A DNA stretch of 46,152 bases from Candidatus Scalindua sp. (GTDB taxonomy: Bacteria; Planctomycetota; Brocadiia; Brocadiales; Scalinduaceae), in assembly GCA_021777035.1 (NCBI GenBank), contig JAIQZR010000134.1:1-46152 (forward strand), written 5' to 3'. The translations under genes were made by a program, and so were the position numbers. Position 1 is the stretch's first letter. Every line of letters starts with the position of its first letter. The notes beneath the pieces are model-generated. The model ran no database searches and was not told the origin of the DNA. It saw only the letters and a program-made list of their open reading frames with translations. Of the stretch, positions 1-46,152 are shown one piece after another.

Positions 1-528
1 TAAATCTTCAGAAGGAGATTTCTTCGGTGCTTTAACTCCAAGAAGTGATAAGAAAATGGCACACCGAAGTCGTTCCGCAAGCAAACGATAATCGATCCAC
101 CTTCTGTGCAAGCCTATCTTATTGCCAATTATGATTCTCCACACAATTCGCGCCAGAAAAATAATTTCAACGATTAGTATCTTGTGTGAAAGATGAAAAA
201 TGGCCTGAATGGCTACTACAAAAACGGCACATGCGGCCAACAATGCTATTTCTACAGATGCCTTCTGATAACGACGTTGATATTTTAAAGCCAGATGATC
301 AGCCTTTGCGTAATATGGTAGGAAAAACGAAAGTATCTGCTCAAACCGATCATAAAGTGATCCTTTGTCTTGAAGTGTATCAGCGCATTCATGAAAGTAT
401 TTTCTTAATGAGCCTTCAAGTGCTTCCCTGCTTAATTGAGACTTCTGTGGGCATGTCTTTTCCTTTTCATACTTTTGTCTCAAATCATGATTATCCAAGC
501 GTATTGCCTCCAAAATCAGGAAATACAT
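1..528 (-). CDS. Partial two-helix membrane protein (C-terminus outside window)
   Basis: An open minus-strand frame runs from an ATG at 528 off the left edge, giving 176 codons without a stop. The product has a charged, probably helical first third, then a hydrophobic stretch (about residues 103-114), a second one (about 121-137), and a conserved-looking tail with the pattern HRRWIDYRLLAERLR. A W-x-x-Y-R-x-x-A-E-R-L-R motif after paired helices recalls bacterial 2TM proteins linked to SLATT-, TIR- or RyR-type signalling, but I cannot name the family. An in-frame stop lies directly upstream of the ATG, no ribosome binding site is visible, and another frame stays open just upstream (about 588-490). 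The true start may therefore be lost to a frameshift. Downstream sequence is needed to classify it. Confidence 0.6.
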   Translation of the reverse strand, partial: MYFLILEAIRLDNHDLRQKYEKEKTCPQKSQLSREALEGSLRKYFHECADTLQDKGSLYDRFEQILSFFLPYYAKADHLALKYQRRYQKASVEIALLAACAVFVVAIQAIFHLSHKILIVEIIFLARIVWRIIIGNKIGLHRRWIDYRLLAERLRCAIFLSLLGVKAPKKSPSEDL

Positions 529-595
529 TTATAAATGTTATGTCGCAGTATATGCCAATATACAAGGCAAACAAAAATCCAAACCTGTTTCGTAC

Positions 596-636
596 GCAAC
601 CCCACCTCTCTCTGGGACAGAGAAGGGTGGGGTTGC
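596..636. repeat. Perfect 11-bp inverted repeat (hairpin)
   Basis: The arms GCAACCCCACC (596-606) and GGTGGGGTTGC (626-636) are exact reverse complements with a 19-nt loop that can pair further (CTCT/AGAG). It sits 15 bases past the stop of the minus-strand lipoprotein gene, so it may end that transcript. No clear T-run follows on that strand, so a dispersed palindromic element is equally likely. Confidence 0.6.
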
Positions 637-651
637 TTACTGAAGCTGTCC

Positions 652-936
652 TTACTTTACTTCTTCAGTATTCGCTGTACCAGTTTTTTCGTTCTTCTCT
701 GCTTCTGCCTTTGCTTTATTCAGTAGCATAGTTCTTCTTTTTTCATTTTGGGATGCTATCTCATCATCTAGTTCACGTGTAAGTTTGCCTGGATCTATTG
801 AAAGATCTTCATTTACACTTTCCATAGGAGTCGCCATAAATCTAGTCGTCGTCCTATTTGCCGAACACCCTGAAAAAAGCAATGCTGTCAGACACACTAT
901 CGCGACCAGGTAGAAATACTTATTAACAGATGTCAT
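652..936 (-). CDS. Small predicted lipoprotein
   Basis: The product has 94 residues. It starts with a short charged segment, a hydrophobic core and the lipobox LFSGC, with the lipidated cysteine at residue 24. This marks it as an exported lipoprotein, probably held in a periplasm-facing membrane. The rest is polar and rich in Glu, Lys and Asn, probably helical, with no domain I recognise. I chose the ATG at 936 because AAGGAGAG precedes it at a good distance and the signal peptide begins there; an upstream in-frame start at 999 would overlap mtnA and bury the signal. It lies 10 bp after mtnA on the same strand, so it is probably the last gene of that operon. Confidence 0.7.
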   Translation of the reverse strand: MTSVNKYFYLVAIVCLTALLFSGCSANRTTTRFMATPMESVNEDLSIDPGKLTRELDDEIASQNEKRRTMLLNKAKAEAEKNEKTGTANTEEVK

Positions 937-946
937 GACTCTCTCC

Positions 947-2002
947 TTAAATTTCGTTTCCAATAACCTTCTTAATATTTTCCATATTCGGCCCAACAAT
1001 TACTCCTCTTTCTGTAATAATGGCTTTTATATTTGATGCAGGAGTAACGTCAAAGGCTGGATTAAATACCTTTATACCATCCGGAGCAATTTTATGCCCG
1101 GCAATACTGGTAACTTCATCCGGCCCTCTCTCTTCTATGGGGATGTCATCACCGGAAGTTATACTGAGATCAAATGTAGAAACCGGGGCCGCAACATAGA
1201 ACGGTACATTATGTTCCTTTGCGATTATCGAAAGACTGTAGGTGCCAATTTTGTTCGCGGCATCGCCATTAGCCGCAATCCTGTCGGCACCAACAATTAC
1301 ACAGTCAATTTTTTTCGTCTTCATAGTATGAGCTGCCATATTATCACAAATCAGCGTTACATCAATACCGGCTTCCTTCAACTCCCAGGCAGTGAGCCTG
1401 GAGCCCTGTAGTAACGGACGTGTTTCATCAGCGTACACACTGATTTTTTTCCCATTATTTGATGCTGCAAACATTACCGCCAGAGCTGTTCCAAAATCTC
1501 CCGTAGCCAATCCTCCGGCATTACAGTGTGTTATTACACAACTACCATCTTCCAGGAAAGCCTCACCGTTCTCCCCTATCTTACGACATATCAATTTGTC
1601 CTCTTCAAGAATTGTCTTTGCTTCATTAAGGAGTATTTCTTTAATCTCCGGAACCGTTTTTTGGCTACTCTTCAACGCGGTCTCTTCCATACGTTTTAGG
1701 CCCCAGAATAGATTTACGGCTGTTGGCCTGGAAGAACCCAGATACGCGATAACTTCCTTCAACTCTTTAAAGAAGGATTCGAAATCCTCAGATTTGTCAT
1801 TCTTAATTCCTACAACTGCTCCCATCGCCCCGGCAATACCGATAGCAGGAGCGCCTCTGACCATGAGTGTCTTTATTGCGTGATAAATACTCTCTCTATC
1901 ATCACAGTAAGTATATTTCAATTCATTTGGCAAGAGTGTTTGGTCCACAATCTTTATCTTTCCATCTACTCCGCCTATCCATTCTATAGTTGGTACCGGC
2001 AC
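947..2002 (-). CDS. mtnA: S-methyl-5-thioribose-1-phosphate isomerase
   Basis: MtnA converts S-methyl-5-thioribose-1-phosphate to the ribulose form in methionine salvage. The 351-residue length fits the family. Diagnostic stretches are VRGAPAIGIAGA near residue 50, THCNAGGLAT with the catalytic cysteine, and IVGADRIAANGDAANKIGTY with the catalytic aspartate. The family is related to eIF2B alpha subunits. The start is GTG (2000-2002), preceded by AAAAAGGAG. It follows purE by 33 bp on the same strand. No other salvage gene is visible nearby except the nucleosidase at 2596-3387. Since that product is not obviously a phosphorylase, the source of the sugar phosphate is open; some MtnA proteins handle other 5-deoxysugar phosphates. 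Confidence 0.93.
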   Translation of the reverse strand: MPVPTIEWIGGVDGKIKIVDQTLLPNELKYTYCDDRESIYHAIKTLMVRGAPAIGIAGAMGAVVGIKNDKSEDFESFFKELKEVIAYLGSSRPTAVNLFWGLKRMEETALKSSQKTVPEIKEILLNEAKTILEEDKLICRKIGENGEAFLEDGSCVITHCNAGGLATGDFGTALAVMFAASNNGKKISVYADETRPLLQGSRLTAWELKEAGIDVTLICDNMAAHTMKTKKIDCVIVGADRIAANGDAANKIGTYSLSIIAKEHNVPFYVAAPVSTFDLSITSGDDIPIEERGPDEVTSIAGHKIAPDGIKVFNPAFDVTPASNIKAIITERGVIVGPNMENIKKVIGNEI

Positions 2003-2035
2003 TTAAATCTCCTTTTTAATGGTAGTAAGATTCTA

Positions 2036-2548
2036 CTATTTTATCTTTTTCAATAATTTTTTAACTTTTTTGTCTTTCTGAATAACCTTCTCTGCCTGTC
2101 TCTTCTTATAATCTATAATCTTCTTTTTAAGGGCTTTGTCTGCAGTGCTCAAAATCTGAACTGCCAGGATAGCTGCATTTTTTGCGCCTGCTTTTCCTAT
2201 CCCAACGGCTGCAACCGGAACACCACCCGGCATTTGTACAATAGAATAAAGGGAATCCAGCCCTCCAAGATCAGACGTCAGCATAGGCACACCAATAACT
2301 GGCACAGGAGTCATCGAAGCGATTACTCCCGCAAGATGTGCGGCACCCCCCGCTCCACCAATAATTACTTTGTAACCCTTCTTCTCTGCTGTCATCGCAT
2401 ACTTGTGCGCGCGTTGCGGAGATCTGTGACAAGAAACCACATCCACATCATACTTTATCTCGAATTCATCAAGAACATCTAGTGTTTCCTGCATAGTACT
2501 TAAATCAGAATCACTACCCATTACAATGCCAATTTTTTTATTCGGCAT
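2036..2548 (-). CDS. purE: N5-carboxyaminoimidazole ribonucleotide mutase
   Basis: PurE moves the carboxyl group of N5-CAIR to C4 in purine synthesis in the cytosol. The 170-residue product has the N-terminal GSDSDLSTM phosphate-binding loop, the SCHRSP motif with the catalytic histidine, the GGAGGAAHLAG loop and the VPMLTSDLGGLDSL segment expected of class I PurE. I placed the start at the ATG at 2548 because CAGGAGG lies 5-8 bases upstream and MPNKKIGIVMGSDSD is the usual N-terminus; an in-frame start at 2581 adds 11 residues without support. The Lys-rich C-terminal tail is longer than in many PurE proteins. No purK is nearby. It lies between the HpnG-like gene and mtnA, probably in one operon. 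Confidence 0.94.
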   Translation of the reverse strand: MPNKKIGIVMGSDSDLSTMQETLDVLDEFEIKYDVDVVSCHRSPQRAHKYAMTAEKKGYKVIIGGAGGAAHLAGVIASMTPVPVIGVPMLTSDLGGLDSLYSIVQMPGGVPVAAVGIGKAGAKNAAILAVQILSTADKALKKKIIDYKKRQAEKVIQKDKKVKKLLKKIK

Positions 2549-2595
2549 ACTAACCTCCTGTAAACCCTTACTCTTCACCATACACGGGAAGAGAG

Positions 2596-3387
2596 TCAGG
2601 GTGTTGAATTAACATTATTATCATAAACCAATGGAACCAATTTAGAGATGAAACAGGCCAGACTCTTCGACGCAATCTTTGTCTGTTTATTAAGACGGCT
2701 TAACAGTGCCAGACTTTTAGGATTCTTCAAAACTCCCAATGCAATGCTCGCTGTCTTAATCTTGCCTTCATCAGATATTATATTGTCGTAGTCAAGTTGA
2801 AGATCGTCATCAATATCATCTGATATTGACCGTATTGCTGCAAACTCGACGCCCTTCTCGTGTGCAACTTCCGCAACGGCCGCACTCTCCATTTCAACAG
2901 CCAGGAAAGAACTTTGCTCTCCAATTTTTCTCTTTGTACTCGCCTGGCTTACGACCTTGCCCACCGTTAATAGATTGCCAAAATGAGATTTTGACTCCAG
3001 TCTATTACTAATTTGTCTCGCTAATTGTACGATCTCTTTATTGCAGACGAAATTCGATTCCAGTTGCAACTCCTCACTATCGTAATCGCCCTGTTTACTA
3101 TAGCCGACACTTTCAGCGATAACCATATCACCAACATTAAGACCCGGTCGTATACCCCCTGCAACACCCGCCGAAATCAACAAATCAACTTTCGTTGATT
3201 CTAATAAACGGCTTGTCGCCTTAATAGCATTTTCCCTGCCTATGCCACCCTGGACAACCATAAGAGGCAGACCATTCATGTCACCGTGATAAAGTATCAC
3301 TCCATCTACATCAGACTTATTAGAAACATTCATACATGCGACTAAGGGACGCACTTCCTGCCGTATCGCACACAAAACTGCTATCAT
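2596..3387 (-). CDS. hpnG: Nucleoside phosphorylase-fold nucleosidase, probably HpnG
   Basis: This 263-residue protein belongs to the purine nucleosidase/phosphorylase (MTAN/PNP) superfamily. It shows the N-terminal IAVLCAIRQEV strand, GGIGRENAIKAT, the SAGVAGGIRPGLNVGD loop, the ribose-binding AVEMESAA and the catalytic region RSISDD. HpnG removes adenine from adenosylhopane to give ribosylhopane, the step after HpnH. The gene is divergent from hpnH with 305 bp between them, which is the main reason for choosing HpnG over MTA/SAH nucleosidase or futalosine hydrolase; those cannot be excluded from motifs alone. The start ATG is followed by a typical N-terminus, although the upstream Shine-Dalgarno is weak. 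About 45 C-terminal residues extend past the usual fold. Confidence 0.7.
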   Translation of the reverse strand: MIAVLCAIRQEVRPLVACMNVSNKSDVDGVILYHGDMNGLPLMVVQGGIGRENAIKATSRLLESTKVDLLISAGVAGGIRPGLNVGDMVIAESVGYSKQGDYDSEELQLESNFVCNKEIVQLARQISNRLESKSHFGNLLTVGKVVSQASTKRKIGEQSSFLAVEMESAAVAEVAHEKGVEFAAIRSISDDIDDDLQLDYDNIISDEGKIKTASIALGVLKNPKSLALLSRLNKQTKIASKSLACFISKLVPLVYDNNVNSTP

Positions 3388-3692
3388 CTTTTGTCCATAA
3401 CTTTAACCATCATAGATATAATATTTGACAGACCTGCTCAATATGTTCAACAGACGGGAAACAGTACCACGATTTAATTCATGATGTACTTGTAGTGAAA
3501 TTTTATAACTCGTAACTCTATCATACCATAATATTTATGTCAATTTATTTATTAAGCATTCTTGACATTCAGGCCATTATGAATTACAAAAACATACTTC
3601 TGTTCAGCTCTTAATATTCCTCCTTCCGGGAGAATGACAAATAATGTATAATACACGAATTATTAACAACTACATAATGAAGGTATAAAATA
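3388..3692. promoter_or_regulatory. Divergent promoter region between hpnG-like gene and hpnH
   Basis: This 305-bp AT-rich stretch has no gene. On the plus strand a perfect TATAAT lies at 3647-3652, about 40 bases before the hpnH ATG, with no good -35 box at 17 bp. A TTGACA lies near 3563. GAAGG at 3679-3683 serves as the hpnH ribosome binding site with 9-bp spacing. Promoters for both directions probably lie here; the -10 call is by eye. Confidence 0.45.
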
Positions 3693-4691
3693 ATGAGAAG
3701 TTCATTCAAACAAACATGTTCTATCACTAAATATTTATTAAAAAACAAGATTTGTTCAATCAAACGATTTCCACTTGTACTGATGCTGGAGATTACACAC
3801 AACTGTAATCTTACATGCGAAGGCTGCGGCAGGATCCAGGAATTTAAGGAGACAATGGACAGGAAAATGAGTCCGGACGAATGTATGCATGCTGCTGAAG
3901 AGTGTGGAGCACCCGTGGTATCAGTTACCGGAGGAGAGCCTTTCCTTCATCCTGATCTAAATAAGATAGTAAGCGGGCTAATTGCGAAAAAACGTCATGT
4001 TTATCTCTGTACAAACGGAATAACCCTGGGTGATTCTCTAGGCAAATTTACACCAAGCCCGTATTTAAACATAAACGTACATCTGGATGGAATGGCAGAG
4101 ACACATGACAGGATCGTTGGCGCTAAAGGAATATTCAAGAAGGCAACTGATTCAATCAGAAAGGCCAAACAGATGGGCTTTGCTGTATGTACAAATACAA
4201 CCATTTTCAAGGACACAGATCCAAAGGAGATAGAAGAGCTATTCGCATATCTTACAAGTCTAAAAATTGATGGCCTTCTTGTCTCACCCGGATTCAGCTT
4301 TGAGGACAACTCAAACGATGTTTTCATTCAGAAGGAAGAATTTCACAGGAAGTTCAGTTTTATCTATGGACTATCAAAAAAGTACAGAACAATGAATACA
4401 CCAATGTATATGCAATTCCTTATGGGTGAAAGAGACCTGGAATGCACACCATGGGGCAACCCTACGAAAAACTACCTTGGTTGGAAGGGCCCCTGCTATC
4501 TGATCACCGATGCATATTATAAGACCTTCAAAGAGTTGATGGACAGAACCGATTGGGACAAATACGGCAGAGGTAAAGATCCCCGCTGTCACAACTGCAT
4601 GGTGCACTGCGGATACGAACCAACGGTCGTCCTGGAAACCGGAAAAAAGTTAAAGGACATATACGAAATGGCAAAATGGAATTTCAGCTAA
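3693..4691 (+). CDS. hpnH: Adenosyl-hopene transferase, radical SAM enzyme
   Basis: HpnH joins the 5'-deoxyadenosyl radical from S-adenosylmethionine to a hopene such as diploptene, giving adenosylhopane, the first step of bacteriohopanepolyol side-chain synthesis. The 332-residue product has the radical SAM cluster motif CNLTCEGC (C38, C42, C45; CX3CX2C), the GGEP SAM-binding motif followed by FLHPDL, and an HLDG segment typical of HpnH. RFPLVLMLEITHNC at the N-terminus and CHNCMVHCGYEP at the C-terminus also match my memory of the family. Cysteines in the C-terminal motif may hold an auxiliary site; that is inference. The gene is divergent from the HpnG-like gene. A decayed copy of its middle part lies at 5609-5826, beyond a toxin-antitoxin pair. 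Confidence 0.9.
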   Translation: MRSSFKQTCSITKYLLKNKICSIKRFPLVLMLEITHNCNLTCEGCGRIQEFKETMDRKMSPDECMHAAEECGAPVVSVTGGEPFLHPDLNKIVSGLIAKKRHVYLCTNGITLGDSLGKFTPSPYLNINVHLDGMAETHDRIVGAKGIFKKATDSIRKAKQMGFAVCTNTTIFKDTDPKEIEELFAYLTSLKIDGLLVSPGFSFEDNSNDVFIQKEEFHRKFSFIYGLSKKYRTMNTPMYMQFLMGERDLECTPWGNPTKNYLGWKGPCYLITDAYYKTFKELMDRTDWDKYGRGKDPRCHNCMVHCGYEPTVVLETGKKLKDIYEMAKWNFS

Positions 4692-4746
4692 TGTCCTTTA
4701 TGTTCATTTATGTAATCTACAAAAATTGAGTTATAAAGATAATACG

Positions 4747-5172
4747 ATGATAAAATTCAAGAAATTACCGGAAAATATTCATGATCTGCTACCCAAAGCA
4801 AAGGTATATCTGAATGAACATCCACGCGTAATCTTTGCCTATTTATTTGGCGGGTATTCAAGGAACACACGGTCTCTTGTGAGCGACATAGATATCGCTG
4901 TGTATATTTCAGAAGACTCAGATTTATTACAGGTGAAAATAGATTTACTTGGTAAACTAATAGAAGTTCTGGAAACTGATGAAATTGACCTGGTAATATT
5001 GAATACCGCATCACTTCCGCTAGTTGCGAGGATTATAGAAAACAAGGTGATTGTCGTGGATAAAGACCCCCTTTTTAGACACGATTATGAATCATTAAAC
5101 CTAAGGGAATATTTTGATTTTTCAATAAAAGAAATGGATATACTTAACAGGAGATACATGCTTGGTAGATAA
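4747..5172 (+). CDS. mntA: MntA-type nucleotidyltransferase antitoxin
   Basis: This is a minimal nucleotidyltransferase of about 141 residues. The signature GGYSRN (residues 35-40) followed by SDIDIAVY, with the metal-binding pair D47 and D49, and a third acidic strand in EIDLVIL fit the MntA fold. In HepT-MntA systems the enzyme AMPylates and silences the HepT RNase. The usual GSxxRG reads GGYSRNT here, a mild departure. An in-frame TTG at 4726 could add seven residues; I prefer the ATG at 4747, though neither has a clear Shine-Dalgarno. Its end overlaps hepT by 11 bp, which shows coupling. It starts 55 bp after hpnH ends and is flanked on the far side by the hpnH fragment. Confidence 0.85.
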   Translation: MIKFKKLPENIHDLLPKAKVYLNEHPRVIFAYLFGGYSRNTRSLVSDIDIAVYISEDSDLLQVKIDLLGKLIEVLETDEIDLVILNTASLPLVARIIENKVIVVDKDPLFRHDYESLNLREYFDFSIKEMDILNRRYMLGR

Positions 5173-5575
5173 AGCCCTTATACTGAGAAAGTTAAGCGAG
5201 TTGGATGAATATTCTAAACAAATTGGGGAGTTTGCAGCAACTACCGCAGAAGAGTATTGCGGAAACCGGAAGATTCAACGTATTGTAGAAAGAACATTGC
5301 AGATGATGATAGAGTCCTGTGCAGATGTTGCCAACCATATTATTTCATCCAAAGAATACCGTGTACCCAAAAGTTATGTGGATATATTCAAGATCCTACA
5401 TGAAAATGATATCATAGACAGTAAAATCTTTGATAAGATGGCAAACATGGTAAAATTTAGAAACATAGTTGTTCATGATTATGATAAGATCGATGTAGCA
5501 ATAGTTATTAACATATTAAAAAAACATCTTAATGACTTCAAAACTTTCAAAAATTGCGTTCTCCAAGTATTATAA
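5162..5575 (+). CDS. hepT: HepT-type RNase toxin (DUF86)
   Basis: HepT is a HEPN-domain RNase toxin paired with MntA. The 137-residue, mostly helical product has the catalytic RX4HXY motif intact as RNIVVHDY (R100, H105, Y107), the site that MntA AMPylates at the tyrosine. The start is TTG at 5162, inside the end of mntA, supported by AGGAGA at the right distance. Length and motif suggest a working toxin. Its translation is coupled to the antitoxin gene. Confidence 0.88.
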   Translation: MVDKALILRKLSELDEYSKQIGEFAATTAEEYCGNRKIQRIVERTLQMMIESCADVANHIISSKEYRVPKSYVDIFKILHENDIIDSKIFDKMANMVKFRNIVVHDYDKIDVAIVINILKKHLNDFKTFKNCVLQVL

Positions 5576-5608
5576 TGCGCATCAGCGCATCTGCCTGTCA
5601 AGCATCAG

Positions 5609-5826
5609 GATCTGGATAAGATAGTAAACGGATTAATTGCGAAAAAAACGTCATGTTTATCTCTGTACAAACGGAATAACCCTGGGTGATTCTCCAGGCA
5701 AATTTACACCAGGCCCGTACTTAAACATAAACGTACATCTGGATGAAATGGCAGAGACACATGACAGGATCGTTGGTGCTGAAGGAGTATTCAAGAAGGC
5801 AACTGATTCAATCAGAAAGGCCAAAC
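5609..5826 (+). pseudogene. Decayed partial copy of hpnH
   Basis: This stretch matches 3954-4170 of hpnH with about a dozen substitutions and one extra A in an A-run near 5641, roughly 94% identity by hand count. The extra base shifts the frame, so the copy encodes only pieces of hpnH residues about 88-159. It covers neither the cluster motif nor the C-terminus and cannot be functional. The match ends sharply in an inverted repeat at 5827-5868. It lies 34 bp after hepT, so the toxin-antitoxin pair sits between hpnH and this fragment. Confidence 0.9.
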
Positions 5827-5868
5827 GCGAAGCTTGCCATATTGTAAAAAGTGTATAGCAAGCTTCGC
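5827..5868. repeat. 11-bp inverted repeat at the end of the hpnH copy
   Basis: The arms GCGAAGCTTGC (5827-5837) and GCAAGCTTCGC (5858-5868) are exact reverse complements with a 20-nt AT-rich loop. The left arm begins at the base where similarity to hpnH stops, so the element marks or caused a rearrangement joint. It could also act as a transcription end for the mntA-hepT operon. Confidence 0.75.
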
Positions 5869-5942
5869 CGTGAACAATTACCCATTTTTTCATCAAAATA
5901 GTTAAAAAAATCTATTAAAACGCTAACTGCCAGCTACTACTT

Positions 5943-6659
5943 TCAGGGAGTTGTAATATCAAGCAGTTCCACTGTAAATATCAAGGTCTGATTAGGGCCA
6001 ATGCTTGCCGGTCCGTTTGGTCCATAAGCCAATCTTGAAGGAATATAAAATTCATATTTGCTGCCAACATTCATAAGTTGCACACCTTCCGTCCACCCTT
6101 TGATGACTTGATTTAAACCGAACTCTGCCGGCTTATTACGTTTGTATGAGCTATCAAACTCTTTTCCGTCAATCAATGTACCACTATAATGTACTTTGAC
6201 ATTATCAGTCGCCTTCGGCTTAGCGCCATCTCCATTGGTTATAACTTTATACTGTAAACCGGAAGCGGTTTCCTTAACGCCAGGTTTCTTTTTATTGGCG
6301 CCTAGAAAAGCCAGGCCCTTTCTGATGTTTTCAGTACCTTTAGCCATATTTACAGCTTGTGCTTTTTCCTGTGCCTTCTTTTGAAAAGAGGCCATGCAAG
6401 AACTAATCTCCTCTTGTGTCATCGCAGGTTTGCTCCCCTTAACTACACTATTAAATCCTTGTGCAAACAGTTCTAAATTCATGTCCAAGTCGCTCTGTTT
6501 GCTAAAACTACCAATTTGAGTTCCAATAATATAGCTGACCTTTTGAGACTCAGACCATTTAGCAGATACACCTGCAGGCTTAGTATCATCTTGAGCGAAA
6601 GTAATACCCGAGTTAATAAATAACATTGCAGCTGAAAATAACATAACTTTTAATTTCAT
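5943..6659 (-). CDS. FKBP-type peptidyl-prolyl isomerase, exported
   Basis: The 238-residue product resembles FkpA/Mip. It has a signal peptide (hydrophobic residues about 5-22, cleavage probably after TFA), a helical N-terminal dimerisation domain (about 38-110) and a C-terminal FKBP domain (about 130-238). The FKBP domain has VKVHYSGTLIDGKEFDSSY, VIKGWTEGVQLMNVGSKYEFYIP and LAYGPNG, which carry the usual active-site aromatics. Such enzymes speed proline isomerisation and act as chaperones for envelope proteins. The start is supported by TAGGAG. It is a single gene with no clear operon partner. Confidence 0.93.
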   Translation of the reverse strand: MKLKVMLFSAAMLFINSGITFAQDDTKPAGVSAKWSESQKVSYIIGTQIGSFSKQSDLDMNLELFAQGFNSVVKGSKPAMTQEEISSCMASFQKKAQEKAQAVNMAKGTENIRKGLAFLGANKKKPGVKETASGLQYKVITNGDGAKPKATDNVKVHYSGTLIDGKEFDSSYKRNKPAEFGLNQVIKGWTEGVQLMNVGSKYEFYIPSRLAYGPNGPASIGPNQTLIFTVELLDITTP

Positions 6660-7284
6660 AAATAAGCTCCTAAAGTCCGTAATTTTAAATATAAAGTCTA
6701 TAAAAAAAGAGCATGCATCATATCATGGTGCTAGTCTTAGTGAAATGATAATTTGGTGAATATACTTCTCTTCTTTTTCCTCGAACCTGCAAGTGTAACT
6801 AACCCTTTTCAACAATTGTAAAATAAATGTGACCATGTTGCATAACACAAGAAAATTCTATGACGAATTTTTCCGTGACTCCTGATGCACCTCCAGAATC
6901 AAAGAGAGATGAAAATGCAAACCACATATTGCTTCCTTCACCCGCAATGAGCATTCGGCAGACAGCACAGCTAACCTAACAAGGCAGGGTTCTTTCGTAT
7001 TGTTACACTCTATAAAAGCGCAGGTGTTCTATCCCTTTTGTTATTCTGACCTCGTGTTTGTGAAGTAAAAGAAAACCTATTCATCTGTTTTTGTTTGATA
7101 AAAATATACAATATTCAAAGTATGTTCCTGTAGTAGAGTATCCAAGTATCCAATTAATTGTTGACAAATAATCCAGGCTTTGATAGTTTAGGTATCGCTG
7201 GGAAGACCTATAATGTGCCTTTGGTGCTTCCTTCCATCGGTTGGCAATGAGCCAGAGGAAATAGGCATTATAGGGGCCGCTTTT
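6660..7284. other. Intergenic region with no convincing gene
   Basis: About 620 bp lie between the isomerase gene and the DUF3800 remnant. Short open frames here lack ribosome sites and recognisable residues. It holds one copy of an imperfect 29-bp direct repeat (6911-6939). I see no tRNA or clear terminator. Confidence 0.5.
6911..6939. repeat. Imperfect 29-bp direct repeat, paired with 7771-7799
   Basis: The core GCAARCCACATATTGC occurs at both sites within a 29-bp match that has three differences. The two copies enclose about 830 bp, including the broken DUF3800 gene, so they may mark an old insertion. Confidence 0.55.
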
Positions 7285-7678
7285 TTAACGCAAATACTCC
7301 GTTTCAAATCCGACCTTATCACTGTAAATACTATACCATTCAATATCACTGTTTTCATACTTTCTGAATATTCCCCAGCAAAACAGATCAACTGCCTGCA
7401 AACCAGTGCTTTCCTGAGAGGTGAGATGTAAAATGTTTAAATCGGTATTAAGTGGTAATAATGCCTCAAGTTGATTAATCAGGTATTGATTGAAATCTCT
7501 CGCCTCCTCCTTGTTTTTGCACCTATCGACTATAAGTTCAACGTTTCTTTTGCACTTTAGACAAATCTAATTTTTCCATTAAGAATCTGGCAAGGAAATT
7601 ATATAACTTCTTTTTCGTTGTCTTTCTCTTCTTAAAATCAAAACCAAGATCGCCTGATTCATCGAGATAAATAAACAT
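7285..7678 (-). pseudogene. DUF3800 gene with internal deletion and frameshift
   Basis: From an ATG at 7678 the minus strand reads MFIYLDESGDLGFDF, the typical N-terminus of DUF3800 proteins (probable RNase H-like fold with an acidic DES motif). It runs 46 codons and stops at 7538. In another frame, from about 7542 to the stop at 7285, it resumes with a DUF3800 C-terminus: VELIVDRCKNKEEARDF, then STGLQAVDLFCWGIFRKYE. Together the parts give about 130 residues against about 220-230 in intact members such as the gene at 15908-16588, so a middle block is missing. The function of DUF3800 proteins is unclear; they are frequent in mobile and defence regions. Confidence 0.8.
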
Positions 7679-8070
7679 TCATTTCCCTATAGTCTTTTTA
7701 TAAATCTCTTTTATACCAATCAAACTTATGATAACAAAAATCCATACAATCGTATCAAACCTTGAAAGCAGAAAACGCAAGCCACATATTGCCTCCTTCT
7801 TGTCCTCGGCGTCTGTTGTCCGGGAAAGTCTGAGCTAGATAAAAGAAAAAAACCAGCCACACCCGCCTAATAATCTGCCGGGCAGGTAGGCGCTCTTTAT
7901 CTGCCTCCCTTTCGGGAGGATTCCAGTTCCGGACTCCTTGTAAAAACAAGGTTATTCCTCAATCCCTTAATCTGCATTTATCCTTGTTCTCTGCGCCCTG
8001 ATGCGGTGAGTACATTTTTACAACTTTAGTCACTTTAGATCACTTCACACTTTAGGCACTTGTTTCTACT
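7679..8070. other. Intergenic region with short palindromes and a repeat copy
   Basis: No gene is seen. It contains the second copy of the 29-bp repeat (7771-7799) and a GC-rich patch near 7870-7920 with CCTCCC...GGGAGG. Near 8020-8060 there is a run of related CTTTAG/CACTT words that resembles the arms of the hairpin at 32782-32830. Confidence 0.45.
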
Positions 8071-8334
8071 TCACTCACTTTCTAATTCAACAATTGCACT
8101 ATCTACTGTGCTTCTCATGATATTTATATTCTCGGCTGTGGTATCAGTCGACATACGAGCCATTGCCTTGCCTGCCGCATTCATAAATGTGGTATAATGT
8201 TCATTGCTATCTGTCAACAACGGGGCAACCTGGCTAACCCAATGCGCCAGTTGCTCATGCCCTTTAGATATTTCGTCTTTAGATCCAACAAGTTTGGCCT
8301 TTTTTAATGCTTCGAGTAACTCTTTATTATTCAT
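8071..8334 (-). CDS. Small protein of unknown function
   Basis: This 87-residue soluble, mostly helical protein starts MNNKELLEALKKAKLVGSKDEISKG. I do not recognise the family. The ATG at 8334 has an excellent ribosome site (AGAAGGAGGA), much better than the upstream start of the longer frame at 8406, so I chose it. It lies downstream of yaeQ on the same strand and may be co-transcribed. There is no signal peptide, membrane segment or cysteine cluster. Confidence 0.7.
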   Translation of the reverse strand: MNNKELLEALKKAKLVGSKDEISKGHEQLAHWVSQVAPLLTDSNEHYTTFMNAAGKAMARMSTDTTAENINIMRSTVDSAIVELESE

Positions 8335-8429
8335 CCCATAATCCTCCTTCTGTTTTTGTATCTCTTTGTATCGATAACAGCTCACTATATGATCATTTGC
8401 TAACAAGCCAGGGTTTACCCAATAAACCC

Positions 8430-8978
8430 TTATAATTCATGTTCTTTCCATATTATTGGATCAAACTCAACTGTTCGGTCGTTGTCGGCAATCCAGACAT
8501 GCCTATCCTGAATAGTGCATTGCCAATCCATGGTTCGATCTATCATTGAGGCCAAATCCTCCAGGGCTTGCGCGGGCAGACTTATTACGGACAGATTTTT
8601 AAATAGGTTAAACTTGGAGCTTTTATGTTCCCACCAAATGGCGGAGCTTCCTTCTTTATAGGTATAGATGATGACATGTTTTGAACGGGAGCATGCTTTA
8701 CGCGTGCGTTTATCATCGGCTTCGCCAAGTTCAATCCACAATTCAATAGCGCCTGTTAAATCTTTTTGCCATATGGCCGGCTCATGCTTTGTATCAGTTC
8801 CTTTAGTGTTCAAGAGCCTTTCATGTGCATTTAGAGCAAGCGCCAATATGCGGGCAACTATATATATTCCCGTCTCAGGTGGCTGATGAGCTATAGTATA
8901 CTTGTGTTCCTGATAATAGTTGCGGTCTAAGTCCGAAACGTTCAAGTTAAATCTCAATATATTTACTTTGATTCCCAT
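8430..8978 (-). CDS. yaeQ: YaeQ family protein
   Basis: The 182-residue product matches YaeQ along its length: MGIKVNILRFNLNVSDLDRNYY at the start, then TIAHQPPET, ALNAHERLLNTKGTDTKHEP, the strongly conserved WQKDLTGAIELWIELGEADDKR, and a C-terminal MDWQCTIQDRHVWI. YaeQ has a PD-(D/E)XK nuclease-like fold; its role is not settled. Early reports of an RfaH-like transcription role were disputed. The ATG at 8978 gives the usual N-terminus, although no strong Shine-Dalgarno precedes it. It is probably the first gene of a two-gene unit with 8071-8334. Confidence 0.9.
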   Translation of the reverse strand: MGIKVNILRFNLNVSDLDRNYYQEHKYTIAHQPPETGIYIVARILALALNAHERLLNTKGTDTKHEPAIWQKDLTGAIELWIELGEADDKRTRKACSRSKHVIIYTYKEGSSAIWWEHKSSKFNLFKNLSVISLPAQALEDLASMIDRTMDWQCTIQDRHVWIADNDRTVEFDPIIWKEHEL

Positions 8979-9572
8979 AGTTATTATTTATTTCCTAAAA
9001 ATTGCTATTCCGTATATTGGAGATTTTCGCAGAAGTTATGTGACATCAATAAGGTATTCTTCTATTAACAGGTTTTTAACTGCCCAAGGAGTGTGCTATT
9101 AAGGGCTTAATAAAAACGGATATACATTTTAGCAGAAGTAGCTGCTAAACAAGAACGTTTTCTGGCGATTTGATGAAATTTGTTTTCGGTATGTCAGTCC
9201 TGCTGGCAGTACGGCCTCGCAATGCCCAGCCTTGTTTTGAACCGGGAAGCAATAGCGAATCCACCTTCAATTGTGATCTATATATTGGCAGATTCGTCCT
9301 TCGTCCTCCCGCCCGGATGATTCGGTCGGACGGGTAATCCACCCTACAATATTTATGTCAACTTTGAAAGGCTATGCATCAAGTTAGGCCTTCGTCATAA
9401 ATACGCAGGTAGGAGCCTGTCTGCGTGCACCGCACAGGCAGGCCAACTCCCGCCTGCCCGTACCGAACAGTACGTTCGCCAGCCCCCGTCCGTACCGGCA
9501 CGGGCGGGCGACAGTGATTCTGGCGGGGGCGGGTTGGCGATCGAACTCACAGTCAAAAGCAATTTTGCTTTT
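8979..9572. other. Intergenic region with GC-rich palindromic cluster
   Basis: No gene is evident in 590 bp. The half from about 9300 on is unlike its surroundings: GC-rich, with CCGCCTGCCCG and CGGGCGGGCG words in inverted orientation (main cluster 9408-9540). This looks like REP-type palindromic elements stacked together. Short open frames across it are by-products of the GC content. Confidence 0.5.
9408..9540. repeat. Stacked GC-rich imperfect palindromes
   Basis: CGCCTGCCCGTACCG pairs with CGGCACGGGCGGGCG with two mismatches, next to CCTGTCTGCG/CGCACAGGCAGG. Related GCCTGTC and GGCGGG words occur at about 7878, 26371-26400 and 36072-36110. They probably form a dispersed palindromic family. 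Confidence 0.55.
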
Positions 9573-10202
9573 TTATTCATTGGCATTACGTACCGTTACT
9601 TCAAAATCATCACAGAGGTTATCAACTAAGTCTTCAGTTTCCTTGAAGAAGTAATCGCCAACAGTTTGTCGGTTGAGAGCTTTGTAGCGGCGATAGATTT
9701 TTGAAAAATCCTCATAAATTTCAGCCTCAGATACATGTAAATTAATCTTTACAATCAAACGCTTGCCGTCGTTATCGCTACGTACGTAGCTAAAGAAGTT
9801 CAAAATCTTGGTTTCAAAGTCCTGGATCAATGCCCCAGTTATGGCTTCTTGCTCGTTACGTGCGGCAATAATGGCGAGAATATCAAATTGACTACCACCG
9901 TAAGGCTTTGCTCCCTCTGCAACTCCGGTGGGGTTCTTCTTCTTTTTTGTTGGTTCCTCTGCGACAACCTCGACAACACCAATTTGATTATCAAAATATA
10001 CCTCGATCGGGTCTTTCACATCCTCACTACGGTGCATCATATTGTAGAGCGTATTGAACTTACGCCAGAAGAATAAAAAGCCCGGTTCACTATACTTGAC
10101 ATCCAGCACAATTACATATTCAATACGATTAAGGATTGTGAAATACTGCGCGGCCTTAGCTTTAGTGTCCGCAGTGTGTTCAGGATTCGCGTCGATGATA
10201 TT
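9573..10202 (-). pseudogene. 5'-truncated gene of unrecognised family
   Basis: The minus-strand frame is open from just after a stop at 10203 to the stop at 9573. Protein-like sequence begins at once (...TKAKAAQYFTILNRIEYV...), well before the first possible start codon (GTG at 10109), so the 5' part of the gene is missing. The 178 residues after the GTG are charged and contain KKKKNPTG, then DILAIIAARNEQEAITG, a predicted helix with IQDFETKILNFF, and YEDFSKIYRRYKALNRQTVGDYF. I do not recognise it. The position next to a type III Res fragment suggests the C-terminus of a helicase or restriction subunit, but that is inference only. Confidence 0.55.
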
Positions 10203-10272
10203 TTAAACTTCAAAGTGTGACCAGCATAAATTCTTGTTTTAACGGTCACTGTCCCTATTATTCAATATTTGC

Positions 10273-11016
10273 TTAGTCACCTTTATATTCATTCTGTTTT
10301 GCCAACACATCAAAGCTCATGTTCAGCATTACGGCGTTATGTGGGATTAAGACATATTTCCAGGGTTTTCCACCGTTTTGGGTAGTAAATTCTGTTGCAT
10401 GCTGACAATATTGTAATGCCGCTTGAGCTTTTTCCTGAACATCTGCCGTTTCTATATCTCCAATTTTTTTTGTTTCTACTAAATTAATAGTATCCTTTTG
10501 CTCTACTACAAAGTCTGGGCAATATCGGATTGAGTTATGTTTCCAATATATATTAAATTGACTTGAAGCCGGACGCAGCCACTTCAATACTGTAGTATCT
10601 TGCTCAAGGACAATTGCAAAATCCTTTTCTGTTTTAGAATCGAATTTATAAAGGGAGTGACACGCTTTGTTAAATCCGCTGAATACTTTACTTGGAATAG
10701 CATTCGTTGGGGTGATTGTTTCTGTGTAATGATGAATACTGTCTTTTGTGTATTTTGAGAAATTATGTTCTTCTATCCTCGTAAAAGGCTTCACAACCGG
10801 TTTTTCATAGCTTGGGGCTTTACAATAGAAGTGTTCCATTAACTGTGAATAAATGTACTGTCCAATCTCCCTTTTATGAGATTGGACAACATTCATCAGT
10901 TTGTCTTCATCTAGATATGTTTTGAATTTACCAACTGCTTGTCCTGATAATTTAAATAAGAAATCTGCCGGTTCCTTCACGAAACCATCTTTAATGGCTT
11001 TGGCTATTCGGTTCAT
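10273..11016 (-). pseudogene. C-terminal fragment of a type III restriction Res subunit
   Basis: The 247 residues match the end of Res-type DEAD/DEAH subunits: KVFSGFNKACHSLYKFDSKTEKDF, then VLKWLRPASSQFNIYW, and the PD-(D/E)XK site in YCPDFVVEQKDTINLVETKK (D, then E-x-K), followed by KPWKYVLIPHN. Intact Res subunits have about 900-1000 residues with a helicase core; that core is absent here and no Mod methyltransferase is nearby. The ATG at 11016 overlaps the stop of the DUF1016 piece (ATGA), so it could still be translated as a nuclease-domain fragment. Most probably it is a deletion remnant. Confidence 0.8.
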
Positions 11017-12115
11017 TTTTTGTCCTTGCTCAGTTTTATTTCCATCTCTATGAGTTCCTTTTCACGTAATAGTTCAGTCTTCAATTCCTCTTCTGTCGGC
11101 AGATAAGGGATATATTTGGAAATGTATATCTGCTTTTGTCCTTCCGGTAAAGTGAACTTTACAACAGCTTTGTTTTTCTCGGCACAAAGGAGAATGCCGA
11201 TAGGTTCATTTTCTCCCTCTACCATCTGGGTTCTTTTATAATAATTGACATACATCTGCATCTGTCCGATATCCTGATGGGTCAGTTTCCCTACTTTCAG
11301 GTCTATCAGTACAAAACAACGTGTGAGTCTGTTATAGAAAACAAGATCAATATAAAAATGGTCTCCATCGAGAGTTATCCTCTGCTGACGTGCGACAAAA
11401 GAAAAACCTTTTCCCAGTTCAAGCAGAAATTGCTGAAGTTTGTCTATCAATGCCTGTTCGATGTCCTTTTCCAAATACTTCTCATATTTCTCTAAACCGA
11501 GGAACTCAAGCACATAGGGGTCTTTTACAATATCTGAAGGAGCGGCAATATGGTGACCCTTTTTTGCAAGTTCGAGCACTCCTTTTTTGTCCCTGCTCAA
11601 TGCAAGCCGTTCAAAAAGCAGAGAGTTTATCTGCCTCTCAAGCTCTCTTGTACTCCAATTGCTTGTAATTGCTTCTTTTATATAAAATTCACGGGCTTCC
11701 GGCTTTTCTATTTTCAACAACAACCTGTAATGTGTCCATGTCAATTCTCCACGCAGTGCGTGGAGATTCTGGAAGGAAAGATAAAATTGTCTCATGTACC
11801 AGAGATTGGTTTTGTTAAATCCCTGACCGTATTCAACCGTCAGTCTTTTAGAAAGCTCTTCGATAAGAGATGTGCCATATTCAGCCCGCTGTGTACCCGC
11901 TGTTCGTTCTCTATAATAATTTTACCTACATGCCAGTAAGCCCGCACCATCATTGTATTGACAGCTTTGAAAGATTTAGACCGCGCCTTTTCAAGGACTG
12001 TCTTTATGCTTTTATACGTCTGTTCAATCGCTGACTCGATAATCGGCGCCACAAGCGATTCTGTCAGTTTGATCTCAGTCTGGCATTTCGGACAAGTAAT
12101 CATTGCCTCTGTCAT
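11013..12115 (-). pseudogene. Frameshifted DUF1016/YhcG-type PDDEXK nuclease with foreign N-terminus
   Basis: Two frames together make one DUF1016 (YhcG-type) protein. The first, from ATG 12115, starts TEAMITCPKCQTEIKL and TESLVAPIIES, which looks like the zinc-ribbon start of DUF2130 proteins, then changes to a DUF1016 N-terminus (SFKAVNTMMVRAYWHVGKIIIENEQ). A frameshift between about 11885 and 11905 moves the reading to a second frame (AEYGTSLIEELSKRL, then GFNKTNLWYMRQF). This continues through LTWTHYRLLLKIEKPEAREFY and WSTRELERQINSLLFERL to a complete PDDEXK domain (DFY-IDLVFYNR, DLKVGKL). The 260 residues of 11013-11795 still carry the whole nuclease domain. YhcG relatives are tied to mobile elements and DNA processing; this copy is probably inactive. 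Confidence 0.8.
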
Positions 12116-12483
12116 ATATTTCTCCTTGAAGATATCAGCAAATCAGATGGCTTACCCCTACTCAATTGGGGAGTCACTGCCTCCCCAATTTGTGGGTAAA
12201 CCTTATAGAACAATCGATATCGGTTAAGCTCCCGTTTTTGAGTTCGAGGAATATCGCTCAAAGATCTGGCCAAAACCTCAATGAGCTTTTCACCATATTT
12301 TGCCCGGTCACTACCGCGAAGCTCGTATTCTACGATATAAAAACCAATAATCCAGTTACGCAAAGTCAGACTGACATTGACCGCACGACTTGCCTGAATC
12401 GACAATTCGTCATTAATATTCCGAATCGCATTGATTAGTTTATCAAAACTCAAATTATGGTGACTCGTGTTTGTCTTTTTCAT
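12112..12483 (-). pseudogene. DUF1016 N-terminal domain, C-terminus lost
   Basis: The 123 residues match the N-terminal domain of a second DUF1016 subtype: FDKLINAIRNINDEL, SRAVNVSLTLRNWIIGFYIVE, YELRGSDRAKYGEKLIEVL, then RYRLFYKVYPQI and TPQLS. Intact members go on for about 200 residues to a PDDEXK domain, which is missing here. The stop overlaps the start of the next remnant by 4 bp. The domain may still fold, but with no nuclease part the gene is best seen as a deletion product. Confidence 0.75.
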
Positions 12484-12543
12484 AACTATTCCTCATTCCA
12501 CTTCCTCAGCCTCAATAAAATCCAGTATCGGCTGAACTTTTTT

Positions 12544-12651
12544 GTCTTTTCAGTTCCCGTACAGACCAGTTCTGATTTGTTGCTTCTATCTCGTAAAAAC
12601 TGCGTTCGTTCTCATTTTCGATCCTCTCCAAAAGAGGTAGTGAGACCATCT
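12544..12651 (-). pseudogene. Short middle fragment of another DUF1016 gene
   Basis: The minus strand reads ERIENENERSFYEIEATNQ then NWSVRELKRQ, the segment that links the two domains in DUF1016 proteins. WSHYL appears just upstream in a different frame, so a frameshift separates them. Nothing on either side continues the gene. Confidence 0.7.
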
Positions 12652-12790
12652 CAGTGAAAAGTTTTCCGTGGGTTTATGGAGCGCCGTCTTAGATTTCGCA
12701 GACACTGTCTGCGAAATCTTTGATGAATATAAAAGATAAAATCTTCGCATGTTCTCAAGGCTTCTTTGTTTCTGCCATTATTAGACAAAC

Positions 12791-13882
12791 CTACTCCACA
12801 AGTTCAAATTTTCTTTTTAATTGATTGTGCCAGTCATATTTGAGGCGACCGTCTTTTTGCAGTCTTCCTACAACAATTCCAGGCGCTATGTTAATACGTT
12901 TTGCAAACTCAATTACTTTCTGTTTTGTAATTCGGGATGTATTAAGGATGAAATCATTATAGTCTTGTGGCTCTATGAGAAAATCAGCCGAAAAACGGTT
13001 GGCTTCGTCTTCCAGTTTGTTACCTTTCAGATCTTTTCCGTCAACAATGATTTTACTTTTCTTGTGCAGAATAACATGTCCTGCTTCATGAAAAAACGTA
13101 AACCAGAAATGGTCGTCACTTTTATGCCTCAAACTCATTATAATTACAGCATTATTATTAGAGTACCAGCAGGCAGCGCCGCTGAGATGAGTTTTCTTCA
13201 GCTCAGGCACAAATACCAGAGCTACTCCGGCATTTGCGCAAAGTTTTTTCATTTCCGGTTCAAATATATCAGGCCCTTTATGGGTAAGATGGCGGATTTT
13301 TTTCAACGAATCTCTAATCCTTCCCTTGTTAAAAACAGGAATAACCATTTGTCTGGCAGTGTTTTGCCCTATCTGCAGCCAGGCGGCAGTTGATTCCTGC
13401 GACCCCTCAAATGAAGGAGATTGTCTGAATTGCACTGATAAATGCCGGAACTGTTTTTCCCATGCCGAAATAGAACCAACACAAAAGAACTCCAACAATG
13501 ATTTTACAATATTGGTTTCTGACATCCCTTCCTCTATGCAACCACGCTTAGTTAATTCTTTAATTGGAAAGCGTTTTGCCCAGGCTATTTTTTTCTGGAT
13601 ACCCTTTTTTTCGGCTTCCCTGGCATAGAATAATTGGTAGTTTGTATTGAGGTTCAGCCAGATAGAAGCTTTTACTCCGAGAATATGCTCAAATTTTATC
13701 GCCGATTCCGGTGTCACAGGCGCCTTACCGTTTAATATAAGACTTATCTGTTTCTTAGATAGGCCTGTCTTTTCCGAAAAATCAGATTTTGATATTCCTC
13801 GGGCATCAAGCGTTTCATCCAGAATCTCGCCGGGATGAACGGCATAGTCCGGCTCATATTGAAATTTAATATCCTTTGTCAT
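12791..13882 (-). CDS. HigA-type antitoxin: XRE helix-turn-helix plus ImmA/IrrE peptidase domain
   Basis: The 363-residue protein has a HigA-like N-terminus (YAVHPGEILDETLDARGISK, helix-turn-helix about residues 25-70 with SKKQISLILNGKAPVTPESA). A C-terminal ImmA/IrrE (DUF955) metallopeptidase-like domain has the zinc motif HEAGH at 265-269 and a downstream EDEANRFSADFL. It should bind the promoter of its own operon and neutralise the HigB-like toxin encoded just upstream; the peptidase domain may degrade a repressor under stress. Its ATG overlaps the toxin stop (ATGA), so translation is coupled. Confidence 0.85.
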   Translation of the reverse strand: MTKDIKFQYEPDYAVHPGEILDETLDARGISKSDFSEKTGLSKKQISLILNGKAPVTPESAIKFEHILGVKASIWLNLNTNYQLFYAREAEKKGIQKKIAWAKRFPIKELTKRGCIEEGMSETNIVKSLLEFFCVGSISAWEKQFRHLSVQFRQSPSFEGSQESTAAWLQIGQNTARQMVIPVFNKGRIRDSLKKIRHLTHKGPDIFEPEMKKLCANAGVALVFVPELKKTHLSGAACWYSNNNAVIIMSLRHKSDDHFWFTFFHEAGHVILHKKSKIIVDGKDLKGNKLEDEANRFSADFLIEPQDYNDFILNTSRITKQKVIEFAKRINIAPGIVVGRLQKDGRLKYDWHNQLKRKFELVE

Positions 13883-14217
13883 TGGTGGTAATCCTCTACA
13901 TTTATGATTAAAACGGCAGTTACTTTACTCAGGTCAATTCCCGCATCATCTTTTTGTGGCACAGGTTCATGATTCGGGGCGAAAACCAGCCGATAGGGAT
14001 GCTTCAAATCAACGGCAAACTGGCCTTTTCTGTTCCCCGTTAAAGCGTGGCAGCGGTCAGGTTTTACTTTTGGAACATCATCAATGTTATTAGCCGTCTG
14101 CAAAACTGCCATTCTACGTGCAATGTGTTTTGCGTTTTCTTTCCCGTAATTCTTTACGAGTAATTTCCGTGAATTGAAAACCTTTTGGGTTTTTCTGTTT
14201 TTAAACTGGATATTCAG
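13879..14217 (-). CDS. HigB-type toxin with non-canonical start
   Basis: The HigB/RelE-like frame ends in HALTGNRKGQFAVDLKHPYRLVF and a short C-terminus, overlapping the antitoxin ATG. The first ATG in frame (14112) would give only 77 residues and drop the N-terminal strand and helix. The frame stays open and protein-like upstream: NIQFKNRKTQKVFNSRKLL, then VKNYGKENAKHIARR. An intact toxin would begin at about 14217, where only CTG, or ATA at 14223, is available after an in-frame stop. Either the start is rare or the start codon has mutated. The extended length of about 112 residues fits HigB. HigB toxins cut mRNA on the ribosome. Confidence 0.6.
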   Translation of the reverse strand: MNIQFKNRKTQKVFNSRKLLVKNYGKENAKHIARRMAVLQTANNIDDVPKVKPDRCHALTGNRKGQFAVDLKHPYRLVFAPNHEPVPQKDDAGIDLSKVTAVLIINVEDYHQ

Positions 14218-14425
14218 GTATATATTATTTTACACTTCAGGTAAAGAATAATATTATTAACAGAATAATTACACATTACCTTATAGGTTAATTTTTTCAA
14301 TAACTTTTGTGATTAATTTATATTCCATCTATAAACTCTTCTTAATTAATTACCACATTATGACTCCAGCCAATTTCTCGCACTAATAGTGCGAGTTTTG
14401 TTTGTCTTAAATTGGATTTTAATTT

Positions 14426-14862
14426 TTAAACAAGTTCCCATTTCAATGAAAATAATTCTTTTCTTTCAATTTTTTGTTTTAAACGAGCTTCAATATCTTC
14501 TATCAGCTTATCTTTTTTATTATCCACATCATCCTGTTGTTGATATAAATTCATACGCATAGTGTTTCGTTTTTTCTCCAGTTCTTTTATATGCCGCTAC
14601 GCTTTTACTTTTTCTTCCAGCTTGGGAATTTTTTTAGCTTCTGCTTTCCTGAATTTTACCTCTTTGGATAATTCTTTCAAATGTATTTCCATACTGTTTT
14701 TAACGTCTTCTGCCCATTTGTCCAATTTATCCATCTCTTCATCAAAAAAATTAGAATCACGTAATGAAATACGTTCTAAAACAGTCTTTTCTTTATTTTT
14801 ATACTCCGTCTCTATTGGATCTGTCAAACTGGGTATACTACTATTATCTGCAACAGGGGATA
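14426..14862 (-). pseudogene. C-terminal fragment of a DEAD/DEAH helicase
   Basis: The frame reads PIETEYKNKEKTVLERISLRD, FFDEEMDKLDKWAEDVKNS and FRKAEAKKIPKLEEKVKA. A TAG follows, then the same frame resumes (RHIKELEKKRNTMRMNLYQ, then DKLIEDIEARLKQK) to the stop at 14426. This charged coiled-coil tail matches the end of a large SNF2/DEAD-type helicase group found in phage-defence loci. The helicase core is missing and the upstream end joins the AlbA fragment, so this is a deletion joint. Confidence 0.65.
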
Positions 14863-15161
14863 ACGATAGGGTGATAATACGGCTGGATTTTATATCCTAG
14901 TGCAATTACCTCTTTCTGGAGCTTATCAACCTGGTTGCGTTTTAAACCCTTCGGAGGTACGACAGGCCGACCGTTTTCTTCACCGACACCAATAATGATA
15001 TATCCGCCACCAAGATTATGAACGTCATTAGCAAAGGCGCACATTGTATGTAACGTTTTTTCAGGGTTCCAACCCTCTTTAAATTCAAGCCGTTCCCATT
15101 CAACGGTACGCGCGTTAATTAAATCATTTATGTTGATCGGTAATTTATTCACGTTCCTCAC
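14844..15161 (-). pseudogene. Truncated Schlafen AlbA_2-type domain
   Basis: The 105-residue frame matches the N-terminal AlbA_2 (DUF4065-like, divergent AAA-4) domain: EWERLEFKEGWNPEKTLHTM, CAFANDVHNLGGGYIIIGV, then PPKGLKRNQVDKLQKEV. Intact proteins of this type have about 400-500 residues with further ATP-binding and winged-helix parts. Here the frame ends after YYHPIVIPCCR, and the sequence changes into the helicase fragment. The start is GTG at 15161, overlapping the end of a DUF1016 remnant. Confidence 0.7.
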
Positions 15162-15357
15162 TCTTTCGATTCATCTCTATCTCTATAAGCTGCCTTTCCC
15201 TCTGAAGCTCAGACTTCAGTTCCTCTTCTCCGAGCAGGTAAAGCATGTATTTTGATGCGAAAAGCTGCCGGGACTCTTCCAGTACTGAATATTTGACTAC
15301 TGTTTCATCCTCCGCAGTACGGAGAGAATTCCTTGTGTGCTCGTAGACGGAGATTTT
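15145..15357 (-). pseudogene. C-terminal remnant of a DUF1016-type gene
   Basis: The frame reads KISVYEHTRNSLRTAEDET, VVKYSVLEESRQLFASKYM and LGEEELKSELQRERQLIEIE to a stop at 15145. The end matches the tail of the better preserved copy at 11013 (ISKYIPYLPTEEELKTELLREKELIEME). The frame is open upstream but has no start. It overlaps the HigA-like chimera in another frame. Confidence 0.65.
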
Positions 15358-15535
15358 CCCTGTTCACCTTTTTCCTGGCTTCATCTACGATACACTTTAT
15401 TTTCTCATAGAGCCATGTGCGAACGGATAACTCCTTTTGGGTCATATCCAGAGATTCCATGACCTCTTTGAGGGTTTCTCCCGGCGGAATTGCGTAGTCA
15501 GGCTCAAACATAAATTCTTTCTTTGCTTTTAACAT
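15305..15535 (-). pseudogene. Chimera of HigA N-terminus and DUF1016-like segment
   Basis: From ATG 15535 the frame starts as a HigA-type antitoxin (KEFMFEPDYAIPPGETLKEV, MESLDMTQKELSVRT), similar to the intact HigA at 12791-13882. After about 42 residues it changes to WLYEKIKCIVDEARKKVNRE, like the N-terminal helix of DUF1016 proteins, and then to out-of-frame sequence ending in CGG. A deletion has joined two genes. It is probably not functional, although a short DNA-binding peptide could still be made. Confidence 0.65.
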
Positions 15536-15854
15536 GATTACTGTCCTATGATTTATGAGGATCAAAAATTTCTATAATTTCGATTTCGGTAACATTACGC
15601 CCTCCCCTCAATCGCTCCTTTACATTCACACCGTTGTCATTCCCGCATGATTCTAGCGGGAATCCAGTATGAGCCGGTTCATGATATTCGATAAGATTTT
15701 CTCTGTGAAGATGGGTATGCGTTCGGATATGATAAAAAACGAACACGCAAAACCTGATTGAACATTTACATTTTACCTTGACAATATTTAAATTTTTATT
15801 GACATTGGTATAATGATATAATATTAATACTTTAAGAGTATATATTAAAAGGTT
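15536..15854. other. Intergenic region with a palindromic element
   Basis: No credible gene. A dispersed palindrome lies at 15635-15667, with arms ATTCCCGC and GCGGGAAT inside the word TGTCATTCCCGC...GCGGGAATCCA. The rest is AT-rich with a poly-A/T stretch around 15780-15850. Confidence 0.5.
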
Positions 15855-15907
15855 CCACCCCGATAACAAGAGTTCCGGGAACTCTTCCGAAAGGATAGTC
15901 GGGGTGG
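15855..15907 (-). terminator. Nested hairpin after the DUF3800 gene
   Basis: Outer arms CCACCCCGA (15855-15863) and TCGGGGTGG (15899-15907) enclose a second hairpin, AAGAGTT (15868-15874) with AACTCTT (15880-15886). It begins at the base after the stop of the DUF3800 gene and is followed on the minus strand by AACCTTTTAATAT. It probably ends that transcript; the nested shape is more elaborate than a simple terminator. Confidence 0.6.
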
Positions 15908-16588
15908 TCATTCTTTGTAATCATAGTATATTGTGTTTCCATTCCTGAAAACGTCCCATTCGGCATCAACAGCCATTTTTATTAATTCATAAGATCTTGC
16001 ATCCCCTCTTTCCCATTTCCTGAATATAGACCAGTTTAGATAATCAACTACTTGTAAATTCAAGTTGGATTTTGACTGATGGTGATAAATGTTATACTGC
16101 AACCCTTCTTTAACAAGCCCTGCGAGTGTTAATTTAACAGCCTTTTCCATCGCTTTTTTCTTTTTATTTAATGGCATATTGTCAGTAAAAATTATCAGGT
16201 TTTTTACCTCTTGCAGATCAACCCGTTCTCTTAAAACCCATTTCATCAGCATTCCAAAAACCTTGCTATAGAACTTCTCCTCAGAATATAATGATGGATG
16301 CGTTTTATTCTTCTGGACAATCATTGAATCAACCTTAATGTTATCGATATTGTCTTTGATAACAGATGAAACCATATCTCTCACAAATTGCTTGTCACTG
16401 GTAGCATGGAAATACTCAATATTTATACCATCTTCAATAAGATCATATTTGATATTTCTCAGTTTATTATAGGAAGGGAATGGTCTCTTTTCAGTAAGAC
16501 ATGAAAGTGTGAAATATTTTGTGCCTTTGGGTGAAAAATCAAAATTACCACCCTCGTCTATGAACATATAAAGAGTATTGTCTATCAT
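15908..16588 (-). CDS. DUF3800 domain protein
   Basis: The product of about 226 residues has the DUF3800 landmarks: LYMFIDEGGNFDFSPKGTKYF at the start (acidic DE pair), then FHATSDKQFVRD, a middle acidic strand (LIIFTDNMPLNKKKKAM), and the C-terminal SKSNLNLQVVDYLNWSIFRK with WERGD. The fold is probably RNase H-like, but no reaction is established; such genes cluster with mobile elements and defence systems. A GTG at 16603 could add five residues; I used the ATG at 16588. A decayed relative lies at 7285-7678. Confidence 0.85.
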   Translation of the reverse strand: MIDNTLYMFIDEGGNFDFSPKGTKYFTLSCLTEKRPFPSYNKLRNIKYDLIEDGINIEYFHATSDKQFVRDMVSSVIKDNIDNIKVDSMIVQKNKTHPSLYSEEKFYSKVFGMLMKWVLRERVDLQEVKNLIIFTDNMPLNKKKKAMEKAVKLTLAGLVKEGLQYNIYHHQSKSNLNLQVVDYLNWSIFRKWERGDARSYELIKMAVDAEWDVFRNGNTIYYDYKE

Positions 16589-16676
16589 GATATACCAGTT
16601 CACATTTCACATTACAACAAATACATTAATGTCGGCTTTTGCCGGAAGACTTAAAAATACAAGCCAGCTATGATAA

Positions 16677-16703
16677 TAGGCACTTTTTCTTTTTTTGTGC
16701 CTA
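16677..16703. repeat. Short hairpin between the DUF3800 and RT genes
   Basis: TAGGCAC (16677-16683) pairs with GTGCCTA (16697-16703) around a T-rich loop. It lies 44 bp after the reverse transcriptase stop and may end that transcript, though the T-run is in the loop, not after the stem. Confidence 0.4.
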
Positions 16704-16746
16704 ATCACTGATCAAGATTAGATACCAGTTTACCGCTGATCCTTTT

Positions 16747-18657
16747 CTATAGCGACCATTGCGTTAGTTCCAACAACCTCTTGCGTTGCCAACTGTTCTT
16801 TTGGCTTTTCGTCGGTGGGTAGTTCTTAACAAAATTGCAGACTCCACAAGCAATTTTCTTTTCCTCCGTCGCTGCCAATGCATATAGATTTGGTATGGAT
16901 TTTTGAAATACATAATCTGTTTTGCTTCCGCTTATCATACTTGAGAGCACCTGTTTTGAATAGTTTTTGTCTTGGATTAATCGTTGGAAATAGAGAGCCA
17001 TTCGATTGACTCCCGGATCAGGGTGATAGATTAACTCGATGAGGTTTTCCCGTAGTTCGTGCTTAGAACTGCGTGTCAGCAACATACAAGCAGCCCGTCG
17101 GACCATGGGATGTTCGTGACACAAGTATTTTTTTGAAATATTGAGAACGTAATTGGGCTGATATGGATATACGACAATTGCTTCAATAGCTTTCTGTACA
17201 ACCACCCAATGTTGTTTATTTTTGAGACCGTAGGATCTAATTCGTGACGCAATGCTATTTGGGTCTTTCGGATGAAGTTTGGCAATTGTACTTAAAACCA
17301 TCGCGACCTGATAGGGAAAAGGTAGTTCTTTCTTTTCGAGTAACTCAAATAATTTATTGATAGTCTCATCGTGTGTTTGTATGTCGAGTTGAGAAACGTA
17401 GGATAAAGTTTTATTGAGTATCCGTAAGTCTGGAAGATGTTTCAGTGCCACAAATGCTGCATTTTTGAGATGGGGTCGTTTGCAAGTCCCATAAAGCGTC
17501 ATCAGTCTGCGGAAGAGTCTATTCTGCTTTCCATCAAGTGATGTCACGCTATCAGGCAGTCCTTTACGAAACCGAGACACAATAATAGAAAGAGGTTTTA
17601 GATGACTAGTGATTAACTTACTATCAGATACACGATCTGGACTTAATTTACGAATATTGTCAAAAGCTTTTTCTACTAACTCGCTTTCCGAGTTATTGAG
17701 TTCATATTTAAGTTTGTCACCAGAAATGATATCTGTCTTGCTACCTTGCAGGTTTAGGTGTAAAGATCGCAAAGTATCGTTGATGATAAACACTGCTTCA
17801 CGAGCGTCATATTCTGACTTTGTGAATACTTTCACATCATCTACGTATCGAAACCATTTTGCATCTCGGCTTTTGCAGAATTTGTTTAGAGCTCGATCAA
17901 GTGGTACAAGATAAAGGTTTCCCAAGAATGAGCTTATCTCGTTTCCTTGTGGTATCCCCCTTTCGATTGGTGTTCCCATACTGGTCACTCTTGTCCAACC
18001 TTCAAGCACACGAAATAGTACCTGAAGAACCTTTTCCTCTTCCCGCTTGAGAAGAGACCTGATTTGATTCTCTAAAAGTCTCAAATCAACATTCTCAAAA
18101 TAGGCTACAATATCTGTTTTTGTGATGTACGTATATCCTTCTTCAGTGCAAGCTTTAATAGCATCTATCTCAAAATCTGGCCATAACTCATACCACGCTT
18201 CGAACGGACTAATCAAACTGATCGTCGAACGTTTCAGGAAAGGAAACGCTATATTAGCTTCTCTAAAAAGTGAGTCACGTTTTTTGATACGTTTCTTCCA
18301 GTCAGGATGCAACCGGTATGAGTAGACTGCGTCATCCAGCCTTTTGTCGAGGTGCGGAGCCAGAAGATACACAATTGAGTGGAGTAAAGCAGACTCCTCA
18401 ATTGGAAGAATGTTCCCTGGCCTCACGCTCAAACCTGTCTTCGGAATATCAACCTCAAGGAGATGGTGAGGACGATATCTGTGTGCCTGAACCTGCTCAA
18501 CCAAATGTTTCAACCTATGGTCCAGGTTGAACGCGAAGTCAGCATGTCCAATAGGGTCAGTCACAAAGTTGTCCCGACTATCTGATTGGGCTAGGTACCA
18601 ACCAATCCTCATTGTTTCCGGTTTGCATAACTCTCTGAATAATTGATCACTTAACAT
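16747..18657 (-). CDS. Reverse transcriptase with helical C-terminal domain, probable defence RT
   Basis: The 636-residue protein has a complete RT core: TDIVAYFENVD with D182, GIPQGNEISSFLGNLYLVPLD (GIPQG at 234-238), and the catalytic FRYVDDVKVF with YVDD at 271-274, then LHLNLQGSKTDII. The first 110 residues (HRLKHLVEQVQAHRYRPHH, SVRPGNILPIEESALLHSI, YSYRLH) match the entry of group II-like and unknown-group RTs. From about residue 370 the chain is all helical, with HEAT-like repeats (HPMVRRAACMLLTRSSKHEL, HPDPGVNRMALYFQRLIQ). There is no maturase or HNH domain, so a group II intron RT is unlikely. Retron features are not evident. A DRT/unknown-group RT in a restriction island fits best. 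Confidence 0.85.
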   Translation of the reverse strand: MLSDQLFRELCKPETMRIGWYLAQSDSRDNFVTDPIGHADFAFNLDHRLKHLVEQVQAHRYRPHHLLEVDIPKTGLSVRPGNILPIEESALLHSIVYLLAPHLDKRLDDAVYSYRLHPDWKKRIKKRDSLFREANIAFPFLKRSTISLISPFEAWYELWPDFEIDAIKACTEEGYTYITKTDIVAYFENVDLRLLENQIRSLLKREEEKVLQVLFRVLEGWTRVTSMGTPIERGIPQGNEISSFLGNLYLVPLDRALNKFCKSRDAKWFRYVDDVKVFTKSEYDAREAVFIINDTLRSLHLNLQGSKTDIISGDKLKYELNNSESELVEKAFDNIRKLSPDRVSDSKLITSHLKPLSIIVSRFRKGLPDSVTSLDGKQNRLFRRLMTLYGTCKRPHLKNAAFVALKHLPDLRILNKTLSYVSQLDIQTHDETINKLFELLEKKELPFPYQVAMVLSTIAKLHPKDPNSIASRIRSYGLKNKQHWVVVQKAIEAIVVYPYQPNYVLNISKKYLCHEHPMVRRAACMLLTRSSKHELRENLIELIYHPDPGVNRMALYFQRLIQDKNYSKQVLSSMISGSKTDYVFQKSIPNLYALAATEEKKIACGVCNFVKNYPPTKSQKNSWQRKRLLELTQWSL

Positions 18658-18917
18658 GCTAGATTTCTATACTCTTCAATAAATGAAAAAAACAATATTA
18701 TTCCTTATTGTGATATTGAAAGGCCAGGCCCCTTCTTCCCAAAATTAAAGACCTGACCAAGTCCCTCTTGATCTGACCAAAGTAATTTCAAATATTCAAT
18801 TTCTTTATTCATCAATAATTTCCCCAGAATATTTACCAGAAGTTAGGTAAAAAGTCTTTTTTGTTCCTCTGGAATTGTTACACTTTAGCTCATGTATTCT
18901 TGCTGTATATTATCCTT
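18658..18917. other. Leader region upstream of the RT gene
   Basis: These 260 bp lie between hsdS and the RT gene on the same strand and hold no protein gene. GACCTGACCAAGT (from about 18751) recurs as GATCTGACCAAAGT (from about 18770), and GGCCAGGCCCC lies near 18722. The space could hold a structured RNA partner of the RT; I cannot show one by eye. Confidence 0.35.
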
Positions 18918-20024
18918 TTATCCAAAATACCTCTGCATAAGGGCGTTGAAGTGGTTGTCCATTTCGTTTAATGACGCACGCATTTTTTGTTTTGTTTGTT
19001 CGACTTGTTCAACGATTGAAGCGAATTTGTTTTGTAATTTAATCGGAGGCAATAAAACTGGCACAGAATTACAAATTGCTTTATTCATATATGGGACAGT
19101 AGTCGAGGAAGCCATCCGCAACATGTAGTCTTTCTGAAAAAACAGGCTAAACATTAAAAAAATGTTTTTAATCCGTTTCGAACAAATAAAAGCGTGTAAT
19201 TGCTGATTCATTACAAACTCATTTTTTGCTATTGAAACAACACCTAAATCTCCAACGCAAGTCATAATAACACTATCTTTGGGAATTACTTTTGCCCTCA
19301 CTGTAGTAATCTCCTCAGATGTAAGCCCCACATTCTTTTTGGAATTCAGTGTCCATCCTAAACATTCTAAGTCATCAGTAGTAACCCAAGGCATGCTCCC
19401 TGTAAATGATTTTGGTTTATCTCTTCCTGGAACAATACAATCACAAATATCAATAACCTTGCAAGAATTCCAACATTTCTTATTTCTCACAGGATCACCG
19501 AACATTTCAAAAAAGACAGATTTAAGATAATCATCGAGAAGATTGAGCTGTTCTTTGCGTTTCTGGCGGAGGGTGTCGGCGGTGTCAAGGGTTTGGACGA
19601 TTTGTTTTTGCTTCTGTTTATCAATATTTGGAACTTTTATGTTTAAAAGATAGTCCCTTCTAATATGTGGTATTGTCGCTCCCGTACAGTTTTGTCGAAT
19701 TTTATGAAATTTAGACTGTAAGCATTTACCAATGAAGGCTCCAGAGAATCGATCCTTATCTATTTCTAAACAGGCAATTGTACTACCAATAACACCCGAA
19801 AGTCCATACCCTACAGTACCAGCATTCGCTCCATCCCACGCAATTAACACATCATTCTCTGTAGCAAAAACTCCCTCTGATTTTGTGTATTTGATTTTGT
19901 TATCATTTCTCAAATCATCAATTTGAATAAAACGTTTACTTCCATCAAGATAAACATCTGAAGTATCCTCGGCTTTTCGTCCTTTTTTAATAATTACAAT
20001 GTCTCCTAGCTTATATGCGCTCAT
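18918..20024 (-). CDS. hsdS: Type I restriction specificity subunit
   Basis: HsdS supplies DNA recognition for the type I complex. The 368 residues show the two-fold layout of the family: a first target-recognition domain (about 1-125, ending NCTGATIPHIRRDYLLNIKVP), a helical spacer (KQKQKQIVQTLDTADTLRQK, then LLDDYLKSVFFEMFGDP), a second target-recognition domain, and a C-terminal spacer copy (LPPIKLQNKFASIVEQVEQT, then LNEMDNHFNALMQRYFG). Its ATG overlaps the hsdM stop by 4 bp, so the two are coupled. The recognition sequence cannot be predicted from this alone. No inverted second specificity gene is nearby. Confidence 0.92.
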   Translation of the reverse strand: MSAYKLGDIVIIKKGRKAEDTSDVYLDGSKRFIQIDDLRNDNKIKYTKSEGVFATENDVLIAWDGANAGTVGYGLSGVIGSTIACLEIDKDRFSGAFIGKCLQSKFHKIRQNCTGATIPHIRRDYLLNIKVPNIDKQKQKQIVQTLDTADTLRQKRKEQLNLLDDYLKSVFFEMFGDPVRNKKCWNSCKVIDICDCIVPGRDKPKSFTGSMPWVTTDDLECLGWTLNSKKNVGLTSEEITTVRAKVIPKDSVIMTCVGDLGVVSIAKNEFVMNQQLHAFICSKRIKNIFLMFSLFFQKDYMLRMASSTTVPYMNKAICNSVPVLLPPIKLQNKFASIVEQVEQTKQKMRASLNEMDNHFNALMQRYFG

Positions 20025-21664
20025 CGTAATTCCTTCAAAACATGTATAGCATTACTAATTGCTTTTTCCAATTTTTCAATTTTCCTCAAAATTACTTTCG
20101 GTTTATCATACTCTGGTGGGGTGTAGTCAATCTCTTTATATCGATTGATACTCAGATCATAGTTGTTGTCGATGATTTCTCTCACCGGTACAAAGAAGTG
20201 TTTGTTCTTTCTGGATTCCCGATCGGTGTCGGGAATGACATCTGTGTCGGTATTTCTGGATCCCGGGTCTTCGCCCGGGATGACATGGGGGTGGTCCTTT
20301 TCTTCCCGGGCACGATGCACCGTGCCCCTACGGTTCCATTTTTCCACTATATCGGAAAGATCGTTCGTTTCTATCCTGTCACGCTTGTCATCCAGTGAAT
20401 ATCCGTCTGCCTGCATATCGTAGAACCACACACGTTCGGTTGTTCCTCCTTTAACGAATACAATAATCGCAGTGCTGACCCCGGCATATGGTTTGAATAC
20501 GCCCGAAGGCATAGAAACTACACCCTGCAATTCGCAGTCTTCAATAAGCATCTTACGTAGACTTTTATGCGCGTTTGAAGAACCAAATAGGACTCCGTCC
20601 GGCACAATCACGGTCGCCCGTCCGCCGATCTTGAGTGAATTGATCATGCGGTTAACAAAAAGGAGTTCTGTTTTTGTCGTCTTGAGTGAAAGGTTTTCAT
20701 TGATATCACCTTTATCTATACTACCCTTAAATGGTGGATTGGCAAGGATCACGTCAAAATGATCATCCTCATTGTACTTTTTCGAGAGCGTGTCACTGCG
20801 TTCAATATTCGGGTGGGTGATTCCATGGAGCAGAAGGTTCATTAAGCCGATACGCACCATCGTGGTATCAAAGTCGTACCCGAAAAAGGTCTTTTCCCTG
20901 AGCGCAGTCCACAGGCGTTCATCCGTAAGTTTATCGCCGAAACCGCGTTCAAAACCATCTTCGTCTTTCGTGATAAGTTTTTTGGTGGTATGGGTTGTCA
21001 GGATATATTGATAGGCTCCGAGCAGAAAACCGCCGGTGCCACAAGCTGGGTCGCCGATAGTCTCGCCAATCTTCGGGCTTACCAGTTCGCACATTAACTT
21101 AATGATATGTCTTGGAGTACGGAACTGCCCGTTTTTACCGGATTGAGAAATCTCAGATAATAAATATTCGTACATATCTCCCTGCGTGTCTTGAAATGTC
21201 TGGCCGGATTGTGTCTGTTCTTCGATCTCCGTGTAGAGTGCGTCAATAATGGTTACGGCCTCGACAAGCAGTGACGGCTTGGGAATGATGAATACTGCAT
21301 CTGCCATGTATTTTGCGAACACACTCTCTTCGCCGTTTATCTGTTTGATAAATGGAAAGACTTCGGTTTGTACGTGCGTAAGCATCTCACCGCCTTCGAG
21401 CTGTTTGAAATGGCTCCAGCGAAGTGTCTGTTTATCAATTTTTTTATTGGTATGAGCTGACTGGAAAATACCGTCAAAAAGCGAGGTGTATTTCCCCCCT
21501 GTCCATTCGGCGTCTTTTTTCAGCTTTGAATCCATCTCGTCAAGCCTTCTCATAAATAGCAGGTACGATATCTGTTCAATCGCGGTTAAGGGATTCGCGA
21601 TCCCTCCACTCCAGAAATTATCCCAGAGCTGATTGATTAATGATTTCATCTTTGGTGTTAACAT
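20021..21664 (-). CDS. hsdM: Type I restriction DNA methyltransferase subunit
   Basis: HsdM methylates adenine in the recognition site. The 547-residue protein has the helical N-terminal domain (IEQISYLLFMRRLDEMD), the SAM-binding motif I GDPACGTGGFLLGAY (204-218) and the catalytic motif IV ILANPPF (NPPF at 309-312). It ends with YDLSINRYKEIDY and a coiled-coil that meets HsdS. Residues about 443-485 (GTVHRAREEKDHPH, VIPGEDPGS, VIPDTDRES) have no counterpart that I know in the family. They are encoded by three DNA palindromes (20213-20327) inserted without breaking the frame. The insert lies between core and C-terminal segment, where a loop could tolerate it. Fic and HsdR genes lie upstream in the same direction. 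Confidence 0.93.
   Translation of the reverse strand: MLTPKMKSLINQLWDNFWSGGIANPLTAIEQISYLLFMRRLDEMDSKLKKDAEWTGGKYTSLFDGIFQSAHTNKKIDKQTLRWSHFKQLEGGEMLTHVQTEVFPFIKQINGEESVFAKYMADAVFIIPKPSLLVEAVTIIDALYTEIEEQTQSGQTFQDTQGDMYEYLLSEISQSGKNGQFRTPRHIIKLMCELVSPKIGETIGDPACGTGGFLLGAYQYILTTHTTKKLITKDEDGFERGFGDKLTDERLWTALREKTFFGYDFDTTMVRIGLMNLLLHGITHPNIERSDTLSKKYNEDDHFDVILANPPFKGSIDKGDINENLSLKTTKTELLFVNRMINSLKIGGRATVIVPDGVLFGSSNAHKSLRKMLIEDCELQGVVSMPSGVFKPYAGVSTAIIVFVKGGTTERVWFYDMQADGYSLDDKRDRIETNDLSDIVEKWNRRGTVHRAREEKDHPHVIPGEDPGSRNTDTDVIPDTDRESRKNKHFFVPVREIIDNNYDLSINRYKEIDYTPPEYDKPKVILRKIEKLEKAISNAIHVLKELR
20213..20327. repeat. Three palindromic elements in frame within hsdM
   Basis: Element a: ATTCCCGA (20215-20222) and TCGGGAAT (20229-20236), framed by GGATTCCC and GGGAATGACA. 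Element b: ATCCCGGG (20260-20267) and CCCGGGAT (20274-20281), framed by GGATCCC and GGGATGACA. Element c: GGGCACG (20308-20314) and CGTGCCC (20321-20327). Elements a and b share the plan of the intergenic palindromes at 15635 and 21814. All three are translated as part of HsdM. Confidence 0.85.
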
Positions 21665-22147
21665 GGTTCTCCTTTGTTACTCCTGTCCCCGCTTTCGCTG
21701 AGATAAATTCCAACAAGTGTATGGTTTTATATACTAATTTGTAGAATTCAAATTTTAATACTCAACGTTGTCCGTTCAAATTCTTACGGTTTTTATATTT
21801 ATTATTGCAATGCTGTCATTCCCGCAGTCTGTTGAGCGGGAATCTAACTTGTAACGTTCATGGATACCTGCTGGAGTTTATGCCCGCGAAAGCGGGGGCA
21901 GGTATGACATTGGTGAGTCTACTCCGGCAGTAGGAGTGGCAGTAATCACTCACACTTATTATGCCATATTCTGAATAATCCATATTATCTCACCTACACT
22001 TATTAGGTTTTAACTTTGACCCTTCACCACACGCTTGTCACACCTGTGAAAACAGGTGTCCAGTTTATTCCTTGATTTCATAATATAAAACTTTCCATTC
22101 AAACTGATGCTTCACTATCAATTCTATTTTCTACGTGTGTTTTCATA
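21665..22147. other. Intergenic region with several palindromes
   Basis: No gene in 480 bp between fic and hsdM. It holds one dispersed palindrome (ATTCCCGC 21818-21825 with GCGGGAAT 21836-21843), a composite one (ATACCTGC 21863-21870 with GCAGGTAT 21898-21905, inner CCCGC...GCGGG), and ACACCTGTGAAAACAGGTGT near 22040. These may separate fic from hsdM transcription; the hsdM promoter is not obvious. Confidence 0.55.
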
Positions 22148-23200
22148 TCAATTCTTCTTTCGCATCCATTTGGCATTTCGTCCTTTACCGGTGCTGACAA
22201 TAATGTCTTCATCACGTAACTGGCGAAGAACACGGCGCACCATATCTCTACTCGTACCCGCACACTCACGTTCAATGTCAGTTATGGAAAATGGCCCTAT
22301 TTTCCGCTCAACAGCTTTTCGAATCTGTTCTGTCTTTGACCCTTTACTTGTGCGTATGCTTCCCACACGATCTTCAAACTCCTTATATGCCCTGAGAAGC
22401 ACGCCCCAGAAATAAGTAACCCATGGCATAACATCGTGAGTGCCGTCATGCCATCCGGCAGAACTTTTCTCCAGGCTCTCATAGTATGTTTCGCCTGACT
22501 CCTCAAAGATACGCTCAAGACTGATATACCTTCCCACCTCGTAACCAAAGTGATACAGCAACAGTAGTGTTAAAAGCCTTGCAACACGGCCATTACCATC
22601 AGAAAATGGATGGATACATAAAAAATCCAGGATTGCAAGCGGGATAATCACAAGAGGTTCTTTTTTCTCGTGGTTTAAGGCCACATCATAATACTCAATA
22701 AGCTTTGTCATCTGTCCCGGCGTTGCTATTGCGGATGTCGGTTTAAAACGAATACGCGTAATACTCCCATCAGCATCCCTTTCAACAATCTCATTATCTC
22801 TCTTTTTCCAGAATCCACCCTCTGACGGCAAGTAGCGATATATCATGGAGTGCATCTGCAGGATTATATTTTCAGAAAAGGGTATGTGCTCAGCAGATTC
22901 ATGAATAAGGTTTATGGCATCACGGTATCCTGCTATCTCCTGTTCTGAACGGTTTCGTGGTTGAGCCGATTGCAGTATTATTCCTTCAATGCGCTTAAGT
23001 GGCGCCGTGATACCTTCCAGGCGGTTTGAAGATTCGCTTGATTCAATTATAGAGACCTGTTTCAGAGTTTCTAATATTTCAGGGGTTTGGGTAAAAAACA
23101 GGGCCTGCTTTCCTTTATACTCCCCTATGGTCTTTAGGGTTGATATATCCGCTCCATCAAATGCCAACTGTTTTAAATATTTGGTTTGTAATGAATGCAT
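22148..23200 (-). CDS. Fic domain protein, self-inhibited type
   Basis: Fic enzymes transfer AMP or similar groups from nucleotides to hydroxyl side chains of target proteins. The 350-residue protein has the intact motif HPFSDGNGRVAR (197-208). It also has an N-terminal inhibitory helix with the [S/T]xxxE[G/N] pattern (S58 to E62-G63 in SSNRLEG), so it carries its own brake, and a C-terminal winged-helix-like part (ITDIERECAGTSRDMVRRVL, RQLRDEDIIVSTGKG). The Fic_N/Fic architecture is common in bacteria, often near restriction systems. It lies between hsdR (76 bp upstream) and hsdM on the same strand. Its target is unknown. Confidence 0.9.
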   Translation of the reverse strand: MHSLQTKYLKQLAFDGADISTLKTIGEYKGKQALFFTQTPEILETLKQVSIIESSESSNRLEGITAPLKRIEGIILQSAQPRNRSEQEIAGYRDAINLIHESAEHIPFSENIILQMHSMIYRYLPSEGGFWKKRDNEIVERDADGSITRIRFKPTSAIATPGQMTKLIEYYDVALNHEKKEPLVIIPLAILDFLCIHPFSDGNGRVARLLTLLLLYHFGYEVGRYISLERIFEESGETYYESLEKSSAGWHDGTHDVMPWVTYFWGVLLRAYKEFEDRVGSIRTSKGSKTEQIRKAVERKIGPFSITDIERECAGTSRDMVRRVLRQLRDEDIIVSTGKGRNAKWMRKKN

Positions 23201-23276
23201 AATTGCTCTTGGTTTTAGGGGGCAATATACTATATAAATAGGGTAATGTCAAGTGCATATTACCCCATTTACTAGC

Positions 23277-26078
23277 TTATGTACCTATTTTCTGCACAAA
23301 ACCAAGGATTTCTTCGATTTCGCCTGCAGGAAAAATACCACGAATACCCTGTGGATGCAGTTGCGTAAATGGGGCTTGTATAAGATCCTTCTTTTCTACC
23401 GAACCTCGTTGAAGAATAAATGTCTTCAGGGTCAGGATGAATTGTATCTGCTTCTCGCCAAAGGTGTTGTGTTCACGCAAGAAATCATCAAAGGCAATAG
23501 ATACGGTCTCAGTATAGGTAGCTATCTCCTCAAGACCTAAAATGTGCTTAATAAACTGAATGAACTTCGCGCTCTTATTATCATAAATCTCCTGCAAGAT
23601 ATACTCTGTTACATGAGGATAGTGCTCTTTTAAAATACCAGCCAATTCCACTATTTCCTTATCGGTCACTGCATCACCCTGGACAATTCTCTGAAGCACA
23701 TGGTTTGTTTTTACAAGCTCACGAATAAAGCCTTCAACCTTACGCCGATATTTATCAACGGTCATGCGTTCATGCTGAGGCCCAAATTCAATTGTCTCTT
23801 TCACGGTGATAAGGTCCTGAATATTGAGTTTCTTCTCAGGAGTTATTTGTGTCTGCCGGTATTTCATAAGAGGCGCAAGGCGCGCAATCATCTCGTCAAG
23901 GTTATCGTCTGATGCTGTCACCCAGAAATGGGTTGACTGCACCTTCTCGATCCATTCGCGTTCACGATTAACAACATTCACGGTCAGTGGCAATTCGCCG
24001 ACCTTTTCAACGATGACCTCTTTCAGAATCTCGAATATTTCATCATCTCCGGACAATCGTGCTGTCTGGGCTTCAATTCCATCAAGTTCAAAACGCATGG
24101 CTTTAAAGTCTGCATCCGATAGCACACGCATAAGCGGGCTGATATACATGCGTAGATAATCAAGTTTCTCGTCTGTTACATTTATCCAGAAACTGTCATC
24201 CGTTACCTTTTCCAGACACTGTTGATTATCTAAAATGACAACAGAGTTCCCCGGTAATGCAGCAATGTCTTCTCTGATTGTACGAACAGTCTTCTGCTCA
24301 ATCGCTTCATTCTTTTTCTGTTGAGAAACAAGTAATTTATCAAGCCGAGCTTCAAAAAGCCTAACGGGAAGCGGACGTGTTCCTCCCTGCTCTCTTCCTC
24401 TCGGTGTCATTTGAAAATATTCAAAATTCTCCCAGCAGTCTATTATCAAGAACTTATCTTTTTCCGTACACCACGGTTTTATTTTAGCCAGATCAAGCAC
24501 ACGCGTACCACGCCCAATCATCTGCCAGAATTTCGTGTAAGAGAATATCGGCTTGGCAAAGACAAGGTTTACAAGTTCAAGAATATCTATACCGGTATCC
24601 AACATATCTACGCTAATGGCAATACGTGGCATGTCTTTGGTTTTAAAACGATCAAGAATACCACCTTTGCCATGAACGCCTTTAACATCAGAGATAATGA
24701 CTTCCGCAAGCTGCCCCTTGTATTCAGGATAAAGGGCATTAAAAACTTCGCACAACCGGTAAGCGTGCTTTTTAGAGATGGCAAAAAATATCGTTTTCCC
24801 GGGCAACACACCGTTTGGGTCTTTTATGCACTCCTCCATAAACTCACGTACAATGACCGCATTTGTCCCTTTATTGGTGACTTTCTTTTCGAGTTCCGTC
24901 CCTTCAAAATTGAATTCATCCGGATCTTCACCATCCCGAATCAGCCTGTTCTTTTCCGCTTCAGCTATAGTTTCGCTGTTAATTCCTTCCTGCTGGAATT
25001 TAGTGCGTAATTTTAGAACTTCAAAGTCAGATAAATACGGTGGGATATTGTTAATAGCTTCTTCATAAGAATAGGCAAATGTCGGTAAGCCATCTTCACA
25101 ATCGAATAATTGGAATGTGTTGTGTTCTATAGCGTCCTTAGGTGTGGCTGTAAGACCAAGCTGAATAGCGTCAAAATAATCAAAGATATTCTTGTAGACG
25201 TTATAAATTGATCGATGGCTTTCATCTGCAACAATCATGTCAAAATAATGTGGATTAAGGGGGCACTCTTCCTGCTGTATCAGATTGAGTATCGTCGGAT
25301 ATGTTGCACAATAAATACGTCTGTCAGGAGCAAACTTTACCTCACCGGTTTTAGGCCATACCGGCGCATTAGGAAGGTGTTCCTTAAAAGTCTCTAATGC
25401 CTGTTCTTTAAGGGCAATTCGATCTACAAGAAACAGCACTTTCTGTACACAGTTGGAACGCATGAGAACATCTAACAGCCCCATGCAGGTGCGTGTTTTC
25501 CCTGTGCCTGTTGCCATAATCAGAAGAAACTTCCGGTGTTTCTTTTCAACACGTTCGAGCACAGAACGAATCGCCTGGATCTGATAAGGACGCCCTGCGA
25601 TGTCCGTATTAATCAACTCACTTGAGAGCACCTTGCTGTTATTCCGCAGAAACTGCATGCGATCAAGATCGGCAATCGTGGGAAAACCAAATACCTTTCG
25701 TGGTGGGTACTGTTCAGTGTCCCAGAAAAATATATCGTAACCATTTGTATAAAAGACAAACGGCATAGGGCCACCATTTGCTTTCTGAATTTTTTCGGCA
25801 TAATTGCGTGCCTGTTCTTTTCCGACTTCAGCATCAACCGATGTTTTCTTTGCTTCAACAACCGCAACCGGCCTGCCTTCCTTCGAGAGAAGAGCATAAT
25901 CTGCAAAAAGATGGCCTTGATAAGGAGACTGCGTCTCTCTTACTCCCTGCGGTAGACCGACCCAGATATCAAGTTCCTGTGTTACCCGTGACGGATCCAT
26001 AACATCCCATCCGGCAACCTTGAGCCGTTTATCAATTATCTCTTTTCTTGTTCGTTCTTCGTTTCTGGTCATATACAC
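23277..26078 (-). CDS. hsdR: Type I restriction endonuclease/translocase subunit
   Basis: HsdR pumps DNA past the bound complex and cuts it when translocation stalls. The 933-residue protein has an N-terminal PD-(D/E)XK nuclease (D60, E75 and K77 in VAVVEAKK), then a superfamily 2 helicase with Walker A ATGTGKT (189-195), DESH (285-288), LTATP (309-313) and the later motif GRGTRVLDL. The C-terminal third is helical and should contact HsdM. All motifs are intact. The start MYMTRNEERTRKEIIDKRL is usual for this subfamily; the codons for residues 1 and 3 are both ATG. It is the first gene of an hsdR-fic-hsdM-hsdS order. Confidence 0.94.
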   Translation of the reverse strand: MYMTRNEERTRKEIIDKRLKVAGWDVMDPSRVTQELDIWVGLPQGVRETQSPYQGHLFADYALLSKEGRPVAVVEAKKTSVDAEVGKEQARNYAEKIQKANGGPMPFVFYTNGYDIFFWDTEQYPPRKVFGFPTIADLDRMQFLRNNSKVLSSELINTDIAGRPYQIQAIRSVLERVEKKHRKFLLIMATGTGKTRTCMGLLDVLMRSNCVQKVLFLVDRIALKEQALETFKEHLPNAPVWPKTGEVKFAPDRRIYCATYPTILNLIQQEECPLNPHYFDMIVADESHRSIYNVYKNIFDYFDAIQLGLTATPKDAIEHNTFQLFDCEDGLPTFAYSYEEAINNIPPYLSDFEVLKLRTKFQQEGINSETIAEAEKNRLIRDGEDPDEFNFEGTELEKKVTNKGTNAVIVREFMEECIKDPNGVLPGKTIFFAISKKHAYRLCEVFNALYPEYKGQLAEVIISDVKGVHGKGGILDRFKTKDMPRIAISVDMLDTGIDILELVNLVFAKPIFSYTKFWQMIGRGTRVLDLAKIKPWCTEKDKFLIIDCWENFEYFQMTPRGREQGGTRPLPVRLFEARLDKLLVSQQKKNEAIEQKTVRTIREDIAALPGNSVVILDNQQCLEKVTDDSFWINVTDEKLDYLRMYISPLMRVLSDADFKAMRFELDGIEAQTARLSGDDEIFEILKEVIVEKVGELPLTVNVVNREREWIEKVQSTHFWVTASDDNLDEMIARLAPLMKYRQTQITPEKKLNIQDLITVKETIEFGPQHERMTVDKYRRKVEGFIRELVKTNHVLQRIVQGDAVTDKEIVELAGILKEHYPHVTEYILQEIYDNKSAKFIQFIKHILGLEEIATYTETVSIAFDDFLREHNTFGEKQIQFILTLKTFILQRGSVEKKDLIQAPFTQLHPQGIRGIFPAGEIEEILGFVQKIGT

Positions 26079-26529
26079 CCTCTACTTTAACAAGAAGAAT
26101 TGAAAAGAGTAAATTCTTAATCTACTAATGCGGGAATCAAACACTGTTTATTTCATAAATAAATGTATAAGAAAGATCCTACTTATTTAAAAACAAGCAA
26201 GGCTATCTTTTTGAATATATTTAAAACGTAGTTAGCGTGATCTGTAGTGACTTCCTGTCTTGGGATATTATAAAAGAGTAGGGGTGTTTTGCAAGGCAAA
26301 AGGCAAGAACTAAGATTGAGGAATTTAGAAATTAAAAAAATGAATAGACTAACTCACACGAAGCTCCCCCCCTGCCCGCCGGTCTGTTAGGCGGGGACAA
26401 AAGCCGAGGGCAAGAAGCCGCGAAGAACGAAAAGGAAAAAAAGAGGCAGAGCAAACAAATGTTCCTCAGGATATTAACGATATACGGATCGTATCACCTG
26501 AGATTCTCGAAAAGTCCTAAGGCAATTTT
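26079..26529. other. Intergenic region with GC-rich repeat patch
   Basis: No gene in 450 bp. The first part is AT-rich and would contain the hsdR promoter on the minus strand. At 26365-26400 the sequence is CCCCTGCCCGCC followed by GGCGGGGAC, a relative of the element at 36072-36110. Confidence 0.5.
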
Positions 26530-27228
26530 TTATATGTTTTTAAAATACCGTTTAAAAAAAACAGGTACATCAGCCTTAAAAGTCAGCTCTTTACCGCTGC
26601 GTGGATGTTTGAATGTTAATAATTGTGAGTGAAGAGTCAGGCGATACTTCGATACGTCTTTTTTGCCATATTTATTATCACCAACGAGCGGGTGACCTTT
26701 CTCAGAAAAATGGACTCGTATCTGGTTCTTTTTGCCAGTTAATAGTTCAATTTCAACTAAACTAAAATCTTTTGATTCTTTTACCACCTGATAACGGGTC
26801 TTTGCCAAATCTCCTTTTCGGTGGTCCTTCACCGAAAAAACTTCATAATCTTCGTTTTCAGTTAAATAGGAAGTAATCGTCCCGCTTTTTTCCGTTAATA
26901 CCCCATGGACAATCGCGATATATTTTTTCTTAACATCTTTCCATTGTAGTTTGAGAGTTTCTCTAGCGTCATAATTTTTGGCGAATACCAAAACACCGGA
27001 AGTATCTCGATCCAATCGATGCACAGGAAAAAGTTGTTTATTTGACTTAAGACTTCCCTTACGTATATAGGTAGTTAAAATGCGATGAGCAGTCTTTTCT
27101 TTTTCATAGTTTGCTTCAACGGTCAATAATCCGGAGTTCTTGTTGACAACAATAATGTCTTGGTCTTCATAGATAATTGTCAGGCCTTTAGGCCTGTGTC
27201 TAAACGGTACTGGTTTTGTTTTTTTCAT
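26530..27228 (-). CDS. RluA-family pseudouridine synthase
   Basis: The 232-residue protein converts uridines to pseudouridine in RNA. It has the catalytic motif HRLDRDTSG at 70-78 with D73, preceded by YEDQDIIVVNKNSGLLTV, and the later motifs TGKKNQIRVHFSEKGHPLVGD and LHSQLLTF. It lacks the N-terminal S4 RNA-binding domain of RluC/RluD, so it is closer to RluA/TruC-type enzymes. Which RNA it modifies cannot be told. It stands alone on the minus strand, with 213 bp before the next gene upstream. Confidence 0.9.
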   Translation of the reverse strand: MKKTKPVPFRHRPKGLTIIYEDQDIIVVNKNSGLLTVEANYEKEKTAHRILTTYIRKGSLKSNKQLFPVHRLDRDTSGVLVFAKNYDARETLKLQWKDVKKKYIAIVHGVLTEKSGTITSYLTENEDYEVFSVKDHRKGDLAKTRYQVVKESKDFSLVEIELLTGKKNQIRVHFSEKGHPLVGDNKYGKKDVSKYRLTLHSQLLTFKHPRSGKELTFKADVPVFFKRYFKNI

Positions 27229-27441
27229 AAAAAAAGAGTGTGGAAAACAGATTAAATAGTAAATGGCCTTTCAGTCCACTCGTAAGTGCAGAGTAACGGG
27301 ATCATTGTACAGGGAATGTTCAATATATTCAAATTCCTTTTCAGTATGCATTTCCTAACATCATTCAGCATTTCAATTCCACTTAAGTCAGGAGGGATCC
27401 TTCATGATTAAAAAAAGAGTATCAAGAATGAGGTTTAAATC

Positions 27442-28125
27442 TCATAGGCCCAAAGAGTTTATCTTCCTGTCCAGGTTTAAGAGCTTGAACTTTATCTCCT
27501 TTCCAACCTTATACTCCTCTTTCCGCGCATATTGACATATCTCCCTGATTGCTGACGGGTTGCCAACTGATAATCTGAAGACCTCTTTTCTGAAATAATC
27601 TGCGTTATCAATCACAAGACCATAACTCTCTATAAAATGAGTTATCAATTCGAAAGAGAACTTCCTATTAAGGTTGTTGACCTCCAGCTTATTAAAGGAA
27701 AACAGAAGCAGAGAGAGATCACCGATCTCACCGTGGTCAGGACTCCGTGCGATAAAGAGCGCCGGATGCTCATCAAGCAGGTTTTCTAAATACGCAAAGA
27801 ACTTTGGCCCTACACTTCCCAAATGATCAAATATAAGATACGGTTTCTCTTTATGTACCTTTTTATAGAATAACTTCCTTAATGATAAAATATTCTGGCT
27901 GGAGAGAAATGTGGAGTCGTAATCACCTTTCAAAAACCCTAGAAGAGATGTCTTAAAAGTTGAACAGTTATCGGAATAGACAACCCCCCTGCCGCATGTT
28001 TTCTCAATAACATGCTTCACTATAGCACTCTTGCCTACGCTCTCCGAACCAAAAAGAAACAGGTTCTTCCTCTGCGAAACAGCATCAACTATCTCTTCTA
28101 CGTCCTTATCTCTTCCTATTAACAC
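27442..28125 (-). CDS. Small P-loop ATPase of unknown role
   Basis: The 227-residue product starts LIGRDKDVEEIVDAV, like STAND/AAA ATPases, then has a P-loop GSESVGKSA (26-34) and a hydrophobic Walker B strand YLIFDHLG (about residue 95). Towards the C-terminus it has HFIESYGLVIDNADYFRKEV and LSVGNPSAIREICQYARK, which resembles the lid region of archaeal-type ATPases. There is no effector, membrane or winged-helix domain, so it is shorter than typical STAND proteins. Its substrate is unknown. The gene upstream is the exporter operon with the DUF2283 remnant between. Confidence 0.75.
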   Translation of the reverse strand: MLIGRDKDVEEIVDAVSQRKNLFLFGSESVGKSAIVKHVIEKTCGRGVVYSDNCSTFKTSLLGFLKGDYDSTFLSSQNILSLRKLFYKKVHKEKPYLIFDHLGSVGPKFFAYLENLLDEHPALFIARSPDHGEIGDLSLLLFSFNKLEVNNLNRKFSFELITHFIESYGLVIDNADYFRKEVFRLSVGNPSAIREICQYARKEEYKVGKEIKFKLLNLDRKINSLGL

Positions 28126-28213
28126 ATTAGACCCTCAATAGTTATCATTTACAAAAACCGCAGATTATATACCTTTAAATTTCGAACGGTTTCATTCGGA
28201 CTGGCAGACTATG

Positions 28214-28381
28214 TTACAATAACAAAAATACAAAATTTGTCATTCTGGATTTATAAGAGAACTCTGTTAAACCAGCATTTTCCTTTGCGTCTTCTATTGT
28301 CATATTGACTAAATTACCTTTTGCATCTAAATCTATAAATACATTTTCACTAATCTCCTTTGGCGATTGAATAACGGTTCC
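28214..28381 (-). pseudogene. C-terminal remnant of a DUF2283 gene
   Basis: Directly after the stop of the permease gene the minus strand reads IQSPKEISENVFIDLDAKGN then LVNMTIEDAKENAGL and ends at 28214. This matches the second half of small DUF2283 proteins (the ISENV-I-D-D-G-V-I-DA pattern). The N-terminal half is missing and there is no start codon. Confidence 0.6.
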
Positions 28382-29548
28382 TCAAACCTCCCGAAGTGAA
28401 TCTACAATGTTCATACGTGAAGCCCTGAAGGCTGGGAGGAGTCCGCCCGCAAAACCCATAAAAACGGAGAATGACATGGACTTGATGATGATTCCAGGAG
28501 TAATGGCAAAACTGAATGCAAGTTCTGAAAATGTCTGAAAATTCATGGTGGAAACGGTTAAGAACTGGAGTAAGGAAGCAAAAAGGAGACCGGCACATCC
28601 TCCAAAAAAGCCAAGGCTTAGGGACTCGAAAAGGAATGCGAAGAGGATGCTTTTGCGCTGAAAACCAAGAGCACGCAGGGTACCAATCTCCGCCGTACGA
28701 TTGGCCACAGCCGCAAACATGGTTATCATGGCTCCAACCACTGCACCGATGGAGAAAATGAGTGTTAACGAAATACCGAGTATACGCAGGAAAGTGGCCA
28801 TAGTCTCCGACTGTTTCAGGTAATAATCTTTCTCCCGCAGGATACTCAGCGTCAACCGGGGATCCTTTGAAATACGTTTCTTTAGTCCTTGAAATAGATT
28901 AGAATTCCGTAACCGGAAGATGACAGAGGAATATGTCTGACGTCGAAATGACTGCATAAGCTGATCTGCATCACCCCAGATTTCTGAACTGAATCCCGTA
29001 TCTCCGGCATCAAAGACACCGACTATGTTCCATGATCGCGTGGCAAAAGAAAGCGTTCTCTGTAGTCCAATATTTTTGAATCGTTTTGCCACACTCTGTC
29101 CAACCACGATTTCAGATGTACCCCACCGGGGCATACGTCCAGTAATCAATTTTACCTGAGGCCGTAAAGAAAGTGAGTGTTTGCCTACTCCTCGAATAAT
29201 CACATTCGCAACACCGTCGCTGTTTTTCTTCTGCATGGTGATGAGCACCAAAAGTTCTTTGGCAATCAGTCTCTGTCCATCTTCGCCAAGAGCTATTTCC
29301 GGCAGGGTTTCCAGTATGGATGCCTGGTCTCTATCTATCCTGCTCTGTACCTCAGTCTCTGCTGACTTTCTGAGGATAACCACGTTGTCACTCGATCCTG
29401 TTTCTATAAGGGTTTTCTTCAATCCCTCTGCAAGCATAATGATAGAAGCGAAGACAAAGACAACAAGGGCCATACCCAATGCGGTAAGAATAGTTGTTAA
29501 ACGTCTTGTAAAAAGATTGCGCAGACTATAGAAAAACAGAAGGCCCAT
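28382..29548 (-). CDS. ABC transporter permease, FtsX/MacB type (second)
   Basis: The 388-residue membrane protein has one N-terminal helix (about 17-38), a large extracytoplasmic domain (about 40-255) and three C-terminal helices with the FtsX signature (ANRTAEIGTLRALGFQRKSI). It starts one base after the preceding permease stop, so the two are co-translated and probably form a heterodimer. The set resembles MacAB/LolCDE-type devices that move lipids, lipoproteins or small molecules through the envelope with periplasmic force; the cargo is unknown. It is the last intact gene of the operon. Confidence 0.9.
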   Translation of the reverse strand: MGLLFFYSLRNLFTRRLTTILTALGMALVVFVFASIIMLAEGLKKTLIETGSSDNVVILRKSAETEVQSRIDRDQASILETLPEIALGEDGQRLIAKELLVLITMQKKNSDGVANVIIRGVGKHSLSLRPQVKLITGRMPRWGTSEIVVGQSVAKRFKNIGLQRTLSFATRSWNIVGVFDAGDTGFSSEIWGDADQLMQSFRRQTYSSVIFRLRNSNLFQGLKKRISKDPRLTLSILREKDYYLKQSETMATFLRILGISLTLIFSIGAVVGAMITMFAAVANRTAEIGTLRALGFQRKSILFAFLFESLSLGFFGGCAGLLFASLLQFLTVSTMNFQTFSELAFSFAITPGIIIKSMSFSVFMGFAGGLLPAFRASRMNIVDSLREV

Positions 29549-30703
29549 CTATCCAATCCTCCTCAGCCCTTCGGCAATTCGAACGGTCACAGCCCTGTAA
29601 GCAGGAAATATCCCTGCTAAGAGTCCTACGGTTACGGTAACTGCCATATCCAGATACAGAGTTTCCCCTGTTATATTAAATACCGGAAAGAATTGACCCA
29701 CGGCCAATGAAAATCCCATGGCTGCAGGAAACGTCAGGATGATACCGGTTATCCCGCCAATAATTGTTATCACCATAGATTCACCTATAATGAGCAAAGT
29801 GATCTGTCGGGCACGAAACCCCAGGGTTTTAAAAACCGCGTATTCGCCAATCCTCTCACGTACCGACATACCCATAGTATTAGCCACTACAATCAGGATA
29901 ATAAAGATGACGATAAACGATATGAGCTGAATGGCCTTGATAATGGCTTCGCTCATGGCAACGAACCCTAACTGAAATGCTTTTTCCGTTTCGGTAAGTG
30001 TCTCTGCAAGGGAATTCTTAAAGGATTCGTCTATTGCTTCTGATGTTTCGGCTGCTATATATGGGTTTTCTATTCCAATAATATAAAAACCAACATGGTC
30101 TGCCAAAGTGGATTGGTTTTTTTTAATTGATTCATTGAGATAATTCCAGTGGAAAAAGAATAATGTTTCGTCTATGTTTTTAGTCCTGCCTTCATAAATA
30201 CCGCGTAAGATAAAATCCCATTTACCGGGAAAGATGATTCCGGTAAGCGTTACGGTATCTCCGACATTCCATCCGAAACGATCTGCGAGTTTCTTCCCCA
30301 CAAGACAGCCTTTTCTATCACTTACGAACTTTATCCTCTGGTCATCGGGGATTACATATTCAGGATAAAGCTCAAGATAGCTCTTCGGTTCAACGGCAAA
30401 GTTGGCGAAAAAGTCCTTCTGATCAATATAATACCCACCGAACCAGTTGCCGTATGAAACAATCGAGACACCGTCAACACGACGGATGGTGTCTCGATAG
30501 GAAAGGGGTAGTCGAAAGATCAGGGATATTGAATTTCTTGTTACAAGGCGGGTTTCAGAAGAAGCCTCTACCCCGATGTACCATGCGTCAATTACCGTGC
30601 GAAGCAATCCAAAGGAGAGGATAGCTACTGCCATACCACATACGGTTAGAAAGGTACGCAGCTTATGACGGAAAGCATTTCGAAAAAGAATCTTAAAGAT
30701 CAT
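29549..30703 (-). CDS. ABC transporter permease, FtsX/MacB type (first)
   Basis: The product has about 384 residues with the same layout: an N-terminal helix (FRHKLRTFLTVCGMAVAILSF), a large outer domain and three C-terminal helices with SVRERIGEYAVFKTLGFRARQI. I set the start at the ATG at 30703 because MIFKILFRNAFRHKLRTFLT is the usual N-terminus and AAAGG lies upstream; the longer frame from 30766 would overlap the ATPase gene by 74 bp. With this start the overlap is 11 bp. It pairs with the next permease to form the membrane part of the exporter. Confidence 0.9.
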   Translation of the reverse strand: MIFKILFRNAFRHKLRTFLTVCGMAVAILSFGLLRTVIDAWYIGVEASSETRLVTRNSISLIFRLPLSYRDTIRRVDGVSIVSYGNWFGGYYIDQKDFFANFAVEPKSYLELYPEYVIPDDQRIKFVSDRKGCLVGKKLADRFGWNVGDTVTLTGIIFPGKWDFILRGIYEGRTKNIDETLFFFHWNYLNESIKKNQSTLADHVGFYIIGIENPYIAAETSEAIDESFKNSLAETLTETEKAFQLGFVAMSEAIIKAIQLISFIVIFIILIVVANTMGMSVRERIGEYAVFKTLGFRARQITLLIIGESMVITIIGGITGIILTFPAAMGFSLAVGQFFPVFNITGETLYLDMAVTVTVGLLAGIFPAYRAVTVRIAEGLRRIG

Positions 30704-31382
30704 GATTGAGCACACCTTTATCAAGATGTTCCATAGAATGCGCCCGTTTTCCCGCCCATGGGTCATGGGTTACCATAATAATGGTTTTGCCCAGTTCACG
30801 GTTCAGGCGATCCATGAGATCGAGCACATTCTCCGCAGAGGTCCTATCAAGATCACCGGTCGGTTCATCCGCTACTAAAATAGTTGGATCAGTAACAATT
30901 GCCCTGGCAATAGCAATGCGCTGCTGCTGACCACCGGAGAGCTGATTCGGATAGTGACCTACACGGTCTTCCATATTAACTACACTCACAGCGGCAGATA
31001 CATGCTCCTGCCGTTCACGTTTGGAAAGGCCGGTCAAGAGGAGTGGTAATTCAACATTCTCAAAAGCAGTGAGTACCGGAATAAGATTGTAGAATTGAAA
31101 AATAAAACCAACGTTAAATGAACGCCATCGAGCGAGATCTGTTTCGGAAAGAGTTGTAATGCTCACTCCGTCTATTTCAATCGTACCTTGATCCACATGG
31201 TCTAACCCTGCAATCAGGTTAAGGAGTGTGCTTTTACCCGAACCTGAAGGGCCCATAAGAGCAAGAAACGCTCCTCTCTCTAATCCCAGTGAAATATTTT
31301 CCAACACTCGTACAATCTGACTATCCCTATGATATGACTTGTATACGTTATTTATAGATACAATCAGTTCCTTCTTTTGCAT
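30693..31382 (-). CDS. ABC transporter ATPase, LolD/MacB type
   Basis: The 229-residue cytoplasmic ATPase has Walker A GPSGSGKST (44-52), the Q-loop FIFQFYNLIPVLTAFENVELP, the ABC signature LSGGQQQR, Walker B ILVADEPTGDLD and the H-loop VTHD. The ENVELPLLL stretch is typical of the LolD/MacB/FtsE family, which serve mechanotransmission exporters. It starts one base after the adaptor gene stop and overlaps the first permease. It should power the two-permease exporter. Confidence 0.94.
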   Translation of the reverse strand: MQKKELIVSINNVYKSYHRDSQIVRVLENISLGLERGAFLALMGPSGSGKSTLLNLIAGLDHVDQGTIEIDGVSITTLSETDLARWRSFNVGFIFQFYNLIPVLTAFENVELPLLLTGLSKRERQEHVSAAVSVVNMEDRVGHYPNQLSGGQQQRIAIARAIVTDPTILVADEPTGDLDRTSAENVLDLMDRLNRELGKTIIMVTHDPWAGKRAHSMEHLDKGVLNHDL

Positions 31383-32600
31383 TTAGTCCTCAATAATTTT
31401 TACTTTTTCCCCATCTTTTATTTTATCCGGAGGTGACAACACTATTCTGTCTCCTGCTTCCAGTCCGGAAATAATTTCGACCATATTATCGAGTCTTCTG
31501 CCTGTCACAATCCTCTTTTCCTTCACACGATTACCCACGAGAACATAGACTGAATCATGCCCTTTGTATTTGACTATATCGGAAACGGGTACTGCCTTTA
31601 TAGGTATTTGTTCTTTTTCCGTAATCGTTCGTTTAAGAAATGCTACCTTGGCGCTCATTTCCGGAAGGATGCCGGATTCTTTATCCATAAATGCTACTTT
31701 GACCAATACCGATGCCTTGCTCCTGTCAGCTGTAGGTACGATCATGTGTACTTTTCCACGAAACCTTTTATCCGGGAATGCATCCAGTTGAATTTCACAA
31801 GGTTGGCCGGTTTTGACCTGTTCGATATTTGATTCGGAAACATCGACCTCTACCTGCAGTGAATCCATATCCGCAATTGTTACCACAGAGGCACGAGCAT
31901 TGGTGGCAGCACCCACTGGTGTTACGATATCACCTACATCCGCGTTTTTTGTAAGAACAACAGCATCAAATGATGCACGCAAATAGGTATATTCAAGATT
32001 AACCTCAGCTTCATTTAGTGCTGATTTGGACGCCTGTAGCGCTGCTTTTTTAGCGGCGACAGCCGCAACAGCACTTTTGTGTCTGGCCTCAGAAACATCG
32101 TATTCGGACGGAGAAGCAACTTCATCTTCCAATAACTCTTTTATACGGTTAAAAGCAAGGGTCGCTTCGGTAAGTTCTGCCTCTGCCAGTTCTATCTCAA
32201 AGTGAGCAACTTCTCTATTGGCCTTTGCTTTTTCAAGAGCAGCAGTAACGTCCTTATTTTCTAATGTCGCAATGATTTCTCCTTTTTTCACTACACTTCC
32301 TTCTTCTACAAGAAGAGAAGCAAGCCAGCTGGTAATCTTTGAGGAAACGGCGGACTTGCGCTGGGCCACTACGTAGCCACTGGCATTCAGTATGGTAAAC
32401 GTCTGAGAAGGATACATTGTAGTTACTTTGGTAATCTCCACTTTGACACCAGGTTTCAAAATACCGGTTCCATATAAAATACCTAAACCTGCAGACACCG
32501 CCAGAATGATAAGCAATAGAACACGTTTTTTCCGCGTATTACGCTGTGTCAGGTATTTTGTCCTGTCAATGCGAAGCCTTGAAAGATCATCAACACTCAT
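31383..32600 (-). CDS. MacA/HlyD-type periplasmic adaptor
   Basis: The 405-residue protein has an N-terminal membrane anchor (VLLLIILAVSAGLGILYG, about 27-46), a lipoyl-like half (SLLVEEGSVVKKGEIIATLEN), a helical hairpin (about 110-205) rich in Ala, Glu and Lys, the second lipoyl half (LRASFDAVVLTKNADVGDIV) and beta-barrel and membrane-proximal domains. It would form a ring linking the permeases to an outer-membrane duct. No TolC-like gene is in this window, so the duct must be encoded elsewhere, or cargo is released in the periplasm. It is the first gene of the four-gene operon. Confidence 0.92.
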   Translation of the reverse strand: MSVDDLSRLRIDRTKYLTQRNTRKKRVLLLIILAVSAGLGILYGTGILKPGVKVEITKVTTMYPSQTFTILNASGYVVAQRKSAVSSKITSWLASLLVEEGSVVKKGEIIATLENKDVTAALEKAKANREVAHFEIELAEAELTEATLAFNRIKELLEDEVASPSEYDVSEARHKSAVAAVAAKKAALQASKSALNEAEVNLEYTYLRASFDAVVLTKNADVGDIVTPVGAATNARASVVTIADMDSLQVEVDVSESNIEQVKTGQPCEIQLDAFPDKRFRGKVHMIVPTADRSKASVLVKVAFMDKESGILPEMSAKVAFLKRTITEKEQIPIKAVPVSDIVKYKGHDSVYVLVGNRVKEKRIVTGRRLDNMVEIISGLEAGDRIVLSPPDKIKDGEKVKIIED

Positions 32601-33093
32601 AAATGTTCCTTAGTTCTGAGTGAGCAAAATTGCTCATATTGTTGTAAAAAAACGTCACCATATTTGCAAATCGAAGCACTTAGTAGAAAGATTAGCGATT
32701 AAATTTATGAATATGGATTTCAATGTTGCCACAAAATTCGCTGCGGATAGGGAACCCACCCTACAAACACATGAAAAGTTAAAAGTGTCTAAAGTTATGG
32801 AAAAAATATTTTTTTAACTTTAGACACTTTAGTTCACTTATATACTGCACCACATTAAGTAAGCATGTGTATAACATGGGAGTATTTTACTCTATAATAC
32901 TTGTTTATGAAAGGGAGCATTATAAAATATCCTCTTTAGATAGTGGGCGAGAAGAAGGTAAAGCGCACTGAAAGACTGATCATATTCACATGAGATGTCC
33001 CCTCTCCAGTTTTCCTGCTACAATTTCTGATTGTGAATTATTGCATGGTTAATGGCCATTACGGATGCCTCTTTGAGAGCTACTCGCGTGTTA
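32601..33093. other. Intergenic region with long hairpin
   Basis: No gene in 490 bp between the exporter operon and the CrtC-polyprenyl synthase gene. The exporter promoter should lie in the part next to 32600. It contains the 16-bp inverted repeat at 32782-32830. CCCACCCTACAA near 32755 resembles CCACCCTACAA near 9340, probably a shared repeat word. Confidence 0.5.
32782..32830. repeat. 16-bp perfect inverted repeat
   Basis: AAAGTGTCTAAAGTTA (32782-32797) is the exact reverse complement of TAACTTTAGACACTTT (32815-32830), with a 17-nt A/T loop. It is the longest perfect palindrome between 26 and 45 kb. Similar CTTTAG-CACTT words occur near 8020-8060. Confidence 0.8.
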
Positions 33094-35289
33094 TCAAGTG
33101 TCGTAAGCAAGATCAATCATTTTTAGACACATGACATGCAGCATCATTTTCGCATCGGAGGGAATTACGCATCCGGTAAAAAGATTCCATGCTTCTTCCA
33201 TCATTTTTCCAGCACTTTCACGGCAAGCTTCCAATGATCCGGAAGCCCTTACTAACTCTATTCCCTCTAACAATGTTACTTGATTTTTTCTTAAATCTGG
33301 CGAGCAGAGTATTTGTTGGAGTCGTAGCCGTTCTGTCTTGCCGAGTCGTCGCAGGGCCGCTATGATGACGAATGTAAGTTTGCCGTTGAAGATGTCTTCA
33401 CCGCAGACTTTGGTCCAGCGCGAGGAACTGCTGAAATTGTGAATGTCATCAACGATCTGAAAAGAGACAGCAAATGCTTGTGCAAAATCACTACAGACTT
33501 TGGACAATTTCTGGTCTGCTTCAGCGATTACTGCGGCAAAATCAGCAAGCCCTTTTGCCCCTGCGGCGGTCTTGAAGGCGTACATCTGCAGGATCTTAGA
33601 TTCAATGTCCTCCTCAAGCCACTGATCCAGCCGGGCAGATGTGAGTGTGCGTGACCAGTAGATATCTGTCGCCTGTCCGCAATGGGCATCTATGCAAACG
33701 CGCTCCTTGATCTCGTGGAGGCGTATACGCTTTTGCAAGGACAGTGCAGGATGATTCATCAACTCTACGGCAGGGAGAAAATAAAGAGCGTTAGCCGCGT
33801 TGAGCGCCACGTCAACCCCGTATTGGAGGTGGAGACATTTTCCTCCCCGGCGCAATTTAGAGTCGTCTTCAATATCGTCCACAATCAGTGCGCCCGTGTG
33901 AATCAGCTCTGTCATAGTACAAATCAACTTTTCGTATGGCCTTGAGATAACCCCAAGCGCCTCTAAAATGAGTATTCCAAAAATGGGTCGCCAGCGTTTC
34001 CCGCTGCGCTCAATCATGTCCCATACTGGTACTGATATCATTTCCGTATATGCTTCAGGTTCATGTTTCCAATGTGCCGCCCCGACAAATTTTTCAACAT
34101 GCGCTTCGTCAAATTTCCTTGGCAAAAACTCCTCGATACGCCGGTCAACACGAGCTCCAAATGTTTTCAAGTAGTCTTCAAAATCAAAGATATATCCATA
34201 TCCATAGAATTCACCTCTTCCTCTTCCCGTGACACTCTTGCCACAAACAGTGCCTTTAACTACGCCAGCGCCTTCCCAAACAGACCTCATTGTTCCGAAT
34301 GTGGCTATCTCCTGTTCGTCGACCAAAGGTTCGAAGGTGAAATAGGCATCCAAGTCGGGAATCGACAGCTCCCAGGCTATGGGATAACGAATATGTGTGG
34401 AAGGGCTGTCCCAGTATCTGAGTGGAGTAAGTATAAACTCCTGGGTGGATTGCAAACCATTTATCAGGTTTCTGGTTGTGGCATGTTTGGCAACAGGTTC
34501 GTTGTTCTTCGCGTTACGGTGTAGCATGATGATCCAATCAGAACCGTCGTTGAGGTTGATGCCAAACCAGTCCCAGCCGAGGACTAAACCACCCTGATGA
34601 TCGCGGAACCAGTCAATATCACCCCATTGGTGATCCATCCAAGCCTGACCAGTGATATCCTCGCCAGTGTCTAGTCTCCCCGTAACCGTTAAACGCGGGT
34701 AGGTATGATAGGCCATTCCTTCGCCGAGAAATTTATTATCACACACTACATCCATCCGCCTGCATTCTGTAATCAATACCATCGAAACCAGATTGCCGGT
34801 GCCAGGATCGCGGAATGTCAGTCTCATTTCTTCATCTCCCTGCGTCAGACTGAAATCATCCCACTCAACAGAAATTGGATCGGCGTCAAAAAGAACAGGT
34901 GACTCCTGAAGACGCAATGGGAAAGGAGGACCGTGCTGTTCTAATTCTTCGATAAAGACATTGGTTACTGTAGAATCCACGTGCGGCTCACTGGAACGTA
35001 GATGTTCAACCACCTTTTCTACTGACGCACGATCAATCCACGTGTGAGCAGCCTGTCGTTTGCCTTTCGCATCGAGCGATGCCAGGAGCAGTTGGAAACC
35101 GTTACGTTTTTCACCGTTCTTGCCTTCTAGAGTGACACGAAAAATAGTCACCATGAAGTGGCGCTGTCCTATGGACAAGTTTTCATAGTAGCCATGCACA
35201 AACCACCACTCAACCATACTCTCTTCCCGCGAGTGCTCTGAGTCCAGCAGGCGTATCTTCTGTTCTGTCTCTAAGGTAGATTTTTTCAT
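33094..35289 (-). CDS. Fusion of CrtC/AttH-like domain with polyprenyl synthase
   Basis: The 731-residue protein joins two enzyme domains. Residues about 20-375 resemble the CrtC/AttH lipocalin-like family (carotenoid 1,2-hydratase and secreted relatives): VEWWFVHGYY near 26-35, WMDHQWGDIDWF at 217-228, GWDWFGINLNDGSDW, and a second beta-rich half. Residues about 420-731 are an all-helical trans-isoprenyl diphosphate synthase: GKRWRP (430-435), first Asp-rich motif DDIED (471-475) with a following RRGG, and second motif DDIHN (614-618) followed by FNGKLTF. The last Asp of the second motif is Asn here. No signal peptide is seen, so it is probably cytosolic. It could make a polyprenyl diphosphate and act on its double bond or on a product. 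It stands alone on the minus strand. I know no described protein with this fusion. Confidence 0.85.
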   Translation of the reverse strand: MKKSTLETEQKIRLLDSEHSREESMVEWWFVHGYYENLSIGQRHFMVTIFRVTLEGKNGEKRNGFQLLLASLDAKGKRQAAHTWIDRASVEKVVEHLRSSEPHVDSTVTNVFIEELEQHGPPFPLRLQESPVLFDADPISVEWDDFSLTQGDEEMRLTFRDPGTGNLVSMVLITECRRMDVVCDNKFLGEGMAYHTYPRLTVTGRLDTGEDITGQAWMDHQWGDIDWFRDHQGGLVLGWDWFGINLNDGSDWIIMLHRNAKNNEPVAKHATTRNLINGLQSTQEFILTPLRYWDSPSTHIRYPIAWELSIPDLDAYFTFEPLVDEQEIATFGTMRSVWEGAGVVKGTVCGKSVTGRGRGEFYGYGYIFDFEDYLKTFGARVDRRIEEFLPRKFDEAHVEKFVGAAHWKHEPEAYTEMISVPVWDMIERSGKRWRPIFGILILEALGVISRPYEKLICTMTELIHTGALIVDDIEDDSKLRRGGKCLHLQYGVDVALNAANALYFLPAVELMNHPALSLQKRIRLHEIKERVCIDAHCGQATDIYWSRTLTSARLDQWLEEDIESKILQMYAFKTAAGAKGLADFAAVIAEADQKLSKVCSDFAQAFAVSFQIVDDIHNFSSSSRWTKVCGEDIFNGKLTFVIIAALRRLGKTERLRLQQILCSPDLRKNQVTLLEGIELVRASGSLEACRESAGKMMEEAWNLFTGCVIPSDAKMMLHVMCLKMIDLAYDT

Positions 35290-35451
35290 TTATGCTCCAG
35301 ATTTTTAATCGGTGGGAGCTTGTTTCTTGATGGAGAAAATACAAAACTACTTCCTATTGCATTTCATCCATAAGAGAACAAGACTTTCACTGGTTAAAAA
35401 GCACTAATTGCCTGGTTTATGTGGTAAGTAGAAAAAAGTTCATTTTGAACG

Positions 35452-35691
35452 TCAATATAAAAGCCACAACAAGATTAACCTTAAGAAATTCTCTGGGGAC
35501 ACATCAATATCGCGAAGTATTTTTCTCAAGAGACCCCGGCCTATTGTTTTGCCTTTATGAACAGGAATGGTTGTTTTTATTCCATCTGGATGTATGTATC
35601 TGAAATAACTACCTTTTGACCTTCTCGTGTTTTCAAAACCAATCTTTTCAATAATCTTTATAATCTCTAAGGCAGTTAGTATATAATTACA
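35452..35691 (-). pseudogene. HicA-like toxin without a usable start codon
   Basis: The frame reads [40 protein letters not shown] then HKGKTIGRGLLRKILRDIDV and ends at 35452. This matches HicA/YcfA toxins, small mRNA interferases with a dsRBD-like fold whose catalytic His lies in the G-S-H/Y region; here that position reads GSYFRY. Upstream the frame has no ATG, GTG or TTG and runs into the ParD gene in another frame. It may start at a rare codon or be a joint of two toxin-antitoxin modules. Confidence 0.6.
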
Positions 35692-35831
35692 ATGCGGGCC
35701 TCGTAATCTTCTAGCATTCTTAGACCTGCACGGACAACCTCACTGCCATTGTTAAAACGCCCTTGTGCAACCTGATTACTGATAAAGTCTTCATAATGGT
35801 TGCCAAGAGAATAGCTTTTATTTGTGCTCAT
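35676..35831 (-). CDS. Short ParD-type antitoxin
   Basis: The 51-residue product starts [20 protein letters not shown] and contains [20 protein letters not shown], the ribbon-helix-helix pattern of ParD/CopG antitoxins. ParD proteins usually have about 80 residues; this one ends soon after EDYEARI, so the toxin-binding tail is missing. ATG 35831 has AGGAGG nine bases upstream; a nearer ATG at 35837 is too close to it. It overlaps the HicA-like frame. The DNA-binding part looks intact. Confidence 0.7.
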
Positions 35832-36137
35832 AGGCATTTTCCTCCTAAAGTTTATAAATGGTTATAATATCTATTACCACCAAAGGCAAGTTTATTAATG
35901 GAGGAAATTAGCAATAGAGCAATATTTGATAATAAAACATACGGAAAATAACTGACCCAACATTTTGAATTGAAGGAGGGATTGGATTGTAACATTGATA
36001 AACCTATATAAGCGCACAGATCAGCATAAAAAAACAAATCTTTACGCTCCCCGGACAAAAGGCCCTGAAAACTGTCCCCGCCTGTCCGCCAGCCTGTCAG
36101 GCGGGAACAGGAAAAGATTACTGACAGAATCAAAATT
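35832..36137. other. Intergenic region with REP-like palindrome
   Basis: About 300 bp without a convincing gene. A minus-strand open frame (35852-36133) crosses the palindrome and has no family features, so I left it out. The palindrome at 36072-36110 is its main content. Confidence 0.5.
36072..36110. repeat. GC-rich palindrome, REP-like
   Basis: CTGTCCCCGCCTG (36072-36084) pairs with CAGGCGGGAACAG (36098-36110) with one mismatch and a 13-nt loop. The GC-rich element stands out in AT-rich DNA. A diverged copy lies near 26371-26400. Confidence 0.75.
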
Positions 36138-36998
36138 TTAACCCAGCTTCAGGGGTTCATACTGAATGTTGACTTTGCGGCGAAGTCTCTGTTTCTCTTT
36201 CTCTGGTACACCTTCCAGTGTCTCCCCATCAGGTGTTATAGTCATGTCTGTCTTCGAACCGAAAAGCCACCGGAATTTCCTCACTTCCACTAACACATAC
36301 TGAGGCCCATCTTTCACTGCCAGTGTTCGATATTGTATCATATGGGCCTTCCCGAAGATCCTGAGAAACCCTTTAAGGGCTTTTCCTTTTAGTCCTACTA
36401 TCTGGTCACATACAACAAGATTGTCTTCTTTGTATTTAAGGAACCGATAAGTAATGACTCTCTCATAGATAACTTTTAGTGGTGGTTTTGATTCCAGGTC
36501 TTTATAAGAGAAGCTCTTTTCCTGAGAGTCCCAAAAGAGAGTAATGTTAGCTGCAAGATATGGAATATCGGTATCATATGTTTCCTTAATTACTTTATTC
36601 CGATTATAGTCAATTACCATATTCTGCTTAAATTCGTAAGCTCTCTCTACATATTCAGGGACATCCTGGCCCCGGCAATTCACACTCTTAAAAGCCTGAT
36701 ACCACTCTTCATAACCGATAAGAAGAGGAATTATTTCTTCCGTCGATTCATGGTTTTGTTTTACCACATTTTCCAATAGATAAACAATAACATCTATCTG
36801 GTATCTTACACCGTTTGGTGTGGCAGTTGGATCATAGGCCAGCCCCGAACCGGTATCCTTCTTCAAAACAATCTCCATTGCACGCTCAAGGCTTTCCTGG
36901 CCTACTGTCCGGAAAGGCCCTTTCGTCTGTTGGGCAACCAATAGTGATTGAACACTTAACAAACTCAGGAGCATAAAAGGTATCAACTTTATTTTCAT
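36138..36998 (-). CDS. Exported DUF1571-like protein of unknown function
   Basis: The 286-residue protein has a clear signal peptide (KIKLIPFMLLSLLSVQSLLVAQ). The rest is soluble: RYQIDVIVYLLENVV, then YERVITYRFLKYKEDNLVV, and a Lys/Arg-rich end. The layout suggests a planctomycete-type DUF1571 periplasmic protein with a lipocalin- or LolA-like beta structure. I recognise this only by general look, so it is a weak call. It lies 75 bp after gmhB on the same strand, and 850 bp upstream of the CrtC-polyprenyl synthase gene. Confidence 0.6.
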   Translation of the reverse strand: MKIKLIPFMLLSLLSVQSLLVAQQTKGPFRTVGQESLERAMEIVLKKDTGSGLAYDPTATPNGVRYQIDVIVYLLENVVKQNHESTEEIIPLLIGYEEWYQAFKSVNCRGQDVPEYVERAYEFKQNMVIDYNRNKVIKETYDTDIPYLAANITLFWDSQEKSFSYKDLESKPPLKVIYERVITYRFLKYKEDNLVVCDQIVGLKGKALKGFLRIFGKAHMIQYRTLAVKDGPQYVLVEVRKFRWLFGSKTDMTITPDGETLEGVPEKEKQRLRRKVNIQYEPLKLG

Positions 36999-37073
36999 AC
37001 ACAGGCACAGAAGTTACAAAAATTAGTTTCTTAAAAACAGTAAAATGGGACAAACTGACGCCTCTACCGGTAT

Positions 37074-37634
37074 TCACTCATCGAATTTTAAAAGATGTTT
37101 TACCGCACTTAATATATCCGGTTTTATATAATCAGCTCTGGTGTTGTCTTTCTCTTCTCTACCATAACCGGTCAATACTAAATAAGTGGTCAGCCCCAAT
37201 TTCAGACCGGCCTCTATATCTGTATTTCTATCCCCGATTAGTGCGATTTCATCTGCGTTAAGGTCTTCTTTTCTGATAACATCTTCTATAAGTTTCGTAT
37301 TGGGTTTTCTGCATAAGCATGTTTGAGTATATTCAGGCACAACGCCATCCGGATGATGTGGGCAATATAAGACTTCTTCTATTTTACACTCCATTTCATG
37401 CAAATAACTAATCATGTGTTTCGTTAATTCATGGAATTGCTCTTCTGTAAAATAACCTCTTGCAATACCTGCCTGGTTTGTAATTACATAAATTTTCGTA
37501 TCGCTGTCGGTAAGCAGCTTGAGGGCATCTAGAGCACCGGGAATAAACTCAAAATCTCCAATTTCATGAACATAGTTTCTTTCATAGTTTAATGTTCCGT
37601 CCCTGTCCAGGAACACCGTTTTTATTCTCTTCAT
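37074..37634 (-). CDS. gmhB: D-glycero-D-manno-heptose 1,7-bisphosphate 7-phosphatase
   Basis: GmhB is a HAD-family phosphatase that removes the 7-phosphate of heptose bisphosphate on the route to ADP-heptose for LPS core, or GDP-heptose. The 186 residues have the HAD nucleophile loop FLDRDGTLN (D10 and D12), ITNQAGIARG, the zinc-loop residues CPHHP and CLCRKP, and the acid motif LIGDRNTDIEAG. All active-site residues are present. Its ATG overlaps the stop of the truncated RelE gene (ATGA), so its translation is coupled to a toxin-antitoxin operon, an unusual arrangement. Confidence 0.9.
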   Translation of the reverse strand: MKRIKTVFLDRDGTLNYERNYVHEIGDFEFIPGALDALKLLTDSDTKIYVITNQAGIARGYFTEEQFHELTKHMISYLHEMECKIEEVLYCPHHPDGVVPEYTQTCLCRKPNTKLIEDVIRKEDLNADEIALIGDRNTDIEAGLKLGLTTYLVLTGYGREEKDNTRADYIKPDILSAVKHLLKFDE

Positions 37635-37807
37635 AACTTTATTCTAAATTTGTATGTGCCAAAAGCAAAATCTGAAAGCTTCTCCGCTCTCTTCAATGGA
37701 TCATCTCTGTATCTAATGATGGCATTCCCAATTCGCTTCCTCATCTTATTATCAAGACGCTGAATATCCTTGACGGCCCTCTTCGTGTATACAAGCTTAA
37801 AGTTCAC
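37631..37807 (-). pseudogene. Truncated RelE/ParE-type toxin
   Basis: The 58-residue frame starts with GTG inside the antitoxin stop and reads NFKLVYTKRAVKDIQRLDNK, MRKRIGNAIIRYRDDPLKRA, then EKLSDFAFGTYKFRIKL and a stop. This is the first two thirds of a RelE/ParE toxin. The last strands with catalytic residues (after G-x-Y-R-x-R-I in the family) are gone. The stop overlaps the gmhB ATG. The peptide is probably non-toxic, but it may still bind the antitoxin. Confidence 0.75.
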
Positions 37808-38004
37808 TTACCAAAAACCTCTTCATGCGTATGGACTCGCCCAGCCTTATAATCATCCCTTGATTTTCTTATACTGTCTAAATATTCAGGTGAAGTTGCG
37901 GCTAAAAGATCTTCAAGAAAAGCCTCTCTCTCTCTCTTTTTCATCTTTTTTATTGCCCTTATAATCTCCGCTGGTTGAAGATCAATTTTTAGCGTGTCTA
38001 ACAT
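37804..38004 (-). CDS. RelB-type antitoxin
   Basis: The 66-residue acidic-basic helical protein (MLDTLKIDLQPAEIIRAIKK, REREAFLEDLLAATSPEYL, YKAGRVHTHEEVFGK) matches the short antitoxins paired with RelE-like toxins; the C-terminal G-x-V-x-T-x-EEVF is typical. GGAGG precedes the ATG by 7 bases. It overlaps the toxin start. Since the toxin is truncated, the module is probably dead or kept for its promoter. Confidence 0.8.
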   Translation of the reverse strand: MLDTLKIDLQPAEIIRAIKKMKKREREAFLEDLLAATSPEYLDSIRKSRDDYKAGRVHTHEEVFGK

Positions 38005-38142
38005 TATCCAACCTCCATTTTTGTCAATTAGATTATTCTTTCAAGGTAAATTGGGATACAAAATTCTCCTTAACTATACACTATAATCAAAAAAAGCAAA
38101 ATGGACAAATCATCTGTGATGTTGAAAATGGCCATTCTAATA

Positions 38143-39345
38143 TCATGTTCTCTCTACTTCTATAGCAATCACGCCTTGACCTTTTGGCCAGAGAGAATGT
38201 ACTGGGAAATCTGGCTCGGGACTGAATGTTTTGATAATTGAACAAGGAATACCTGCTGCCTCAGAGCCTTTGTTTATCTTATGAGTAAGCTTGTCTACAG
38301 TACCCTGCATGGTGTTGTCTGTGACGAGTAGACGGCCCTTTGGAGTTAAAATTCTCAGACACGATGACACAAGCTTATAAAGGTCGCTTTTTAGGAAAAA
38401 GCGACCTGTGCCTGCGATGGAACGCACGGGTGGGTCAAGAATAATACGTTCGTAAGATTCGGATCGTTTCACCAGTTTTTCAATGTAGCGAAATACATTG
38501 TCCTTGATAAAACTGAATCTTTCAGCCTCATGATCAAGATTGTTGAGTTCAAAGTTTTCCCTGGCCCATTTATGGCATTCAGGTGATGTGTCTACCGAAA
38601 CTACCCGCCTTGCCTCCCCAATGGCTGCGGCAAGGCTAAAAGCCCCAGTGTAAGAGAAAAGATTCAGGACACTCTTGTCCTTTGCATTCAAAGCAAACTC
38701 TCTCCTTGCCCCCCTCAAATCGAAAAAGAGACCTGTATCCAAATTACCCATCGGCTGTACAAGATAGCTGATTCCGCTCTCCCGGACTTGAATTTTCCCT
38801 TGCATAGGCAACCCAAGCAATGCCCTCTCCGGAATCCTGCCTTTATGTTTGCGTCCTTTCTCCCGAATTTTGAGGATGATGTGCTCCGGTTTCAAAGTCG
38901 CCATAACTTTATGGAGATTATAATCAACCAGATCAGACAATGCCCAGCTTTCCAGTGAGAGTATCAGCGTGTCGCCATAAGAATCGAGAGTAAACCCGGA
39001 AAGATTATCGCCAGGGCCGTTAACGAGTCTGACCACCTCCCCCTTTAAGTTTTCCATATCGGTACGTTTTTTCAAGGCATTCTCAACCCGTGAGACAAAA
39101 TCCGTACTAGGTTCACCCTCACTACTTGAGATGAGATGCATGGCATTATTGGTAAGGTCGATACACCCCCAACTTAAAAATGCACCCTGGCTGTCACGAA
39201 GCTTACACCAACCCGTTTCTGTAAATTGTTCGCTGTTAGGCAAACGATCAAGAATAAGACGTGGCAGGCCTTCTTTGATACGGACGACAACAGAATTCGA
39301 AGGGCAAAGTGTTTTGAATTTGAGTTTAGTTGAGTTAAATTTCAT
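38143..39345 (-). CDS. Class I rRNA methyltransferase, RlmI-like
   Basis: The 400-residue protein has the RlmI layout: an N-terminal PUA-like part (about 1-75), a middle domain (NGPGDNLSGFTLDSYGDTLI), and a Rossmann SAM domain. The latter has DTGLFFDLRGARREF, VLNLFSYTGAFSLAAAIGEA, VVSVDTSPECHKWARENFELN and the catalytic-type motif ILDPPV. RlmI methylates cytosine-1962 of 23S rRNA; relatives methylate other sites, so I do not give a symbol. The substitution of the N-terminal PUA start by a shorter version makes the target uncertain. Confidence 0.85.
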   Translation of the reverse strand: MKFNSTKLKFKTLCPSNSVVVRIKEGLPRLILDRLPNSEQFTETGWCKLRDSQGAFLSWGCIDLTNNAMHLISSSEGEPSTDFVSRVENALKKRTDMENLKGEVVRLVNGPGDNLSGFTLDSYGDTLILSLESWALSDLVDYNLHKVMATLKPEHIILKIREKGRKHKGRIPERALLGLPMQGKIQVRESGISYLVQPMGNLDTGLFFDLRGARREFALNAKDKSVLNLFSYTGAFSLAAAIGEARRVVSVDTSPECHKWARENFELNNLDHEAERFSFIKDNVFRYIEKLVKRSESYERIILDPPVRSIAGTGRFFLKSDLYKLVSSCLRILTPKGRLLVTDNTMQGTVDKLTHKINKGSEAAGIPCSIIKTFSPEPDFPVHSLWPKGQGVIAIEVERT

Positions 39346-39382
39346 AAAGTCTTGATTCCTATCATATTAAAATTTGTATAGA

Positions 39383-39529
39383 TTACTGCTTCTCATAATA
39401 CCATTTTTTCGGACGCTGTTTGCCTGAAACGTATTTTGTAGAACCCATCTGACATTTAGGATGGTTGCCGGCATCAGGAATAGAGTTGATTAATTGGAGC
39501 TGTTCTCTTCTTGGAAAGTTTGACCATGT
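39383..39529 (-). other. Short protein-like frame without start
   Basis: Between the methyltransferase and MORN genes the minus strand is open for 48 codons and ends MGSTKYVSGKQRPKKWYYEKQ minus its first residue, a composition that looks like a protein tail. It has no start codon and I do not know the family. It may be a gene remnant or chance. Confidence 0.25.
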
Positions 39530-39569
39530 CTGATAGCAGTATTTTTGAGATTATTCGGTTTCTTTGTTC

Positions 39570-40583
39570 TCATACCATCTCATCATTTTTCCACTTACCC
39601 TTTTGTTTAGTACCGTCTGCCAAAGTCCATATTCCATATCCATTTCGTTTATCATCGCTCCACTCTCCAACATATGTATTACCATTTGCCCAGGCATATG
39701 TTCCTTGTCCGTCCCTCTTGCCCTCTCTCCAGTCTCCTACATATTTATCATCATTCTCAAAATAAGCCGTTCCATATCCATGTATCTCGTCACCCTTCCA
39801 CTCACCTACGTATTTATCACCATCTTGAAAAGTAGAGGTACCTTGTCCGTTTCTCTTACCCTCTTTCCATTCACCCACATATGTGTCGCCGTTAGCATAC
39901 GTTTCTGTACCTTGTCCATTACGCTTGTCATCTTTCCATGCGCCCACATATGTATCACCGGTTGCCCAGGTATATGTTCCTTGACCATTCCTCTTGCCCT
40001 CTCTCCATTCGCCCACATATGTATCATCGTTAGCATACGTTTCCGTACCTTGTCCATCTCGCTGGCCATTTTCCCATTTACCCGAATATTTATCACCATT
40101 CGCATAAGTTTCCGTACCTTGTCCATTCCGCTTGTTATCTTTCCATTCACCTATGTAGATAGCACCATCTGACCAGGTATATGTACCTTGGCCTCGCCTC
40201 ATTCCGTCGTTATATTCTCCCACATATGTGTCACCGTTAGGCCAGCTACATGTGCCCTGTCCATGCTTTTTATTATCTTTCCGGTCACCCATATATTTAG
40301 TGCCATCAGGCCAGGTATATGTACCGTGACCACTCTTCATATTGTCTTTCCACTCACCTATGTATATAGCACCATCTGACCAGGTATATCTACCCTGTCC
40401 ACTCTTCTTGCCATCTATCCACTCACCCACATATGTATCACCATTAGGCCAGCGATAGGAGTCCTGTCCATGGGCCTTATCATCTTTCCGTATTTGTACG
40501 TGTTGCTCCCTGACTTCTCCGGAGAACTCTTTGTTGCCCGCTTCTTTGGTTTCCCTTAGTGTTTTGTTTTTACCAAACCACAT
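39570..40583 (-). CDS. MORN-repeat protein
   Basis: The 337-residue protein has a charged N-terminus of about 44 residues, then 12 full MORN repeats of 23 residues and a partial thirteenth. The repeat plan is YTWxDGxxYxGEWKDxKRxGQGT. There is no signal peptide or catalytic domain. MORN arrays form extended beta-hairpin ribbons that bind lipids or proteins; the bacterial role is not known. The DNA repeats of 69 bp are very similar to one another, particularly units 6, 7 and 9, so recent duplication is likely. GGAG precedes the ATG by 8 bases. Confidence 0.93.
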   Translation of the reverse strand: MWFGKNKTLRETKEAGNKEFSGEVREQHVQIRKDDKAHGQDSYRWPNGDTYVGEWIDGKKSGQGRYTWSDGAIYIGEWKDNMKSGHGTYTWPDGTKYMGDRKDNKKHGQGTCSWPNGDTYVGEYNDGMRRGQGTYTWSDGAIYIGEWKDNKRNGQGTETYANGDKYSGKWENGQRDGQGTETYANDDTYVGEWREGKRNGQGTYTWATGDTYVGAWKDDKRNGQGTETYANGDTYVGEWKEGKRNGQGTSTFQDGDKYVGEWKGDEIHGYGTAYFENDDKYVGDWREGKRDGQGTYAWANGNTYVGEWSDDKRNGYGIWTLADGTKQKGKWKNDEMV

Positions 40584-40657
40584 TTTTCAGCTCCTCTCTA
40601 TCAACTATTTAATTTCCTGATAAAATCCCTGGATCTCAGTGATTGCTATGAAAGTCG

Positions 40658-41746
40658 TTATACACTAAATCGAAAATGTATAATATCTCCATCTTTTACC
40701 ACATAGTCTTTTCCTTCAATTCTTAAAAGCCCTTTCTCCTTTACCTTTAGTTCCGACTTGTGCATAGCAAGATCATCGTAGCCAAAGACCTCTGCACGAA
40801 TGAAACCTCGTTCAAAGTCCGAGTGGATTACTCCTGCCGCCTGTGGCGCTTTTGTTCCGTTGTCTATAGTCCAGGCACGCACTTCCTTCGGCCCCGCAGT
40901 AAAATAAGTGCCGAGTCCCAATAATGTATACGCCTCACGTATCAATCTCTTTAGCCCGGACTCTTTTATTCCCATGTCCTCATAATATTCCGCCTGTTCC
41001 GAGGGATCCATTCTGGCTATTTCCGCTTCAACATCTCCTGAAATAACAACACATTTTGAATTCTCATTTTGCGCGTAAGCGGAAATGGTATCGATATATC
41101 CTTTATCTTTCTCAAAGTCAAAGACGTTAATTACGTATAAGACCGGTTTTGCGGTAATTAAATGCAAATCTCGCGTGCATAATAGTTTCTCCTCTGAAAG
41201 ATGTAGCAGTCGTAGCGGAGTACCGTTATTCAAACCTTCAAGCACTTCTTTAAGGATTACAATCTCCTCTAATAATTTCTTGTCTCCTGTCTTAGAGAGT
41301 TTTTCGTTTTTCAGTATACGCTTCTCTACGGTATCAATATCAGCCAGAAGTAGTTCCGTGTGAATAATCTCAATATCCCTGATCGGGTCTACAGTGCCCT
41401 CCACATGCACGGTATCCTCTTTTTCAAAGCAGCGTACAACGTGCAAAATGGCATTTACACTCTTTATATGACCCAAAAATTTATTTCCCAGCCCCTCACC
41501 TTTACTAGCGCCTTTTACTAAACCGGCAATATCTACAAACTCAACCATCGCGGGAATAGTTTTTTCTGGGGGAATAAATTCAGTTATTTGGTCTAATCGT
41601 TCATCCGGAACTGCCACGACGCCAACATTGGGGTCGATGGTACAGAACGGATAATTTTCTGAAGCCGCACTAGACGACGTTAATGCATTAAAAATTGTAG
41701 ATTTGCCTACATTAGGCAATCCAACAATACCACAATTTAAACCCAT
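40658..41746 (-). CDS. ychF: Redox-regulated ATPase/GTPase YchF
   Basis: YchF/OLA1 is an Obg-family P-loop protein that prefers ATP and binds ribosomes. The 362-residue product has the G1 loop GLPNVGKST (9-17), switch and G3 FVDIAGLVKGASKGEGLGNKF, the altered G4 region (YVINVFDFEKDKG) and a C-terminal TGS domain (HSDFERGFIRAEVFGYDDL, VKDGDIIHFRF). Motifs are complete. The gene is divergent from msrA. Nothing is unusual. Confidence 0.96.
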   Translation of the reverse strand: MGLNCGIVGLPNVGKSTIFNALTSSSAASENYPFCTIDPNVGVVAVPDERLDQITEFIPPEKTIPAMVEFVDIAGLVKGASKGEGLGNKFLGHIKSVNAILHVVRCFEKEDTVHVEGTVDPIRDIEIIHTELLLADIDTVEKRILKNEKLSKTGDKKLLEEIVILKEVLEGLNNGTPLRLLHLSEEKLLCTRDLHLITAKPVLYVINVFDFEKDKGYIDTISAYAQNENSKCVVISGDVEAEIARMDPSEQAEYYEDMGIKESGLKRLIREAYTLLGLGTYFTAGPKEVRAWTIDNGTKAPQAAGVIHSDFERGFIRAEVFGYDDLAMHKSELKVKEKGLLRIEGKDYVVKDGDIIHFRFSV

Positions 41747-41976
41747 AGCCTAAAATCCTTTTCCTTGTTTCATGTGAAATATAATATAGTAATATTTTGC
41801 ATCGCGTATAATAACATAAACAATAGCGATATTTATATAGTTAAGTAATTAAAAAACATTGGAATACTATTGTTTGATCAGTAAATATATCATTTTCATT
41901 AACAATACACACAATAATTTGGGGAAATTTTTCTTTACCAACAGTTAATACTTTTGTTTGCAATACCAACCAGGAT
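41747..41976. promoter_or_regulatory. Divergent intergenic region between ychF and msrA
   Basis: The 230 bp are strongly AT-rich and should hold both promoters. I see several TATAAT-like words (for example in AATATAATATAG near 41780) but no complete promoter that I can assign. Confidence 0.35.
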
Positions 41977-42606
41977 ATGTTAATTTTCTATGTAGTTTAT
42001 ATAGTACATAAATTGGTTGTGACAGAAATGGCAGGTGACAAAATTATTAAATCTGATCTTTTAGACCCAAACATTGATAGTATAAAGACCGAAAAAGCTG
42101 TCTTTGCGGGTGGTTGTTTCTGGTGTATGCAACAGCCTTTTGATAAATTAAAAGGTGTTATTTCAACTACCGTTGGCTATACAGGAGGGCTGAAGGAGGA
42201 TCCTACTTATGAGGAAGTGTGTTCAGGAGAAACCGGTCATACTGAAGCTATCGAGATACAATTTTACCCCGAACATATTACTTATTCCAAATTACTTGAT
42301 ATTTTCTGGAAGAACATAGACCCGACAACTTCAAACAGACAATTTGCAGATGTAGGATCTCAGTACAGGACTGCTATTTTTTATCATAATGAGAAGCAGA
42401 AGCAATCAGCTCAGTCATCTAAAGAAGAGATGGGTAAGTCCGGTATATATGATAAACCAATCGTTACCGAAATTGTTCCGGTGTCAGTTTTTTACAAAGC
42501 TGAAGAAAACCATCAAAAATATTACGAAAAATGTCCTGTCAGATACGAGAGGTATAAGTCCGGTTCAGGAAGAGAAAGATATTTGGTAAGGACATGGGGC
42601 AAATAG
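41977..42606 (+). CDS. msrA: Peptide methionine sulfoxide reductase A
   Basis: MsrA reduces methionine-S-sulfoxide in proteins. The core has the catalytic motif GGCFWC (C47 is the nucleophile), then GYTGGLKEDPTYEEVCSGET, GHTEAIEIQFYPE, DVGSQYRTAIFYH and a C-terminal NHQKYYEKCP. The frame starts at ATG 41977 and includes a hydrophobic LIFYVVYIV stretch that is not part of the family; ATG 42028 (MAGDKII) would give a usual cytosolic start of 192 residues. Neither has a good Shine-Dalgarno. I kept the longer frame, but the shorter one is at least as likely. Confidence 0.93.
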   Translation: MLIFYVVYIVHKLVVTEMAGDKIIKSDLLDPNIDSIKTEKAVFAGGCFWCMQQPFDKLKGVISTTVGYTGGLKEDPTYEEVCSGETGHTEAIEIQFYPEHITYSKLLDIFWKNIDPTTSNRQFADVGSQYRTAIFYHNEKQKQSAQSSKEEMGKSGIYDKPIVTEIVPVSVFYKAEENHQKYYEKCPVRYERYKSGSGRERYLVRTWGK

Positions 42607-42776
42607 AACCGAGTACAGGTATTGTTCACCTGTAAATCACCATGGCAGCCTCTGTATGTAAACAGTCAAAAAAGGGCAGAACCCTAAGAACACGTTTTTT
42701 TAATATAAATGACTTACATTCCATATACTTATCATTTTACTACATATTAATTATTCTATTTTAAAAGGAGTGACGC

Positions 42777-44399
42777 TTGAAAGTCTTAGTTTCAGATAAA
42801 ATGTCTCAAAACGGCATTGACATTCTTAATGCTGCTGAAGGAATAAATGTAATTTACAAAACAAATCTAAATCAGGAAGATTTAATAAAAGAACTTCAAG
42901 ATGCCGATGCTCTCATCATACGTTCTTCAACTAAAGTGACTAAAGAAGTCCTTGAAGCCACAAAAACGCTAAAGATTATCGGGAGGGCCGGTATCGGAGT
43001 AGATAACATTGATTGCACTACGGCTACAGAGCGCGGTGTTATCGTTGTCAATACACCCAGTGGCAATGCCACAACAACAGCCGAACACGCTATTGCCATG
43101 CTCATGGCCCTGTCACGCCATATTCCTCAAGCTGATAAAAGCATGCACCAGGGAGCGTGGGAAAAATCAAAATTTACCGGAACGGAAATTACAGGGAAAA
43201 CACTGGGTGTCTTTGGATACGGAAATATCGGCAAGATCGTAGCTGATCGTGCACAGGGATTGAAAATGAAGGTAATGGTATTTGATCCTTTCTTAAATAC
43301 TGAAATTGCAGCCAAAAACAGGATAGAGTTGGTTAGCAAGGAAACGCTTTTTGAACGTTCTGATTATATCACTGTCCACGTTCCGTTAAATGATTCAACC
43401 CGCAACCTGATTAGCGAGAAGTCTATCAAAACAATGAAAACAGGGGTGTATATTCTTAATTGTGCCCGTGGTGGAATTGTTAATGAGACGGATCTTATTG
43501 ATGGATTAAATTCCGGAAAAATTGCAGGAGCCGCTATTGACGTTTTTGAAGAGGAACCGCCTCCTAAAGACAATCCTCTCTTAAAACATGAACGTGTCAT
43601 CTGCACACCACATTTAGGGGCCTCTACAGAAGAGGCGCAAGTAAACGTTGCTGTTCAGGTTGCCGAGCAGATCCGGGACTATCTTCTTACCGGAGAGATA
43701 CGTAATGGACTGAATTGCCCATCTATCAGCTCAGAAATGGTCAAAGTACTCAGTCCATACTTAAAACTTTGCGACAAGTTAGGGTCATTCCAAGGACAAT
43801 TACATCGTAAAAACCATGCCGAGATAAAAAAGTTGACTATTAGCTATTCAGGTTCTATTACCGATTACGACACAGAAGCGCTGACTTCTGCATTAGTATA
43901 TGGCTTTCTGAACACCGTTTCAGACGGATCGGTTAATTTTGTAAATGCACTCAGTATGGCGGAATCCAGAGGAATAGTAGTAGAAGAGAATGTGGTTCAT
44001 CATGTACAGGAATTTGCCAATAAAATTACGCTTTCGGTTACTGATGAAAAGCAAACCAACCTGATTGCCGGTACGGTATTTGGGAACAAAAATTATAGAT
44101 TTGTACGTTTTAACGATTTTTACCTGGAGGTCATACCGGACGGCTATCTCCTCGTTCTTCATAACTATGACAGACCGGGAGTAATAGGCAAAGCTACTTC
44201 TATCCTTGGCAATCATAATATAAATGTTTCCAGAATGCAATTAACCCTGGACAAGACATTCATACCGGGATCAAGCGAGTCTTGTTTGCAGGAAGCGGTC
44301 TCCTTTATTAACATAGACCAACCGGTCAATGAGACGATACAAGAAGAGTTGATGAAATTAGAAAATATTATAGCAGTCCATCAAATTGATTTAAATTGA
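42777..44399 (+). CDS. serA: D-3-phosphoglycerate dehydrogenase
   Basis: SerA catalyses the first step of serine synthesis, oxidising 3-phosphoglycerate with NAD. The 540-residue length is that of the long type with an extra domain. The N-terminal region has KVLVSDKMSQNGIDIL, GRAGIGVDNID and the NAD-binding GVFGYGNIGKIVADRAQ. The catalytic region has NCARGGIVNE and ICTPHLGASTEEAQ, with the active-site histidine. After the intervening domain comes an ACT domain (LLVLHNYDRPGVIGKATSIL, NHNINVSRMQL) that probably binds serine for feedback control. The start is TTG with GGAGTG upstream, a rare codon that may limit translation. The gene is separate from msrA by 170 bp. Confidence 0.95.
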   Translation: MKVLVSDKMSQNGIDILNAAEGINVIYKTNLNQEDLIKELQDADALIIRSSTKVTKEVLEATKTLKIIGRAGIGVDNIDCTTATERGVIVVNTPSGNATTTAEHAIAMLMALSRHIPQADKSMHQGAWEKSKFTGTEITGKTLGVFGYGNIGKIVADRAQGLKMKVMVFDPFLNTEIAAKNRIELVSKETLFERSDYITVHVPLNDSTRNLISEKSIKTMKTGVYILNCARGGIVNETDLIDGLNSGKIAGAAIDVFEEEPPPKDNPLLKHERVICTPHLGASTEEAQVNVAVQVAEQIRDYLLTGEIRNGLNCPSISSEMVKVLSPYLKLCDKLGSFQGQLHRKNHAEIKKLTISYSGSITDYDTEALTSALVYGFLNTVSDGSVNFVNALSMAESRGIVVEENVVHHVQEFANKITLSVTDEKQTNLIAGTVFGNKNYRFVRFNDFYLEVIPDGYLLVLHNYDRPGVIGKATSILGNHNINVSRMQLTLDKTFIPGSSESCLQEAVSFINIDQPVNETIQEELMKLENIIAVHQIDLN

Positions 44400-44414
44400 G
44401 ATATTTGCAGGCGT

Positions 44415-44540
44415 CCGTACCAAACACTACCGTTTGGTACGGGATAGCATGCGGCGACAAAGGCAGAAGCTATGACCGGTTTGTTAACTGCCCTCTCTTT
44501 CAAAAGCAATCCCGTACTAGAACCCTCTCGAAAAGAGAGG
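44415..44540. repeat. Two hairpins after serA
   Basis: The first has arms CCGTACCAAAC (44415-44425) and GTTTGGTACGG (44432-44442) with a 6-nt loop, 15 bases past the serA stop. The second pairs CCTCTCTTT (44492-44500) with AAAGAGAGG (44532-44540). The first is placed as a terminator but lacks a T-run. Confidence 0.6.
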
Positions 44541-44580
44541 TATCTGCGACTACTAATTAAATCCATGATATTTTAATCAT

Positions 44581-45090
44581 ATGCCGAATCACATTAACAA
44601 AAAAGATACCGACCAGAGACCATCATGGGACGACTACTTTATGGAGGTGGCCAATGCTATTTCCAAAAGAGCGACTTGTAATCGAGGAAAAAGTGGTTGC
44701 GTTATCGCAAAAGACAGACAGTTCATAGTGTCCGGATATGTTGGATCTCCCTCCGGTTTTCCACATTGTGATGAAGCAGGACACCATATGAAAAAAATAA
44801 CACATGAAGATGGCAATACCACTGAACATTGCATGCGTACCGTCCATGCTGAACAAAATGCTATATGCCAGGCTGCAAAGATAGGTGTTTCAATAGCAGA
44901 CGCGACTATCTACACCAGAATGACCCCGTGTAGAACGTGTGCTATGCTTCTTATTAACTGTGGTATAAAGAGAGTTGTTTGTGAAAGAAAATATCACCAG
45001 GGAGAAGAGTCTGAACAAATGTTTAAAGACGCTGGTATTGAGATAGTTTATAAACACAATGAACACCAACAATATTCAAACACGGAATAG
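44581..45090 (+). CDS. dCMP deaminase, zinc-dependent
   Basis: The 169-residue protein of the ComEB/dCMP deaminase family turns dCMP into dUMP for thymidylate synthesis. The zinc site is complete: TVHAEQNAI (His and the catalytic Glu) and MTPCRTCAM (two Cys). GYVGSPSGFPHCDEAGH is the region expected to hold substrate. The family may also act on related nucleotides. It begins 181 bp after serA, past two hairpins, so it is probably a separate unit. Confidence 0.92.
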   Translation: MPNHINKKDTDQRPSWDDYFMEVANAISKRATCNRGKSGCVIAKDRQFIVSGYVGSPSGFPHCDEAGHHMKKITHEDGNTTEHCMRTVHAEQNAICQAAKIGVSIADATIYTRMTPCRTCAMLLINCGIKRVVCERKYHQGEESEQMFKDAGIEIVYKHNEHQQYSNTE

Positions 45091-45172
45091 GCACAACACT
45101 GCTCTATACAACTTACCGGATCTATCAAAACCGCAGAGTTTACGGAACAATAATAAATAAGGAGAAAGATTT

Positions 45173-45751
45173 ATGAAGAAATCATTAGGAGCAAAGACTC
45201 TGGCATTTCCTACACCTGTCTGGGTAGTGGGGACGTATGATAAGGACAACAAACCGAATGTGATGACAATTGCCTGGGGTGGTATTTGCTGTTCAAAACC
45301 ACGGTGCGTTAATATATCGTTAAGAAAAGTTACCTATTCTTATGATAATATTATGGAGAAAAAAGCATTTACAATAAATGTCCCTACTGAAAAATATGTT
45401 AAAGAGGTTGATTACTTCGGGATCGCTACAGGAAGAGATACGGACAAATTTGCAGACACCAATCTAACACCTGTAAAGAGTGATCTGGTTGATGCCCCTT
45501 ATGTAAAAGAATTTCCATTAATCCTGGAATGCAAAATGATACAGAACACAGAGATAGGGACACACACCCTATTTGTTGGCGAAATTGTAGACGTTAAGTC
45601 CGACGAATCTGTGCTTGGAGAGAAAGAGCTTCCCGAAATTGATAAAGTGTTGCCTATCCTTTTCGCCCCTGAAATCCGTACCTATCATGGAGTTGGTAAG
45701 ACACTTGGAAAAGCATTCTCTATAGGAAAAGAGATAGAACAAAAGCAGTGA
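45173..45751 (+). CDS. Flavin reductase-like (flavoredoxin family) protein
   Basis: The 192-residue protein matches FMN-binding split-barrel flavoredoxins: LAFPTPVWVVGTYDKDNKPN, MTIAWGGICCSKPRCVNISL, TINVPTEKYVKEVDYFGI and HTLFVGEIVDV. It should bind FMN and pass electrons to a partner reductase; the partner is not visible here. AAGGAGAAAG precedes the ATG by a good distance. Two adjacent cysteines (GICC) are common in the family. Confidence 0.9.
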   Translation: MKKSLGAKTLAFPTPVWVVGTYDKDNKPNVMTIAWGGICCSKPRCVNISLRKVTYSYDNIMEKKAFTINVPTEKYVKEVDYFGIATGRDTDKFADTNLTPVKSDLVDAPYVKEFPLILECKMIQNTEIGTHTLFVGEIVDVKSDESVLGEKELPEIDKVLPILFAPEIRTYHGVGKTLGKAFSIGKEIEQKQ

Positions 45752-46152
45752 TGGACGCCGCACACATCTTGACTTACAACTGTTTTTTTCTTTGCGGACT
45801 CGGCTGCCTCCCCGTGTGAGAAAATGTATGAGAGAAGAGATGTATTGATATTAAACTCACACAAAGGCATGGAGGCTTAATTTAACGTATAGGAAATTCA
45901 ATGTTGATAACACTTCGACTCCGCTCAGTGTGACGTTGTACGAGGCACCGGCGTGATGTCATCCTGAGCGGAGTCGAAGGATAGTCCTTTGTCGCGAAGC
46001 GACTTAATTTAATCATATAGGAATTTCCTTTTTAAGTCTTTAGCTTAAAATCTGTTATAACAAAAACAAAAAACCGTATCCTCACGCAAAGCCGCAAAGA
46101 TCGCAAAGGATAAAACTGCCGAGAAAATATACGAATATTTATGAGCCATGAC
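45752..46152. other. Intergenic end of window with a palindromic element
   Basis: No gene in the last 400 bp. It contains the 16-bp inverted repeat at 45913-45979 and, near 46083, CACGCAAAGCCGCAAAGATCG, a low-complexity word often seen between genes in environmental genomes. Confidence 0.5.
45913..45979. repeat. 16-bp perfect inverted repeat
   Basis: CTTCGACTCCGCTCAG (45913-45928) and CTGAGCGGAGTCGAAG (45964-45979) are exact reverse complements, 35 nt apart. The GC content is far above the neighbourhood, so it is probably a mobile palindromic element. Confidence 0.8.

Follow-up and report, generated by a model that had tools for sequence, protein, structure and literature searches.

The fusion gene

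The window analysed here is a stretch of 46,152 nucleotides from Candidatus Scalindua sp. On its minus strand lies a gene of 731 codons (33094..35289), with an ATG start and no internal stop, in which a CrtC/AttH half is joined to an isoprenyl diphosphate synthase. The initial annotation had read CrtC-like and isoprenyl synthase motifs in this single frame, and all of them were found where it placed them. The Pfam search that it proposed returned three domains: the CrtC N-terminal lipocalin domain (PF07143; residues 26–223, 34621..35214, minus strand; E 4.9e-11, 44 bits vs a cut-off of 22.5), Lipocalin_9 (PF17186; residues 238–364, 34198..34578, minus strand; E 1.1e-21), which is the sole match of its family in the genome, and polyprenyl_synt (PF00348; residues 417–663, 33301..34041, minus strand; E 2.8e-45, 155 bits vs a cut-off of 27). 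Besides the synthase, Pfam matched CrtC and Lipocalin_9 only, and a terpene cyclase domain was absent. AlphaFold2 modelled the fusion as a single compact protein (pLDDT 94, pTM 0.92), the CrtC half of which has the two-barrel lipocalin-like fold of the AttH family. Also on the minus strand, 493 bp downstream of the fusion, begin exporter genes for an HlyD protein (31383-32600), an ABC ATPase (30693-31382) and two FtsX-type permeases (29549-30766 and 28382-29548).

A family in bacteria and archaea

Scanning genome contigs yielded 359 confirmed relatives, of which the best 80 loci were kept, so the spread given here is a lower bound; 62 of these best 80 hold full-length homologues. When 83 loci were put to a full-length cut (query start <100, end >640), 64 passed, and the other 19 are synthase-only, cut by a contig end, split or too divergent at the N terminus. 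Residue counts below are over 65 rows with the window included; one contig is represented by two of these rows (L029 and L057). By record titles, the bacterial fusions come from Ignavibacteria (Stygiobacter), Balneolaceae, Verrucomicrobia, Nitrospirae, Aminicenantes, Omnitrophota, Desulfobacterales, Syntrophaceae, alpha- and gammaproteobacteria, Flavobacterium, Spirosoma, Streptomyces, Nocardiopsis and myxobacteria, and the archaeal ones from Methanoculleus, Thermoplasmata and Actinarchaeum. A plasmid search found the identical three-domain order in a Streptomyces canus protein and a Tolypothrix version with extra domains.

The Streptomyces plasmid protein and the full-length homologues, which come from independent records that include archaea, mean that neither chance nor a joining error produced the architecture: the fusion and its family are real. 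An error of sequencing or assembly that joined two genes, the outcome that the initial annotation had named as fatal to its reading, thus retains a negligible probability, even though the CrtC and synthase domains of Flavobacterium sp. Root935 (L106) lie in separate frames. That two-frame locus (L106:9941-12213) may reflect mutation, error or a true split.

Trees of the CrtC half and of the synthase half, each from 42 representatives, share a 20-row clade that holds the window (SH-aLRT 99 in both), with L094 as a long branch between both clans, and the pairwise identities of the two halves correlate at 0.92. The shared clade and the correlated identities indicate that the halves travelled together. 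Stand-alone synthases of spirochaetes (L103-L105, L107, L108, L110 and L111) are kin of the fusion's synthase half and keep the same neighbours on both sides (gene clusters 11 and 12).

Database entries seen for fusion proteins carry the name 'polyprenyl synthetase family protein'. Among the open-access papers listed by literature searches, none dealt with a CrtC–synthase fusion, as judged by titles and the starts of abstracts, with subscription papers and preprints outside the scope. The two halves fall into known superfamilies, and what seems to be undescribed is the joint enzyme with its family.

Host genome and origin of the gene

The window genome is a draft of 4.16 Mb (95% complete, 5.5% contaminated). 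The YchF protein of the contig has 94–95% identity in 5 of the 10 congeners searched, which places the contig in this genome; the remaining five drafts gave weak matches only. When 58 relatives were searched with the fusion, 51 matched, every one in the synthase part only. Across the phylum (294 genomes, own included; threshold E 1e-25), four passed: the window genome, one with a further homologue of full length, and two in which the match is a related stand-alone synthase. The fusion gene has a G+C content of 47.8% vs 40.6% for the window. This deviation, together with the rarity of the gene in relatives and in the phylum, suggests that it was gained horizontally.

The genome has four polyprenyl synthetase loci, and the three besides the fusion carry ordinary DDxxD second motifs. 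The initial annotation had called the host a hopanoid producer. This agrees with two squalene–hopene cyclase genes (G000:C132:4301-5257 and G000:C179:1576-2532; L112 and L113), but no match to the squalene/phytoene synthase family (PF00494) was found in the window genome, the absence being uncertain at 95% completeness. In the genus, PF00494 scores over its cut-off in one of 13 genomes (own included), and another has a contig-end scrap below the cut-off.

The synthase half

The C-terminal half contains G430-KRWRP, the first Asp-rich motif DDIED (residues 471–475, 33865..33879, minus strand), the second Asp-rich motif DDIHN (residues 614–618, 33436..33450, minus strand) and G636-KLTF. Residues R434, D471, D472, D475, R480, R481, K573, Q611, D614, D615 and D632 are invariant in all 65 rows, and K431 is K in 61 and R in 4. 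From these conserved residues, the synthase half is very likely to be enzymatically active. The initial annotation had taken DDIHN for an unusual change with an effect of its own. This did not hold up, as Asn is usual in the family: the motif ends in N in 53 rows, in D in 10 and in G in 2, and the aligned solved geranylgeranyl diphosphate (GGPP) synthase 9hjs, which we take to be the human enzyme, has DDYAN.

The positions 4 and 5 places before the first Asp motif hold S (46 rows) or A (19) and G (58), S (6) or A (1), small residues that presumably fit a product of C20 or longer under the chain-length rules. The half resembles the GGPP synthases 1wy0 (P. horikoshii), 2dh4 (yeast) and 9hjs, and on this resemblance alone its product is most likely to be about C20; the NCBIfam GGPP models score far below their cut-off (82 bits vs 500). 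Compared with the solved GGPP synthases the fusion adds a CrtC/AttH half, and no chain in the lists of matches (60 rows each) spans both. Fungal bifunctional terpene synthases (PvCPS and variediene synthase), which are among the structure matches, likewise join a prenyl diphosphate synthase domain to the enzyme acting on what it makes. In these the partner is a terpene cyclase, whereas here it is an N-terminal lipocalin-type CrtC domain.

The CrtC half

Three conserved motifs mark the N-terminal half: E27-W28-W29 (35203..35211), W217-M-D219-H-Q-W-G223 (34621..34641) and W239-D-W241 (34567..34575), all on the minus strand. W29 and W217 are each kept in 64 of the 65 rows, W239 in 63, W241 in 61 and E327 in 65; the D219 column holds D in 58, E in 5, N in 1 and Q in 1. 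In the alignment to Roseobacter litoralis CrtC, D219 pairs with the GYFD Asp and W239/W241 pair with WTW; matches to purple-bacterial CrtC are weak (E 0.053 and 0.012), so the motif carries this register more than the score does. When a profile was built from 13 CrtC halves, it matched two solved chains: AttH (E 4e-41), in which D219 aligns with the Asp in WLDREW, and kievitone hydratase (E 3e-13), in which it aligns with the Asp in WYDRQWG. A single-sequence alignment shifts kievitone hydratase by five residues around the Asp motif, and the profile puts it in register. Kievitone hydratase (7a0q) also shares the fold (Foldseek E 1.3e-12) and the W-x-D-x-Q-W-G motif, but it is a secreted, unfused fungal protein of 348 residues that acts on prenylated flavonoids. 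The closest solved structure of the CrtC half is AttH (NE1406; 2ich), a stand-alone protein without a known function.

For R. gelatinosus CrtC (RgCrtC), the accessible text of one report proposes Asp268 as the proton donor, with His239, Trp241 and Tyr266 also needed (PMC4717167), and that of another names Trp110, Trp283 and Trp285 as needed for the cation (PMC12402844). Aligned through purple-bacterial CrtC, AttH and kievitone hydratase, D219 corresponds to the catalytic Asp268; in the alignment to purple-bacterial CrtC, W239 and W241 take the position of the cation-stabilizing Trp283 and Trp285. The counterpart of Tyr266, by contrast, is Trp217 (Trp in 64 of 65 rows), and the columns aligned to His239 and Trp241 (191 and 193, in an alignment that is weak) are Gly and Ala in the window, with neither His nor Trp predominating across the family. 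The Trp in place of Tyr266 and the missing counterparts of His239 and Trp241 in the aligned columns suggest a different water-handling site. The CrtC half is like carotenoid 1,2-hydratase CrtC in its PF07143 score over the cut-off and in its Asp and W-x-W motif, which are in register. It is unlike it at the Tyr266 position, apparently also at His239 and Trp241, and in a genome where the search detected no gene of the phytoene synthase family. As read from these alignments, it is a domain that retains the putative proton donor and some of the cation cage around an apparently different water site, and acid chemistry at a chain end is likely.

Quenching of the cation by water is our best guess for what follows. 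The available portions of the literature describe CrtCs that convert the C20 alcohol geranylgeraniol to some extent (PMC6013536) and addition of water to a prenyl end by kievitone hydratase (PMC5805349). Against a hydratase stand, of the four residues whose loss kills RgCrtC, Tyr266, which is Trp here, and His239/Trp241, which are unmatched in the columns aligned to them, the loss of Asp/Glu at D219 in 2 of 65 rows (N and Q) and the weak match to purple-bacterial CrtC.

The altered surroundings of the Asp (Y266 to W) would also suit a class II-like cyclase, in which protonation of the terminal double bond leads to ring closure and not to water capture. Among the structure matches is the prenyltransferase domain of Penicillium copalyl diphosphate synthase, itself a cyclase–prenyltransferase fusion, and some gene clusters have two P450s alongside the fusion, together with a glycosyltransferase and a methyltransferase, as in terpenoid clusters. 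The CrtC mechanism has, moreover, been modelled on squalene–hopene cyclase in the accessible part of its report (PMC4717167). We nevertheless regard cyclization as rather improbable: the characterized members of the fold, as covered by the available text of their reports, add water (CrtC and kievitone hydratase) or rearrange epoxides, and a Lycopene_cyc-like membrane gene near the fusion at three loci could do the cyclizing instead. These membrane proteins lie 1–3 genes from the fusion (L035:8245-8982, L056:9208-9945 and L099:6298-7029); the one at L099 scores over the Pfam cut-off (E 9.6e-10), and those at L035 and L056 fall short of it (E 0.008-0.009).

Gene neighbourhoods and further fused domains

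The initial annotation had called for a map of the genes around two-domain proteins, and this revealed exporters enriched close by and recurrent glycosyltransferases. The comparison of near and far genes covered a set of 36 loci (thinned at 60% identity, window left out, L027 added), with profiles built from gene clusters of the same loci; many flanks are short, and the scripted gene calls are longest open frames, which makes high-GC neighbourhoods unsure. ABC ATPases or RND/MMPL pumps make up 10 of 137 neighbours within two genes vs 5 of 377 further out (Fisher p 0.001, 36 loci), and 26 of the 36 loci have none within two genes. By Pfam, record annotation or clustering, the ABC exporters are MacB-type (L041, L047, L058 and L099), ABC-2 (L026, L082 and L098) or Dev-type (L027). 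MMPL proteins occur at L036-L039 and L045, accompanied by LolA at L037-L039, an ABC gene with a LolA-like gene at L046, and AcrB-type pumps at L071 and L078. L060 was not counted, its ABC ATPase being six genes off and beside an importer-type permease. In Streptomyces sp. NBC_01431, a lone polyprenyl synthase gene (L028:9959-10984) stands beside an ABC ATPase and a permease.

An ABC ATPase lies within two genes of the fusion in the window and at six of the 36 other loci, and within the genus of the window it is not specific to the fusion: the exporter genes are kept at 80–95% identity in three congeners (G008, G009 and G010) that have other upstream genes and no fusion. The adjacency in the window therefore proves nothing, and we dropped it as proof of the fusion's function.

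These neighbourhoods bear on a second proposal of the initial annotation, that the CrtC half holds the product of the synthase. As a carrier, it would bind this hydrophobic product and pass it on, chemically unchanged, to an exporter or a membrane enzyme. ABC, MMPL and LolA-like genes lie by the fusions more often than chance would have it, and AttH, the nearest solved relative, has no known reaction; the AttH family has been linked with ABC transporters and LolD, and a role in lipid transport was proposed in the accessible part of the source (PMC2954199). We consider a carrier unlikely, though it is to be taken seriously, as most members keep the proton-donor Asp and Trp pair of hydratases, beyond what a mere holder would need, and 26 of the 36 loci lack such an exporter within two genes.

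Modifying enzymes form the other recurrent context. Three lineages have a protein of about 1500 residues in which CrtC follows a sulfotransferase and a GT28/EryCIII-like glycosyltransferase, with the order sulfotransferase–GT28–CrtC–Lipocalin_9–polyprenyl synthase: on a Tolypothrix plasmid (L027:12103-16632), in a member of the Polyangiaceae (L079:7637-12166) and in Actinarchaeum, a haloarchaeon (L092:7655-12139). A cluster 13 gene lies within three genes of the fusion at six loci (the one member tested with Pfam has a GT28 C-terminal domain, E 6e-5), and L091 has a UDP-glycosyltransferase nearby. The Spirosoma and Telluribacter loci carry an FkbM methyltransferase and two P450s (by Pfam at L063, by clustering at the others). 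At the archaeal loci L050 and L053, a PEP-synthase-like protein of about 890 residues is encoded one gene upstream of the fusion (PPDK_N and PEP-utilizers at L050).

Probable substrate and proposed reaction

A squalene/phytoene synthase family gene is present in 16 of 30 other fusion-bearing genomes and was not found in 14 of the 30, whose completeness is not given. With none found in the window genome either, the CrtC half cannot generally act on carotenoids. A carotenoid 1,2-hydratase fused by happenstance to a GGPP synthase of the carotenoid pathway is strongly disfavoured on these absences, and we rejected that role for the window genome (95% complete); the 16 genomes that have the gene, and a crtC close to a polyprenyl synthetase gene in the Roseobacter litoralis photosynthesis cluster, speak for it. 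The simplest option is that the substrate of the CrtC half is probably the product of its own synthase, although the same 16 genomes count against this. Tolypodiol and gromomycin were set aside as leads; for gromomycin, the accessible text gives synthase and cyclase as separate genes.

We propose that the C-terminal half would condense isopentenyl diphosphate units, giving an all-trans prenyl diphosphate. The two-barrel N-terminal half would then take up this chain by its far (omega) end, where Asp219 would protonate the terminal double bond, Trp residues would steady the cation and addition of water would yield a tertiary omega-alcohol. This alcohol may serve as a handle for glycosylation and sulfation, by the fused domains in some relatives and by neighbouring glycosyltransferases elsewhere. 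From gene context, a nearby ABC, MMPL or RND transporter may export the product in part of the lineages, a step against which stand the exporter kept without the fusion in three congeners and the 26 of 36 loci with no exporter within two genes.

The initial annotation had likewise suggested a two-step enzyme that makes a chain and modifies its end. The catalytic residues of the synthase and the Asp and Trp pair of CrtC, conserved into archaea, agree with that proposal; the apparently differing water site does not. A bifunctional terpenoid-forming enzyme that builds the chain and then protonates and hydrates its terminal double bond has, on the sequence evidence, slightly less than an even chance of being correct. 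The broader picture, which we hold tentatively and with some doubt, is of widespread undescribed bifunctional terpenoid synthases in bacteria and archaea, in which the CrtC domain would hydrate or cyclize the prenyl diphosphate of the fused synthase and feed exported, often glycosylated and sulfated, isoprenoid lipids, some of them as single-protein sulfotransferase–glycosyltransferase–CrtC–synthase assembly lines. If true, this would be a new architecture among bifunctional terpenoid enzymes, one whose partner is a lipocalin domain that works by acid catalysis, and end-modified isoprenoid lipids would be predicted in uncultured bacteria and archaea, including hosts in which no phytoene synthase family gene was detected. 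Cofactor-free hydration of unactivated double bonds is sought in biocatalysis, according to the accessible parts of two reports (PMC6013536 and PMC12402844).

Other genes in the window

Adjoining ychF is a gene (39570-40583) for a protein with 12 MORN repeat matches, which has 70–81% identity in three congeners. At 22148-26078, a Fic-like protein adjoins a type I restriction HsdR-like protein.
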